Positions 1 through 64,000 of a stretch of DNA of 64,000 nucleotides are shown here, piece by piece. Numbering within the stretch: position 1 is the stretch's first letter; the number at the start of each line of letters is the position of its first letter. The notes beneath the pieces are model-generated. The model was not told the DNA's origin. It ran no database searches and saw only the letters and a list, made by a program, of their open reading frames with translations. The translations under genes and the position numbers were made by a program. The stretch is from Caulobacteraceae bacterium (GTDB lineage Bacteria > Pseudomonadota > Alphaproteobacteria > Caulobacterales > Caulobacteraceae). The DNA lies in NCBI GenBank assembly GCA_019748055.1, contig JAIEQC010000014.1:1-64000 (forward strand), in the 5' to 3' direction.

Positions 1-1
1 C

Positions 2-1195
2 GCGCGCCGCCCCGCCGCGTCGGCCCGCCGGGCGCCCGGATACGACTGGGTCGCTCTCGACTTCGCGGACTCTCAGGCCGACTGGGCCGGGGCTCTCGCG
101 GGCGTGGACGCCGTGGTCAACTGCGTCGGCGCGCTTCAGGACGGGGCGGAGGACAGCCTGACCGCCGCCCACGTCGACGGCCCCCACCGGATGATCGCCG
201 CCATGCAGGCCGCCGGCGTGCGCCAGCTCGTACACCTGTCGGCGGTCGGCGCCGACGACGCGGCCGGCACGGACTATGCGCGCAGCAAGGCGGAGACCGA
301 GCGGATGATCGCCGCCTCCGGCCTCGACTGGGTCGTCCTGCGACCTTCGCTGGTCATCGGCCGTGGAGCGTTCGGGGGCACGGGCCTGATCCGCGCGCTG
401 GCGGCCTTCCCGTTCGCCATCCCGATGGTCGGCGGCGACCAGCTGTTCCGCCCGATCTTCGCCGAGGATCTGGCCGGCGCCGTCGTCGCCGCCGTCGACG
501 CCCCGCCGGGGCTGACCGCCGACCTCGGCGGGCCCCAGGCCGTGACGCAGGCCGATCTTCTGAGAAAGTACCGCGCATGGCTGGGCCTGCCGCCCGCACC
601 CGTCCTGCGCCTGCCGCTCGCCGTCGCGCGGCCGGCCCTGGCGGTCGGCGACGTTCTGGGCCACCTCGGCTGGGCCTCGCCGCTGCGCACCACCTCGCTG
701 CAGCAGATGAACCACGACGTCGCCGGCCGCGACGCGCCCTGGCCCGCCGCGCTGGGGGTTCCCCCGCGCGGCTTCGACGCCGTCCTGCGTCAGGTCCCGG
801 CCTCGGTTCAGGACGTGCACCACGCCCGGCTATGGTTCGTGCGGCCGCTGGCGATCGTGACGCTCAGCCTGTTCTGGATCGCGACCGGCATCATCACCCT
901 GCGCTGGGGCTGGGACGCGTCCGTGGCCACGCTCAACGCCGGCGGCTTCGGCGCCCTGTCGCCCTGGATCGCGGGAGGAGGGGCCGTGGTCGACGTCCTC
1001 CTGGGCATGGCGGTCCTCAAGCGGTCGTGGACCGCGCGCGCCGCCGTCGGCATGGCGCTGGTCTCCGTCGGCTACCTGATCGCGGGGACCTTCAGCCTGC
1101 CGCACCTCTGGCTCGACCCGCTGGGTCCGTGGCTGAAGGTCCTGCCGGGCATCGTGCTGGCGCTCTACGTCGCCGCCACGGAGGCGCGTCGCTGA
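2..1195 (+). CDS. NAD(P)-binding SDR/epimerase-like protein with C-terminal DoxX-like membrane region (5' partial)
   Basis: Frame stays open upstream of the listed GTG (104) to the window edge; NAD(P)-binding family character (VVNCVGALQD, HLSAVGAD, YARSKAETE); hydrophobic C-terminal half. Confidence 0.8.
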   Translation, partial: ARRPAASARRAPGYDWVALDFADSQADWAGALAGVDAVVNCVGALQDGAEDSLTAAHVDGPHRMIAAMQAAGVRQLVHLSAVGADDAAGTDYARSKAETERMIAASGLDWVVLRPSLVIGRGAFGGTGLIRALAAFPFAIPMVGGDQLFRPIFAEDLAGAVVAAVDAPPGLTADLGGPQAVTQADLLRKYRAWLGLPPAPVLRLPLAVARPALAVGDVLGHLGWASPLRTTSLQQMNHDVAGRDAPWPAALGVPPRGFDAVLRQVPASVQDVHHARLWFVRPLAIVTLSLFWIATGIITLRWGWDASVATLNAGGFGALSPWIAGGGAVVDVLLGMAVLKRSWTARAAVGMALVSVGYLIAGTFSLPHLWLDPLGPWLKVLPGIVLALYVAATEARR

Positions 1196-1668
1196 TGGAC
1201 GCCTACGTCGCGATCAAGATGGTCCACATCCTGTCCGGCGCCGTCCTGTTCGGCACGGGCATGGGCATCGCCTTCTTCATGGTCTGGGCCCATCGGGGCC
1301 GGGACGCCGCCGCCGTCGCCCACGTCGCTGGCACGGTGGTGGTCGCCGACGCCCTGTTCACCGCCGTCGCCGTCATCGTCCAGCCGCTCAGCGGCCTGGC
1401 CCTGATCCATCTTCAGGGATACGCCCTGACCGAGCCCTGGCTGTTGTGGGCCTATGGTCTCTACGTCCTGACCGGCGCCTGCTGGCTGCCTGTGGTCGCC
1501 ATCCAGATCCGCCTGCGCGACCTCGCCCGCGCCGCCGCCGCGTCCGGCGAACCGCTCCCGCCCGTCTACGACCGCCTCTACCGCGTCTGGCTGGCCCTCG
1601 GCTTTCCCGCCTTCGCCGCTGTGCTGGCCATCTACTGGCTGATGATCGCCAAGCCGGCGTGGACGTAA
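1195..1668 (+). CDS. DUF2269 family integral membrane protein
   Basis: ATG at 1195 overlaps upstream TGA (TGATG); multiple hydrophobic helices; MDAYVAIKMVHILSGAVLFGTG. Confidence 0.75.
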   Translation: MDAYVAIKMVHILSGAVLFGTGMGIAFFMVWAHRGRDAAAVAHVAGTVVVADALFTAVAVIVQPLSGLALIHLQGYALTEPWLLWAYGLYVLTGACWLPVVAIQIRLRDLARAAAASGEPLPPVYDRLYRVWLALGFPAFAAVLAIYWLMIAKPAWT

Positions 1669-1724
1669 CCCTTCGTCACCCGGTTTGACGCGCGTCGACT
1701 CTCGGCGCGTGTCATAGCCGCAGG

Positions 1725-2630
1725 GTGACCCAGCCCGCCGCGCCGCCGCACCGCCTGACCGCCCTAGAGATCGCCGCCCTGATCGCCGTGGTCGTCATCT
1801 GGGGCGTCAACAACGCCGCGGCCAAGGTGGCGACCGAAGAACTCCCGCCAATGCTGACCGCGGCCCTGCGCTTCGCCCTGGCCGGGGTCTGCCTGATACC
1901 CTTCGTCCGTCCGCCGTTCCCGGATCGACGCAGCCTGCTGATCATCGTCCTGATGGGCGGACCGATCCATTACGGCCTGATCTACCTCGGCTTCTGGCTG
2001 GCGAACGACGTCAGCCCGGCCTCGGTCGCCGCTCAACTGTGGATTCCGTTCACAGCCCTGTTCGCCTTTCTGATCCTGGGCGAGCGTCTGTCGCGCATGG
2101 CCCTTCTGGGTCTAGTCGTCGCCTTCGTCGGCGTCGCCTGGATGGCGGCCGACCCCCATGCGCTGGAGGACTGGAAGGCTATCGTCGTCGTCGGCATGGC
2201 CAGCGCGGCCTGGGCCCTGACCACCGTCATCGCCCGCCGCACGACCTCGATCCCGCCATTGAAGATGCAGGGTCTGCTGGCGCTCACCGCTCTTCCCACG
2301 CTCGCCGCCGCCTCGGCCTTCTGGGAGCGGGATCAGCTGCCCGCCATGGCGGCGGCCTCGCCCCTGACCTGGGCGGCGGTCCTGTGGTCCGGGCTCGCGT
2401 CGTCGATCGTCGCCACCAGCCTGATGTTCTGGCTGGTCCAGCGGCGGGAGGCCGGCCGCGTCACGCCCTATCTTCTGGCCACGCCGGTGGTGTCGATCCT
2501 GATCGGCGCGGTCTTCCTGGACGACGTCCTGACCGCCCAGATCCTGACCGGCGCGGCGCTGACCATGGGCGGCGTCGCCGTGGTCGCCCTCGCCGAACGC
2601 GGCCTCCGGGCCGGCGCGGCGAAGGCGTGA
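1725..2630 (+). CDS. EamA/DMT family transporter
   Basis: About 10 hydrophobic segments, two EamA-like halves; GTG start. Confidence 0.88.
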   Translation: MTQPAAPPHRLTALEIAALIAVVVIWGVNNAAAKVATEELPPMLTAALRFALAGVCLIPFVRPPFPDRRSLLIIVLMGGPIHYGLIYLGFWLANDVSPASVAAQLWIPFTALFAFLILGERLSRMALLGLVVAFVGVAWMAADPHALEDWKAIVVVGMASAAWALTTVIARRTTSIPPLKMQGLLALTALPTLAAASAFWERDQLPAMAAASPLTWAAVLWSGLASSIVATSLMFWLVQRREAGRVTPYLLATPVVSILIGAVFLDDVLTAQILTGAALTMGGVAVVALAERGLRAGAAKA

Positions 2631-2684
2631 GGCCCGCCTCAAGCAGCGAGCGACCGCGTCGCGAGCGTTAGGCCAGCATAAAGC

Positions 2685-3239
2685 CTAGCCCGCCGCCACG
2701 ATCCCGCACGCCACCCGCGCCCCCGCCCCGCCGATCGGCTGGGTCGTGTGGTCGTCGGCGCCGGCGTGGACCACGATGGCCGAGCCGTCCGCGTCCAGCA
2801 GCCAGGCGCCCGGCCCGGTCGCGGCGATCCGCGCGCGCGGCGTGAAGACCTCGGCCATCACCCGGCCGCCCGCGTCGGCGTGCACGTTGGGCAGGTCGCC
2901 GTCGTCCGGCCCTTCCGCATTCAGCAGCCCGTGCGGCTTGCCGCCCTCGCCGCCGTGGATGTGACCGCCGGCGCTGGTGAAGGCGCCTTCGCAGGTGCCG
3001 GTCTGGTGCAGGTGGATGCCGTGCCAACCCGGCGTCATGCCGGTCGCCTCGATCCGGATCAGCAAGCCCGTCGGCCCCTGCGTCAGCACCGCCCGGCCCA
3101 CTCGCGCGCCCTCGGCGTTCACCAGCGTCGCCTCTCCGAAATCGCCCAGCGGCGCCCGCTCGGCCCCGCCCAAGGAGGCGCAGGCGCCCAGCGACGCGGT
3201 GATCGAAACGGCCAAGGCAGCGAGGGTGAGACGGCGCAT
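2685..3239 (-). CDS. sodC: Cu/Zn superoxide dismutase family (lipo)protein
   Basis: HGIHLHQTGTCEG, GDLPNVHADAGG, C-terminal ARVACGI; signal peptide with LGAC lipobox-like motif. Confidence 0.88.
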   Translation of the reverse strand: MRRLTLAALAVSITASLGACASLGGAERAPLGDFGEATLVNAEGARVGRAVLTQGPTGLLIRIEATGMTPGWHGIHLHQTGTCEGAFTSAGGHIHGGEGGKPHGLLNAEGPDDGDLPNVHADAGGRVMAEVFTPRARIAATGPGAWLLDADGSAIVVHAGADDHTTQPIGGAGARVACGIVAAG

Positions 3240-3301
3240 GATCTTCTCCGTGGACGGCGGGTTCGGAACGGCCCCCGCGACTTGGCCCCAAAGGCCGATG
3301 A

Positions 3302-6114
<2,813 letters not shown>

Positions 6115-6118
<4 letters not shown>

Positions 6119-6906
6119 CGGTCCTCTTCATCGACGGCGCTCCCGCCACTGCCGACGACCTCGCCCATCAGGCGCTGGTCAACCACGGTGCCTACACCTC
6201 GTTCCGCGCGGAGAGCGGTGCCGCTCGGGGGCTGGGTCTGCATTTGGCCCGGCTGGAGGCCGCCTCCGTCGAACTGTTCGGCGAGGCCGCGGGCGAGGAC
6301 CGCCTGCGCGACCTCGTGCGCGCCGCGCTCGGCGACCGCGACCATGCGTGGCTGCGGGTCAGCCTGTTCGCGCCGGAGATCTCCCATCGACAGGTCGCGT
6401 GGACCGGCCGTCCCCGCGTGATGGTCGGGGTCTTCGACCCGCCTGTGCCGCTCGCCCCATGCCGGGTCATGCCGCTGACCTACCTGCGCGAGGCCCCGCA
6501 TCTGAAGCACGTCGCCACCATGGGCCTGATCCGCGCCCGCCGCGCGGCGGTCCAGGCCGGCTTCGGCGACGCCCTGTTAACCGACGCCGAGGGCCGCATT
6601 CTCGAGGGCACGCTGTGGAATGTCGGCTTCGTGCGCGGCCAACAGGTCGTCTGGCCGGAAGGCCCCAAGCTGGAAGGCGTCGCCCAAGCCTTGATCCAGC
6701 GAAATCTGGACGCAGTGGGCATGACCTCGCGCCGCGCCGTCGTCCGTCTGGCGGACCTCCCGACGTTCGACCACGCCTTCCTGTGCAACAGCGCCACGCC
6801 CGCCGCCGCCCTGACCGCCATAGGCGACCACGCGTTCGATTTCGCTCCGGACGTCGTCGCCCGGCTCGCCGCGGCGTGGTCGGCGGCCCCGCCGGAAAAA
6901 ATCTGA
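6115..6906 (+). CDS. Aminotransferase class IV family protein (possible CTG start)
   Basis: [30 protein letters not shown]...[11 protein letters not shown]...; coding homology extends upstream of the tool's TTG 6244 to a CTG overlapping the gyrA stop. Confidence 0.8.
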
Positions 6907-6973
6907 CGCCTTTTCCCGACGGCGTCCGCGAACCGGGTTATGATGGGGACCGAGGGGCTGGCATGCCCCCGCC

Positions 6974-7056
6974 AATGTGCACGATGTGCAGTCGTTTTTT
7001 TCGTGTGACGCCACCGTCGTTTTCGACTCGATCGACTCGATCGACTCTGTTTTTTT
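6974..7056. repeat. 9-bp-periodic repeats with T-tracts in the coaD leader
   Basis: ATGTGCACG-ATGTGCAGT then T7; TCGACTCGA-TCGACTCGA-TCGACTCTG then T7. Confidence 0.7.
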
Positions 7057-7093
7057 CGGTCGGCCTGGGCTCCGGGCGGCACAGGGGACCCCC

Positions 7094-7576
7094 ATGCGCA
7101 TCGGGCTCTATCCCGGCACTTTCGATCCGATCACCAACGGCCACATGGACATCATCGGCCGGGCAGTGAAGCTGGTGGACCGGCTCGTCATCGGCGTGGC
7201 CCGCAATGACGACAAGGGCCCGCTTTTCACGACCGACGAACGCGTGGAGATGGTCCGCGCCGAGGTGGCCCATCTGGGCGACGCGGTGGAAGTACGGGCC
7301 TTCGACACCCTGCTGATGCATTTCGCGGAGTCGCTGAACGCCACCGTCATCGTGCGCGGCCTGCGCGCCGTGGCCGACTTCGAGTACGAGTTTCAGATGA
7401 CGGCGATGAACCAGCGCCTGAATGCCGACATAGAGACGGTCTTTCTGATGGCCGACCCGCGTCACCAGGCCATCGCCAGCCGTCTGGTCAAGGAGATCGC
7501 GCGCCTAGACGGCGCCGTGGAAAGTTTCGTCAGCCCGGCCGTCGCCTCCGCGGTCCGTGCCCGTGTGAAGAGGTGA
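7094..7576 (+). CDS. coaD: Pantetheine-phosphate adenylyltransferase
   Basis: MRIGLYPGTFDPITNGHMDIIGRA, RGLRAVADFEYEFQM. Confidence 0.95.
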   Translation: MRIGLYPGTFDPITNGHMDIIGRAVKLVDRLVIGVARNDDKGPLFTTDERVEMVRAEVAHLGDAVEVRAFDTLLMHFAESLNATVIVRGLRAVADFEYEFQMTAMNQRLNADIETVFLMADPRHQAIASRLVKEIARLDGAVESFVSPAVASAVRARVKR

Positions 7577-7578
7577 GA

Positions 7579-8418
7579 ATGAAGGTTCCGGCGTGGTTCA
7601 TCGGCGTCGCCGCCGCTCTGTCCTTTGGAGGGATGGCGTCGGCGCAGGACCGCTGGCGCACCGTCGATCCGGCCAATCTTCTGGTCATCGACACGATTCA
7701 CGGCCGCATCCTTGTGGAGTTGGAGCCGCGAATGGCCCCGAACCACGTGGAGCGCGTCCGCACGCTCGCGGATCGGGGCTTCTATGACGGCGTGCCCTTC
7801 CATCGCGTCATCCCGGGCTTCATGGCCCAGACGGGGGATCCGACCGGCACCGGCGCGGGGGGCAGCGACCTGCCCGACCTCAAGGCCGAGTTCGCGTTCC
7901 GCCGGGGCGCCGAGGACGGCTTCGTCCCCGTCCCCAACGCGGGTCCGGGCCTCGTCGGCCTGATGGGCTCCATGCCCGTCTCCAGCCAGCCAGACGCCCA
8001 GATGATGTTCACGGTGGACAAGAAGACCCCGGCCCAAGGCCTGTTCTGCCCGGCGACCGTCGGTATGGCCCGCTCGGGTCCGGTCGACAGCGCCAACAGC
8101 CAATTCTACCTGATGACGGGCCGCAACGACCGCCTGAACGGAACCTACACCCCTTTCGGCCGTGTCGTTCAGGGGATGGAGGCGGTCCGTGCCATCAAGG
8201 CCGGCGAGGACGCCCAGGACGGCGCCGTCCAGGGAGAACCCGATCGCATGGTCCGCGTGCGCACCGCCGCCGCGATGCCTGCAGGCGAACGCCCGAGCGT
8301 GCGTGTGATGGATCCCGCAAGCCCGACCTACCAGGCCTCGATCGAGACGACCCGCGGAGCCCGCGGCGGCGCCTTCAACGTCTGTGATTTGATGCCCCTC
8401 GTGGAGGTGACCCCATGA
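7579..8418 (+). CDS. Peptidylprolyl isomerase, cyclophilin type
   Basis: PFHRVIPGFMAQTGDPTGTG, NSQFYLMTG; signal peptide. Confidence 0.9.
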   Translation: MKVPAWFIGVAAALSFGGMASAQDRWRTVDPANLLVIDTIHGRILVELEPRMAPNHVERVRTLADRGFYDGVPFHRVIPGFMAQTGDPTGTGAGGSDLPDLKAEFAFRRGAEDGFVPVPNAGPGLVGLMGSMPVSSQPDAQMMFTVDKKTPAQGLFCPATVGMARSGPVDSANSQFYLMTGRNDRLNGTYTPFGRVVQGMEAVRAIKAGEDAQDGAVQGEPDRMVRVRTAAAMPAGERPSVRVMDPASPTYQASIETTRGARGGAFNVCDLMPLVEVTP

Positions 8419-9329
8419 AGCGCCTGACCGCATCCCTGATCGCCCTGACGCTCGTGGCGGCCGGGGCCGGCCATGCCGCCGCCCAAGACCCCCGCCTCGG
8501 CGTCGTTCCCGGGGCCCCGGTCATGGCGGTGGATGAGGCGGGTTGGCGACGCGTGGCTGCCGAGAACCTGCTTCTGATCGACACCACCAAGGGCCGGATC
8601 ATCGTCGAACTGCTTCCTGAGGCGGCCCCCCTGCATGTCGAGCGGATCCGCCTGCTGTCGCGCCTCGGCGTCTACGACGGCTTGGTCTGGCATCGCGTCA
8701 TCGACTGGTTCATGGCCCAGACGGGCGACCCCCTGGGCACCGGCGAGGGTCAGAGCGCCTATCCCGATCTGGTGGGCGAGTTCACCTTCCGGCGCGGCCC
8801 CGATATGGCCTTCACGCCCGTCGCGTCGCCCGCCGGCGCGGTGGTCGGCTTCATGAACAGCCTGCCGGTCCAGACCCAGCCCGACGCCCTGATGCCGCTG
8901 ACCTCGGACGGCAAGGTGCACGCCTGGGGGCTCTACTGCCCGGGCGTCGCCGGCATGGCGCGGGACGAGGATCCCGACACCGCCAACAGCCAGTTCTTCA
9001 TCATGCGCCAGCCCTATCCGGCGCTGGACAAGCGCTACACCATCTGGGGCATGACGCTGGAAGGTCTGGACGTCGTCCGCGCGCTCAAGCCGGGCGCCGA
9101 TCCCTCCGGCCAGGTGACAGAGCCGGACCGCATGATCCGCGTCCGCGTCGCCGCCGACCTGCCGGAAGCTGAACGCCCCGTCGTCCACGTCATGCGGGCC
9201 CAGGCGCCGGCCTTCGTCGAGACGGTGGCCCAGACGCGCGCCGCGCGCGGGGCCGACTTCTCGGTCTGCGACCTCAGCCTGCCGGTTCAGGTCTCGCCGC
9301 CGCCGCCTCCTCCGCCGCCCGCGGCCTGA
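8415..9329 (+). CDS. Peptidylprolyl isomerase, cyclophilin type (paralogue)
   Basis: ATGA overlap with the preceding gene; VWHRVIDWFMAQTGDPLGTG, NSQFFIM; poly-Pro C-terminus. Confidence 0.9.
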   Translation: MKRLTASLIALTLVAAGAGHAAAQDPRLGVVPGAPVMAVDEAGWRRVAAENLLLIDTTKGRIIVELLPEAAPLHVERIRLLSRLGVYDGLVWHRVIDWFMAQTGDPLGTGEGQSAYPDLVGEFTFRRGPDMAFTPVASPAGAVVGFMNSLPVQTQPDALMPLTSDGKVHAWGLYCPGVAGMARDEDPDTANSQFFIMRQPYPALDKRYTIWGMTLEGLDVVRALKPGADPSGQVTEPDRMIRVRVAADLPEAERPVVHVMRAQAPAFVETVAQTRAARGADFSVCDLSLPVQVSPPPPPPPPAA

Positions 9330-10402
9330 CCGCCGCGCCGCCTGCGTCTGCGACGTTTCGAGGGGGCTGCCTGCCGCTCCTCGCGCATCTTCTGCAGCAG
9401 CAGGCCCTCGCGCAGGCCACGATCGGCGACCCGCACCCGTTCGCTGGGCCAGCCGCGCTGCACCGCCTCCAGGATCGCCGCGCCGGCCATCACCAGATCG
9501 GCCCGCTCCTGCCCGATGCAACTGTCCGCAGCCCGCCCCCCGGGGCCGAGGTGCAGCAGCCGCGCCGCCGCCGCCTCGCACTGCGCCCGCGTCATCCACA
9601 GCCCGTCGACCTGGTCCCGCCGATACCGCTTCAGCCCGAGGTGCACCCCCGCCAGGCTGGTGATCGCCCCCGACGTGCCGACAAGATGCCCTCGCCCGGC
9701 ATGGAACAGGGCCGTCAGATCCGGCGGACACTCGGCCTTCTCCAGCGCCCGCGTCATGGTTCCGACCATGGCCTCGAACCAGTCGTTCAGGCCTTCCTTC
9801 GGTTCCGGGTGTCCCTCGGCCAGAGTGACCACCCCGACCGGCGCGCTCATCCAGGCCACGGTCTTGAACCCTCGCCCGTCGCCGCGCATCCACGACAGTT
9901 CGGTCGAGCCGCCGCCCACGTCGATCACCAGGGCGGCCTCGCTGCGCACGTCCAGCAGGTTGCGGCACCCTTCGACCGACAGGGCCGCTTCTTCCTCAGG
10001 CCCGATGATCCGAAGCTTCAGCCCGGTGCCGGCACGGACCCGCTCCACGAACTCGGCCCCGTTCGTCGCCTGGCGGCACGCCTGGGTCGCCACGGCGCTG
10101 ATCCGGGCCCCCTCGATGCCGCGTCGCGCCAGACGCTCGGCGCACAGGTCCAGCGCCTCATAGGCCCGGTCCATGGCGGCGTCGTCCAGCCGGCCGCTGC
10201 GCGTCATCCCCTCGCCCAGCCGCACGATCCGGCTGAAGCTGTCGACCACGCGGAAGCCCTCGCGCGCCGGGCGGGCGATCAGCAGGCGGCAGTTGTTGGT
10301 CCCCAGATCGAGCGCGCCGTACAGGGGCGCATCCCGACCGTCGCCGTCGCGGCGGGGGGACCGGGCGTCGCGCCCCGCGGGCGCGCCGTCGATCTCCGGC
10401 AT
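9287..10402 (-). CDS. Ppx/GppA phosphatase family protein
   Basis: ALDLGTNNCRLLIA, VIDVGGGSTELSW, GTSGAITSLAGV; start taken at MPEIDG. Confidence 0.88.
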   Translation of the reverse strand: MPEIDGAPAGRDARSPRRDGDGRDAPLYGALDLGTNNCRLLIARPAREGFRVVDSFSRIVRLGEGMTRSGRLDDAAMDRAYEALDLCAERLARRGIEGARISAVATQACRQATNGAEFVERVRAGTGLKLRIIGPEEEAALSVEGCRNLLDVRSEAALVIDVGGGSTELSWMRGDGRGFKTVAWMSAPVGVVTLAEGHPEPKEGLNDWFEAMVGTMTRALEKAECPPDLTALFHAGRGHLVGTSGAITSLAGVHLGLKRYRRDQVDGLWMTRAQCEAAAARLLHLGPGGRAADSCIGQERADLVMAGAAILEAVQRGWPSERVRVADRGLREGLLLQKMREERQAAPSKRRRRRRRGGQAAGGGGGGGGET

Positions 10403-10547
10403 GGCCGAACTTTCTTTGGGCGGTCCGAAGGCGACCCCCGTCGTCCATGACGATAGCGCGACGCACCGTCCGCGCAATGCCGACCCTGTCAGGAAGATGA
10501 ACGAAGCGCTCGGACGCGGCTCAGGCTTGGCCGTTCAGAATGCGAGC

Positions 10548-10853
10548 ATGACCCAATCGTCCACCGCCCGCTTCCGCCTCGGCCAGGCCGTCCGCCACCG
10601 GGATCACGCCTTCGCCGGCGTGATCGTGGACGTCGACGCCGCCTATGCCGGCACTCCCGCCGACGTCGGCGACGTCGACGCGGCCCAGCCGTTCTACCGG
10701 GTGTTGGCCACGGGCGAGGACGGCGGCTTCGTCGCCTATGCGGCTGAGGACGTCCTGACGGCCGCCGGCTTGCAGCCCCTCGACCTGCCGGCCGGCTGGC
10801 TGCGCAAGGACGCGTCCGGCCGCATGACGCCGGCCGCGCATCGTCTCCAGTGA
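10548..10853 (+). CDS. hspQ: HspQ/YccV-like heat shock protein
   Basis: FRLGQAVRHRDHAFAGVIVDVD...FYRVLA...AYAAEDVL; 101 aa from ATG 10548. Confidence 0.8.
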   Translation: MTQSSTARFRLGQAVRHRDHAFAGVIVDVDAAYAGTPADVGDVDAAQPFYRVLATGEDGGFVAYAAEDVLTAAGLQPLDLPAGWLRKDASGRMTPAAHRLQ

Positions 10854-10928
10854 CGCTGGCGCCCACGCGCGCGTGCGCCTAGGTTCCGCGCGACGCGCCG
10901 CAAGAGCGCGAAGGCAGGAGAGCGTCCC

Positions 10929-11804
10929 ATGTCCGACTTCGAGCACGTCTTCGAAACCCCGCCGGAAGGCGCGGCCGAGGACTGGACGATTCCGCAGAAC
11001 TGGGGCGCCTACACTCCGGTCGAGCACGAGACCTGGAACACCCTCTACGCCCGGCAGATGAAGATCCTGCCCGGCCGCGCCGCCGACGTCTTCCTGAAGG
11101 GTCTGAACGCGCTGGACCTGAACACGGGCGGCATCCCCGACTTCGAGGTCATGAACCCCAAGCTGCAGGCGCTCACCGGCTGGACCGTCGTCTGCGTGCC
11201 GGGCCTGGTGCCCGACGAGGTCTTCTTCGACCACCTGGCCAACCGCCGCTTCCCGTCGGGCCAGTTCATCCGCAAGCCGGACCAGCTGGACTATCTGCAG
11301 GAGCCGGACATCTTCCACGACGTCTTCGGTCACGTGCCGATGCTGACGGACCCGGACTTCGCCGACTACATGGAGGCCTACGGCAAGGGCGGCCAGCGCG
11401 CCGCTTCGCTCGGCATGCTCCCGAACCTGGCGCGGCTCTACTGGTACACGGTCGAGTTCGGCCTGATGCAGGACGCGGGCGGCCTGCGCATCTACGGCGC
11501 CGGCATCGTGTCTTCGGCGACCGAGAGCGTCTTCGCGGTCGAGGACGCGTCCCCCAACCGGATCGGCTTCGATCTGGAGCGGGTGATGCGCACCCTGTAC
11601 CGCATCGACGACTTCCAGCAGGTCTACTTCGTCATCGACTCGATCGAGCGCCTGAAGCGCGAGACGTTGCAGGACTTCGGACCCGTCTACGCCCGGCTGA
11701 AGGACGCCGACACCATCCCGATCGACGCCGTGCTGGAGCACGACGAGGTCTTCACCCACGGCACCCAGGCCTATGCCGCGCGGGGCGGACGCTTCGCGGC
11801 CTAG
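10929..11804 (+). CDS. phhA: Phenylalanine 4-monooxygenase
   Basis: PDIFHDVFGHVPMLTDPDFADYM, RLYWYTVEFGLM. Confidence 0.94.
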   Translation: MSDFEHVFETPPEGAAEDWTIPQNWGAYTPVEHETWNTLYARQMKILPGRAADVFLKGLNALDLNTGGIPDFEVMNPKLQALTGWTVVCVPGLVPDEVFFDHLANRRFPSGQFIRKPDQLDYLQEPDIFHDVFGHVPMLTDPDFADYMEAYGKGGQRAASLGMLPNLARLYWYTVEFGLMQDAGGLRIYGAGIVSSATESVFAVEDASPNRIGFDLERVMRTLYRIDDFQQVYFVIDSIERLKRETLQDFGPVYARLKDADTIPIDAVLEHDEVFTHGTQAYAARGGRFAA

Positions 11805-13138
11805 GCCCGCTGGAAGGGGTAGAAGCCGCCGCCCAGATCCAGGATGCCGGTCAGCTCGTCCAGCGCCGCCCGGCTTTCGGTCAGCAGGGCGGGATCGGCC
11901 AGGTCGCGGGCGACCAGTTCGTCGCGATAGTGCCGCTCGGCCCAGGCGTTCAGCCGGTCGTGCAGGTCGGGCGTCAGCCGCATCGCCGGATTGGTCGCCG
12001 CCAGTTCCGCCTCGGTCAGCACCACGCGCAGGCGCAGGCAGGCGGGGCCGCCGCCGTTGCGCATGGACTGGCGCACGTCGACGAACCGCACCTCTCCGAT
12101 CGGGCCATTGGAGGCGACCAGCCGCTCCGTGACCGCACGGCTGCGCGCATTCTCCTGCGTCTCGGTCGGGCAGATCAGCGTCAGCCGATCCTGACCGGGA
12201 ACCTGGATCAGCATGGAGTTGAACAGATAGCTGGCGATGGCGTCGCCCAGCGGCAGGTCGGAGTTGGAGACCTCCACGAACACCGGCTCGAACCGGCCGT
12301 CGGCGGCGCGCCGGATGGCCTCGTGCGTCGCCGCCGTGTCCTCGAACGCCAGCTCGTGATGGAACAGCACGTTCAGGGCGCCGACGCAGACCACGTCGTT
12401 ATGGAAGGTCCCGCCCGCGATGGCGTCGCGCGACTGCCGCGCCAGCACCGCGCCGGTCGCCCCGTGCCGCCGCATGACGGCGTCGGAGGCCTCGCGCGTC
12501 TGGCGGGCGGGGAACAGGCCGGTCCAGCCCTCCCAGGCTTCGCGGCCCCAGACCATCAGGTTGACGCCGGGCGCCCCGTGCCCGGCGCACAGGCGCACGT
12601 GATTGGCCGCGCCCTCGTCGGCCAGATGGGCGACGGGAGGCAGGGCGTCGTGAACGGCGAAGCGGTCCGGATCGGGGAACAGGGCGTCCAGCGCCCGCGT
12701 CGTCTGCCGATGCTCCAGCGAGCGGTGCAGGTTGGTCACCAGATTGGCCGGGGTGAAGTGCACCCGCCCGTCGGCGCTGTCCGCGCTGGGCGTCACCGTC
12801 GCGGCGTTGGCGGCCCACATGGCCGAGGCGGAGCAGGCGGCGGCGGCGAAGGCGGGGGCGTCGCGCCACGCGTCCTCCAGCACGCGCGCGTCCGACCCGA
12901 CGAAGCCCAGCGAGCGCAGGAAGCGGATGTCCGGCCGCTCCTGCGGCGGCAGCACGAACTGCGGCAGGCCCAGATCCGCCAGCAGCCGCATCTTCTGCAG
13001 CCCCTGCAGCACCGCCGCCTTCGGATTGGACGCCAGCCCCCGGTTCCGGTCAGACGCTAGGTTCCCCGGCGACAGCCCCGCATAGGAATGCGTCGGCCCG
13101 ATCAGTCCGTCGGCGTTGGCCTCGACGGCGGGCGTCAT
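11801..13138 (-). CDS. astB: N-succinylarginine dihydrolase
   Basis: EANADGLIGPTHSYAGLSPGNLAS, MRNGGGPACLRLRVVL. Confidence 0.95.
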   Translation of the reverse strand: MTPAVEANADGLIGPTHSYAGLSPGNLASDRNRGLASNPKAAVLQGLQKMRLLADLGLPQFVLPPQERPDIRFLRSLGFVGSDARVLEDAWRDAPAFAAAACSASAMWAANAATVTPSADSADGRVHFTPANLVTNLHRSLEHRQTTRALDALFPDPDRFAVHDALPPVAHLADEGAANHVRLCAGHGAPGVNLMVWGREAWEGWTGLFPARQTREASDAVMRRHGATGAVLARQSRDAIAGGTFHNDVVCVGALNVLFHHELAFEDTAATHEAIRRAADGRFEPVFVEVSNSDLPLGDAIASYLFNSMLIQVPGQDRLTLICPTETQENARSRAVTERLVASNGPIGEVRFVDVRQSMRNGGGPACLRLRVVLTEAELAATNPAMRLTPDLHDRLNAWAERHYRDELVARDLADPALLTESRAALDELTGILDLGGGFYPFQRA

Positions 13139-13527
13139 GGCGCTATCCGCACTATTACGGGCTCTGGGCCCACACTAGAAGGCTCCGCGATTACTCCGAG
13201 ATCGCCCAAAACTGGCAGTGCGAACAGCCAGACAAGTCCAGTGACTGATGCAGCCAGCACGGCCAGAACTGCTAGGCCGATCAAGCCGCGTGATCTTGCA
13301 AAGGGAAGGCCAATCACTCCGCACAGGACTAGGAATATGAAGCACCACATCCGCAGGCCTTGATCATGGGACAAGCCTCCACCGATCTTGTTTTGCAGGA
13401 ACAAGTTCAGGGTCGCTCCCGACATGGCCACCCCTAGGGCAACGACCGGCCAGCGCACGTTCTCGAGCAAGGCTTCGCGAATCCCTCTTGCACCGATCCG
13501 CCGCTCTCCCCGCCAGTCGGTGATCAC
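13135..13527 (-). CDS. Small hypothetical membrane protein inside the ast operon
   Basis: GTG start overlaps astD stop (GTGA); stop overlaps astB start (ATGA); about three hydrophobic segments. Confidence 0.65.
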   Translation of the reverse strand: MITDWRGERRIGARGIREALLENVRWPVVALGVAMSGATLNLFLQNKIGGGLSHDQGLRMWCFIFLVLCGVIGLPFARSRGLIGLAVLAVLAASVTGLVWLFALPVLGDLGVIAEPSSVGPEPVIVRIAP

Positions 13528-14942
13528 GCCCGCAGCCCCTTCATCTCCCCCTCGATGTTGCGGACCTCGCCCGCCTCGAAGCTGGCGACCGGATAGGCGC
13601 AGTAGTCGGCGGCGTAATAGGCGCTGGGCCGGTGGTTGCCGCTTGCGCCAAGCCCGCCGAAGGGCATGTCGCCCGCCGCGCCGGTGGTCGGGCGGTTGAA
13701 GTTCACGACGCCCGCGCGGATGCGGGTGATGAACCGGTCCCACTTCGCCGGATCGTCGCTGACCAGACCGGCGGACAGGCCGTACTTCGTCCGGTTCGCC
13801 GCCGCGATCGCCTCATCGAACAGGGGCACGCGCTGGACCGACAGGAAGGGGGCGAAGATCTCCTCGTCCGGCACGGTCACGTCGGTGACGTCGATCAGGG
13901 CGGGTCTGACGAAGGCGTCCGACAGGCCCTCGACCGGGCCCGTGTCGCGGATCACGCGCGCGCCCATGTCGATCCGCGCCTGCAGCGCCTCGCGCGCCTG
14001 CGCCGCGGCGCGGGCCGAGATCAGCGGGCCGCCGAACGGCTCGGGCGACGAGTTCCACGGCGCATAGGTCAGACGGTCCATCATGGCCGCCACGGCCTCG
14101 ATCACGGCGTCGCCCTTCGGCCCCGCCTCGACGATCAGCCGCCGCGCGCACGAGCAGCGCTGGCCGGTGGTGACGAAGGCGCTCATGGCCACGATGCCGG
14201 CCACGGCCTCCGCGTCCTGGGCGTCCCAGACCACCAGCGGATTGTTGCCGCCCAGCTCCAGCGCCAGGATCACGTGTGGGTTTTCGGCGAACTGGCGCTT
14301 GAAGTGAGCGCCCGCGGCGCCCGAGCCGGTGAACATCAGGGCGTCGATGTCCTGGCTCAGCAGGGCCTGACCCACCTCGCGCCCGCCCTGCACGACGTTG
14401 ACCACCCCCTCCGGCAAGTCGGCCTCGCGCAGGCACTCCAGCATCAGCTGCCCGGTCAGCGGCGCTTCCTCGGACGGCTTGAAGATCACGACATCGCCCG
14501 CCAGCAGCGCCGGGACGATGTGGCCATTGGGCAGGTGGCCGGGGAAGTTGAACGGCCCCAGCACCACCGCCACGCCGTGCGGTCGGTGGCGCAGCACCGC
14601 GCGGCCGAAGCCGGTGGCGGTCTCGCGTTCGCCGGTCCGCTCGTCATAGGCGCGGATGGAGATGTCGACCTTGCCCTGCATGGCCGCCAGTTCGGCGGTG
14701 GTCTCCCACAGCGCCTTGCCGGTCTCGCGGCTGATGGCCTCGGCGATCTCCGGCGCGCGGGCCTTCAGCGCCGCCTGATAGCGCTTCAGGGCGTCGATGC
14801 GGGACTGCCTGGGCCGATCAGCCCAGTCGGCAAAGGCGCGCCGCGCCATCACCGCCGCGCGCTCGACCTCGCCCACGGTGGCGGCGTCGCCTTCCCACAC
14901 GGTCTCGCCGGTGGCCGGGTCGGTGGAGATCAGTCGGCTCAT
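13524..14942 (-). CDS. astD: Succinylglutamate-semialdehyde dehydrogenase
   Basis: Aldehyde dehydrogenase motifs LELGGNNPLVV, GQRCSCARR; ast context. Confidence 0.93.
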   Translation of the reverse strand: MSRLISTDPATGETVWEGDAATVGEVERAAVMARRAFADWADRPRQSRIDALKRYQAALKARAPEIAEAISRETGKALWETTAELAAMQGKVDISIRAYDERTGERETATGFGRAVLRHRPHGVAVVLGPFNFPGHLPNGHIVPALLAGDVVIFKPSEEAPLTGQLMLECLREADLPEGVVNVVQGGREVGQALLSQDIDALMFTGSGAAGAHFKRQFAENPHVILALELGGNNPLVVWDAQDAEAVAGIVAMSAFVTTGQRCSCARRLIVEAGPKGDAVIEAVAAMMDRLTYAPWNSSPEPFGGPLISARAAAQAREALQARIDMGARVIRDTGPVEGLSDAFVRPALIDVTDVTVPDEEIFAPFLSVQRVPLFDEAIAAANRTKYGLSAGLVSDDPAKWDRFITRIRAGVVNFNRPTTGAAGDMPFGGLGASGNHRPSAYYAADYCAYPVASFEAGEVRNIEGEMKGLRA

Positions 14943-14946
14943 GGGG

Positions 14947-15954
14947 TCAGCTCTTCACGCGGATCGGGTCGCCGTCGCGCACCTTCAGGGCGGCGGCGGT
15001 TTCACCGTCGATATGGGCATGGTCGCCCTCGATCGCCGCCTTCTGCCGCACGGCGCGGAAGCCCGCGATGCTGGCGGTCGAGATCAGGGCCGGCAGTTCG
15101 GCGTCGACCTGGTCCACGATCCTGGCTGTCAGGGCGCGCGCGTCGCGCACGGTGCGGATGTCGTCGCGGCGGCAGGTGACGGTCGGTCCGGCGTCGAAGA
15201 TGTCGACCAGGCCGTTGGGCCGGAAGCCCTCGCTCTCCAGCAGCGCCATCGCCGGCACGCCCTGCGGATGGACCTTGCCGATCACCGCCCGCGCGGGCTC
15301 GGGCAGCAGCTCGACGTAGATCGGCTCGCGCGGCGCCAGGTCCAGGATGAACTGCTTGTCGGTCGAGCCGGTCATCCGGTCGGCCTCGTCGAACTCCATG
15401 GGGAAGAACTTGTGCGCCACGTGGTCCCAGAAGGGACAGGCGCCGTCGGGCGTGAACACGCCGCGCAGCTCGGCCAGCACGGTGTCGGCGAACAGGTCCG
15501 GCTGGGCCCCGATCAGCATGTAGCGCGACTGGCTGAGCAGCCGCCCCGCGCCGCCCTTGCGCCGGTCCGCCTTCAGGAAAAGCGACCCCACTTCGGTCCA
15601 GCCCGTGCACTCGTTGACCAGCTTCAGCGTCTGGTGCTCCAGCCGCACCCCCAGGCTGGGCGACGACTGCGTCGTGTTCTGCACCCGGAAGCTGAAGAAC
15701 GGACGCTTCAGCCCCACGGTGGCCTTGACCGAGCCCACACCGTCGACGTCGCCGGTGTCGGTCTCCTCCAGCATCAGCGTGTACCAGGCCTGCTCCTTCG
15801 GCACCGCGCCGGCGAAGCTGTCGCGGCACAGGTCCAGCCGCTCGGACAGCTGGTCCGGATCCTCGGGCAGGCTGGTGAAGCCGGGCCCGGACAGGATGGC
15901 CAGTTCCAGAAGGAAGTCGAGGTCGGCAGGGCCGGCGGGTCGAACGACGAGCAT
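14947..15954 (-). CDS. astA: Arginine N-succinyltransferase
   Basis: LVVRPAGPADLDFLLELA, GRLLSQSRYMLI, HKFFPMEFDEADRMTG. Confidence 0.94.
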   Translation of the reverse strand: MLVVRPAGPADLDFLLELAILSGPGFTSLPEDPDQLSERLDLCRDSFAGAVPKEQAWYTLMLEETDTGDVDGVGSVKATVGLKRPFFSFRVQNTTQSSPSLGVRLEHQTLKLVNECTGWTEVGSLFLKADRRKGGAGRLLSQSRYMLIGAQPDLFADTVLAELRGVFTPDGACPFWDHVAHKFFPMEFDEADRMTGSTDKQFILDLAPREPIYVELLPEPARAVIGKVHPQGVPAMALLESEGFRPNGLVDIFDAGPTVTCRRDDIRTVRDARALTARIVDQVDAELPALISTASIAGFRAVRQKAAIEGDHAHIDGETAAALKVRDGDPIRVKS

Positions 15955-15959
15955 GCGGG

Positions 15960-17210
15960 TTACGCGGTCTCCAGGCGAAGGCGTTTAAGGCGGGCGGCGT
16001 CGATCTCTCCGGACGCGACGCGGCACAGGATCAGGGCGCTGAGCCTCGCCCTCTCCGCAAAGGACTCGGGCCAGGCGAACTCCTGATCCGAATGGATGTC
16101 GCCGCCGACGACGCCCAGCGTGTCGACGTTGGGCAGGCCCGCGGCGTGCAGGTTGTTGCCCTCGCACACCCCGCCCGACGGCTTCCACGCGATCGTCTGG
16201 CCCAGCAGGGCGCCGGTCGCCCGCACCGCTTCGAACAGCTCGGTCTGGGCCGCGTCCATCGGCTTCGGCGCGCGGGTCATGCCGCCATGCAGGTGCAGCG
16301 ACAGGCCGGGCAGGGGAGGGGCGCCGGCGATCTCGCCCACCGCGTCGGTCACCCAGGCGGCGGACTGGCTGTCGGGGACGCGGACGTTGAACCGCACCAC
16401 GGCCCGGTCGGCCACGACGTTCAGCGCGCCGCCCCCCGAAATCTTGGCCACATTGACCGTCACGCTTTCGCGCCGGCCGTTCAGCTCGTGCAGCTGCGCC
16501 GCGACGATGGCCGCGCCGGCGACGGCGTTGGCTCCCTCATGGAAGGCGCGGCCCGCGTGCGCGGCCTTGCCCTGCACGACCAGATGGAAGTTGCCGCTGC
16601 CCTTGCGCGCGCCCGCCAAGGTGCCGTCCGGCAGCGACGGCTCATAGGTCAGGCCCAGATGCCCGCGCACGCCCAGTTCGGCCAGCAGCGGCGCGGAGCC
16701 CGGCGAGCCGATCTCCTCGTCCGGCGACAGCAGCACGGTCCAGCCGACGGCCTCGCGCGCGGGATGGGTCTCGAACGCCTCCAGCGCGCCCAGCATAACG
16801 GAGATGCCGCCCTTCATGTCGGCGATCCCCGGACCGTTCAGGGCGCCGTCGGCGCGGCGCATGACGGACTGGAACGACGACTCGACCGGGAAGACGGTGT
16901 CGTAATGGCCGGTCAGCACGATCTGGATGGGCGCTTCGGGCCGGCAGGTCAGCTTCAACGCCGGCGCATGCGGCCGCGACAAGACCTCGCCCTGTTCGCC
17001 GATCGTGACCGAATCCGCCGTCGGCACGCGCTCCACCCCGCAGGGCAGGCGCGCGGCCTCGGCCTCCAGAAGGTCCAGCATCCGCGCCAGTCCCTCCGTA
17101 TTGCCGCTGCCGGAGTTGATCCCGGCCCAGGTCATGGCGCGATCCACCAGCCGCTCGGCGTCGGCGGCGACCTTGTCGAGCACGGCCTGTTCGGAAGAAG
17201 AGAACGACAT
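15960..17210 (-). CDS. M20 family metallopeptidase/hydrolase
   Basis: LTGHYDTVFP, GPGIADMKGGI, SPDEEIGSPGS. Confidence 0.88.
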   Translation of the reverse strand: MSFSSSEQAVLDKVAADAERLVDRAMTWAGINSGSGNTEGLARMLDLLEAEAARLPCGVERVPTADSVTIGEQGEVLSRPHAPALKLTCRPEAPIQIVLTGHYDTVFPVESSFQSVMRRADGALNGPGIADMKGGISVMLGALEAFETHPAREAVGWTVLLSPDEEIGSPGSAPLLAELGVRGHLGLTYEPSLPDGTLAGARKGSGNFHLVVQGKAAHAGRAFHEGANAVAGAAIVAAQLHELNGRRESVTVNVAKISGGGALNVVADRAVVRFNVRVPDSQSAAWVTDAVGEIAGAPPLPGLSLHLHGGMTRAPKPMDAAQTELFEAVRATGALLGQTIAWKPSGGVCEGNNLHAAGLPNVDTLGVVGGDIHSDQEFAWPESFAERARLSALILCRVASGEIDAARLKRLRLETA

Positions 17211-17317
17211 GCCGTGGGCTTAGCCGCCCCCATCGCAAAGGTGAAGGCGAAGCCGCTTCGCGTGCGACGCCGCAGGGCGTAGCATCCCGTGGGAATCGCG
17301 GGGGAGAACGCAGGGCG

Positions 17318-17839
17318 ATGACTCAGTGGATCCACATGATCAACCCGCTCGCGCCCTTGCGCGGCGAGGTCGAGGCGCGGGCGGCCGCGGGAGCCTCCAG
17401 CTTCGCCCTGTTGATCTCGGGCGCCATGTCCGCCTTCGGGGCGGTGCTGATGAGCCAGAACATGGGCGCCCTGCGCATGGCGGCGACCGAAGAGGCGCGG
17501 CGTTTCGCCGAACAGTCTCCTCAGACGGCGGCCATCCTTCAGGGGATGGTCGAAAACGGCATGATCGAGATGGGCGTCGTTCTGGCCGGCGGCTGGGCGG
17601 CGTTCCAGGTCATTCTGGCGGCCTGGCACTGGCGTCGGCGCGGCACCGTGATCCCGATCATCTTCCTGGTTCTGCTGGTCTATCGGTTGGGTGACCGGGC
17701 GATCGACCTGGCATTGCGGCCCGGCGACGCGACCGGCTGGACCTTCGTGAGCGTGGTGCTTCTGGCGGTGTGCGTACTTCTTCATGCGGTGTCGCTGCGA
17801 GGCGCCTCGCGCGCGGCGGAGCTGCGCAGGGCCGCCTGA
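17318..17839 (+). CDS. Hypothetical membrane protein
   Basis: Four hydrophobic stretches; ends abutting tamB stop at TGATCA. Confidence 0.65.
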   Translation: MTQWIHMINPLAPLRGEVEARAAAGASSFALLISGAMSAFGAVLMSQNMGALRMAATEEARRFAEQSPQTAAILQGMVENGMIEMGVVLAGGWAAFQVILAAWHWRRRGTVIPIIFLVLLVYRLGDRAIDLALRPGDATGWTFVSVVLLAVCVLLHAVSLRGASRAAELRRAA

Positions 17840-20800
17840 TCAGTCGCGGTTGGGACGTCGGTCCTCGCGGCCGTCGGTCCGACCGCTCTCGCGTCGCCAG
17901 CGGATCGACAGGCTGGCCTCGCCCTGGCCGCCGAACTTCGACTGGATGGCCAGGTTGCGTCGCGGCTGCCATTCCACGCTGACGGCCGCGCCGCCTTCGC
18001 CGCCGCCGATGATCTCCAGATAGACGTCGTCGGAGATGTAGCGCCCGCCCGCCACGGTCAGGCCCGACGCCTCCGCCCCGAACGACAGGCGGTCCAGTCC
18101 AGCCAGCTCCCTCAGGCTGCCGAACACGTCGAACCCGCCGCCGCCCGCCAGCGACGCCACGCCCGACGCCAGCTGCGCCGCCTCGACCGGCGACAGCTGA
18201 GAGGCGGAACGTCCGAACAACACCTGGGACAGGATTTCGTCCTGCGGCAGGGCGGGGGTGGAGGTGAGGGCGATCACCGGCCGCGCGGCAGTCCCTGTGA
18301 CGCGGATCGTCGCCGTCAGAGCCGGATCGTCGCGCGTGGCCTCCAGGTTCAGCCGGATCTGCGCCGGATCGGTCGACAGGATGACGCGACCGTCCTCATC
18401 GAAGACGAAGCGCTTGCCCGCGAACTCATAGTCGCCGCGCACCACCCGGGCGACGCCGCTCAGCGTCGGTCTGGTCAGGGTGCCGCCGACGTCGGCCGTC
18501 ACGTTCATCTCGACGTTCAGACCCCGCCCGACCACGCGGATGTCGCCGCCGGGAGATCGTATCTGGATCGCCAGACGGATCAGCGGGCCTTGTGGGCCGC
18601 GCACCTGTTCCACCTCGTCGTCCGGTATGTCGCCCGGCCGGTTCACCTCGATCACGTCCATGCGCACGATGCCGTTCGAGCCCGGCAGATTCGGCTCGAT
18701 CCGCGCCTCGTCGACGTCCAGCCGACCGGCCAGGGTGATGGCGCCGTCCGTGCGTCGCTCGACGGTGATCGGCCCCGAAGCCCGCGCCACAGCCAGGTCG
18801 TTGTCGATCACGCGGAAGCGGTTCAGGTCCAGTCTGAAGCTGGACGCGCCGCCTTGACGCAGGCCCAGTCGCCCGTCGCCACCGACCGTGCCGCCCTCGC
18901 CGTCGGTCGCCGTAAACGTTTCGATCAGGGCGGTCTCGTCGTCGAACCGAACCGCCAGACGGAGAGCCTCCAGCCTCAGGCCCGACGTCGAGTCGCGGAA
19001 TGCGCCCTGCGCCAGGTCCAGTCGACCGGTCAGGCGCGGCTCGTTCCAGCTGCCGCCCAGCGTTGCGTCGGCTTCGACCTGTCCCGACAGGGTGCGGTTT
19101 CCGCCGACGAACAGGTCCCAGATCGGCTGTATCTGGCCTTCCGCCGAGACCTGTCCCGACATCGGGCGCGTTCTGTCGATTGCCAGCCGCAGCGGGCTGG
19201 CCGAGGCCACGACCGGCAAGGTCACGTCCGCTGAGGCCTCGACGGCGCCCTCGTCCTTCGCCTGGGCGACCAGTCGGAGGCGGTCGTCGATCAGACTGGC
19301 GTTGAGCGTTCCGTCCACCGCCATGCCGCGTGGGGCGTCCACGCTGCGGACATTCTCGAGGGTCAGTTGGGCCGAACCCGTCAGATCGTCGCCGGCCCCG
19401 CGAAGAGATACGGTGCCGGTCGCACGGCCACGCAGGTCTCCAACCAGCGAGCCCAACTCCACGCTGGTCAGGTCGGCTTGGACGAAGGTCGCCCGGCTGT
19501 CGGAACGATAGTCGCCGATCAACACGCCGCCGCCGACGGCAAGATCAGCGCGGACCACGCGGCCGTCGTCCGCCATGGCGAACACCAGCGGCCGGCGCGT
19601 GGTGAAGGCGATTTCCCTCACGCGTCCGTCGCCGTTCAGCGTCACGGTTTGTGCCTGCGACGTCCGGGAATAGACGCCGTCGCCCTGGAACTGCACCGGG
19701 GTGCCGCCGCCGACGTCGACCGAAGCGGTAAAGGGCAGGTTGGCTAGAGAGCCGGAGCCTCGCAGCTCCAGGGTCCGGATCGACAGGGTCGATCCGGCGA
19801 ACGTCACGTTGCGTCCCGAGACGTTCAGCACGGCGCTTTCCGAAGCCGCGCCGTCGGTCAGGCGCACCCGCCCGTCCAACGCCCCGCTGCGCAGAAAGGC
19901 CCCAGGGCGTGCCGTAAACGTCAGGTCGGCGCTTGAGGGGAAGCCGCGCGACAGGGTCACGTCGCCCTGCGCCACCACCCCGCCGGCGTTCAGGTCCACG
20001 CCCGTCAGCCGCGTCCGGTTCTGTCCGAGGGCGAAGGCGGCGACCGCGCGCGCGGGCCCATAGGGAGACCCGGCGGTCACCGCGATCCGGCCGTCCGTCT
20101 CATCAGGGCCCTTGGCGAAGGTCAGCGTCATTCGCGCCTCGGAAAGTGCCAGGGCGCCGACCTCTATTCGGTCGAACGCTGCGCGCAGGTCGGCGCGCGG
20201 CCGACTCAGGGTTCCAGTGAGACCGCCGTCGCCGCGCATCGCGCCCGCGATCTCCACCGGCCCCACGCCGAAAGGCCCGTCCGCAGTCCAGCCGATGGCC
20301 AGTCGCATCGATCCGTCAAAGCCAAGGGTGCCCTTCGCCGTCGCGGCGGCGTCTTCGCCGGTCAGCGCGGCTTGATCGACCAGCAGCCGCGATCCCTCCA
20401 GAACGCCCGTCGCCTGCAGCCGGGGCTGAGCGCCCAGCAGACGATCCACCTCGCCGACGCCGCTTTCCAGTCCGCGTCCACGACCGTCGAACGCGATCCG
20501 CCATGGTGCCCCGACGCGTGAAGAACTCGCCGTCACCGGGCCTCCGAAAGCGCCCGATCCGCCCGGCCGGATGCGCGCCACGTCGGTGATTTCGGCCCTG
20601 CCGCGGAACGCCAGGGCTCCGTTCAAGCCCCGTGAGCCCTGCCCTTCGACCTTCAGAGCCTGACCCGTTAGGTCGAGCCGGCGCAGCAGCACTGCGCCGT
20701 CGGCCTCGCGCACGGCGTCAACCTCGACGTAGGCTTCTCGGCCGAGCAGACCGCCCACGACGCCTTCGCTCGAGCCGCCGACCGCGCTCAGCCTGCCCTC

Positions 20801-22072
20801 CAGTGCCGCGCGCCCGTTCGCGACGCTCAAGGTGATCGGCCCGGCCAGTCGCGCCGCGCGCCAACTGGCGACGTCGGCGTTCAGCACGCTCATCTGGCCG
20901 TCGAAGGTCCAGTCGTCCGGCGTGCCTGAATAGCGACCCAGCAGCGCCGCGCCGCCGCCCAGCGACGTTCCGGTCAGCCGCGCCAGGTTCGGCGTGGCCA
21001 GCCGCACGTCCAGCCCGTCGGGCACGGCCTGATCGCGCAGCCGCAGATAGCCCTGTGCCTGACTCGAGACGTTCTCGGCGCGGAAGTCCCAGGCCACCGC
21101 ATGGACGCCGTCGCGGTCACTGTCCGGCACGCTGGCGACGCCGAACCGTGCGGTGCGCCCCAGCCGCTGGGCGAAGGGCGCCAGCAGGTCGGACTGACCG
21201 AAATTCACATACCCTGCCGCCCGTGATCCCTCCTCAGAGAACCGGCCCTGAATGCGCAGGGGTACGAAGGCGCCGGTGCGCACCCGTGCATCCACGACCG
21301 ACCCGGTCACCACGGCGACGGCGCTGAACGGCTGATCCGGCGAATAGCCCATGGCCCCCGCCAGCGGCCCGCCCTGCGCCTCCTCGGCACGCAGGTTCAG
21401 CCGCAGCTCCGACAGGGCGTCGCCCAAGGTGAAGCGAGCGTTCAGAAAGTCGCCGGGCCGCGACAGGCTGACCGCCGCCAGAGTGCCCGCCTTCTCGCCG
21501 ACGCGCGGGACCGCCGCGTTCCCCGACAGCCGCCAGCGCCCGTACTCCTTGCTGAACCCTTCCAGCAGCTCGACCTCGGCGGAGAAGGCGTCGACGTCGA
21601 TGTCCAGCGGCATCGGACTGGGCGGATCGGTGGACGGTTCGACCTCGGGCCGGCGCAGCAGGCGGATGCGGTCGGCCCGGATCTCGTCCGCATGGAAGCG
21701 GCGGGTGATCAGTGGCAGATAGCTCCAGTCGACCCGGACCTCGGTCGCCTCCAGCCAGACGCCCTTCGCGTCCGTGACCGTGACGCGGCCGATGGTGAAG
21801 TCGTCGAACAGGTCGCCGCGCACGTCGTAGACATTGATCCGGCCATAGCGCCCGATCTTCTTGCCGGCGACGAAGCTGGTCACCAGCTCCCGCCCGGGTC
21901 CCGACAGGAGGTACAGTCGGCCGCCTACCAGGGCGACGATCACCAGCGCGGCCAAGGCCGCCAGCGCCATGCCGCCGAAGAAGGCGAAGGCTTGCAGCCG
22001 CGTGCGCTTCTTCTTCGCCTCGACGACGGCGGGCGGGTGTTCGGCCTCGGGCGTCTCGGGCGCGTCGACCAT
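17840..22072 (-). CDS. tamB: Translocation/assembly module protein TamB (DUF490)
   Basis: 1410 aa, N-terminal TM, beta-rich repeats, C-terminal DEILSQVLFGRSASQLSPVEAAQLA...; adjacent to TamA-like gene. Confidence 0.9.
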   Translation of the reverse strand: MVDAPETPEAEHPPAVVEAKKKRTRLQAFAFFGGMALAALAALVIVALVGGRLYLLSGPGRELVTSFVAGKKIGRYGRINVYDVRGDLFDDFTIGRVTVTDAKGVWLEATEVRVDWSYLPLITRRFHADEIRADRIRLLRRPEVEPSTDPPSPMPLDIDVDAFSAEVELLEGFSKEYGRWRLSGNAAVPRVGEKAGTLAAVSLSRPGDFLNARFTLGDALSELRLNLRAEEAQGGPLAGAMGYSPDQPFSAVAVVTGSVVDARVRTGAFVPLRIQGRFSEEGSRAAGYVNFGQSDLLAPFAQRLGRTARFGVASVPDSDRDGVHAVAWDFRAENVSSQAQGYLRLRDQAVPDGLDVRLATPNLARLTGTSLGGGAALLGRYSGTPDDWTFDGQMSVLNADVASWRAARLAGPITLSVANGRAALEGRLSAVGGSSEGVVGGLLGREAYVEVDAVREADGAVLLRRLDLTGQALKVEGQGSRGLNGALAFRGRAEITDVARIRPGGSGAFGGPVTASSSRVGAPWRIAFDGRGRGLESGVGEVDRLLGAQPRLQATGVLEGSRLLVDQAALTGEDAAATAKGTLGFDGSMRLAIGWTADGPFGVGPVEIAGAMRGDGGLTGTLSRPRADLRAAFDRIEVGALALSEARMTLTFAKGPDETDGRIAVTAGSPYGPARAVAAFALGQNRTRLTGVDLNAGGVVAQGDVTLSRGFPSSADLTFTARPGAFLRSGALDGRVRLTDGAASESAVLNVSGRNVTFAGSTLSIRTLELRGSGSLANLPFTASVDVGGGTPVQFQGDGVYSRTSQAQTVTLNGDGRVREIAFTTRRPLVFAMADDGRVVRADLAVGGGVLIGDYRSDSRATFVQADLTSVELGSLVGDLRGRATGTVSLRGAGDDLTGSAQLTLENVRSVDAPRGMAVDGTLNASLIDDRLRLVAQAKDEGAVEASADVTLPVVASASPLRLAIDRTRPMSGQVSAEGQIQPIWDLFVGGNRTLSGQVEADATLGGSWNEPRLTGRLDLAQGAFRDSTSGLRLEALRLAVRFDDETALIETFTATDGEGGTVGGDGRLGLRQGGASSFRLDLNRFRVIDNDLAVARASGPITVERRTDGAITLAGRLDVDEARIEPNLPGSNGIVRMDVIEVNRPGDIPDDEVEQVRGPQGPLIRLAIQIRSPGGDIRVVGRGLNVEMNVTADVGGTLTRPTLSGVARVVRGDYEFAGKRFVFDEDGRVILSTDPAQIRLNLEATRDDPALTATIRVTGTAARPVIALTSTPALPQDEILSQVLFGRSASQLSPVEAAQLASGVASLAGGGGFDVFGSLRELAGLDRLSFGAEASGLTVAGGRYISDDVYLEIIGGGEGGAAVSVEWQPRRNLAIQSKFGGQGEASLSIRWRRESGRTDGREDRRPNRD

Positions 22073-23862
22073 CAGAAGGCCTGGCCGATGCTGACGTAGA
22101 TCTGGAAGCTGGCGTCGCCGTCGCGACGGTCCAGCGGGAAGGCGACGTCCGCCCGGATCGGTCCGAACGGCAGATCGTAGCGGACCCCGATGCCGGCCCC
22201 GAAGCGCACGTCCTCGAAGTCCGGATACTCCTGGAAGCCTACGGATCCGGCGTCGATGAAGGCGGCGATGCCCAAGGCCCCACGCAGCCGATGCCGCACC
22301 TCCACCGACGTCTCGAACAGGGAGATGCCGCCGCGCGGCGTGTTGTCAGGCAGGCGCGGCCCGACGCCCTGATAGCTGTATCCGCGCACCGAGCCGCCGC
22401 CGCCGGAATAGAACAGGCGGTCCGACGGCACCGTCAGCTCGTCCCCGCCGAGGATGCTGCCGATGCGCACCCGCCCGGCGAGGACCGTCCGGGCCTCGTC
22501 GGCCAGGGGCAGATAGGCGCTGAGCTGCGCCTCGGCGCGCACGAACACCACTGTGTCCTCGCCCGCCACGGCGGTCGGCTGGGCCGAGACGAACAGCCGC
22601 CACCCGCGCGTCGGGTCCAAGGGGTCATTCGAGGCGTCGGTGTAGGCGCTGCCCCGTCCCGTCAGGACCAGCAGATCGCGGTCGAAGTCCAGCGGCAGTC
22701 GCGTCACCGGATCGAACCGGTTCTCCTGATACTGACCCGCGTCCAGGCCGATGCCATAGGTGAAGTAGGAGGTCCGCCCGATCCGCTGGCGCAGGTCCGC
22801 AGAGGCCGTCAGGGCAGTGCGGACATAGGCGTCGGTGTCCTCGTTCACGACGGCGCCCGAAAGGGTCAGCGTCCGCCCCGGCCTGCGCCAGTGCGGCAGG
22901 CTCAGGTCGGCTCCGATGCGACTGTCGATGTTTGCGATCCGCGCCTGATAACGCAGGGTGTCGGCGCGTCCGAACCGGTTGTAATGCGTCCACACCGCGT
23001 CGACGCCGGCGCCCTCTCCGGTCGACACCGTCGCGCCCAGTTCCAGGATCCTGCGCGGCCGGTCGGTCAGGGTGACGATCACCGGCCGGTCGCCGCCGGT
23101 CGTCACCTGCTCCGCCGGAGCCAGGGCCACGCCGACGCCGTCATAGACGCCGGTCTCCAGCAGTCGGCGTTCCAGCTCGGCCACCTGTTCCGGGTCGTAG
23201 ACGTCGCCCTCGTCCCACGGACGCAGATAGTCGACCCAGGCCTGCCGCGTCCGCCCGCGCGTCTCCAGCACGACGCCGTTCAGGGTGACCAGAGGGCCGG
23301 CGTCGATGCGATACTCCGGCTCCACGGTCTGGGTCGCGTGATCGACGACGACGCGGCGCGGGACGGCGCGGGCGTCGGCGTGGCCTCGGCGGCTCAGCGC
23401 GGCCACCAGCCGGCCCTCGGCGGCGATCACGTCGATGGCGCGGCCGGGCTCTCCCCGATTCAGTCTCAGCTCGCCGCGCGCTGCGGCGTCGATCTCGGGC
23501 GACGGCACCTCGTCGGTCCAGGTCACGGTGGGCGCCGCCAGTGTGAATCGGGGTCCCGGTACCACCACGACCACGGCGACGGGATTTTCGTCCCCCTCGA
23601 CCTCGTCCTCGACGATCGCTTGATAGTAGCCTTCGGACCGCAGCAGTGCGGTCGCGTCCTCCGCCGCCGAACGGGCGCGCCGCCGGGCCTCGAACCGGTT
23701 GCCGGGCGCGCCGTCGCTGTCGCCCACGGCCTGGACCAGCTGGGCGCGCAGCTCGTCGGGCATGTCCCCCCGGATCAGCGCCGTCGGATCGGCTTGGGCC
23801 GCGACGGCGCAGACGGCCCAAGCCGCCAGACCCAGGCCGAGCCTCTGCAGGACAGATTTCAA
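22072..23862 (-). CDS. tamA: TamA/BamA-family outer membrane protein
   Basis: POTRA-like N-terminus; GGGGSVRGYSYQGVGPR, GAGIGVRYDLPFGPIRADVAFPL; TTG start at 23862 gives a signal peptide. Confidence 0.85.
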   Translation of the reverse strand: MKSVLQRLGLGLAAWAVCAVAAQADPTALIRGDMPDELRAQLVQAVGDSDGAPGNRFEARRRARSAAEDATALLRSEGYYQAIVEDEVEGDENPVAVVVVVPGPRFTLAAPTVTWTDEVPSPEIDAAARGELRLNRGEPGRAIDVIAAEGRLVAALSRRGHADARAVPRRVVVDHATQTVEPEYRIDAGPLVTLNGVVLETRGRTRQAWVDYLRPWDEGDVYDPEQVAELERRLLETGVYDGVGVALAPAEQVTTGGDRPVIVTLTDRPRRILELGATVSTGEGAGVDAVWTHYNRFGRADTLRYQARIANIDSRIGADLSLPHWRRPGRTLTLSGAVVNEDTDAYVRTALTASADLRQRIGRTSYFTYGIGLDAGQYQENRFDPVTRLPLDFDRDLLVLTGRGSAYTDASNDPLDPTRGWRLFVSAQPTAVAGEDTVVFVRAEAQLSAYLPLADEARTVLAGRVRIGSILGGDELTVPSDRLFYSGGGGSVRGYSYQGVGPRLPDNTPRGGISLFETSVEVRHRLRGALGIAAFIDAGSVGFQEYPDFEDVRFGAGIGVRYDLPFGPIRADVAFPLDRRDGDASFQIYVSIGQAF

Positions 23863-23900
23863 ACGGTCGCCTCGGGCGACGGCGGCAGGGAGCCGTCGTC

Positions 23901-24152
23901 TCAGTAGAACAGGGTTTCGCTTTCCGGCTGGACCGTCTCCTCGGACGACCGCTTGTCGTCGGGCAGGGCGGTCGTGTCGGTCGGCGGCGTCGGGGCGGGC
24001 GTTTCGGTCGGCGCCGGGGCGGGTTCGACCGGGGGCGGCGCGGCTTCGATCGGCGGCGTCGGCTCCAGGCCTTCGTCGTTGCGTTCCGGCTCGCCGCAGG
24101 CGGCCAGGGCGAGCCCGGCTCCGACGGCGGCAAGGGTCAGAAATCGTGTCAT
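23901..24152 (-). CDS. Small proline-rich lipoprotein
   Basis: MTRFLTLAAVGAGLALAACGEP lipobox; Pro/Thr-rich tail. Confidence 0.65.
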   Translation of the reverse strand: MTRFLTLAAVGAGLALAACGEPERNDEGLEPTPPIEAAPPPVEPAPAPTETPAPTPPTDTTALPDDKRSSEETVQPESETLFY

Positions 24153-24293
24153 GGTCCGGGTCCCCCGCTGTGAGTCTTTCGGCCGAACGTGCGGCCAAGC
24201 ATGGTGTTCCATACCCGCGTTCAGGCGGGTCGTCACGGGCAACGCTTCCTTCGTTTTTTGCACGCCAGAATGCCGCACGAGGAGGGCTTGGTC

Positions 24294-26024
24294 ATGACGG
24301 CATCGGGTTTCGCCCAGGTCGCGCGCGTGCGCCGCAAGGAGCTGCCGACCCGCCTCGCCATGGCGGCTTTCATCGGCCTGACGGCCTGGGCCATAACCGG
24401 CACGCTTTGGCCGCTAGCCTGGTTCGGCGCGGTGCTGGTCAGCCAGGCGATCGACTGGGCCGTCTTTCGCCGTCTGACCCTCGACGGCGCGGGCGAGCCC
24501 CGGGGCGCCTATCGCCTTCTGTGCCTTGCGTCGGCGACGCAGACGACCGCGATCTATTCCTCCATCGCTGCCTTCCTGTGGTTTCAGGGCGGCACGCTGG
24601 GCCAGCTCTTCGCCATGGTCCAGGTCGCCGGCGCCCTGCTGCACGTCAGCCTGCACATGCACCATCAGCGATCGCTGCTGATCGCGGCGGTCGCGCCCCA
24701 CGGCCTGTATTTCCTGGGCCTGCCCATTCTGGGGGCGATGCTCGACCGCAACTGGGCCGAGCTGCTCGTCGCCGTCGCCTGTCTTCTCTACGTCGCGCAC
24801 CTCGTCGCGGCGGTGAAGCAGACGTCCTCCTCCACCAAGGCCCTGCGCGAAGCCGGTCTCCTGGCCGAGCAGGAGCGGGCTCGTGCCGAGGTGGCCAGCG
24901 CCGCCAAATCCGACTTCCTCGCCGTCATCAGCCACGAGATCCGCACGCCCATGAACGCGGTCCTGTCGGCGGCGAACCTGCTGCGCCGGACGCGTCTGGA
25001 CCGTGATCAGCGCGAGCACGTCGACATGCTGCTGGACGCCGGCGACGTGCTGATGGGCCTGCTCAACGACGTCTTGGACTTCTCCAAGATCGAGGCCGGC
25101 AAGATGGAACTGGAGCAGGCCGACATGTCGGTGCGCGACCGCCTGGCCGCCCTGTCGCGCCTTTGGGGGCCGAAAGCCATGGCCCAGGGTCTGCGCCTGA
25201 CGGTCGACGTCGACGACGCCGTGCCGGACGTGATCCGGACCGACCCCCTGCGGTTGCAGCAAATCCTGTTCAACCTCCTGTCCAACGCCGTGAAGTTCAC
25301 GCGGCGCGGCGAGATCAAGGTCTCGGTCGGATTTCAGGCCGCGGTCCTGACCGTCGCGGTCCAGGACACGGGCGTGGGCATTCCGGCCGACCGACTGGCC
25401 GGCGTGTTCAACAGCTTCGAGCAGGTCGAGGCCGGGACCACCCGCCGCTTCGGCGGCACGGGCCTCGGTCTGGCCATCTGCCGGCGGCTGGCCGAATTGA
25501 TGGGCGGCGATCTGACCGTCGAAAGCAGCGAGGGCGAGGGCTCGACCTTCACCCTGATCCTGCCGGTCGAGGCGGGACAGGCAATTCCCGCGCGCCCGGC
25601 CGCGGCGCCTTCCGACGCGACGCCGGTGCTGCAGGGCAAGACCATCCTGGCGGCCGACGACCACGAGGTGAACCGGCGCATCCTGTCGCTGCTGCTGGCG
25701 CCGCACGGGTGCCGCCTGACGATGGTCGAGAACGGGGCCGAGGCGGTGGACGCCGCCGCGGTCCAGCCGTTCGACCTGATCCTGATGGACATGCAGATGC
25801 CGGTCATGGACGGGCTGCAGGCCACGCGCGCCATCCGCGCGGGCGGCGCCAATGCCGACACGCCCGTGATCGCCCTGACCGCCAACGCGCTCGACGTCCA
25901 CCGTGCCGCCTGGGCCGAGGCGGGGGTCGCGCGCTTCCTGACTAAGCCCATCGATCCCGACCTGCTGGTCGGCGCGCTGGCCGAGGCGGCTCAGGAACGG
26001 GAGCGGCGCGCCTACGCGGCTTGA
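24294..26024 (+). CDS. Membrane hybrid sensor histidine kinase/response regulator
   Basis: N-terminal TM segments; SDFLAVISHEIRTPMNAV; GGTGLGLAI; REC domain ILMDMQMPVMDG. Confidence 0.92.
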   Translation: MTASGFAQVARVRRKELPTRLAMAAFIGLTAWAITGTLWPLAWFGAVLVSQAIDWAVFRRLTLDGAGEPRGAYRLLCLASATQTTAIYSSIAAFLWFQGGTLGQLFAMVQVAGALLHVSLHMHHQRSLLIAAVAPHGLYFLGLPILGAMLDRNWAELLVAVACLLYVAHLVAAVKQTSSSTKALREAGLLAEQERARAEVASAAKSDFLAVISHEIRTPMNAVLSAANLLRRTRLDRDQREHVDMLLDAGDVLMGLLNDVLDFSKIEAGKMELEQADMSVRDRLAALSRLWGPKAMAQGLRLTVDVDDAVPDVIRTDPLRLQQILFNLLSNAVKFTRRGEIKVSVGFQAAVLTVAVQDTGVGIPADRLAGVFNSFEQVEAGTTRRFGGTGLGLAICRRLAELMGGDLTVESSEGEGSTFTLILPVEAGQAIPARPAAAPSDATPVLQGKTILAADDHEVNRRILSLLLAPHGCRLTMVENGAEAVDAAAVQPFDLILMDMQMPVMDGLQATRAIRAGGANADTPVIALTANALDVHRAAWAEAGVARFLTKPIDPDLLVGALAEAAQERERRAYAA

Positions 26025-26194
26025 ACTGGCGCGGCGGGGAGAATATAATCCTATTCGGCTAGTGCGTCGGCCATGCTGGCGTGAGAGTCCACGTGAGAGT
26101 CTTTATTCGTTCCAACCCGAGCTGGGGCGCTTAAGCATCTGGTAGGTCTGAGAAATCGGTCCGTGATGGAAATGAGGGAATTTTTTGTACGCTC

Positions 26195-27286
26195 TCATTC
26201 CGTCGCCCGGTCGCTCCCCCAGTCGGCCAGGACCTCGTCCAGCGTCGCCACCCCGACCGGCATCGGTGACGTCCGCGCGCCGTCGAACACCGGAGCGGGG
26301 CGGGGGCGGCCCTCGGCGTCGAAGGCGTCGCGCGCCAGGTTGTGGGGGTGCCGCTTGGCTTCCGATCGCGTCAGCACGGGGGTCACGCAGGCCTCGGTTC
26401 CGGCGAAGCGGGCGACCCAGTCGTCTCGGTCGGCTTGGGCGAACAGGCTCTCGAAGCGGGCGTGAAGCGCGGGCCAACGATCCGGCGGGAACTGCGGGGC
26501 CTCGTCAGCGGGGACGCCCAGCCCGGCCAGTAGGGCGGCGTAGAAGCGCGGCTCCAGCGCCGCGACCGCCACGAACCGTCCGTCGCGGCAGGCGTAGCAG
26601 CGATAGAAGGGCGCCCCGCCGTCCAGCAGGTTGGCGCCCCGCGCCTCCCGCCACAGGCCGCGCTCGCCCAGACCGTCGAAGACGCTCATCAGCAGGCTGG
26701 CCCCGTCGGTCATGGCCGCGTCCACGACCCGGCCCCGGCCGGTGCGCCGCGCCTCCAGCAGCGCTGCCAGGACGCCCATCACCAGCCCCTGAGCGCCTGC
26801 GGCATAGTCGGCGACCAGGTTCAGCGGCGGCGGCGGCGGTCGGTCCGGCTGGCCCATGGCCCACAGGGCGCCGGTGAGACCCAGATAGTTCAGATCGTGG
26901 CCGACGTCGGCGGCCAAGGGTCCGGTCTGCCCCCAGCCCGTCACCCGGCCATAGACCAGCGCCGGCGCGCGCTCCGAGACCACGTCGGGCCCCAGCCCCA
27001 GCCGCTCCATGACGCCGGGCCGGAACCCCTCGATCAGGGCGTCTGCCCCGGCCAGCAGGGCCAGCACCCGCTCCCGGTCCTCCGCGGTCTTCAGGTCGAC
27101 CGCCACGGCCTGGCGTCCCCGGTGCAGGACCGCGCCGCCCACCTCCTCAAACGCCGCCGTGCCGGCCGAGCTCGCGCGGGTCAGGCGGATCACCTCGGCG
27201 CCCATGTCGGCCAGCATCATGCCGGCGAAGGTGACGGGCCCCAGGCCGTCGAACTCCACCACCCGGACGCCCGCCAGCGGTCCCAT
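26195..27286 (-). CDS. CaiB/BaiF CoA-transferase family (alpha-methylacyl-CoA racemase-like)
   Basis: GVRVVEFDGLGPVTFAGMMLADMGAEVIRL; ATG 27286. Confidence 0.88.
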   Translation of the reverse strand: MGPLAGVRVVEFDGLGPVTFAGMMLADMGAEVIRLTRASSAGTAAFEEVGGAVLHRGRQAVAVDLKTAEDRERVLALLAGADALIEGFRPGVMERLGLGPDVVSERAPALVYGRVTGWGQTGPLAADVGHDLNYLGLTGALWAMGQPDRPPPPPLNLVADYAAGAQGLVMGVLAALLEARRTGRGRVVDAAMTDGASLLMSVFDGLGERGLWREARGANLLDGGAPFYRCYACRDGRFVAVAALEPRFYAALLAGLGVPADEAPQFPPDRWPALHARFESLFAQADRDDWVARFAGTEACVTPVLTRSEAKRHPHNLARDAFDAEGRPRPAPVFDGARTSPMPVGVATLDEVLADWGSDRATE

Positions 27287-27288
27287 GG

Positions 27289-27675
27289 TCAGGACGCCAA
27301 CAGGAAGTGGGCGGTCAGGCTGGCGATCGGCTGGCTCTCGTCGTCCTGCCACGCCTCGGCCAGCACATAGGCGACGCGCCGCCCCGCCTTGCCGATGCGC
27401 GCCCGGGCGTGGACGTCCTGCGGCCGGCCGGATCTCAGATAGGCCACCGAGACGTTGATCGGCTTGGGCAGGCGTTCCTGCGGCCAGGTGGCGGCGACCT
27501 GGGCGATGGCCGTCATCTCCAGCAGGGCGGCGGTGGCCCCGCCATGCAGGGCGGGCAGCATCGGATTGCCGATCAGTCGGTCCGCGAAGGGTAGGGTCAC
27601 GATCATCCCGCCGTCCGTCTGCTCGGACGTAAGCCCCAGGAAGCGGGCGTAGGGCATCCGCTCCAGCACGCTCAC
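27289..27675 (-). CDS. PaaI-family thioesterase
   Basis: LPALHGGATAALLEMTAIAQVA; GTG start overlapping upstream stop. Confidence 0.8.
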   Translation of the reverse strand: MSVLERMPYARFLGLTSEQTDGGMIVTLPFADRLIGNPMLPALHGGATAALLEMTAIAQVAATWPQERLPKPINVSVAYLRSGRPQDVHARARIGKAGRRVAYVLAEAWQDDESQPIASLTAHFLLAS

Positions 27676-28136
27676 GACGCCGCCCTCGCATTGTGCCCCG
27701 CGCGGCGGCCGCCGTCGGAGTCGAGGATGTAGGCTGCCTGCGCCGCGGCCACGGGATCGGACGGATCGTCCTCGAACGCCCAGGCCCGGACGAAGCCGAT
27801 CGAGTGCGTCAGACGATAGCACTCCGCCTCGGCCAGCAGGTCGCGCCCGCGCTCGGCGGCGCGCATGTAGTCGACCCGCAGGTCCAGCGTGGCCAAGGGG
27901 CGAAAGCCGTCCAGCGCCGTCCACACGGCCAGCCCGCCGACGTGGTCCAAGAGCGTCGTCACCAAGCCGCCGGCCAAGACGCCGGTGTCGGGATCGCCGA
28001 CCAGATCCTCGCGCCACGGCACGCGGATCCGCACAGTCTTGCCGGACAGGCTCTCGAACTCGAACCCCAGGGCGTGGGTGTGCGCGGCGCCGGAGGCGAG
28101 CTGGGGCAGCAGGGCGGCGAAGGCCGGATCGGTCAT
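27672..28136 (-). CDS. PaaI-family thioesterase
   Basis: GVLAGGLVTTLLDHVGGLAVW, hotdog fold motifs. Confidence 0.8.
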   Translation of the reverse strand: MTDPAFAALLPQLASGAAHTHALGFEFESLSGKTVRIRVPWREDLVGDPDTGVLAGGLVTTLLDHVGGLAVWTALDGFRPLATLDLRVDYMRAAERGRDLLAEAECYRLTHSIGFVRAWAFEDDPSDPVAAAQAAYILDSDGGRRAGHNARAAS

Positions 28137-28181
28137 CTTTCCTCCCTATCGCGCGTCGCCGGTCGCCACCATATCCCGTCC

Positions 28182-29210
28182 ATGCGTCCCGAAGCCCTCC
28201 TGCATCCGACGCCCCAGGGCCTGTGGTGTCCGCCGGGGGACTTTCACATCGATCCGGTGGTTCCCGTCGATCGCGCCGTCATCACCCACGGTCACGCCGA
28301 CCACGCGCGGCCGGGACACGGGGTGGTCGTGGCGACGCCCCAGACGCTGGCCATCATGGCCGAACGCTATGGCCCCGACTTCTGCGGCCGCGCCGAGCCC
28401 GTCGCGTATGGGGAGATACAGTCCCGCGGCGGGGTGGACGTGACGCTGGTCCCGGCCGGGCACGTGCTGGGTTCGGCGCAGGCGGTGGTGACCCATCGCG
28501 GCCTGACCATCGCGGTGTCGGGCGACTACAAGCGGCGCCGCGATCCGACCTGCACGCCGTTCGAGCCCGTCCGCTGCCACGTCTTCGTGACCGAGGCCAC
28601 GTTCGGCCTGCCGGTCTTCACCCATCCGCCGGACCACGAGGAGGTCGGTCGGCTGATCGCCTCGACGCGCCAGTTCCCGCACCGGGCGCACCTGATCGGG
28701 GCCTATGCGCTGGGCAAGGCCCAGAGGGTGATCCGCCTGCTGCGCGAGGGCGGGTGGGAGCGGCCGATCTACGTCCACGGCGCCCTGGCGCGGCTGAACG
28801 CCCTGTATCAGCGCGAGGGCGTGGACCTGGGTCCGCTGGAGAGCGCCTCGGGCCTGCCCAAGGATGCCCTCGCCGGCGAGATCGCCATCGCGCCGCCATC
28901 GGCCATTCAGGATCGGTGGTCGCGACGCTTTGCAGAGCCGATCGCCGCCTTCGCGTCCGGCTGGATGGGCGTGCGGGCGCGGGCGCGCCAGCGGGGCGTT
29001 GAGCTGCCGCTGGTGATCTCCGACCATGCCGACTGGCCCGAACTGACGGCCACCCTGACCGAGATCCGGCCCGAAGAGGTCTGGATCACCCACGGGCGCG
29101 AGGAGGGGCTGCTGCGCTGGGCGGAGATCAACGGCATGGCGGCGCGCGCCCTGCGGCTGGTCGGCTATGACGAGGAGGACGACGATCCGGCCTCGCCGGC
29201 GGTCAGCTAA
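28182..29210 (+). CDS. Ligase-associated DNA exonuclease (MBL-fold)
   Basis: VITHGHADHARPGH, PAGHVLGSAQ, SGDYKRRRDPTCTPFEPV, SDHADWPEL. Confidence 0.85.
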   Translation: MRPEALLHPTPQGLWCPPGDFHIDPVVPVDRAVITHGHADHARPGHGVVVATPQTLAIMAERYGPDFCGRAEPVAYGEIQSRGGVDVTLVPAGHVLGSAQAVVTHRGLTIAVSGDYKRRRDPTCTPFEPVRCHVFVTEATFGLPVFTHPPDHEEVGRLIASTRQFPHRAHLIGAYALGKAQRVIRLLREGGWERPIYVHGALARLNALYQREGVDLGPLESASGLPKDALAGEIAIAPPSAIQDRWSRRFAEPIAAFASGWMGVRARARQRGVELPLVISDHADWPELTATLTEIRPEEVWITHGREEGLLRWAEINGMAARALRLVGYDEEDDDPASPAVS

Positions 29211-30835
29211 GCCGCGCTGCGGGCCTTGGCCTCGACGACGTCGGCGGCTTCCGACGCCTCGGTCTCCGACAGGGCGGCGTGCATGGCCAGCCGCAGGCGC
29301 TCGGGCTTGATCGGCTTCTCGACCACGGCGGCCATGCCCTCGGCGAGGTAGGCGCGCGCGTCGTCCGGATCGGCGTTGGCGGTCAGGGCCACGATCGGCA
29401 CTTGGGCTGCGGGGCCGTCCAGGGCGCGGATGGCGCGGGTGGCCTGGACGCCGTCCATGCGCGGCATCTTGATGTCCATCAGGACCATGTCGAAGCGCCG
29501 CTCGCGCATCGCCTCGACGGCCTGGACGCCGTCCTCGGCCGTCTCTGAGGTGCAGCCGAACATCTCGCACAGGGCCTGGGCCACGATGCGGTTGGTGGCG
29601 TTGTCGTCGACGATCAGCACGTGCGGGTTCTGGACCGCGTTCAGCTCGACCAGGTCCGACACCTCGGCCGAGGTTTCGACCTGCACATGGGCGCGGGGCA
29701 GGTCCAGGTCGAAGGCGAAGGTGGCGCCGCGTCCCGGGTTGTTCTCGGCCCAGATGCGGCCGTTCATGCGGTCCACGATCTGGCGGCAGATGGCCAAGCC
29801 CAGACCGGCGCCGTCGGGGCCCGCGCCGTGCACGAAGGGTTCGAAGATGGCGTCCACGCGGTCGGGATCCACGCCGGGACCGTCGTCGCGCACGCGCGCC
29901 TCGATGCGGATGCGGTCGCCCTCGGCCCACGCCTTCAGGCCAGCCTCGACCATGCCGTTGCGGGCGAACTTCAGCGCGTTGCCGATCAGGTTGTTGAACA
30001 CCTGCTTCAGCCGTACGCCGTCTACGTGGGCGGCCAGCTCGGTGTCGCCCTCATAGCCGATCATCAGGCTGACGTCGTCCTGTGACGCGCGGGGCGCCCA
30101 CAGGGTCTGGACGTCGTCCATCAGGGCCCGAAGCGGGGTCGGTTCCTGCGTCAGTTCCAGCTCCCCGGCCTCGGCGCGCGACAGGTCCAGCGCGTCCTGC
30201 AGGATGCGCAGCAGGGTCTCGGACGACTCCACGATGGTCGAGACGTGGGCCTGGGCCTGGGCGTTCAGCGGCTGGCGGCGCAGCAGCTCGGCCACGGCCA
30301 AGACGCCGTTCATGGGCGTGCGCAGCTCATGGCTCATGATGCCCAGGAACTGGCTCTTGGCGCGTGCGGACGCGAGGGCCTGGGTCTGGGTGTCGTTGAG
30401 GAGACGTGACTGCTCAGCCAATTCGTCGGTCGCGCGACGCTGCACCTCGGCCGAGGCCTGCAGCAGGGAGGCTGCCGTGCCGACCCCGAGATAGCGCCCG
30501 TCCTTCACGACGACGAAACCGCGCATCAGCTGGCCCTGTTCGGCCTTGAGCATGACGTCGCAGACGCTCTGGAAACTCAGGCTCGCGTCCACCACCGTCG
30601 GGTCGGGGTCCATGACGTGCGAGGCGTCTCGACCCAGATACAGCGCATGTCCCAGCGGCGCGGCCAACTTCATGAGGAAGTCGTTGCGCTCGATCAGCCC
30701 CAGCGGGCGCTCGGCGACCACGACGGGGATGCACAGCAGGTCAGGATCTTCCTGAAAACGCGCGAAAAGCTGCGCGCCCGTCGCTTCGGGCGGGACGGGA
30801 TCGACCCGCTGCGTCAGGAACTCGATGGTCGGCAT
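29207..30835 (-). CDS. Hybrid histidine kinase with N-terminal CBS-like pair and C-terminal REC
   Basis: LCIPVVVAERPLGLIERNDFL...VMDPDPTVVDA; SQFLGIMSHELRTPMNGV; MVLMDIKMPRMDG. Confidence 0.88.
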   Translation of the reverse strand: MPTIEFLTQRVDPVPPEATGAQLFARFQEDPDLLCIPVVVAERPLGLIERNDFLMKLAAPLGHALYLGRDASHVMDPDPTVVDASLSFQSVCDVMLKAEQGQLMRGFVVVKDGRYLGVGTAASLLQASAEVQRRATDELAEQSRLLNDTQTQALASARAKSQFLGIMSHELRTPMNGVLAVAELLRRQPLNAQAQAHVSTIVESSETLLRILQDALDLSRAEAGELELTQEPTPLRALMDDVQTLWAPRASQDDVSLMIGYEGDTELAAHVDGVRLKQVFNNLIGNALKFARNGMVEAGLKAWAEGDRIRIEARVRDDGPGVDPDRVDAIFEPFVHGAGPDGAGLGLAICRQIVDRMNGRIWAENNPGRGATFAFDLDLPRAHVQVETSAEVSDLVELNAVQNPHVLIVDDNATNRIVAQALCEMFGCTSETAEDGVQAVEAMRERRFDMVLMDIKMPRMDGVQATRAIRALDGPAAQVPIVALTANADPDDARAYLAEGMAAVVEKPIKPERLRLAMHAALSETEASEAADVVEAKARSAA

Positions 30836-31014
30836 ACTGGCCGAAACTCCGTGTTACCCTCGCAAGTTACACGCCACCCTTTGCGGAACGGTTAAGCGGA
30901 AAACGCGCCGTTTTTGCTTCCCTGCCGTCGTAGGTGTATGAGGCGCGCCTTCCGCACATCGCCGGAACCCACCATTCGCATGCGCGCGGCCCCCGGGCCG
31001 ACCGCAGGGTCGTC

Positions 31015-31740
31015 ATGTCCGCAGTCCAGCCCGCCCCGTTCGCCGCGTCGTCAGCTCTGGTCCTGTTCTCGGGCGGCCAGGACAGCGCGACCTGCCTGGC
31101 TTGGGCGTTGGACCGGTATGCACGCGTGGAGACGGTCGGTTTCGACTACGGCCAGCGGCACGCGGTGGAGATGCAGGCGCGCCTGACCGTGCGCGCGCGG
31201 ATGGCGGGTCTGAACCCGGAGTGGGCGGCGCGGCTGGGGCCGGATCACGTGGTCGATCTTACCGGCTATGGCCGCATCGCCGAGAGCGCCCTGACGACCG
31301 AGCGCGAGATCGAGATGGACGCGCGCGGCCTGCCGACCACCTTCGTGCCCGGCCGCAATCTGGTGTTCCTGACCTGCGCCGCGGCGCTGGCGGACCGGCG
31401 GGGGCTGGAGGTGCTGGTCGGCGGCATGTGCGAGACGGACTTCAGCGGCTATCCCGACTGCCGCCGCGACACGATCGACGCCATGGAACGGGCGCTGTCG
31501 CTGGGGCTGGACAAGCCGGTAGTCGTCGAGACGCCCCTGATGCGCCTGACCAAGGCCGACACCTGGGCGCTGGCGCACGAGCTTGGCGGAGAGGCCTTGG
31601 TGCGGCTGATCGTTCAGGACAGCCACACCTGCTATCGCGGCGAGCGCGGCGACCTGCACGCCTGGGGCCACGGCTGCGGCGACTGCCCGGCCTGCGAGCT
31701 GCGGGCCCGCGGCTGGGAAGAGTGGGAGGCGCGGCCATGA
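31015..31740 (+). CDS. queC: 7-cyano-7-deazaguanine synthase
   Basis: [27 protein letters not shown]...[18 protein letters not shown]. Confidence 0.93.
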
Positions 31741-32369
31741 CCTATGCGGTCAAGGAGTGCTTCCTGACGGTGCAGGGCGAGGGCGGTCAGGCGGGCCGCG
31801 CGGCGGTGTTCATGCGCTTCGCCGGATGCAACCTCTGGAACGGGCTGGAGCGGGATCGGCCGGGTGCGATCTGCGACTTCTGCGACACCGACTTCGTCGG
31901 CACGGACGGCGACGGGGGCGGGAAGTTCGCCACGGCCGAGTCGTTGGCGGACCATGTCGCGGCGCGATGGATCGGCGGAGAACGGGACCGACTGGTCGTC
32001 TGCACGGGCGGGGAGCCGCTGCTGCAGCTGGATGCCGCACTGATCGACGCCCTTCACGCGCGCCGCTTCGCCGTGGCGGTGGAGACCAATGGGACGGTGG
32101 CGGCGCCGGACGGCATCGACTGGATCTGCGTCAGCCCCAAGGCGGACGCACCGGTGGTGCAGACCCGCGGCCACGAGCTAAAGCTGGTCTTCCCCCAGCC
32201 CAAGGCCATGCCGGAACGGTTCGAGCATCTGGAGTTCGAGCGGTTCTGGCTGCAGCCCATGGACGGGCCGGACCGGGCCGCGAACACGGCGGCGGCGGTC
32301 GCCTACTGTCTGGAACACCCGCGCTGGCGCCTGAGCGTCCAGACGCACAAGTACATCGGCGTGAGATGA
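31737..32369 (+). CDS. queE: 7-carboxy-7-deazaguanine synthase
   Basis: [25 protein letters not shown]...[25 protein letters not shown] overlap with queC. Confidence 0.92.
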
Positions 32370-32734
32370 CCCGCGTTTTCGAAGTCACCAAGGCCGCCCA
32401 TTTCGACGCGGCGCACCACTTCCCTCACGGTCCGGAGGGCAGTCCGCACCGGCGCGTGCATGGGCACTCGTTCCGGGTGGAGGCCAGCGTGCGCGGCACG
32501 CCGGGCGGCGAGATGGGGTTCGTCGTCGACCTGACGAAGCTGGAGGCGTCGCTGAAGGCGGCGGCGGCGGAGCTGGATCACGGCCTGCTGAACGAGCACC
32601 CGGGGCTGGAGACGCCCAGCCTGGAGGCCATCTGCGTCTGGTTCGCCGACCGTCTGGCGCCGGAGTTCCCGGGCCTGTCGAGGATCACGGTGCTGCGGCC
32701 CACGATCGGCGAGCGGTGCGAGCTGACGCTCTAG
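32366..32734 (+). CDS. queD: 6-carboxytetrahydropterin synthase family (QueD-like)
   Basis: DAAHHFPHGPEGSPHRRVHGHSFRVE, LDHGLLNEHPGLETPSLE. Confidence 0.85.
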   Translation: MTRVFEVTKAAHFDAAHHFPHGPEGSPHRRVHGHSFRVEASVRGTPGGEMGFVVDLTKLEASLKAAAAELDHGLLNEHPGLETPSLEAICVWFADRLAPEFPGLSRITVLRPTIGERCELTL

Positions 32735-33000
32735 CAGTCGCGTCCCGACGCCCGGCGCTGTTCACAGCGACGCTGTTCGCGTTCGTAGTCGCGCTGTTCG
32801 CGCTCGCGTTTGGCCTTGGTCTCTTCGTCGGAGGTGGTGACGGCGTCGACGCCCGCGCCGACGACCGCGCCGGTGACCTTGGCGGCGCCGCCGACGACGG
32901 CCGCGCCCGTGCCGATCACCGCGCCGACGAGGCAGCCCTGCAGCATCAGCGATCCAACTAGGATGACGGCAAGGGCGGCGGCCCGCGCGACGGTCTTCAT
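32731..33000 (-). CDS. Small lipoprotein
   Basis: MKTVARAAALAVILVGSLMLQGC lipobox; charged C-terminus. Confidence 0.65.
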   Translation of the reverse strand: MKTVARAAALAVILVGSLMLQGCLVGAVIGTGAAVVGGAAKVTGAVVGAGVDAVTTSDEETKAKREREQRDYEREQRRCEQRRASGRDC

Positions 33001-33084
33001 GATCGTTCTCCCGACTGGACCCGATCTAGGCCCGGTTTGGTGAACGAACACTGACCGCCGACGCGGGCCTTCTCAAGGCAGGGG

Positions 33085-33780
33085 TCAGAGGCTGTCGACC
33101 ATGACCAGTTCGGCGTCGGCGCGGGCGCGGATGGTGACGACCGGCTCGTCCTTGATGCCGGCGCCGTCGCGGGCCTTCAGCTCCACGCCGTTGACCTCGA
33201 CCTCGCCGACGGCGGGGACCAGATAGGCGCGGCGGCCTTGGGACAGGTCGTAGGTGATGGTCTCGCCGGCCTTCAGCGTCGCGCCCAGCACGCGGGCGTC
33301 GGCGTTGATCGGCAGGGCGTCGTCGCCCGCGCGACCGGACGCCAGCACCGTGAACCGGCCGGTGCGGTCGGCCTGCGGGAACTCGCGCTGGCCCCAGCTG
33401 GGCGGGGCGCCGGGGCGGTCGGTCTCGATCCAGATCTGGAAGATGGTGGTGAGCTCATCCTCCAGATTGAACTCGGCATGACGCACGCCCGTGCCCGCGC
33501 TCATGACCTGGACGTCGCCCGCGGCGGTGCGGCCCTGGTTGCCCATTGAGTCCTGGTGCGTGATCGCGCCGGTCCGGACGTAGGTGATGATCTCCATGTC
33601 GCGGTGGGGGTGGGGCGGGAAGCCCGACTTGGCCGCGATCTCGTCGTCGTTCCAGACGCGCAGGCGGCCCCAGCTCATGCGCGCCGGGTCGTAGTAGTCC
33701 GCGAAGGAGAAGTGGTGCCGGGCCTTGAGCCAGCCGTGGTCGGCTCCGCCCAGGGTCTCGAAGCGTCGAACGTCGATCAT
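33085..33780 (-). CDS. Pirin family protein
   Basis: SFADYYDPARMSWGRLRVWNDD, FPPHPHRDMEIITYV, MSAGTGVRHAEFN. Confidence 0.92.
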   Translation of the reverse strand: MIDVRRFETLGGADHGWLKARHHFSFADYYDPARMSWGRLRVWNDDEIAAKSGFPPHPHRDMEIITYVRTGAITHQDSMGNQGRTAAGDVQVMSAGTGVRHAEFNLEDELTTIFQIWIETDRPGAPPSWGQREFPQADRTGRFTVLASGRAGDDALPINADARVLGATLKAGETITYDLSQGRRAYLVPAVGEVEVNGVELKARDGAGIKDEPVVTIRARADAELVMVDSL

Positions 33781-33862
33781 GTCGTCCTCCAGAAGGTCTG
33801 GCGCGATGCGCGCCGTTTGACGCCGATATAGGCAACAGTGTCGGTTGCGAAAAGGGGGCGCC

Positions 33863-33929
33863 CTCCGTGCACCTGGTGGACTCCGTGCACTTCCCGAGAA
33901 AATGAGTGCACCGAGTACACGGAGTGCAT
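33863..33929. repeat. Inverted arrangement of 9-bp GTGCAC-containing repeats (large imperfect hairpin)
   Basis: CTCCGTGCA CCTGGTGGA CTCCGTGCA ... GAGTGCACC GAGTACACG GAGTGCAT; 19 of 24 stem positions complementary by manual alignment, 13-nt loop. Confidence 0.7.
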
Positions 33930-34124
33930 ATCCTGCGTCATGCGGACGGAGCGCCGCACCGTCACGTCCAGTGTGACACAGGTTCGAACGACCGTCGGAA
34001 AGTCGCGATTCGTTTGCGCCAAGCCGCTGTTTTCCTTTTCTCTCTCAGCCGAAACCGTGACGATTCCCGCCGGGTGACCCGTCCTGACGCGCGTGGTACA
34101 GAGCGCGCGGCTTCCGAGGTTCCG

Positions 34125-34823
34125 ATGTCCCGTCCGTCCCCGGCCGTTATCGCGGCCGTCCTGATCCTGTCGGCCGGGACCGTCTCCGAGGCGCGCGCGC
34201 AGATTTTAAGCGACGCCGCGACCCACGCGCCGCCGCAGCACTATCTGATCACCCTGCCGCCGACGCCGGTGGCCGAAGTGGCGGAGGTGGTGCTGGGGCA
34301 GACGCTGGGCATTCCGTACAAGATCGACGCCGACGTGAAGGGCGAAATGGCCTTCAGGGTCGACGGTCCCCACACGCCGCACGAGCTGGCGCGCGAGTTC
34401 GGCTATCGGCTTTGGAACGTGGACGTCGCCCTGATCGAACGGCCGTCGGACGGGATTTGGCTGATCCCCGAAAGCGAACTGCCGGCTGCCCTGGCCGCAG
34501 GCGCGACGGTGGTCAGCCCGCTGGCGACCATGCCCGCGCGTCCCGTACCGGCCGCGAAAGCGCCGGCGGTTGCAGCGGCGTCCGAGGAGGGCCCGCCGGG
34601 CTTCGATTGGTCGTGGCTGGCCTGGCTGGCGGCGGGCTGGGCAGCCGGAGCGGCCAGCGCGTTCGCGTGGCTGAGACGGAAGGCGATCGTGCCGGAACGG
34701 CCGACCGCCTTGCTGCCCTCGCCCGCGACTGCGACGCCGGTCGTCGTCGCTCCGACCGTCGAGGCGAGCACGGACGACGACTTGGTGATCCCGACCTTCG
34801 CGCCGGCCAGCCGAGAACCCTAG
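34125..34823 (+). CDS. Signal-peptide protein with secretin N0/STN-like domain and C-terminal TM helix
   Basis: VAEVAEVVLGQTLGIPYKIDADVKGEMAFRVDGPHTPHELAREFGYRLWNVDVALI; WSWLAWLAAGWAAGAASAFAWLRRK TM. Confidence 0.65.
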   Translation: MSRPSPAVIAAVLILSAGTVSEARAQILSDAATHAPPQHYLITLPPTPVAEVAEVVLGQTLGIPYKIDADVKGEMAFRVDGPHTPHELAREFGYRLWNVDVALIERPSDGIWLIPESELPAALAAGATVVSPLATMPARPVPAAKAPAVAAASEEGPPGFDWSWLAWLAAGWAAGAASAFAWLRRKAIVPERPTALLPSPATATPVVVAPTVEASTDDDLVIPTFAPASREP

Positions 34824-36796
34824 AAGATCTGCGGCACCCGGGGCTGGAGGCGGGGCTGGACGGTCTCGCCCGGGGCGAGGCGGCGGTCGCGATCCACATT
34901 GTCCTCGCCGCGCAGGCGATCGTAGTTGTCCTGCGAATTCTGACGCACGTCCTCCGGCTCGCGCAGGATGGTCACACGCAGGAAGACGAACAGGGTGCGG
35001 CGGGTCGAGGTCTCGCTGCGCGAGCGGAACAGGCCACCGATGCCGGGGATGTCGGCCAGCAGGGGCACGCGGCTCTCGCGGTACCTGCGGTCGTCGCTGA
35101 TCAGGCCGCCCAGGGTGATCACCTCGCGATTGTCGGCCAGAACGGTGGTGGTGACGCTGCGCCGGTCGGTGATGAGGTCGGCCGCGCCGAAGACGGTGGT
35201 GGGGGCGAGAGACGAGACCTCCTGCGTCACCTCAAGGCGCACGACGTCGCCGTCCAGAATCCGCGGCGTCACCTTCAGCGTCACGCCGACGTCTTCCCGC
35301 TGGATGGTGGTGAAGGGGTTCAGCGTGTTGCCGTCGGTGGCGAAGGAGCCGGTGCGGAAGGGCACGTTCTGGCCGGCGACGATCTCGGCCTCCTCATTGT
35401 CCAGGACCGTCACGCTGGGGGTCGACAGCAGGTTGGCGTAGGTCGAGCGCGACAGGGCCTGGAGCAGCACGCCGAACTGGCCGTCCTCACCCGCCGCGAG
35501 CGTCAGACCTTCGGACACGGCGCCGGCGCCCGGCACGCCCAGCACGTTCAGTACGGTCGACAGGGGCACGCCCGCCTGGGTGAACGAGGTCGCGCCCGTG
35601 ACGCCCGACGCGGGGACGGCGCCGCCTGTGGCCAACTGGATTCCCAACTGTTCGCCAAGGTCGCCGGTGATCTCCACGATGGCCGCTTCGATCACGACCT
35701 GGGGGCGGCGGACGTCCAACTGGAGGATCAGGTCCTCGACCACGGCCACGGACTGGGGCGTGCCGCGCAGAACGACGGCGTTCAGCTCGCTGACGGACTG
35801 GACGGCCAGGCCGGGGAAGGCGAAGCCGACGCCGGGCGAGCGGGCGCGGGTCGACGAGGCCTCCGCACCGGGCGCGGCACCGGCGGCGGGATCCACGCCG
35901 GCGTCGGCGCGCAGGCTCTGGGTCACGGGGTTGGTGGCGTCCGCGCCCTCGCCCATCAGGCCGCGAACGACCTCGACCACGCTTTCGGCGTCGCCGAAGC
36001 GCAGGCGGACCACGCGAGTGACCGGAGCGGCCCCGCCCGGCCGATCCAGAGCGGCGGCGACGGTCCGGGCCTGTGCGACGTCCTGGGCGGAGCCCGTGAC
36101 CAGGACCGTGTTGCTGCGGCCGTCTGCGGCGACGCGGAGGCCGCCCGCATCCTGACCATAGAGATCGCGCAGGACCTGGGCCACGTCCTCGGCCGCGGCG
36201 TGCTCAAGCGACAGGCTTTCGAAGGCGGAGCCGCCGCCGCCGTCGAGCGCCTGGGCGACCTGGGCGATGCGGGCCACGTTGTCGGCATAGTCGGTGACGA
36301 CGATGGCGTTAGGTTCGGTGATCGCCTCAAGCGAGCCGAACTGGGCCACCAGCGGACGCAGGGCTCGGGCCGCCTGGTCGGACGGCAGGTTGCGCAGGCG
36401 GATCAGGCGCGTGACGACCTGCTGCTCGGATCCCGCGGTCTGGCCCGCGCTGTTCTGGATGACGGTTGACTGCGGGACGACGCGCCAGACCCTGCCGCTG
36501 CGGACCACGCCGAAGCCGTTGGTGCGCAGCACGCTCTGGAACAGGTCCCAAACGCCGTCTGCGTTCAGCGGTTGGGCCGAAACGACGGTGACCACGCCTG
36601 TGACGTTGGGATCCAGCACGATGGTGCGTCCGGTGATGCGCGCCACCTGTTCGGCCACGTCACGGATGTCGACGCCGCGCATGTTGACGACGACCTCGCC
36701 CTGGACGGGTTGGCTCTGTGCCTGAGCGACCCCGGGGGCGACGCAGGCGACACCGATCAGAAGGGCGGCGAGGCAGGCCTGGAGAAATCTTCGCAC
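34820..36796 (-). CDS. gspD: Type II secretion system secretin GspD
   Basis: N-domains plus secretin core VPLLADIPGIGGLFRSRSETSTRRTLFVFLRVTIL. Confidence 0.94.
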   Translation of the reverse strand: MRRFLQACLAALLIGVACVAPGVAQAQSQPVQGEVVVNMRGVDIRDVAEQVARITGRTIVLDPNVTGVVTVVSAQPLNADGVWDLFQSVLRTNGFGVVRSGRVWRVVPQSTVIQNSAGQTAGSEQQVVTRLIRLRNLPSDQAARALRPLVAQFGSLEAITEPNAIVVTDYADNVARIAQVAQALDGGGGSAFESLSLEHAAAEDVAQVLRDLYGQDAGGLRVAADGRSNTVLVTGSAQDVAQARTVAAALDRPGGAAPVTRVVRLRFGDAESVVEVVRGLMGEGADATNPVTQSLRADAGVDPAAGAAPGAEASSTRARSPGVGFAFPGLAVQSVSELNAVVLRGTPQSVAVVEDLILQLDVRRPQVVIEAAIVEITGDLGEQLGIQLATGGAVPASGVTGATSFTQAGVPLSTVLNVLGVPGAGAVSEGLTLAAGEDGQFGVLLQALSRSTYANLLSTPSVTVLDNEEAEIVAGQNVPFRTGSFATDGNTLNPFTTIQREDVGVTLKVTPRILDGDVVRLEVTQEVSSLAPTTVFGAADLITDRRSVTTTVLADNREVITLGGLISDDRRYRESRVPLLADIPGIGGLFRSRSETSTRRTLFVFLRVTILREPEDVRQNSQDNYDRLRGEDNVDRDRRLAPGETVQPRLQPRVPQIF

Positions 36797-36805
36797 GGTC
36801 GACGC

Positions 36806-37672
36806 CTATCTGAGGGGGACGGTGAGGGAGAGGGTGCGGCCGTCGCGGACGACCTCGATGCGCAGCCGGCCGGAGGCAGCGGCGGAGGCGAACAGGTCGC
36901 GGTCGGAGTCGGGATCGCCCAGCGCCTGGCCGTTGACGCTGCGGATGACGTCGCCGGGCCGCAGGCCCGCGCGCAGCAGCTGGGGCGCGCTGTCGGGGCC
37001 GACGACGTAGCCCTGGCCCGTCGAGGTCATGCCCATGGACTCCAGCGCCTGTTGTCCGCCGGCGATGGCTGAAGCGGCAGCGGTCGACCCGGGCTGCGGA
37101 GCGACCGCGGAGGGTTGCGCCGGTGGGACCGGCGTGAAGATCGCGGGCGGCGCGGTCGCAGGAGGTGCGGCGGTCGGCGCGTCAGGAATCTGGGCCGTCC
37201 CCGGCGCCGCTCCCGCGGCCTCCGTGGGCTTTGGCAGATACAGGGCCTCACGCCGTCCCTGGACGTTGAGGATGACGCGCTCGGGTTCGATGGCCTCGAT
37301 GACGGCCGAACCGACGGGGCTTTCGCCGACACCGAAGGCCTGAACCGGTCCGTCGGCGCTGGCGATGAGGGCCGTCGAGCCGCCCGAAGCCGCGTAGATG
37401 ACGCCGCGCAGGGCAAGGCCGAGGTTGGAAACGGGGATGCCGTCGCCGGTCGTGCCGGAGGCGAAGGGATTCCAGGCCAGGACGGCTGCCAGTCCGCCGC
37501 CCTGCGCACCGGCCACCGGGGCCAGTGCGGTGGGCGTCCACACCTGGGTGCGGCCGTCGTCCCAACCGATCAGACGCCAGGTCAGGCGTGCGGCCGACAG
37601 GCCCAGGCTGACGACGACGATCACGCCGACGACCCGCATCCAGAACACCGGCGAGCGGAGGAGGGCGCTCAC
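36806..37672 (-). CDS. gspC: Type II secretion system protein GspC
   Basis: N-terminal TM, HR region, C-terminal PDZ-like LLRAGLRPGDVIRSVNGQALGDPD; GTG start overlapping gspI stop. Confidence 0.85.
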   Translation of the reverse strand: MSALLRSPVFWMRVVGVIVVVSLGLSAARLTWRLIGWDDGRTQVWTPTALAPVAGAQGGGLAAVLAWNPFASGTTGDGIPVSNLGLALRGVIYAASGGSTALIASADGPVQAFGVGESPVGSAVIEAIEPERVILNVQGRREALYLPKPTEAAGAAPGTAQIPDAPTAAPPATAPPAIFTPVPPAQPSAVAPQPGSTAAASAIAGGQQALESMGMTSTGQGYVVGPDSAPQLLRAGLRPGDVIRSVNGQALGDPDSDRDLFASAAASGRLRIEVVRDGRTLSLTVPLR

Positions 37673-38022
37673 GACGCCGCCCCCGCGTCGACGAAGCCCT
37701 TCAGGCGCGCTGAGGGGGAGGGCGCACCGGCTCGTGTGACCGAGACCTCGACGGCCTGGAGCTCCGGATCGGCGGTGGCGGAACGGGCGGCGCGGACGAT
37801 CCAGTCGTCGCCCATCATGCGGACCCGCTCGACTTCCGGCTCGCCGACCGCCAGTTCGGCCAGGCGGTTCTCGGCGATCCACTGGGCGGTGATCCGGTCC
37901 TCCAGCCCGCGCACGCCGTCGACGTGGGCCTGAAGCGCGACCAGAAGCCCGGTCGAGGCCACGGCCAGGACGAAGAGGGCGACGATCGCCTCCATCAGGG
38001 AATAGCCGGAGCGCGCGCGCAT
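37669..38022 (-). CDS. gspI: Type II secretion pseudopilin GspI
   Basis: RSGYSLMEAIVALFVLAV prepilin motif; size and order. Confidence 0.82.
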   Translation of the reverse strand: MRARSGYSLMEAIVALFVLAVASTGLLVALQAHVDGVRGLEDRITAQWIAENRLAELAVGEPEVERVRMMGDDWIVRAARSATADPELQAVEVSVTRAGAPSPSARLKGFVDAGAAS

Positions 38023-38477
38023 CAGCCGGCCTCCGTGCCCAGGGGCGCGACCTCGGCGGACAGGCCGTCGAAGGTGATGCGCCAGGCCTGGCGACGGTCG
38101 CGCATGGTCATGACGACGGGCGCCTCCACGCCGTCGGGATCCACCGTCAGCCGGGCCTGCGGAGCCCAGAACCGGACCTCGCGCGGCAGGTCGTGGCGCG
38201 CGCCCCAGTCGTCGTCGGCGTGGGCGTCGCCCTCGAAGCCGTAGCCGCGGGGGTCCATGGCCAGGGTCACCGGGCGGCCGGCGATCAGCGCCTCGTCGGC
38301 GGCCAGGCGCAGGCGGTCGGCGAAGCGGTTGGCCTCAACCCGCGCGGGGTCGCCGTCGGTGCGGACGCCCAGCACCACCATGGCGGCGACGACGCCGATG
38401 ACGGCCAGGACGACCAGCACCTCGACCAGGGTAAGGCCCGCCCGCGTCCTCCGCCGCTGGTCCCCGAGGCCTCCCAC
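38022..38477 (-). CDS. gspH: Type II secretion pseudopilin GspH
   Basis: RAGLTLVEVLVVLAVIGVVAAM. Confidence 0.82.
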   Translation of the reverse strand: MGGLGDQRRRTRAGLTLVEVLVVLAVIGVVAAMVVLGVRTDGDPARVEANRFADRLRLAADEALIAGRPVTLAMDPRGYGFEGDAHADDDWGARHDLPREVRFWAPQARLTVDPDGVEAPVVMTMRDRRQAWRITFDGLSAEVAPLGTEAG

Positions 38478-38481
38478 CGGA

Positions 38482-38928
38482 TCAGCGCGACTTGTCGGTC
38501 AGGTCGGCGTCCAGGCCCTCTCCGCCTTCCTCGCCGTCCTTGCCGTAGGAGATCAGGTCGAAGGCGCCGGTCCGGCCCGGGCTGCGGTAGACATAATCGC
38601 GGCCCCAAGGGTCGCGCGGCATCTCGGTCAGGTAGCCTTCGGCGCTCCAGTTGGCCGGAACGGGGGCGGCTGTAGGGCGCTCAACGAGGGCGCGCAGGCC
38701 CTGCTCCGTGGTCGGATAGTCGCCGTTGTCGAGCCGGTACATGCGCAGGGCGGCGGCCACGGCCTTGAGGTCCGACTTGGCCACGGTGACGCGCGCCTCG
38801 TCCGGACGGCCGATGACGTTGGGCACGATCATCACGGCCACGACGGCGATGATGACCAGCACCACGATCATTTCCACGAGCGTCAGGCCCTGCCGGGCGC
38901 GACGCGGGCGGCGTCCGCGAAAAAACAT
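38482..38928 (-). CDS. gspG: Type II secretion major pseudopilin GspG
   Basis: RQGLTLVEMIVVLVIIAVVA, DNGDYPTTEQGLRALV, PRDPWGRDYVYRSPG. Confidence 0.94.
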   Translation of the reverse strand: MFFRGRRPRRARQGLTLVEMIVVLVIIAVVAVMIVPNVIGRPDEARVTVAKSDLKAVAAALRMYRLDNGDYPTTEQGLRALVERPTAAPVPANWSAEGYLTEMPRDPWGRDYVYRSPGRTGAFDLISYGKDGEEGGEGLDADLTDKSR

Positions 38929-39025
38929 GGAAGCTCACTGCTGGCGACGAAGCGACTGAGCCTGCTATAGACTATTTGATCGATCAGGACCAAGACCGTC
39001 GGACAGCTATACTTGTGTCAGATGT

Positions 39026-40180
39026 GTGACGACAGATAACAGTTTCATGACGACAGATGTCAGTTCCATGACGGCGGTGTCTTCGGGCCTGTGGCGTCTG
39101 TCGGATGGCGCAATTCAGCCGGTGGACCGTTCATGGGCCGGGCCGGCGACCCTTCTGGTCCCCAGCGAGCAGGTGCTCATCCGCGTCGTCGATCTGCCGT
39201 TTCCGTCGCGGACGAAACGGGCGGCGGCGGCGCCCTTCGCGCTGGAAGACGCGATCGCCGAGCCCCTGAGCGAGGTGCATGTGGCGCTGGGCGCCGAGGT
39301 GGCGCCCGGACGGCACCTGTGCGCGGTCGTGCGGCACGCGTTGATGCGGCAGTGGACGGCGGCTGCCGACGCCGCCGGGCTGGCCGGCGCCGTCTTCATG
39401 CCCGATGCCTTGTCCGTGCCGTTGCCGCCTGCGGGAGCCTGGCGGCTGCTGGTGGCTGAGGGCCGGGCGCTGGTGCGCGGCGACGACGGCACCGGCTTCG
39501 CCGTCGAGGTCGGTCTGCTTCCGGCGTTGTGGGAGGCGGCGGGGCGGCCGACCGTCCTGGCCTCGGGCGATGCGGCGCCTGATGCGATGCGCGAGGGTGT
39601 GGCCGAGGCGTCGCTGGAACTGGCAGACGGTCGTCCGTTGGTCATGGCCCCGCCGGTGGATTTGCGGCAGGGCTTGTACGCTCCAGCGCGTGGGCCGGCG
39701 TGGGGGCCGTGGAAGGTGGCGGCGATTCTGGCGATCGGCGGCGCAGCGGCGCATCTGGCGCTGGCGGTGGTGGACGTCACGGCGTTGCACTTCATGGCCG
39801 AGCGACGGGAGGCCGAGACGCGCGCCTTGATCACCGAGCGTGACGCTTCCCTGGCGAAGACGACCGATCTGGTCGCGGCGGTGGATCGGCTGGCGCCCGA
39901 GCCGGGGGGCGGAGACGGACCGTTCGTTCGGACCCTGTCGCGGGCCGCCGGAGCGCTGGCCGGGCGTCCGCTGAGCTATCGCGCGATCACCTATGGCGGC
40001 GCGGGCAAGCCGACCTCTCTGGCGGTGACGGCGCCGGACATGGCCGCGGCGGAGGGAGCGGCGCAGGCGCTGACGGCTCGCGCTCTGCCGGCCACAGCGA
40101 TGCTGGATCCCGTCTCGGAAACGGCCGCGACGACTGGAATCAATGCGGTCATAACGCTGAACGAGAGAGGTGAGGGATGA
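39026..40180 (+). CDS. gspL: Type II secretion system protein GspL
   Basis: Between gspG and gspM; cytoplasmic actin-like half then TM; start ambiguous (GTG 39026, ATG 39047, ATG 39068). Confidence 0.82.
   Translation: MTTDNSFMTTDVSSMTAVSSGLWRLSDGAIQPVDRSWAGPATLLVPSEQVLIRVVDLPFPSRTKRAAAAPFALEDAIAEPLSEVHVALGAEVAPGRHLCAVVRHALMRQWTAAADAAGLAGAVFMPDALSVPLPPAGAWRLLVAEGRALVRGDDGTGFAVEVGLLPALWEAAGRPTVLASGDAAPDAMREGVAEASLELADGRPLVMAPPVDLRQGLYAPARGPAWGPWKVAAILAIGGAAAHLALAVVDVTALHFMAERREAETRALITERDASLAKTTDLVAAVDRLAPEPGGGDGPFVRTLSRAAGALAGRPLSYRAITYGGAGKPTSLAVTAPDMAAAEGAAQALTARALPATAMLDPVSETAATTGINAVITLNERGEG
39028..39069 (+). repeat. 21-bp tandem duplication at gspL start
   Basis: GACGACAGATAACAGTTTCAT / GACGACAGATGTCAGTTCCAT, 18/21 identical. 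Confidence 0.75.
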
Positions 40181-40665
40181 ACCGGTTCGCCTCGCCCGCA
40201 GTTGCCCAGGCGGCGGAGTGGTTCGCCGCGCGTTCGGCGCGTGAGCGGCTGCTTCTCCAGATTCTGGCGGTGCTCGGCCTGATTGCGGTGCTCTGGTACG
40301 GGGTGATCCAGCCCCTGGCGACTGCCCGGGCGGCCGCCATGGAGCGGATCGCGCTGCACGAGAGCCTGCAGGCGCGATTGAAGCTGGGGCCGCCGGGCAT
40401 CGCTGCGGCCGTTCAGACGACGTCTCTGGCCGAGGGGGCCTTGGTCGAAGCGGCCCGGGCGGCCGCGGCGGCTCAGGGCTTGCCCGTCCAGATCGACGGC
40501 GACGCGGAACGGATCGCGGTCGCCGCGCAAGGTGTGCGCTTCGAGGCGGCGATGCCTTTCTTGCGCATGCTGGAGTCGGGCGGCGCAGAGCTGTCGGACG
40601 TGCGGATGCAGGCGTCGGCGCAGCCGGGTCTGATCGACCTGACCCTGACGGCGACGCGGCCATGA
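40177..40665 (+). CDS. gspM: Type II secretion system protein GspM
   Basis: FAARSARERLLLQILAVLGLIAVLWYGVIQPL; gsp context. Confidence 0.85.
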   Translation: MNRFASPAVAQAAEWFAARSARERLLLQILAVLGLIAVLWYGVIQPLATARAAAMERIALHESLQARLKLGPPGIAAAVQTTSLAEGALVEAARAAAAAQGLPVQIDGDAERIAVAAQGVRFEAAMPFLRMLESGGAELSDVRMQASAQPGLIDLTLTATRP

Positions 40666-42155
40666 CCGCCCAGCCGGTGTCCGACGTCGGCGTCGTGGTC
40701 CCGCGCCTGAGCTACGCCCACTCGCGGCGGCACGGCGTGATGATCGAGCATCGGCCGGAGGGGCCCGTCTGCCTGCACCGGCGCTCGGCCTCCGTGTCGG
40801 CCCTGCTGGAGGTGCGCCGCCTGTTCGACGCGCCGCCGGCCTTCGAGCCGCTGAAGGACGAGGCGTTCGACGCCCTGCTGCGCGAGCGGACGGGCGACGC
40901 CGCAGACGCTGCGGCCGACATCGTCGTGGACGAGACCGATCTGGACGCCCTGGCCCAGGACGCCGCCGCCATCGACGACCTGCTGGACAGCCGCGATGAC
41001 GCGCCGGTGGTGCGTCTGATCAACGCCATCCTGCTGCAGGCCGTGCGCGAAGGCGTGTCGGACGTGCACATCGAGACCGAGGAGCGGCGGCTGGTCGTGC
41101 GCTTCCGCGTCGACGGGGTGTTGCGCGAGGTGCTGAGCCCCGCGCGGTCTCTGGCTCCCCTGCTGGTCAGCCGGATCAAGGTCATGGCGCGGCTGGACAT
41201 CGCGGAGAAGCGGACGCCGCACGACGGGCGGGTGACGCTGAGGATCGGCGGGATGGACGTGGACGTCCGGGTCTCGACGATCCCGACCCAGTACGGCGAG
41301 CGGGTGGTGCTGCGCCTGCTGGACCGCAACACGTCCGGGTTGGATCTGGGGCAACTGGGCCTTTTGCCCGACGACCTGTCGAAGCTGCGGCGGATGATCC
41401 ATCGGCCGCACGGGATCGTGCTGGTCACCGGCCCGACGGGCTCGGGCAAGACGACGACGTTGTACGCCGCCCTGACCGAGCTGAACGACCGGCGGCGCAA
41501 CATCATGACGGTCGAGGATCCGGTCGAATACGCGCTGGAGGGCGTGGGCCAGATGCAGGTCAATCCGCGCATCGACCTGACCTTCGCGCGGGGCCTGCGG
41601 GCCATCCTGCGTCAGGACCCCGACGTCATCATGGTGGGCGAGATCCGCGATCATGAGACGGCCGAGGTGGCGGTGCGGTCGTCGATGACCGGCCACCTGG
41701 TGCTGTCGACCCTGCACACCAACTCCGCCATCGGCAGCGTCACCCGCCTGGTGGACATGGGGGTGGAGCGGTACCTGCTGGCGCCCATGCTGACCGGCCT
41801 GATCGCCCAGCGGCTGGTGCGGCGACTGTGCCCGAACTGCCGGGTCGAGGACCGGGCGACGGCGCCGGACGTGGAGCTGACGTCCGGCGCGCTGAAGCTG
41901 GGCTCGCGCGTGTTCCGCGCCGTCGGCTGTCCGGCGTGTCGGGGAGACGGCCACCGGGGCCGGACGGCGCTGTATGAGGTCGTCGAGGTCGATCCGGCGA
42001 TGCAGGCGCTGGTGCACGACGGCGCGTCGGAGGCCGAGCTGACGGCCCATGCGCGGCTGACGTCACGCTCGCTGCTTCAGGACGGAGCCGAGAAGATCGC
42101 GGCGGGCGAGACGACGGTTCAGGAGGTCGCGCGCGTGGTGCGCGAGGACGTCTGA
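40662..42155 (+). CDS. gspE: Type II secretion ATPase GspE
   Basis: GPTGSGKTTTLYAAL, MTVEDPVEYALEGVGQMQVN, CPNC...CPAC zinc motif. Confidence 0.95.
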   Translation: MTAQPVSDVGVVVPRLSYAHSRRHGVMIEHRPEGPVCLHRRSASVSALLEVRRLFDAPPAFEPLKDEAFDALLRERTGDAADAAADIVVDETDLDALAQDAAAIDDLLDSRDDAPVVRLINAILLQAVREGVSDVHIETEERRLVVRFRVDGVLREVLSPARSLAPLLVSRIKVMARLDIAEKRTPHDGRVTLRIGGMDVDVRVSTIPTQYGERVVLRLLDRNTSGLDLGQLGLLPDDLSKLRRMIHRPHGIVLVTGPTGSGKTTTLYAALTELNDRRRNIMTVEDPVEYALEGVGQMQVNPRIDLTFARGLRAILRQDPDVIMVGEIRDHETAEVAVRSSMTGHLVLSTLHTNSAIGSVTRLVDMGVERYLLAPMLTGLIAQRLVRRLCPNCRVEDRATAPDVELTSGALKLGSRVFRAVGCPACRGDGHRGRTALYEVVEVDPAMQALVHDGASEAELTAHARLTSRSLLQDGAEKIAAGETTVQEVARVVREDV

Positions 42156-43372
42156 TGCCGGTCTGGCGCTATGAGGCGGTCGATGCGGCCGGGCGCGCGG
42201 TGCGGGGCACGGTGGAAGCGTCGGGCGACGTGGCGGCGCGGGCCCTGGTGCGCGATCTGGGCCTGCTGCCCACGTCGGTGCGGGAGCAGGGGGGCGGCGC
42301 GGGCGGTCTGCCGTTCGCGGGCCTGTTCGCGCGTGGGGTGACCTCGCGCAGCCTGGCGGCGGCCACGCGCCAGCTGTCGACCATGATCGGCAGCGACATC
42401 CGCATCGAGGAGGCGGTGCGCGTCGTCGGCCAGGAGACGGCCGGTCAGCCGATCGGGCCGGTGCTGCTGGACGTGGCGGCTGCCATCACCGAGGGGCGCA
42501 GCTTCGCCGCCGCGCTGGACCGCCATCCGAAGGTGTTTCCGGAATTCTACCGTGCCTCGATCGCGGCCGGGGAGCAGTCGGGCAAGCTGTCGGAGGTGCT
42601 GGCGCACCTGACCGACTTCGTCGCCTCGCGCGAGCGGGCGGAGCGGAAGGTCAAGCTGGCGCTGCTGTATCCGGCGCTGCTGGCGACGGTGTCGACGTTG
42701 ATGATCGTGCTGCTGCTGGTCTACGTCGTGCCGGACATCGTGAAGGTGTTCGTGTCGCGCGGGGCGGCCCTGCCGTTCCTGACCCGGGCGTTGATCGGGC
42801 TGAGCGAGGGAGCGCAGAGGTTCGGCCTGCCGCTGCTGGTCTTGCTGGCGGTGGGCGGGCTGGTGCTGAACCGGTGGCTGGCGGTACCGGCCAATGCGCT
42901 GAAGTTCGCGCGCTTCCGCCTGACGACCCCGCCGTTCGCCGACGTGATCCGCCAGCTGAACGCCGCGCGGTTCGCCGGCAGTCTGGCCACCCTGATCCGC
43001 AGCGACGTGCCGCTGGTCGACGCCATGCGGGCGGCGGCGGCGGTGACGCCCAACCTGCATGTGCGCGATCGGGCGTTGGCGGCGACGCGGCGGGTGCGAG
43101 AGGGGGCCTCCCTGCGGCATGCCCTTCAGGAGGCGGACGTGTTTCCGCGCCTGCTGCTGGCGGTGGTGGCGTCCGGCGAGCAGAGCGGGCGGCTTGGGCC
43201 CGGGCTGGCGCGCGCGGCGGCGGACCTGGAGCAGGAGCTGGAACAGCTCGTCACGGCCCTTGTGGCCCTGGTCGAGCCCGCGGTGCTGCTGATCATGGGC
43301 GCGGTCGTGCTGCTTATGGTGCTGGCGATCCTGATGCCGATCGTCAACCTGAACACCCTGGCCGGGCTGTGA
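42155..43372 (+). CDS. gspF: Type II secretion inner membrane protein GspF
   Basis: T2SSF repeats: QLSTMIGSDIRIEEAVR, AGEQSGKLSEVL / ASGEQSGRLGPGL. Confidence 0.94.
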   Translation: MPVWRYEAVDAAGRAVRGTVEASGDVAARALVRDLGLLPTSVREQGGGAGGLPFAGLFARGVTSRSLAAATRQLSTMIGSDIRIEEAVRVVGQETAGQPIGPVLLDVAAAITEGRSFAAALDRHPKVFPEFYRASIAAGEQSGKLSEVLAHLTDFVASRERAERKVKLALLYPALLATVSTLMIVLLLVYVVPDIVKVFVSRGAALPFLTRALIGLSEGAQRFGLPLLVLLAVGGLVLNRWLAVPANALKFARFRLTTPPFADVIRQLNAARFAGSLATLIRSDVPLVDAMRAAAAVTPNLHVRDRALAATRRVREGASLRHALQEADVFPRLLLAVVASGEQSGRLGPGLARAAADLEQELEQLVTALVALVEPAVLLIMGAVVLLMVLAILMPIVNLNTLAGL

Positions 43373-43382
43373 CCAAGGCCGG

Positions 43383-44120
43383 TCAGCGGACCTCGATCGT
43401 CGAGGCCGGCAGGCCGGGCAGGGCCGCGGCGCCGGCCGGCGTGACCGTGAGCGTCAGGGCGCCGTCGCGGCTGCGCCGCGCCGACAGAAGCTCGCCGGCC
43501 GCCGGATCGCGGGCCGACAGGGAGAAGCCCTCGGCGTCCGACCTGGCCGGGGCGACCAACGGGGGCAGGGCGGCCGTCGCGCCGCCCGAAGCGCACAGAG
43601 CGGGGCCGGTGCGGATCAGCCCTTCACCCGTGCCGCCCCCGGCCAAGGCCAGATTCCGGGCGCGCACCGTCACCTCTCCGTCGCACGTTAGGGGAAGCTG
43701 CGGCGCCAGCGCGGACGCCAGCCGCAGGGACGCTGGGCCCTGCACGTCGCGCAGCACCATGCCGCCGTCCTTCCACGCCGCGACGCCTTCCAGAGCGGTG
43801 TCCGGACCACGCACGGCGACCTGCGCCGTCGGCGCGAAGGCCCCCAGCGACGCCAGCGGCGCGGCGCGCCAGCCGAGGGCAAAGGCGGGTTCCAACCCCG
43901 CCTCTCCGGCCCAGACGGTACCGACGGCCTCGCGCCCGCCGCGGATGACGGCCTCGGCGGGCAGGCTGATCACCAGGCCGACCAGATATGCCGCGGCGCC
44001 GGCGCCGATCAGGATGGCGCGCCAGCGGGTGACGCGCACGAACAGGCGCTCGAACTGAAATGCGCCGGACGCATGGACCCGATCGCCATCCCGGGCCTTC
44101 CAGGTTCCGAACATGGGCAT
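43383..44120 (-). CDS. gspN: Type II secretion system protein GspN
   Basis: N-terminal TM, VISLPAEAVI; flanked by gspF and gspJ. Confidence 0.75.
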   Translation of the reverse strand: MPMFGTWKARDGDRVHASGAFQFERLFVRVTRWRAILIGAGAAAYLVGLVISLPAEAVIRGGREAVGTVWAGEAGLEPAFALGWRAAPLASLGAFAPTAQVAVRGPDTALEGVAAWKDGGMVLRDVQGPASLRLASALAPQLPLTCDGEVTVRARNLALAGGGTGEGLIRTGPALCASGGATAALPPLVAPARSDAEGFSLSARDPAAGELLSARRSRDGALTLTVTPAGAAALPGLPASTIEVR

Positions 44121-44146
44121 CCTCCGTCACGGGCGCGCGCGTCTCG

Positions 44147-44725
44147 TTGGCCCAGGAAACGCGCGCCCGCAAGCCGCGATCCGCGCGGCAAGGCTTCACC
44201 CTGATCGAAGTGATCGTTGCGCTGGGGCTGTTCTCGCTGATCGCGCTGGCCGGGTTCGCCCTGCTGCGGGCGGTGCTGGACGCCCAGACGCGGACCGAGG
44301 CGCGGCTGGAGCGGCTGTCGGAGATCCAGCGGGCCCTGTTCGTCGTCACGGCCGACCTGGATCAGGTCAGCGGGCGGATCGAGGGCACGCCCGACGCGAT
44401 CACATTCCAAAAGACGGATCCCACGGGGCGGCCGCATCTGATCGGCTATGCGGTCCAGGGCGATGCCTTGGTGCGCACGGTCGCCGGGCCGACGGGTCAG
44501 AGGACGCAGACGGTGCTGCGCGGGGTCGGTGGGGCGCGGTGGTCGTATCGCCTGACTGGGCTGGGGTGGGTACCGGTTTCTGCCCTTCCGGTCCCGACTG
44601 ATCCGGAGCTGGCCGTCGCGCAGCCGACCGTCCGTGCCGTGGCGCTGGACGTCGCCCTGATCGGTCCGGACGGGCGCCCGACGGAAGTTCGGCGGGTGGT
44701 CGCCGTGCCGGAAATCGCGCCATGA
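44147..44725 (+). CDS. gspJ: Type II secretion pseudopilin GspJ
   Basis: RQGFTLIEVIVALGLFSLIALAG; probable TTG start at 44147. Confidence 0.82.
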   Translation: MAQETRARKPRSARQGFTLIEVIVALGLFSLIALAGFALLRAVLDAQTRTEARLERLSEIQRALFVVTADLDQVSGRIEGTPDAITFQKTDPTGRPHLIGYAVQGDALVRTVAGPTGQRTQTVLRGVGGARWSYRLTGLGWVPVSALPVPTDPELAVAQPTVRAVALDVALIGPDGRPTEVRRVVAVPEIAP

Positions 44726-45564
44726 CCCGGCCGAAGCGCGGCGCGCGCAGGGGTATGGTCTTGCTGAACGTGCTGATCGTCGTCGCCATCAGTGCGGCGG
44801 CGGTCACCGTGATGATCGTGGCGCAAGACATTCAGGTGCGCCGGACGATCCGTCTGCACGACGCGGCACAAGCCCAGTCCTATGCCCGGGCCGGGGAGTT
44901 GTCGGCCATCACCGCCCTGCGCCGTGACGCCTTGACGGCGCCGGACGTGGACGTGGCCAGCGAGCCGTGGGCGCAGATCGGGCAGACGGCGGTGGCGATC
45001 CCCAATGGCGGGTTCGCCCTGTCGATCGCGGACGAGCAGGCGCGGTTCAACGTCAACGCATTGATCAAAGGCGAGCCCATTCCCGCCGCGGCCTTGCTGG
45101 AGATCGCGCGCCTGACAGGCGTGTCGCGCGAGACGGTGTCGGCGATTGAACTGGCTCTCACGGTCCTGGGGCCTCTTCGTGACGACGTCCCCTTGCGTGC
45201 CGCAGGGGTGAATGCGGCGGACCTTGATCGTCTCGCGCCCTACGTCGTTTTTCTGCCGCCGGAGGCCAAGCTGAACGTCAACACCGCCGACCCGCAGCTG
45301 CTTGAGATGGTGCTGCGCGACCCCACGGCCGTTCGCCGCGTTCTCGACCAGCGGGCCCAAGGAGGGCTGTCTGCGCAGGAGGCGACGGCCCTGGGGGCCG
45401 GAGGTCTGTTCGGATCGTCGTCGTCGCACTTTCGGGTGACGACGGACGTGAGGGTGGGTGAGGTGCGGCGGTTGACGGTCAGCCGCGTCAGCCGCAGCGA
45501 GGACGCGGGGGGGCGGCCTCGTGTGACGGTCACCCAGCGACGCCGATTGACGCCGCCTTCGTGA
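44722..45564 (+). CDS. gspK: Type II secretion minor pseudopilin GspK
   Basis: RRGMVLLNVLIVVAISA; LNVNTADPQLLEMVL; T2SSK. Confidence 0.88.
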   Translation: MTRPKRGARRGMVLLNVLIVVAISAAAVTVMIVAQDIQVRRTIRLHDAAQAQSYARAGELSAITALRRDALTAPDVDVASEPWAQIGQTAVAIPNGGFALSIADEQARFNVNALIKGEPIPAAALLEIARLTGVSRETVSAIELALTVLGPLRDDVPLRAAGVNAADLDRLAPYVVFLPPEAKLNVNTADPQLLEMVLRDPTAVRRVLDQRAQGGLSAQEATALGAGGLFGSSSSHFRVTTDVRVGEVRRLTVSRVSRSEDAGGRPRVTVTQRRRLTPPS

Positions 45565-45635
45565 CGCGGCGTCTTGACCTGCGGGTCCCGAGGCGACACA
45601 AGGCGCGTCCGACGGGCTTGGCCCGTGCGTGATGT

Positions 45636-45712
45636 GCGTCCTTAGCTCAGTTGGTTAGAGCATCTGACTTTTAATCAGAGGGTCCTCGGTTCGAGCCCGA
45701 GAGGACGTACCA
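45636..45712 (+). tRNA. tRNA-Lys (anticodon TTT)
   Basis: GCGTCCTTAGCTCAGTTGGTTAGAGCATCTGACTTTTAATCAGAGGGTCCTCGGTTCGAGCCCGAGAGGACGTACCA folds as cloverleaf, encoded CCA. Confidence 0.96.
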
Positions 45713-45765
45713 TCCCCGCCTTCAGCCGCGTCTGATCCAGGCTCGGGGCTGCGAAGGACACGTCG

Positions 45766-47322
45766 TCAGGCCCACAGGAAACCCAGGTCTCGAGGCGTGA
45801 AGTTCCTGAGATTCGGGAAGATCGCATCCAGGCTTGCATCGGAGACGCCGAGCCAGCGCCCCATCGTGGCCGCATACTGATCGACCGAGGTCGTGGGGAC
45901 CATGGAGGCGCCGGCCATGTCCGGATTGCGGAACGCGCCCAGGTCCACGCCCAGGGTAGGATATTGGCCGTAGATGTCGCCGCCGCGGACGGATCCGCCC
46001 ATGACGAAGTGGTGGCCGCCCCAGGCGTGGTCGGTCCCGTCGCCGTTCGTCGTGAAGGTGCGGGAGAAGTCCGAAGCTGTGAAGGTTGTGACGGCGTTGC
46101 GCATGTTCACGCCGCCCAAGGAACCCAGGACGGAGTCGAAATAGGACAAGGCGTGCGCCACCTTGGCGAGATTGTTGGGCTGCACAGTGTTCTGGACGTC
46201 GTGATTGTCCCATCCGCCCAGGCTGACGAAGAAGACCTGTCGGCGCAGGCCCAGAGAGCTGTTGGCCGCGATCATCCTGGCCACCGTCTGAAGTTGGGTG
46301 GCCAGGGTGTTGTTCTCGACCGCACCGGTGATTGGATTGACGTAGGCGGACGGGGCGGGGATCGAGGTGACGGCGGACTGAGTGAAGGCCGAGTTGACGG
46401 TCGTCGCGGCCGAGACGGAACGGCCGGTCACGGTGGCGTAGTCGGCGGCGAAGAAGCTGGCGGGGCTCGTGTCCTGAATGATGCTGCGCACCCGCGACGG
46501 CGCCAGCGTGGAGCCGAAAAGGCTGGCGCTCGATCCGCCGTTGATGACGAGGGCGGGTTGGGCCGCCGTGGTCATCTGATACTGCACGACGCTCTGGCCG
46601 GACAGGAAGACGGCGTTGCCCGCCGTCGAGATTGCGGTGAACAGGCTGTTTGATCCGTTCGACCCGAGGAAGGCGTCGCCGAGGCGACCGCCCCAGCCGA
46701 CCCGCGCCCCTTCGGACGCGCCGGCCTGCCAGGTCGACTGCTGGTCGTTGTGCGAGAACAGGTTGGAGGGGAAGGCGACGGTCCGGGCCTGATACTGGGC
46801 CTTGGTGATCGGCCGGATGAGAGTGCCGACGTTGGCCACGATGGCCAGCCGATCGGCGTCGAACAGCGTCTTGAGCGGCCCCAGCATCGGGTGCAGCGCG
46901 AAGGTGCGGACCGAGGCGTTCGTCCCGTCCGGGATCGGATTGGGCGTGCGGGGGACGATCGGCAGGACGCCGCCCCAGGCCTCAGGCGAACGTGCCGTGA
47001 CGGTGCGTCCCGTGATGGGCGAAACCAGGCCTACGGGGGTCGGCGGCGTTCCGGGCGGCATCAGGGCGATGGGGTCGTCGCCGGTGTTGCGGGCCGCGAA
47101 ATAGCGACCGAAGGAGTCGCTGTCGGTCGCCAGCACGGTGTTGTTGGAGTCGTTGCCGCCGAACAGGAAGACGCAGACAAGGGCCCTGTAGTCCGGCGCG
47201 GCCTGGCTGGCCGCCGAGCCGGCCGCCGCGAGCTGGGCGGCGAAGGGGGCCGCGGCTCCGAGAATGGACAGTCCGCCTCCGAGACGGAGCAGGTGACGGC
47301 GATCCAGCGGTGAGAGGGTCAT
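45766..47322 (-). CDS. DUF1501 domain-containing protein (Tat-like signal)
   Basis: RRHLLRLGGGLSILGAAAPFAAQLAAAG; SDFSRTFTTNGDGTDHAWGGHHFVMGGSV. Confidence 0.88.
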   Translation of the reverse strand: MTLSPLDRRHLLRLGGGLSILGAAAPFAAQLAAAGSAASQAAPDYRALVCVFLFGGNDSNNTVLATDSDSFGRYFAARNTGDDPIALMPPGTPPTPVGLVSPITGRTVTARSPEAWGGVLPIVPRTPNPIPDGTNASVRTFALHPMLGPLKTLFDADRLAIVANVGTLIRPITKAQYQARTVAFPSNLFSHNDQQSTWQAGASEGARVGWGGRLGDAFLGSNGSNSLFTAISTAGNAVFLSGQSVVQYQMTTAAQPALVINGGSSASLFGSTLAPSRVRSIIQDTSPASFFAADYATVTGRSVSAATTVNSAFTQSAVTSIPAPSAYVNPITGAVENNTLATQLQTVARMIAANSSLGLRRQVFFVSLGGWDNHDVQNTVQPNNLAKVAHALSYFDSVLGSLGGVNMRNAVTTFTASDFSRTFTTNGDGTDHAWGGHHFVMGGSVRGGDIYGQYPTLGVDLGAFRNPDMAGASMVPTTSVDQYAATMGRWLGVSDASLDAIFPNLRNFTPRDLGFLWA

Positions 47323-47332
47323 CCTGTCGTCC

Positions 47333-49057
47333 TCATCGCTGAACAAGGTATTCCGGCGAGATCATCGTCAGATAGACGGCCAGCTTCGCGCGGTTCAGGC
47401 GCGCCGTGTCGATCTGCGTCTGGCTGGCGCCGGCCCCAGGAATGGCGACGCTGTTCACGCACTCGATGATGTGGGCCCTAAGCGTGGTCGACATCTGACC
47501 ATACAGCAGCAGGCGGTTCATCCGGTCCGCCAGCTGGGCGGCGTCGTCGGCAACCGCCACCTCGGCCTGATAGGTCGAGCGTACGTCGGCCCCCGTGCCT
47601 ATGCCCGTGCCGATCGCCGTCTGGATGGTGTTCGCGTACCCGGCGACGGTCACCTCATCGACGATCTGGAACTCCGGGGCGTTCAGGCCGGCGCCGCCCA
47701 GTCGGGTGTTGGGCGGCACGTATCCGGGCCGGAAGAAATTGAACACGGACGGCGCCGCCAGCGCCGACTGCGCCAGGGACAGGCTGCTGCTGGTGGACGT
47801 GATCAGGAAGTTGCCGGAAACGGACGTCGCGGCGAAGGCCCGCATCCAGTTGACCAAGCGGATCATCGGCTCGCGCACCTTGCCGAAGGTGCTGCTGCTC
47901 ACGGCCGCCATGTCGCGAGCTTCGGCATCGAACAGGATCGCACGCACGACCGCCGCCAGGTCGCCTCTCACGCCCGCTCCGTTGTTGTCGAAAACCGCGG
48001 CAACCCTTCGGACGTAGGAGGGGCTGGGGTTGCTTGTCACCAGGCGCTGGATCAGCTGGCGACCGATGAAGGGGCCGACGTTGGGGTGGTTGAAGATCAC
48101 GTCCAGCGCCTGGCCCAGTTCCGTGGCCGGGTCGGCCGATGCGATGGTCGTGCCGAGGAAGGTCTTGGTCGAGGTGGAGTGGAAGGCGGGATAGAAGATC
48201 ATCGGGCGGACGCTTGCGTCCGGATCGCGGTTTCGGCCGAAGAAGGTGTTGTTGGTGGGTGTCGGCGAGTACCAGCTCATGCCTGTGAACACCCGCGCCA
48301 GGCCTGAGATGTCGGCTGGTGTGTAGGCGGGAACGGGAACGCCGGAGCCGTCGGTGACGACCGTGCCGTCCGGGTTCAGCCGGTTCACCCCGATCGTCAT
48401 CAGTTGCATCACTTCCCGGGCGTAGTTCTCGTCCGGGTTCCGCCCGGTCGCCGGGTCTTCCTTCTGATTGGCCAGATGGGTCAGGTAGACGCCCATCATC
48501 GGGTGCATGCTGACCTGTTGAAGGAGCGTGCGGAAGTTGCCGAAGGCGTTGGCGCCCAGCATGTCGTAGTAGGCGCCCGCCCCGCGCGCGTCGACCAGAG
48601 GGTCGACCAGGGAGATCACGAAGATCTCGGAAAGCGCCAGCTTCATGCGCTGGCGCAGCTGGTCCTGGGCCGTGGCGGCCTGAAGCCAAAAGCTCTCGTA
48701 GAAATGATTGGCGTTCAGGGTCGCGGTCGGCTGGGTGATCCGCAGCTGAGCCAGCCGATTGTCCAGATAGGCCTGATGCGAGGACGCCGGCAGGGCGACC
48801 TGCATGTCCACCCAGCGCGTGTAACCCAGAGACTTCAGCGCGTTGATGTCGGCGTCGGTCGCGCCGAACGTCGCCTGGGTGAGGAAGCGACCAGCCTCGG
48901 CGTCGCTGAGCGGGGCGCCTCCTCCCGGGGGAGGCGCAGGACCGGTGCCGCTGCCCTGTTCTCCGCCGCCGCCGCATGCGGCGAGTCCCGCCGCCAGAAC
49001 GGTCGAAACGGCGACAAGCCTCGCACCCCCGGCCATGGCGACGATCGTCACGAGCAC
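47333..49057 (-). CDS. DUF1800 domain-containing protein
   Basis: DAEAGRFLTQATFGATDADI; NYAREVMQLMTIGVN; FNHPNVGPFIGRQLIQRLVTSNPSPSYV. Confidence 0.9.
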   Translation of the reverse strand: MLVTIVAMAGGARLVAVSTVLAAGLAACGGGGEQGSGTGPAPPPGGGAPLSDAEAGRFLTQATFGATDADINALKSLGYTRWVDMQVALPASSHQAYLDNRLAQLRITQPTATLNANHFYESFWLQAATAQDQLRQRMKLALSEIFVISLVDPLVDARGAGAYYDMLGANAFGNFRTLLQQVSMHPMMGVYLTHLANQKEDPATGRNPDENYAREVMQLMTIGVNRLNPDGTVVTDGSGVPVPAYTPADISGLARVFTGMSWYSPTPTNNTFFGRNRDPDASVRPMIFYPAFHSTSTKTFLGTTIASADPATELGQALDVIFNHPNVGPFIGRQLIQRLVTSNPSPSYVRRVAAVFDNNGAGVRGDLAAVVRAILFDAEARDMAAVSSSTFGKVREPMIRLVNWMRAFAATSVSGNFLITSTSSSLSLAQSALAAPSVFNFFRPGYVPPNTRLGGAGLNAPEFQIVDEVTVAGYANTIQTAIGTGIGTGADVRSTYQAEVAVADDAAQLADRMNRLLLYGQMSTTLRAHIIECVNSVAIPGAGASQTQIDTARLNRAKLAVYLTMISPEYLVQR

Positions 49058-49216
49058 TCCCCCGAGTTCACTCGAGGGAGACCATTCTACAAAAGCGAAG
49101 CTTGCGCGACCGGAATCTGGCGTCCGCCGAAAACGGATGCGTGATCGCTTGGCGACGTCTCAGTGGAAAGTGGCGGACGGCACGACCCGAGGCTGGGCCG
49201 CCCGTCCGCCATCCGG

Positions 49217-51538
49217 TCATTCCGCCGCGGAAGCGGCGGCCGCGCGCGGCCAGCCGTTGTTGGCGAGGTCGGCGTCGGCGGTCTGCTGCATCGGATCGAC
49301 CATGACCGAGGCCACGGTCTTGTCCGTCACATGCTGCCAGGTGACCGTGCGGTTGTTCTGGCGCCAGATCTCGGCCGGAATCTTCACCGTCTCGGTGGTG
49401 CCGTCGTCATAGGTGAACTGGACGATGATCGGCATCACCACGCCGCCGACGTTGGAGAAGGTCAGGCGGTACAGCTTGCCGTCGAACGACCGGGCGCGGG
49501 CGATCAGGCCGTCGAACTGGCCGTTCTTGGCGGCCGCCCAGGTGCGGCGCTGTTCGTCGGTGATCGGGAACTCGGCCGACCCGTCGTCGGACGGATTGTC
49601 CAGCGTGGGCATGCGCTCGACCAGCGGGACGCGGCCTTCGGCCCGGTCGGCCAGGACGGTGACCGAGGGCGGCTCCGGCGCCGGAGGGGTGGCCGGGCCC
49701 TGGCCCTGCTGTCCGCCGCCGCCCGCGTTCGGCTGTGCCGGCGTGGCGACGACCACGTTGTCCAGCGAGATGTCGACGTGGTCGGTGGAATAGAACCAGC
49801 CACGCCAGAACCAGTCGAGGTCCATGCCCGAGACCTCTTCCATGGTGCGGAAAAAGTCGTACGGCGTGGCGCGCTTGAACTTCCAGCGGCGGCCATATTC
49901 GGCGAATGCGCGGTCGAACAGTTCGCGGCCCATGACAGTCTCGCGCAGGACGGTCAGCGCCACGCCCGGCTTCACATATCCCTCATAGCCGTAGTTGGTC
50001 AGGCTCTGGGCGTTGGTCATCAAAGGCTGCTGGTTCTCGGACAGCATGTGCCGGATGATGCCGCCGCGCGGCTCGCCCGAGGCGTCGAACTCCGCGTCCC
50101 ACAGCTTCTCGGCCTGGAACTCCACGAAGGTGTTGATGCCCTCGTCCATCCAGACCCACTGGCGTTCGTCGGAGTTGACGATCATCGGGAACCAGATGTG
50201 GCCGATCTCGTGGATGATCACGCCGGCCAGGGCGTACTTCACGTCGTCGACGCGCTGGGGTGTGCCGTCGGGCGCGCGCTGGGGGCGGGCGCCGTTGAAC
50301 GTGATCATCGGGTATTCCATCCCGCCGACCGGGCCGTTCACCGACTGGGCCGTGGGATAGGGATAGGGGAAGGTCGCCTCGCCATAGACGTCCAGAGCGT
50401 GGGCGACGGCGCGGGTCGAGACCTGGTCCCACAGGGGACGCGCCTCGCCCGGATAGAAGGACATGGCCATGACCACGGGCATTTCGGGGTCGCCGTTCGG
50501 CACGCCCATGGCGTCCCAGACGAACTTGCGCGAGCTGGCCCAGGCGAAGTCGCGCACGTTATCTGCGCGGAAGGTCCAGGTGCGTGTGCCCTCGACCGAG
50601 CCCAGCTCCGCGGCGGCGGCCTCGGCCGGATTGACGATGTAGACCGGGTCGATGGCGGTGCGGGCGGAGGCGTAGCGGCGGCGCTGCTCGGCCGTCAGGA
50701 CGTCGCGGTCGTTGACCAGCACGCCCGAGGCGGCGACCACGTGGTCGGCCGGGACGGTGATCGACACCTGATAGTCGCCGAACTCCAGCGGGAACTCGGA
50801 CCCCAGATAGGGCAGTTGGTGCCAGCCTTCGTAGTCCGAGAAGGCCGCCAGGCGCGGGAACCACTGGGCCAGTTGGAAGATGCAGTCCGACTGGCCGTCC
50901 GAGGCACGGAAGCACTCATAGCCCGAGCGTCCGCCGGTCAGGTCGCCGTCGCCGATGGCCAGGGTGTAGCCCATGTCGAAGGTGACCCGCTCGCCCGGCT
51001 TCAGCGGGGTGGGAAGGTCGATGCGCATCAGGGCGTCGTTGACCAGGAAGGGGATCGGACGGCCGCGAGTGTCGGCGACGGTCAGGTTGCTGAAGCCGCC
51101 CTCCCAGTCCTCGTAGATCAGCACCTGGGCCACGTCGAAGACGCCGAAGGTGCCTTCGTCGCCGGTGGTCGAGGTGACGCGGTCCATGGAGTTCCGCTTG
51201 AAGCCGTTCTGGTCCAGCAGGATCCAGAGGTAGTCCAGTTCGTGCGGAGAGTTGTTCTGATAGGTGACGCGCTGGCTGCCGGTCAGGCTGCGGCCCGCCT
51301 CGTCCAGACGCACGTCGACGACGTAGTCGACCTTCTGCTGCCAGTAGGCCGGGCCCGGCTCACCGGTGGCGGCGCGATAGACGTTCGGGGTCGGCCAGTC
51401 CTCGCCTTCGAACTGGCGGAAGGCGTCCTCGTACTCGCCCTTGGACTGGTCCACGGCGCCGACGCTGACCTGGGCCTGGGCGGCGGAGGCGAGCAGGGCG
51501 AGGCCGGAGGCGGCCACCATCAAGAGTTTCAGCCGCAT
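49217..51538 (-). CDS. M1 family metallopeptidase
   Basis: Signal peptide; VIIHEIGHIWFPMIVNSDERQWVWMDEGINTFVE (HEXXH..E). Confidence 0.92.
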   Translation of the reverse strand: MRLKLLMVAASGLALLASAAQAQVSVGAVDQSKGEYEDAFRQFEGEDWPTPNVYRAATGEPGPAYWQQKVDYVVDVRLDEAGRSLTGSQRVTYQNNSPHELDYLWILLDQNGFKRNSMDRVTSTTGDEGTFGVFDVAQVLIYEDWEGGFSNLTVADTRGRPIPFLVNDALMRIDLPTPLKPGERVTFDMGYTLAIGDGDLTGGRSGYECFRASDGQSDCIFQLAQWFPRLAAFSDYEGWHQLPYLGSEFPLEFGDYQVSITVPADHVVAASGVLVNDRDVLTAEQRRRYASARTAIDPVYIVNPAEAAAAELGSVEGTRTWTFRADNVRDFAWASSRKFVWDAMGVPNGDPEMPVVMAMSFYPGEARPLWDQVSTRAVAHALDVYGEATFPYPYPTAQSVNGPVGGMEYPMITFNGARPQRAPDGTPQRVDDVKYALAGVIIHEIGHIWFPMIVNSDERQWVWMDEGINTFVEFQAEKLWDAEFDASGEPRGGIIRHMLSENQQPLMTNAQSLTNYGYEGYVKPGVALTVLRETVMGRELFDRAFAEYGRRWKFKRATPYDFFRTMEEVSGMDLDWFWRGWFYSTDHVDISLDNVVVATPAQPNAGGGGQQGQGPATPPAPEPPSVTVLADRAEGRVPLVERMPTLDNPSDDGSAEFPITDEQRRTWAAAKNGQFDGLIARARSFDGKLYRLTFSNVGGVVMPIIVQFTYDDGTTETVKIPAEIWRQNNRTVTWQHVTDKTVASVMVDPMQQTADADLANNGWPRAAAASAAE

Positions 51539-51656
51539 GGTCGTGCTCCGGGTCGGGAAAAGCGTTGAAATCGCGGCGGACCTTAACCCTCGCCGGAACC
51601 GGCGCAAGGCGCGGATGATTACGGAAACGACAGAATGTCGCGCGGCCGGCGCGCGC

Positions 51657-51683
51657 TTGACTGTGCCAGTGTTACAGCATAGT
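51657..51683 (+). promoter_or_regulatory. Candidate promoter/operator upstream of the YerC-his operon
   Basis: TTGACT hexamer 51657-51662; imperfect inverted repeat ACTGTGC-N10-GCATAGT 51660-51683. Confidence 0.4.
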
Positions 51684-51693
51684 GGAACGCGCC

Positions 51694-52011
51694 ATGACCG
51701 ACGCCTTGCCCCGCAACGCCGCCGCCGCGGCCCGCAGCCGCGTGGAACTGTACGACGCCCTGCTGGCGCTGACCACGCGCGAGGAGGTCGACGCCTTCCT
51801 GTCGGACCTGTGCACCCCGGCCGAGGTGCGCGCCTTCGCCGAGCGGTGGCAGGTGGCGCGTCTGCTGGACGCCGGGGGCAAGACCTATCGCGAAATCGCC
51901 GCCGAGGCCCAGGCCAGCCCGACCACGGTCGTGCGGGTCGCCCGCTTCCTGAAGGAGATGCCGCATCAGGGCTACCGCCTGGTGCTGGACCGTCTCGCCG
52001 CCAAACACTGA
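51694..52011 (+). CDS. YerC/YecD family TrpR-like DNA-binding protein
   Basis: LYDALLALTTREEVDAFLSDLCTPAEVRAFAERWQVARLLDAGGKTYREIAAEAQASPTTVVRVARFL. Confidence 0.88.
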   Translation: MTDALPRNAAAAARSRVELYDALLALTTREEVDAFLSDLCTPAEVRAFAERWQVARLLDAGGKTYREIAAEAQASPTTVVRVARFLKEMPHQGYRLVLDRLAAKH

Positions 52012-52021
52012 GTCAAAACCC

Positions 52022-52903
52022 ATGAGTACCGTGAAGGGGCGGCTGCGCATCGCCGTCCAGAAGTCCGGCCGTCTGTCCGAACGCAGCCTCGACCTCGTCC
52101 GCGACGCTGGCCTGAGGGTCGTGAAGGGCACGAACGACCTGCTGTATCGCATCGAGAACGCGCCCATCGACCTGCTGCGGGTGCGCGACGACGACATCCC
52201 GACCTTCGTGGCGGACGGCGTCTGCGACCTGGGTATCGTCGGCGAGAACGTGCTGGAGGAAGGGCGCAACGGCGGGCCGAACGCCGAGGTGGTCATGCCG
52301 CTGGGCTTCGGTCGGTGCACCCTGAAGATCGCCGTGCCGCCGACGCTGGACTACGTCGGTCCGGCGTCGCTGGAGGGGCGACGCGTGGCGACCAGCTATC
52401 CCCGCGTGCTGAAGCGCTGGCTGGCGGAGCAGGGGGTCACCGCCGACGTGGTGACCATGCGCGGCGCGGTCGAGGTGGCCCCCCGGCTGAAGCTGGCGCA
52501 CGCCATCTGCGACCTGGTGTCGACCGGCGCCACGCTGGAGGCCAACGGCCTGCAGGCGCGCGAGACCGTGCTGGACAGCCAGGCGGTGCTGATCCGCTCA
52601 CCGGTCGCGCCGGAACCCGAACTGGCGGACCTTCTGGAGAGCATCGTCGAGCGGATGGCGGGCGTGGTGGCCAGCCAGGGCGCCAAGTACGTGATGCTGA
52701 ACGCACCGCGGGCCAATCTGGACCGGATCACGGCGCTTCTGCCCGGCGCCGGCGCGCCGACCGTGATGCCCCTGTCGGGGCGCGAGGACGCGGTCGCCGT
52801 CCACGCCGTCTGCCAGGAGGCCGTGTTCTGGGAGACGCTGGAGAAGCTGAAGGCCGAGGGGGCGTCCGCCATCCTGGTCCTGCCGATCGAGAAGATGATG
52901 TGA
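52022..52903 (+). CDS. hisG: ATP phosphoribosyltransferase
   Basis: LRIAVQKSGRLSERSLDLVRDAGL, DLGIVGENVLEE, DLVSTGATLEANGL. Confidence 0.95.
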   Translation: MSTVKGRLRIAVQKSGRLSERSLDLVRDAGLRVVKGTNDLLYRIENAPIDLLRVRDDDIPTFVADGVCDLGIVGENVLEEGRNGGPNAEVVMPLGFGRCTLKIAVPPTLDYVGPASLEGRRVATSYPRVLKRWLAEQGVTADVVTMRGAVEVAPRLKLAHAICDLVSTGATLEANGLQARETVLDSQAVLIRSPVAPEPELADLLESIVERMAGVVASQGAKYVMLNAPRANLDRITALLPGAGAPTVMPLSGREDAVAVHAVCQEAVFWETLEKLKAEGASAILVLPIEKMM

Positions 52904-54210
52904 TGAGGCGGTTCGACTGGAGCCAGCTGGACGAGGCCGGGCGACGCGAGGCGCTGGCGCGGCCCGCGCGCCGGGCGGAGGCCCGCGTGACGGACGGCGT
53001 GCGCGCCATTCTGGACGACGTGCAGGCGCGCGGCGGGGCGGCGGTGACCGAGTGGGCGCTGAAGCTGGACGGGCACGCGCCGCGCCGGGTCGTGCTGGAC
53101 GCCCCGACCGTGGCCGAGGCGCGATCGACCCTGCCGCCCGCCGACGTGCGGGCCCTGCGCGTCGCGGCTGACAATGTGCGGGTGTTCCACCAGGCGACGC
53201 GGCCGGAGGACGGCGGCTGGGTCGAGACGACGCCGGGCGTGCGCTCGCGCATCGCGTGGCGGCCGATCCGGTCGGCGGGCATCTATGTCCCCGGCGGCAC
53301 GGCGCCCTTGTTCTCGTCGCTGCTGATGCAGGCGATCCCGGCGCAGGTGGCGGGCGTGCCAGTGCGGGTGGCGGTGACGCCGCCAGCCAGGGACGGCGGC
53401 GTCCATCCGGCGATGATCCTAGCGGGCGCCGAGGCGGGGCTGGAGGAGATCTGGCTGATCGGCGGGGCGCAGGCGATCGCGGCCCTGACGTTCGGGGCCA
53501 CGTTCGACGACGGGGCGATCCCGGCGTGCGACAAGCTGTTCGGCCCCGGCAATGCCTGGGTGGCCGAGGCCAAGAAGCAGGCGGCGGCCCTGCCGGGCGG
53601 CCCGGCAGTGGACATGCCGGCGGGCCCGTCGGAGCTGATGGTCGTGATCGACCGCGACGCGGCGCCCGAGATCGCGGCGGCCGACCTGCTGAGTCAGGCC
53701 GAGCACGACGCGGACGCCCAGGTGGTGCTGGTTTCCACCAGCCGCGCGACGATCGACTACGTTCTGACCGAGGTGGAGACGCAGCTGGCGGACCTGCCGC
53801 GCGCCGACGTCGCACGGGCGTCTCTAGGCGAGGCCCGGGCGATCCTGGTGCGCGACCTGGACGCGGCGCTGGAGGTCATCAACGCCTATGGCCCCGAGCA
53901 CCTGGCGCTGCAGGTCGACGACGCGGAGGCGCTGATCGACGGCATCACCGCCGCCGGCGCCATCTTCGTCGGCCGGCACGCGGCCGAGACGCTGGGCGAC
54001 TATGCCGCCGGGCCCAGCCACGTGCTGCCGACCGACGGCGGGGCGCGCACGCTGGGCGGCATCACGACGGCCAGCTTCATGACGTCGATGTCGGTGCAGA
54101 CCGTGACCGCGCGGGGCGCGGCGGAATTGGGTCCGATCGCGGCGCGGCTGGCGCGGCTGGAGGGGCTGGAGGCGCACGCGCGCGCCGCTGATTTGAGGAG
54201 CGAGGGATGA
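52903..54210 (+). CDS. hisD: Histidinol dehydrogenase
   Basis: RSAGIYVPGGTAPLFSSLLMQAIPA, MPAGPSELMV, LLSQAEHDADAQ. Confidence 0.96.
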   Translation: MRRFDWSQLDEAGRREALARPARRAEARVTDGVRAILDDVQARGGAAVTEWALKLDGHAPRRVVLDAPTVAEARSTLPPADVRALRVAADNVRVFHQATRPEDGGWVETTPGVRSRIAWRPIRSAGIYVPGGTAPLFSSLLMQAIPAQVAGVPVRVAVTPPARDGGVHPAMILAGAEAGLEEIWLIGGAQAIAALTFGATFDDGAIPACDKLFGPGNAWVAEAKKQAAALPGGPAVDMPAGPSELMVVIDRDAAPEIAAADLLSQAEHDADAQVVLVSTSRATIDYVLTEVETQLADLPRADVARASLGEARAILVRDLDAALEVINAYGPEHLALQVDDAEALIDGITAAGAIFVGRHAAETLGDYAAGPSHVLPTDGGARTLGGITTASFMTSMSVQTVTARGAAELGPIAARLARLEGLEAHARAADLRSEG

Positions 54211-55637
54211 CCCTGCCGGCGCCCTTTCCGCCGCTGGTGTCCGGGGCCGAGGGCCTGGACCGCGCGCCGTCGTCGACGGCGGCCGTCGCGGCCCGCATGG
54301 CCGAGGTCTATGGCGTGTCCGCAGATCGCGTCCTGCCGGTGCGCGGGGCGTCGCATGGGCTGGAGCTGATCTTCCGGCTGGCGGCGCGCGACGGCCTGGG
54401 AGTCGAGGCGCCGGACGCGCCGCCGTTCGACGGGCTGGCGAAACTGTACCGCGCCGCGCCCGAAGGCGCCGAGACGCTGGCCGTCATCGTGCGCGGGCTG
54501 GGCGACGCCGAGGCCGTGTCGGAGATGGCGGCGCGCGTGGGGCCGGCCCTGCTGGTGGTTGACGAGGCGCGGGTGGAATTCTCGGACCAGCCGTCGGTCG
54601 TCGGGCTGGTCGACCGGCTCGACAATCTGGTGGTGGTGCGCAGCCTGTCGCTGTCGCATGGGCTGACGGGAGCGCGCGTCGGAGCCTTGATCGCTCGATC
54701 GGAGACTCTCGGGCGGATCGCCGAAGTGCTTGAGCCGCATCCCGTGCCGGAACCCAGCCTGAGGCTTGCTTTGCAGGCGCTGGATCCGTCGCGGGCGGTG
54801 GAGACCGAGGCCCGGATCGCGCGCGTGCGCGAGGAGCGGGCCCGGATGGTCAAAGCCTTGTCGCGCGAGATGTCGGTCGAAGCCGGCGTCGGGCCGGTCA
54901 TCGCCGCACGGCCGACGGACATGGCGGGCGCCCGCGCGGCGCTGGCGCGGCTGGGCGTGGCCGCCGAGGTCGAGGGCGAGCGCCTGCGTCTGCCCGTCTT
55001 CGCCAGGGCCGAGCTGAACGACCGGACGCTGGCGGCCTTCGGACTGGCGGCCGCGGGCCGACCGCACCGGGCGGGTCAGGCCGTGCGCGACACGAAGGAG
55101 ACGCGCATCGTCTGCGCCGTCGATCTGGACGCGACCGGTCCGGTGCGCATCCAGACCGGCGTCGGTTTCTTCGACCACATGCTGGAGCAGGTGGCGGCGC
55201 ACGGCGGCTTCTCGCTGAGCCTGTCGTGCGAGGGCGATCTGCACACAGACCCGCACCACACGATCGAGGACAGCGCCATCGCCCTGGGTCAGGCGCTGAA
55301 GCAGGCGCTGGGCGAGCGGCGCGGCATCGCCCGCTATGGCTTCGTCCTGCCGATGGACGAGGCCGAGGCGAAGGTGTCGATCGACTTGTCCGGAAGGCCC
55401 TACCCGGTGTTCGAGGGCGATTTCGCCACGCCCTTCATAGGGGAATACCGGACCGACCTGACGGCGCACGTGATCCGCAGTCTGGCGGAGCATCTGGGCG
55501 CGGCGATCCACGTCTCGGTGACCGGGCAGGACGACCACCACAAGACCGAGGCGGTCTACAAGGCGCTGGGTCGCGCCCTGCGTCAGGCGATCCGCGTCGA
55601 GGGCGAGGCCGTGCCGTCGACCAAGGGGGTGCTGTGA
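54207..55637 (+). CDS. hisB: Fusion: N-terminal degenerate HisC-like aminotransferase domain + C-terminal imidazoleglycerol-phosphate dehydratase
   Basis: C-terminal HisB motifs GVGFFDHMLEQVAAHG, DPHHTIEDSAIALGQAL, DDHHKTEAVYKALGRAL; N-terminal LLVVDEARVEFSDQ...VVVRSLSLSHGLTGARVGALIA resembles HisC but lacks the PLP Lys. Confidence 0.9.
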   Translation: MTLPAPFPPLVSGAEGLDRAPSSTAAVAARMAEVYGVSADRVLPVRGASHGLELIFRLAARDGLGVEAPDAPPFDGLAKLYRAAPEGAETLAVIVRGLGDAEAVSEMAARVGPALLVVDEARVEFSDQPSVVGLVDRLDNLVVVRSLSLSHGLTGARVGALIARSETLGRIAEVLEPHPVPEPSLRLALQALDPSRAVETEARIARVREERARMVKALSREMSVEAGVGPVIAARPTDMAGARAALARLGVAAEVEGERLRLPVFARAELNDRTLAAFGLAAAGRPHRAGQAVRDTKETRIVCAVDLDATGPVRIQTGVGFFDHMLEQVAAHGGFSLSLSCEGDLHTDPHHTIEDSAIALGQALKQALGERRGIARYGFVLPMDEAEAKVSIDLSGRPYPVFEGDFATPFIGEYRTDLTAHVIRSLAEHLGAAIHVSVTGQDDHHKTEAVYKALGRALRQAIRVEGEAVPSTKGVL

Positions 55638-56233
55638 GCACGGTCGCGGTCGTCGCCTACGGCGCCGGCAACGTCGCCTCCGTGCGGTTCGCGCTGGAGC
55701 GGCTAGGGGCGGTGGTGAGGCTGGTCTCGACGGCGGCGGAGATCGTGGCGGCCGAACGGCTGATCCTGCCCGGCGTGGGCGCGGCGGGCTATGCGATGGC
55801 GCGGCTGACGGAACTGGGGCTCGTCGAGGCGATCCGGGCGTTCCCGCGCCCGCTGCTGGGCGTTTGCCTGGGCCAGCAGTTGCTGTTCGAGCGCAGCGAC
55901 GAGGGCGAGGCGGAGATGCTGGGGCTGATCCCCGGGCGAGTCGCCCGAATGGAGCCGGGGCCGTCACGGCCCGTGCCGCATATGGGCTGGTCGCGGCTGG
56001 AGGTCGTGCGCGACGATCCGTTGTTGGACGGGCTGGCCGACGAGGCATGGGCCTATTTCGTGCACGGCTTCGTCTGCCCCGACGGTCCGGCGACGCTGGC
56101 GCGGGCGGAGTACGGCGGGCCGGTGCCCGCGGTGGTGCGCGCCGGGAACCGCTGGGGCTGCCAGTTCCACCCGGAGCGGTCGAGCGCGGCCGGGGCGCGG
56201 ATTCTTAAGAACTTTCTGGAGCTGCCCGCGTGA
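55634..56233 (+). CDS. hisH: Imidazole glycerol phosphate synthase, glutamine amidotransferase subunit
   Basis: YGAGNVASVRFALERLG, LLGVCLGQQLLFE, GCQFHPERSS; GTG start. Confidence 0.95.
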   Translation: MSTVAVVAYGAGNVASVRFALERLGAVVRLVSTAAEIVAAERLILPGVGAAGYAMARLTELGLVEAIRAFPRPLLGVCLGQQLLFERSDEGEAEMLGLIPGRVARMEPGPSRPVPHMGWSRLEVVRDDPLLDGLADEAWAYFVHGFVCPDGPATLARAEYGGPVPAVVRAGNRWGCQFHPERSSAAGARILKNFLELPA

Positions 56234-56961
56234 TCGTCTACCCCGCCATCGACCTGAGGGACGGCGCCTGCGTGCGGCTGATGCACGGGCGGTTCGATCA
56301 GGTGACGCGATATGACGACGACCCCGCCGCGCGGCTGGCGGCGTTCGTCGAGGCGGGCGCGGAATGGGTGCATGTGGTGGACCTCGACGGTGCGCAGGCG
56401 GGTCGGGCGGTTCAGCACGGCCTGATCGGGCGGCTGGCGCGGTCCGCCGAGGTGCGCATCCAGTCCGGCGGCGGGGTGCGCTCGCGCGAGGACGTGGCGG
56501 CCCTGCTGGACGCAGGCGTGGCGCGGGTCGTGGTCGGCTCGCAGGCCGTGACGGCGCCTGGGGCGGTGGCGGACTGGCTGACGGAATTCGGGGCCGAGCG
56601 GATCGCCCTGGCGCTGGACGTCAATGTGAGGGACGGCGTGCCGGTGCCGGCGCTGAAGGGCTGGACCGAGGCGGCCACTGTCGATCTGTGGGCGGCGCTG
56701 GACCGGTTTTCGGAAGGGACGGCGCGGCACGTGCTGGTCACCGACGTCGGGCGCGACGGGGCCCTGACCGGGCCCAATCTGGAGCTGCTGGCCGAGATCG
56801 TGCGGCGGAGGCCGGACCTGCAGGTGCAGGCTTCGGGCGGCGTGGCGGTGACGTCGGACCTGACGGCTGCCCGCGACGCGGGCTGCGCCGGCGCCATCGT
56901 CGGCCGGGCGATCTATGAGGGCCGCTTCACGGTCGAGCAGGTGCTGGAGGCCGTGCGATGA
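56230..56961 (+). CDS. hisA: Phosphoribosylformimino-5-aminoimidazole carboxamide ribotide isomerase
   Basis: [43 protein letters not shown]. Confidence 0.95.
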
Positions 56962-57725
56962 CGGCGCGGCGGATCATCCCCTGTCTGGACGTGAAGGACG
57001 GGCGGGTCGTGAAGGGCGTGCGCTTCGAGGGGCACCGCGACATGGGCGACGCCGCCGAACTGGCCGCGCGCTATCGCGACGAGGGCGCCGACGAACTGGT
57101 CTTCTACGACATCACGGCCAGTCCGCAGGGGCGGACGCTGGATTATGGCTGGGTCGAGAGCGTGGCGCGCCTGCTGGACATCCCGTTTTGCGTGGCCGGC
57201 GGCATCCGTACGGTGGAGCAGGCGGCGCGGTGCCTGGAGCATGGGGCGGACAAGGTGTCGATCAACTCGCCGGCGCTGGAGCGGCCGGAGCTGATCGCCG
57301 AAATGGCCGAACGGCTGGGTCAGCAATGCGTGGTCGTGGGCGTCGACAGTCGCAAGGTCGGCGACGACTGGATGGTGCACCAGTACACGGGCGATCCGAC
57401 CGCCAGCCGGGGCGCGGGGCGGCGCACGCTGGATTGGATCGTGGAGGCGCAGGCGCTGGGCGCCGGCGAGATCGTGCTGAACTGCATGGACGAGGACGGC
57501 GTGCGGCGCGGCTATGACCTGGAGCAGCTGACGGCGGCGCGGGCGAGGCTGACGATCCCGCTGGTGGCGTCGGGCGGCGCGGGGTCGGCGGCGCATTTCG
57601 TCGAGGTGTTCGAGACGGCGGACGTGTCCGGAGCGCTGGCCGCGAGCGTGTTTCACACGGGGGCCGTGCGCATTCCGGAGCTGAAGACGGAGCTGGCGCG
57701 CGCTGGCGTGGAGGTGAGGCCATGA
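56958..57725 (+). CDS. hisF: Imidazole glycerol phosphate synthase, cyclase subunit
   Basis: [47 protein letters not shown]. Confidence 0.96.
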
Positions 57726-58342
57726 TCGATTCGAATGCGCTGAATTTCGACAAGGGCGGCGGTCTGATTCCCGCCGTGGTGCAGGACATCGACACCCTGC
57801 AGGTGCTGACCCTCGCCTACATGGACCGCGCCGCGCTGGAGGAGACGATCGTGAGCGGCGAGGCGACCTTCTTCTCCCGCTCGCGCGGCGGGCGCTGGCG
57901 CAAGGGCGAGACGTCGGGCGACCGGCTGTTCGTCCGGCAGATCGTCGCCGACTGCGACGGCGACGCCCTGGTGGTGAAGGTGCGGCCGGTGGGGAACGCC
58001 TGCCACCTGAACCGCGTCAGCTGCTTCGGGGACGAGGACGCGCCGGGGATGGGCCGCCTGGCCCGGCTGGAGCGCACGATCGCTGACCGTGCCGAGGCCG
58101 ACCCCGCCGAGAGCTGGACCGCGCGCCTGCTGGCCGAGGGGCCGAAGCGGGCCGCGCAGAAAGTGGGCGAAGAGGGCGTTGAGACGGCGCTGGCCGGGGC
58201 GGCGGGCGACGACGCCGAGCTGGCATCCGAAGCCGCGGACCTGATCTACCACCTGCTTGTCCTGCTGAAGGCGCGCGGCCTCTCGTCGCAGGACGTGCTG
58301 GATGTGCTGGCGGCGCGAGCCCGGAAATCGGCCACTGCGTGA
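57722..58342 (+). CDS. hisIE: Bifunctional phosphoribosyl-AMP cyclohydrolase/phosphoribosyl-ATP diphosphatase
   Basis: His[27 protein letters not shown]...[10 protein letters not shown]; His[13 protein letters not shown]...[11 protein letters not shown]. Confidence 0.93.
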
Positions 58343-58524
58343 GTTCAGGACGGCGATTTCAGCGGCTCCTCACAGGCCGCTCATGCCGCGAGGGCGGGGA
58401 TCGGCGTTCTTCCAGATCGTTTTGCGCCGGGTCTCCGGCGTCTCCGCGTTCACCAGTTCCCTAAAGGCTCCCGTCGTATCCCTGCCTTCCATTGCCAAAA
58501 ATTCAGGGGCGCGACGGAAATCGG

Positions 58525-58536
58525 CCGTCTAGACGG
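58525..58536. promoter_or_regulatory. Perfect 12-bp palindrome CCGTCTAGACGG upstream of TonB receptor
   Basis: Direct reading; 46 bp before ATG 58583. Confidence 0.35.
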
Positions 58537-58582
58537 TTCAACGACGTCCTCCCGACCTCAACCTCCCTCTCAGGTTTCGAAC

Positions 58583-60793
58583 ATGATCCTCCGTACGCTT
58601 CTGGCGACCACGGCCATCTCCCTCTTCGCCGTGACGGCAGCCGCAGCACAGGACCGGCCTGCTGATCCTCCGCCCGCGCCGACTCCCGCCGCCGAAGAGG
58701 AAGAAGAGGGCACGCAGGTCGACGAGGTCGTGGTGCGCGGGGTGCGCCCCGACATCCTGAGCCAGGCCGACCGCATGAGCTACAGCGTCACCAACGATCT
58801 GCAGGCCCAGTCGGGTTCGGTCGCCGACGTGCTGCGCAACGTCCCGGGCGTGGAGGTCGATCTGCAGGGCAACGTCAGTCTGCGTGGCGATGGCAACGTG
58901 ACCATCCTGATCGACGGTCGGCCCTCGGCCATGTTCACGGGCGGCAGCCGCGCCGACGCTCTGCAGGCCATGCCCGGGGGCACGTTGGAACGGGTCGAGG
59001 TCATCACCAATCCGTCCGCCGCCTTCAGCCCTGAAGGATCGGGCGGCATCATCAACCTGGTGACCAAGAAGACGCCGCAGTCGGCTCAGGCTACGCAGAG
59101 CGGCACCTTGCGCCTCGGGTATGGCGGAGACGGCCGCTACAACGCCTCGCTGAGCGGCGGCCGCCGCGACGGGCCCCTGACGGTTGCGGGCGATCTGGGT
59201 TTTCGCAACCAGGAAGGCGAGAACGTCAGCGAGCGTGATCGTTTCCGTCCCGGCCCGATGCCCGCGGATCAGCGCATCGAGCGGAACCGGAACGTCAACG
59301 ACGGCCGCTTTCGGTCCACAAACGCCCGCCTGAGCGCCGACTACGACCTGAACGACCGTGATCGGATCAGCGGTGAACTGGGCTGGCGCGAGTTCAGCGT
59401 CGGCGGCGACGGCGTCGAGACCTTCAGCCGCACGGACGGAAACGGCCTCGTGCTGGATTCCTATGCGCGCGACGGTTCGACCTCGTTCGGCAACGACGGC
59501 TTCAACGGCCGCACCACGTGGCGCCGCAAGTTCGACGGCGACCTGCATGAACTGGTCGTCGATCTGGAGTTCAGCCAGTTCGAGAACGAACGCCTGACCG
59601 AGGCCTTCACCGACTACACGGCCGGTCCTGGCGCGGATTTCGCCGAAAGGATCGGTGGCGGTTCGACGTCGGACGAATGGGGCGTGAAGGCGGACTACAC
59701 CCGGCCGCTGGGCGAGCGCAGCAACGTCAAGGTCGGCTATGAGCTGGACGTCGAGGAGGACATTTTCGACAATTTCGGCTTCCGCGGCCCCGATTTTTCC
59801 AGCCTGGCGCCGGTCGCGAACCTCACCAGTGAGTTCCGCTACGACGAGACGATCCACGCCGCCTACGTGACCCATGACCGGCCCTTCGGCGATCTGGACG
59901 TCCAGTTCGGCCTGCGTCTGGAACAGGTCGAGTTCACCATCGATCAGGTGACCCAAAACGTGCAGGCGTCGCGCGATTATTTCCGCGCCTATCCGACCTT
60001 GAACTTCGGTTATCAGCTGACTGACAGCCAGCGTCTGCGCGGGGGCTACAGCCGCCGCATCTCGCGCCCGCAGCCGCAGGACCTGAATCCGTTCACGACC
60101 TATGTCGACGTGCAGAACCTGCGCCGCGGCAATCCGGACCTGGATCCGGAGATCACGGACAGCTTCGAACTTGGTTGGCAGATGCGCCAAGGCCGCACCT
60201 TCTATTCGGCGACGCTGTTCTATCGCGACAGCTCCGGCGGCGTGACGGACGTTGTGCAGGACCTCGGAAACGGCGTGGTCCTGACGACCCGGGAGAACCT
60301 GGGGGAGGCTCAGCGGACCGGCGTGGAGTTCATCGCCAACGGGCAGCTGCCGGCGGGCATCAGCTACAACGTCTCGGGAACCCTGCTGAAGAACGACATC
60401 TTCGTGCCGGGCGTGGCCGGATCCGATCGGAGCGGCACGACCGCCAGCGTGAGGGCCTCGCTGAACTGGCAGCCGACCGAAGTCGACTTCTTCCAAGTCA
60501 ACGGCTTCTACAACGGCGAACAGCTGCAGGCGCAGGGGTATCGTGAGCCCTTCGGCATCCTGAACCTGGGCTATCGTCGCAAGCTTACCGACGATCTCAG
60601 CCTTACGCTGACGGGGGTCAACGTCCTCGACAGCGCCGAGCAGAAGGTGGTGATAGACACGGCGGATTTCAGCGACCGTGTGACGAACCGCTTCCAGGAG
60701 CCCGCCTTCTTCGTGGGTCTGACCTGGAACTTCGGCGGCGGTCCGCGGCGGCCGGAACAATTCGACTTCAACACCGGACAAGGGCCGGGCTGA
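58583..60793 (+). CDS. TonB-dependent receptor with OMP beta-barrel domain
   Basis: Signal peptide; plug YSVTNDLQAQSGSVADVLRNVPGVEVDLQGNVSLRGDGNVTILIDGRPS; C-terminal barrel. Confidence 0.92.
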   Translation: MILRTLLATTAISLFAVTAAAAQDRPADPPPAPTPAAEEEEEGTQVDEVVVRGVRPDILSQADRMSYSVTNDLQAQSGSVADVLRNVPGVEVDLQGNVSLRGDGNVTILIDGRPSAMFTGGSRADALQAMPGGTLERVEVITNPSAAFSPEGSGGIINLVTKKTPQSAQATQSGTLRLGYGGDGRYNASLSGGRRDGPLTVAGDLGFRNQEGENVSERDRFRPGPMPADQRIERNRNVNDGRFRSTNARLSADYDLNDRDRISGELGWREFSVGGDGVETFSRTDGNGLVLDSYARDGSTSFGNDGFNGRTTWRRKFDGDLHELVVDLEFSQFENERLTEAFTDYTAGPGADFAERIGGGSTSDEWGVKADYTRPLGERSNVKVGYELDVEEDIFDNFGFRGPDFSSLAPVANLTSEFRYDETIHAAYVTHDRPFGDLDVQFGLRLEQVEFTIDQVTQNVQASRDYFRAYPTLNFGYQLTDSQRLRGGYSRRISRPQPQDLNPFTTYVDVQNLRRGNPDLDPEITDSFELGWQMRQGRTFYSATLFYRDSSGGVTDVVQDLGNGVVLTTRENLGEAQRTGVEFIANGQLPAGISYNVSGTLLKNDIFVPGVAGSDRSGTTASVRASLNWQPTEVDFFQVNGFYNGEQLQAQGYREPFGILNLGYRRKLTDDLSLTLTGVNVLDSAEQKVVIDTADFSDRVTNRFQEPAFFVGLTWNFGGGPRRPEQFDFNTGQGPG

Positions 60794-60807
60794 CGACGGT
60801 CAGCCCG
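60786..60807. terminator. Bidirectional hairpin between convergent genes
   Basis: CGGGCTGAC-GACG-GTCAGCCCG perfect 9-bp stem containing both stop codons; no T-run. Confidence 0.45.
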
Positions 60808-62149
60808 CGCCCAGCCCTTGGGCCAAGCTGAGAGCGATCCAGGCGCGGGCGACGTCGGCGCGGGCTCCCGCCAGATCGGCTGTCACCTGGCTCAGAGCCA
60901 GATCGGCGGTCAGCACGTCGAGGATCGACGTGACCCCGGCGCGATGGCGTCGGTCGGCAAGGTCGCGCCGGTCATTTGCTGCGACCACGGCCTGTTCCAA
61001 GACTCTTGCGCGTGCCGAGGCCCACGACAGGGCCGCCAGCGCCGTCTCGACCTCGGCCAGGGCCTGGGTGGCGGCGCGGCGATAGGCGATCGCGGCCTGA
61101 TCCCGAAGTGCGTCCGTTCCATCACGCGCGGTTTCCAGGCGGCCGAAGCTGAACAGCGGTGCGCTGAGCGACCCGGCGACCGAGCCGAACGGGCCGCTCA
61201 CCGAGAAAGGCGTCTCGGGATCGACCCACCGGCCTCCCAGTGCCGCCGACAGGCTGACGGTCGGCCAGAAGTCTCGCCGTGCCGCCTCTGCGTCGAACCC
61301 GGCGGCGCGGAGATCGGCCTCGGCCGCCCGGAGGTCCGGTCTGCGGGCGAGCACCTCCACCGGCGGGGCTGCGCCGGCGGCGAGGTGCGCGCCCGGCAGA
61401 GTCGGCCTTTCCTCCGTCAGGGCGCCGGGGGTCAGGCCCAGTAGGGCTTCCAGCGCCAGGCGGGCTTCATGGGCGGCCTGACGCGCCGCCAGGGGGTGCG
61501 CGCGCGCGGCGGCCAGTTCGGCCCGCGCGGAGGCCGGATCCAGTCCTGACGTCAGCCCAGTGCGCGCGCGGGTCTCGGCCACCCGCAGGGTCTCCTCCAG
61601 CGCCACGACGGCGGCCTCGCCGGCGGCAGCCCGAGAGTCGGCCTCGGCCCAAAGCACGACCAGGCGGACCGTCTGACCTCGCGTCGCCTGGCGTACGGCG
61701 GCGAAGCGCGCGGCCTCCGCCTCCGTCGCGGCCAGGGCCGACCGCGCACGGGCGCCGGCCGCCCCGTTAAGGTCCGGCGACCAGATCAAGGAAGCAAGCC
61801 CTTCGGCCTGCGACTGCTCCAGGTCGTCGACGCGCGCGCTGTCGGCCGATCCACTGGCGGCGACCTCGGGGCGAAGCAGGGCCCTGGCGCGCGCGCCTCG
61901 CGCCTCTGCCTCGCGCAGGCGCGCCGCCGCCAAGGCCACGTCGTCCGTCGTATCGGCCAAGGCGATCAGCCGGTCGATCAGTGGATCGTCGAATGTGCGC
62001 CACCACCGATCGTCGACGGTTTGAGCCGGCAAGGCGGCCTGCGTCCAGGTCCCCGGAACGGGCCGTGGCGCCTCCAGCGGCGGCAGGACGGGCGCGGCGC
62101 AGGCGGCGATCGACGCGCCGACGCCCATCAGAACAAGCGCGCGTCTCAT
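60800..62149 (-). CDS. TolC/NodT-family outer membrane efflux protein
   Basis: Lipobox-like start; DDRWWRTFDDPLIDRLIALA, RRPDLRAAEADLRAAGFDAEAARRDFWPTVSL. Confidence 0.9.
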   Translation of the reverse strand: MRRALVLMGVGASIAACAAPVLPPLEAPRPVPGTWTQAALPAQTVDDRWWRTFDDPLIDRLIALADTTDDVALAAARLREAEARGARARALLRPEVAASGSADSARVDDLEQSQAEGLASLIWSPDLNGAAGARARSALAATEAEAARFAAVRQATRGQTVRLVVLWAEADSRAAAGEAAVVALEETLRVAETRARTGLTSGLDPASARAELAAARAHPLAARQAAHEARLALEALLGLTPGALTEERPTLPGAHLAAGAAPPVEVLARRPDLRAAEADLRAAGFDAEAARRDFWPTVSLSAALGGRWVDPETPFSVSGPFGSVAGSLSAPLFSFGRLETARDGTDALRDQAAIAYRRAATQALAEVETALAALSWASARARVLEQAVVAANDRRDLADRRHRAGVTSILDVLTADLALSQVTADLAGARADVARAWIALSLAQGLGAG

Positions 62150-63114
62150 CGCGTCGCTCCAGTCGGACGAGGCGCGGCCTCAACGAAGACGTCCATGCGC
62201 TGACCCAGGAAGGCCGGGTGGGCGGTCGGATCGAAGGCGTACAGCACCTCCACCACCCGCGTGTCGACGCGCTCCGATCCACCGGACAGGGCACGTTTCT
62301 CCACCGCCTGCGGTTCGACGCGCACGAAGGTCAGGGGAATTCGGACGTCGGCGCGTCCGCGCAGGACGCCGTAGGCCCGGCCGTTGGTGCGCAGGCGGCC
62401 GAGATCGGCTTCGTCGAACTCGGCTCGCACGTGCAGACGGCCGTCGGCGCCCAGCGCGATCAGGGGCTGGGCGGCAGGACCGGCGGCGGCAAATTCTCCG
62501 GGCCGCACGTCGACGCGATAAACCTGGCCGGCGATCGGAGCGGCCACCGTTAGGCGGGCCAGATCGGTGCGGCGGATGCGGACTGACGCCTCGGCCGAAC
62601 GGACCTGGGCGCGGGCGGCGCCGACGGCGGCCTCAGCCCGGCGGACGGCGAAGCGGCGGCGGTCCAGTTCGTCGACGGCCAGGGCGCGGGGGTCGTCGAC
62701 CGCTTCGAACAAGGTCAGGCGCTGGCGTTCGTCGGCGAGGGCGACCTCCGCTTGGCGCAGGGCGGCGCGGGCCACCTCGACGTCGGCCTGGGCGGCGGCC
62801 AGGGCGGCGGAGGCGGCGCGGGCGTCGAGCGCGAACAGGGGCTGACCCGCCTGAACCGCATCACCCGGCCGGACCAGGACGTGGGTGACGACGCCCGACA
62901 GCTCGGTTGCGACGGAGATCAGCTCGCTTTCGGGCTCCACCGTGCCGACGCCGGCCACTGAGCGGTCCAGCGGCGATGTGGCGGGAGTCTCAGGCGGCTG
63001 GGCGCGGGTGCGGGCCGGCTGAATCACCGTGGAGATCGCGAAGATCAGCAGGCCGCCGGCGACTACCGGCAGCGCGAGGTTGGAGAGGCGTTTACGCAGG
63101 CTGGTGGTGGACAT
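62146..63114 (-). CDS. HlyD-family periplasmic adaptor
   Basis: GTVEPESELISVATELSGVVTHVLVRPGDAVQAGQPLFALD; coiled coil; LTVAAPIAGQVYRVDVRPGEF. Confidence 0.9.
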   Translation of the reverse strand: MSTTSLRKRLSNLALPVVAGGLLIFAISTVIQPARTRAQPPETPATSPLDRSVAGVGTVEPESELISVATELSGVVTHVLVRPGDAVQAGQPLFALDARAASAALAAAQADVEVARAALRQAEVALADERQRLTLFEAVDDPRALAVDELDRRRFAVRRAEAAVGAARAQVRSAEASVRIRRTDLARLTVAAPIAGQVYRVDVRPGEFAAAGPAAQPLIALGADGRLHVRAEFDEADLGRLRTNGRAYGVLRGRADVRIPLTFVRVEPQAVEKRALSGGSERVDTRVVEVLYAFDPTAHPAFLGQRMDVFVEAAPRPTGATR

Positions 63115-63835
63115 TGAGTTCCTCCGGGAGCGTGCCTTGGCGGCTGTCGCCGACGATGCGGCCGTCCTCCATGGCGATGATGCGGTCGGCGTAGCCGTAG
63201 ATGCGGTTGTCGTGGGTCACGACCAGGACGGCGCGGCCGGGACCCGCCGCGGCTTCCTTGAGGAGGCCCATCACCTGGCGCCCGGTTTCGGCGTCCAGCG
63301 CGGCGGTCGGTTCGTCGCAGACGACCAGGTCGGGCTCGTGGACGATGGCGCGTGCGATGGCGACGCGCTGCTGCTGGCCGCCCGACAGTTGGCGCGGCAG
63401 CTTGTCGGCGTGGGGGCCCATGCCCAGCGTCTCCAGCACCGCCCGGGCGCGCTCGGCGGCGACCTTGAGCGGCACTCCGTCGGTGACCAGCGCCATGGCG
63501 GCGTTCTCGGCCGCCGTTAGGGCCGGCAGCAGGTTGTACTGCTGGAAGATGAAACCGATCCGCTTGCGCCGCAGCCGCACCTTGTCGGCGTCGCGCATGG
63601 AGGTGATCGTCTGGCCCATCACCGTGACCTCGCCCGCCGTGGGCCGCAGGGTGCCGGACAGGATGGACAGCAGGGTCGTCTTGCCGCAGCCGGAGGGGCC
63701 GACCAGCATGGTCAGCTCTCCGGGCGCGATCTGCAGATCCACGCCGAACAGGACCTGGGTCTTCACGGCGTCGGACCCGAAGGCCATATCCACGCCGCGC
63801 GCGACGACAGGTGCGTCGAATGCCATGTCGCTCAT
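63092..63835 (-). CDS. ABC transporter ATP-binding protein (MacB/DevA-like)
   Basis: VGPSGCGKTTLLSILSG, LSGGQQQRVAIARAI, LVVCDEPTAALD. Confidence 0.94.
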   Translation of the reverse strand: MSDMAFDAPVVARGVDMAFGSDAVKTQVLFGVDLQIAPGELTMLVGPSGCGKTTLLSILSGTLRPTAGEVTVMGQTITSMRDADKVRLRRKRIGFIFQQYNLLPALTAAENAAMALVTDGVPLKVAAERARAVLETLGMGPHADKLPRQLSGGQQQRVAIARAIVHEPDLVVCDEPTAALDAETGRQVMGLLKEAAAGPGRAVLVVTHDNRIYGYADRIIAMEDGRIVGDSRQGTLPEELNVHHQPA

Positions 63836-64000
63836 CCCCGGAACACGATGGCGGGATCGACGCGGTAAACCTTCAGCAGGCTGCCCAGCGACGAGATCAG
63901 GATGATCAGGAAGACCACCACGCCGGTGCCGACCAGCACCTGCCACGGCAGGTAGAAGTCCTCCAGCGCCGCGCCGCCACGCACGAAGGTGAAGAACAGG
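63832..64000 (-). CDS. FtsX-like ABC permease, C-terminal fragment (truncated by window end)
   Basis: Minus-strand frame reads ...VGTGVVVFLIILISSLGSLLKVYRVDPAIVFRG*; ATGA overlap with the ATPase. Confidence 0.82.
   Translation of the reverse strand, partial: LFFTFVRGGAALEDFYLPWQVLVGTGVVVFLIILISSLGSLLKVYRVDPAIVFRG

What the first reader, a model, noticed from the sequence alone, without database searches (positions are those of the whole stretch)
54207..55637. HisC-like pseudo-aminotransferase fused to HisB in the canonical hisC slot of the his operon
Seen: a single 476-aa ORF without internal stops. The last ~190 aa is a normal HisB. The first ~285 aa follows the HisC order (VLPVRGASHGLELIFRLA...LLVVDEARVEF...VVVRSLSLSHGLTGARVGALIA...LRLALQAL...VREERARMVKAL). 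In HisC the PLP lysine sits in SKAFGL; here the codon at 54651-54653 is CTG, giving SLSHGL. The NPTG motif region is missing and DEAY has become DEAR. Known: common operon order is hisG-D-C-B-H-A-F-I/E, and E. coli HisB is fused to a HAD phosphatase, not to HisC. Inference: an ancestral hisC-hisB fusion lost catalysis and survives as a non-catalytic domain (scaffold, HisB oligomer modulator, substrate channel or PLP/histidinol-phosphate sensor), with true HisC encoded elsewhere. No other hisC is in this window.
Basis: partly seen in the sequence, partly recalled or inferred. Interest (0 to 1): 0.86.

Follow-up and report, generated by a model that had tools for sequence, protein, structure and literature searches.

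The report
Dead aminotransferase fused to histidine enzyme
In Brevundimonas bacteria the histidine-making enzyme HisB carries at its front a second histidine enzyme, HisC, that has lost its catalytic residues yet is still kept by natural selection, and relatives show the working ancestor, independent decays, and the final deletion.

Summary
ORF 54207-55637 encodes HisB (IGPD) behind a ~285-aa remnant of HisC that lacks the PLP lysine (K214 in E. coli is L149 here), N157, Y187, R322 and the N-terminal arm, but keeps the aminotransferase fold (AlphaFold pLDDT 86.7; Foldseek to E. coli HisC, E 1e-17). It is not a sequencing error: all 59 Brevundimonas loci examined have Leu/Met there. An intact stand-alone HisC lies elsewhere in the genome. 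Related genomes supply the ancestor: 43 carry full-length HisC-HisB fusions with catalytic residues, and in 33 of these the fusion is the only HisC. Wherever the fused HisC has decayed (59 of 59 genomes), a separate HisC is present. Decay happened at least three times. In two or more lineages the remnant was deleted outright, leaving HisD fused to HisB. The dead domain is not neutral ballast: dN/dS is 0.15, against 0.05 for HisB and 0.08 for HisD. I found neither HisC-HisB nor HisD-HisB among published his fusions. Most likely HisB has had no start of its own since it lost its phosphatase domain and was captured by the gene upstream, so the dead domain must keep translating and folding. A specific assembly or sensing role is possible but unproven.

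The parts
54207..55061 (+). pseudo-HisC domain (residues 1-285): aminotransferase fold without PLP lysine (L149), N157, Y187, R322 or N-terminal arm
   Evidence: TIGR01141 95 bits; phmmer to E. coli HisC 1fg3 E 1.4e-18; residue table; AF2 pLDDT 86.7; Foldseek 1gew E 1.3e-17, TMq 0.82
54651..54653 (+). CTG codon, Leu149, at the position of the PLP-binding lysine (E. coli HisC K214); Leu in 58 and Met in 1 of 59 Brevundimonas loci
55062..55637 (+). HisB / imidazoleglycerol-phosphate dehydratase domain (residues ~286-476) with its catalytic His/Glu motifs kept (FFDHMLEQ, HHTIED, DDHHKTEA)
   Evidence: PF00475 E 1.3e-57; NF002111 HisB 240.8 bits, over cut-off 231; Foldseek to IGPD structures E 3e-17
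54195..54200 (+). GAGGAG, likely ribosome-binding site of the fusion; hisD stop and fusion start overlap (ATGA 54207-54210)
   Evidence: read from sequence
51682..52011 (+). TrpR-family regulator (HisR type), first gene of the his operon
   Evidence: PF01371 E 1.6e-20; homologue in the same place in Xanthomonadales-type and fused his operons
52022..52903 (+). hisG
   Evidence: PF01634 E 3.8e-49, PF08029
52906..54210 (+). hisD
   Evidence: PF00815 E 4e-134
55634..56233 (+). hisH
   Evidence: PF00117 E 1.3e-14 and operon position
56230..56961 (+). hisA
   Evidence: PF00977 E 4.1e-67 and operon order
56958..57725 (+). hisF
   Evidence: PF00977 E 3.8e-70 and operon order
57722..58342 (+). hisIE
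   Evidence: PF01502, PF01503

Best explanation
The protein is a one-function enzyme (HisB/IGPD) that carries a dead HisC. Proposed history: a Xanthomonadales-type hisR-G-D-C-[HAD-IGPD]-H-A-F-IE operon entered the lineage. The HAD phosphatase part of hisB, dispensable beside the resident HisN, was lost, so the IGPD part lost its own start codon and became joined in frame to hisC. That intact HisC-HisB enzyme still exists in relatives. Where a stand-alone HisC was also present, one of the two copies became redundant: some lineages lost the stand-alone gene, others let the fused HisC lose its lysine and shrink. The dead part cannot simply vanish, because IGPD is translated only as the C-terminal half of whatever lies upstream. 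It must stay in frame, fold and be tolerated by the IGPD assembly. Today it probably acts as a folded, non-catalytic N-terminal module that supports translation, folding or assembly of HisB, while histidinol-phosphate transamination is done by the separate HisC. Shown by computation: the fusion, loss of catalytic residues, retained fold, separate HisC and HisN, intact ancestors, several separate decays, purifying selection, and no conserved internal start. Inferred: direction of transfer, order of events, loss of activity, and the folding or assembly role.
For: Decayed fused HisC and a stand-alone HisC occur together in 59 of 59 genomes; intact only/both/decayed = 33/10/59. HisD+HisB tree: fused clade 99*, outgroup of HAD-HisB operons 99*, at least 3 changes of the intact state forced by starred branches, and HisD-HisB rows nested within pseudo-HisC rows of genus g19. 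Fold kept. dN/dS 0.152 (0.119-0.190) for the dead domain, HisB 0.051, HisD 0.080. No conserved in-frame start or ribosome site before IGPD; the only common candidate codon is GTG in 37 of 57 and GTT in the nearest relative. No free-standing IGPD of this type found. HisN over cut-off in the own genome.
Against: dN/dS of 0.15, lowest (0.088) in the former PLP loop, is lower than expected for a passive leader, and 36 positions are fixed in Brevundimonas to a residue other than the usual HisC one, so a specific role may exist. The correlation of decay with stand-alone HisC rests on few independent events (2-5 pairs; sign test without power). The origin of the fusion by loss of the HAD part is inferred from tree and operon order only. 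Activity and assembly were not measured.
Confidence: 0.7

Rival explanations
1. The dead HisC has been recruited for a specific new job, such as holding HisB in a larger assembly, docking the stand-alone HisC, or sensing a phosphate ligand (histidinol phosphate, PLP or IGP) in the relic cofactor cup and tuning HisB.
For: Purifying selection strongest at residues 101-220 and in the former PLP loop. In Brevundimonas S213, R222 and D184 of the phosphate/PLP site are fixed although K214, N157 and Y187 are gone. Many positions are newly fixed.
Against: Other decayed lineages lost R222 (Pro) and S213, and some deleted the domain entirely while keeping HisB. The window's own genome has also lost Y55. 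Fold-stability constraint alone could give the same pattern.
Confidence: 0.25
2. The fused HisC still works by an unusual mechanism without the lysine, or still makes a shared active site with a partner.
For: Fold kept; some cofactor-site residues (D184, S213, R222, R335) remain.
Against: The PLP lysine, N157, Y187, R322 and the N-terminal arm are all gone; in other lineages the same lysine became Y, F, I, Q, A, E or S; an intact HisC is always present.
Confidence: 0.03
3. Sequencing or assembly artefact, or a recent pseudogene in one strain.
For: None found.
Against: The same architecture, with Leu/Met at the lysine site, in 59 Brevundimonas loci from many assemblies, including named isolates; dN/dS well below 1.
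Confidence: 0.01

Closest known systems
HisNB (E. coli-type HisB: HAD histidinol-phosphatase fused to IGPD)
   Same: IGPD at the C-terminus, same operon order hisG-D-C-B-H-A-F-IE; the IGPD domain groups with this type in the trees
   Different: No HAD domain; the N-terminal partner is HisC or its remnant. Histidinol phosphatase is a separate HisN
HisC, histidinol-phosphate aminotransferase (E. coli 1fg3/1gew)
   Same: Fold and sequence order
   Different: No PLP lysine, N157, Y187, R322 or N-terminal arm; about 65 residues shorter; fused to IGPD
Known his fusions (hisIE, hisHF/HIS7, hisNB, hisIED/HIS4, hisA/hisF; Fani et al. 2007, PMC1963479)
   Same: Fusion of pathway neighbours in an operon
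   Different: hisC is not among the fused genes listed in 2007 or in the 2023 review (PMC10138114); HisC-HisB and HisD-HisB are not described there
Pseudoenzymes that act on a catalytic partner (general class, from my own knowledge)
   Same: Dead enzyme fold kept under selection next to an active enzyme
   Different: No regulatory effect is shown here; the partner is in the same polypeptide

Membership tests
HisC (TIGR01141) | score over the curated cut-off | tested here: not met
   95.4 bits against 276.55
HisC (TIGR01141) | PLP-binding lysine in SKA motif | tested here: not met
   L149; Leu/Met in all 59 Brevundimonas loci
HisC (TIGR01141) | fold-type I aminotransferase fold | tested here: met
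   AF2 pLDDT 86.7 and Foldseek to 1gew E 1.3e-17, TMq 0.82
HisC (TIGR01141) | transaminase activity | not testable with these tools
   needs an assay
HisB / IGPD (PF00475) | IGPD domain over cut-off with metal-binding His/Glu motifs | tested here: met
   E 1.3e-57; NF002111 240.8 bits over 231; H350, H351, E354, H444, H445, E448 invariant in alignment A1
HisNB bifunctional HisB (NF003937) | N-terminal HAD phosphatase domain | tested here: not met
   266.7 bits against cut-off 443; no HAD match to the N-domain
HisC-HisB fusion clade defined here | HisC-homologous domain in frame with gamma-type IGPD | tested here: met
   profile-profile match of Brevundimonas N-domains to intact fused HisC, 100%, E 3e-43; HisB and HisD+HisB trees
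Pseudoenzyme under selection | dN/dS clearly below 1 after loss of catalytic residues | tested here: met
   0.152 (0.119-0.190)

The most novel reading that the evidence does not exclude
The dead HisC domain is a working regulatory or assembly subunit: it keeps part of the PLP phosphate cup and binds a pathway phosphate ester or the stand-alone HisC, tuning or channelling HisB. That would make it a lineage-specific allosteric pseudo-aminotransferase in histidine synthesis.
Probability: 0.2. Interest if true: 0.8.

Novelty: new variant of a known kind. Interest (0 to 1): 0.62.

Why it matters
Histidine synthesis is a textbook case for how gene fusions arise, yet hisC is absent from the fusion lists I could read. 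Here one order of bacteria shows the full sequence: a working HisC-HisB enzyme, dead HisC on HisB, unrecognisable remnants, and HisD on HisB after the remnant is gone. The transitions have separate origins and each state survives in living genomes. This makes testable whether a fused domain persists because it is useful or because its partner cannot be translated without it, and what keeps a dead enzyme under purifying selection.

Tried and rejected
Sequencing error: rejected, because the same state is found across the genus. Lysine moved elsewhere in the pocket: no candidate seen, not modelled. HAD remnant as source of the N-domain: no match. Independent translation of HisB from an internal start: no conserved start codon or ribosome site. 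A phylogenetically corrected test of 'decay needs a stand-alone HisC': too few independent pairs. The uncorrected Fisher p of 6e-19 is not to be trusted, because related genomes are counted separately. Showing that the ~200-aa N-domains of classes g7/g20/g23 are HisC remnants: profile comparison not significant, and some apparent matches come from reading the end of hisD in a shifted frame, so I leave their origin open. The position of G143 (genus member with an intact fusion) differs between the two trees and is left open.

Full report
What is there. The window holds a complete his operon: a TrpR-family regulator, hisG, hisD, the fusion, hisH, hisA, hisF and hisIE. The fusion (54207-55637) begins at an ATG that overlaps the hisD stop, with GAGGAG six bases upstream. 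Its last ~190 residues are an ordinary IGPD with the His/Glu motifs intact. Its first ~285 residues are homologous to HisC: phmmer E 1.4e-18 to the E. coli enzyme, and the genus profile against intact fused HisC gives E 3e-43.

Is the HisC part dead? In E. coli numbering, K214 is Leu (Met in one) in all 59 Brevundimonas loci. The N157 segment is deleted, Y187 is replaced by varied residues, R322 is mostly Asp or Glu, and the N-terminal arm is missing. D184, S213, R222 and (in all but one) R335 remain. AlphaFold gives a confident aminotransferase-like fold (pLDDT 86.7) whose best PDB matches are HisC structures. The same genome has one full HisC over the family cut-off, on another contig, and a HisN histidinol phosphatase.

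Where it came from. Related genomes carry the same fusion with an intact HisC of about 350 residues and the catalytic residues, in several families of the order and in some Bacteroidota and other MAGs. In trees of HisB, and of HisD plus HisB, the fused clade of this order sits beside Xanthomonadales-type operons whose HisB is HAD-IGPD. Those operons also carry the TrpR-like gene upstream of hisG. HisR of the TrpR family has been reported in Xanthomonadales and Caulobacterales (PMC9413887). I infer that the operon was transferred and that loss of the HAD part joined IGPD to hisC. The first step fits published transfers of the gamma operon (PMC8305728). The second is my inference.

Repeated decay. 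I sorted about 170 HisB loci into four states: intact HisC-HisB; pseudo-HisC-HisB (Brevundimonas g1, g17, part of g19, g28, some f5); HisB behind an unrecognisable ~200-aa domain (f4 g7, g20, g23, g47, g55); and HisD fused directly to HisB (part of g19, g24, G386). The lysine was replaced by different residues in different lineages (L/M, Y/F, I, Q, A, E, S). The HisD+HisB tree needs four changes for the pseudo label, three forced by well-supported branches. HisD-HisB rows of g19 nest within pseudo-HisC rows, and HisD-HisB arose separately in f4. No free-standing IGPD of this type turned up. Two short frames that looked like candidates are contig-edge or broken copies of HisD-HisB.

Redundancy. 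Of 102 genomes scored, 33 have an intact fusion and no other HisC, 10 have both, 59 have a decayed or deleted fused HisC plus a stand-alone HisC, and none has neither; one 65%-complete genome was left out. This is what reciprocal loss of one of two redundant copies predicts. The genomes are related, and independent contrasts are too few for a significant test. Some Brevundimonas genomes lack hisD and hisB altogether (G015, G114, G349, G394), while the stand-alone HisC was found in G015, so it probably has another job as well.

Is the dead domain kept? Twelve close, disjoint species pairs give dN/dS 0.152 (95% bootstrap 0.119-0.190) for the dead domain and 0.051 for HisB. In close pairs HisD has 0.080. 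The lowest value within the dead domain is in the former PLP loop (0.088). Domain length varies only from 276 to 289 residues, while HisB is 191 in all. The domain is therefore constrained about half as strongly as a working enzyme, and not neutral. Deletion in other lineages shows that it is not essential to IGPD as such.

How it most likely works. IGPD has no conserved start of its own and is always joined to the gene upstream. The simplest account is that the dead HisC must be translated and must fold so that HisB folds and assembles; selection on that keeps its core. A particular assembly or sensing role remains possible, since in Brevundimonas parts of the phosphate-binding site are fixed.

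Novelty. The five his fusions listed in 2007 and the genes named in a 2023 review do not include hisC (PMC1963479, PMC10138114). NCBIfam has no model for a HisC-HisB or HisD-HisB protein among the best matches shown. Searches of the open-access library found no report of either. Papers outside that library were not searched. I rate it a new variant of a known kind.

Noticed in passing
L063:4666-6567 (Hyphomonadaceae MAG); also L199-L208, L255-L262, L264, L266, L269, L276, L278, L280: HisD fused directly to HisB (mostly 626-722 aa frames) with no HisC between, arisen at least twice; not in published his-fusion lists I read.
   Followed up: yes
L102, L123, L129 (Bacteroidales), L100 (Cyclobacteriaceae), L065 (Balneolaceae), L061, L062 (MAGs labelled Neisseriaceae and Burkholderiales): Intact HisC-HisB fusions outside the alphaproteobacteria; whether they share one origin with the Caulobacterales-order fusions is unresolved.
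   Followed up: partly
L252-L254, L040 (g7); L265, L267, L270, L275, L277 (g20); L263, L271-L274 (g23); L268, L279: HisB behind a ~200-aa N-domain with no recognisable family; shared by several genera, perhaps a far-reduced HisC but not shown.
   Followed up: partly
window 51682-52011: TrpR-family (HisR-like) regulator as first gene of the his operon; same position in Xanthomonadales-type operons.
   Followed up: partly
genomes G015, G114, G349, G394 (genus) and G376 (family): Near-complete genomes without hisD and hisB, probably histidine auxotrophs; G015 still has the stand-alone HisC.
   Followed up: partly
L183 (G143): A genome placed in the same genus with an intact HisC-HisB fusion (715-aa frame) plus a stand-alone HisC; its place differs between trees.
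   Followed up: partly
L212 (G132): Intermediate decay: nearly full-length fused HisC with K214 to Ser and R222 to Pro, among relatives whose fused HisC is intact.
   Followed up: partly
window 54000-56048 (-): 682-aa open frame antisense to the fusion; typical shadow frame of GC-rich coding DNA.
   Followed up: no
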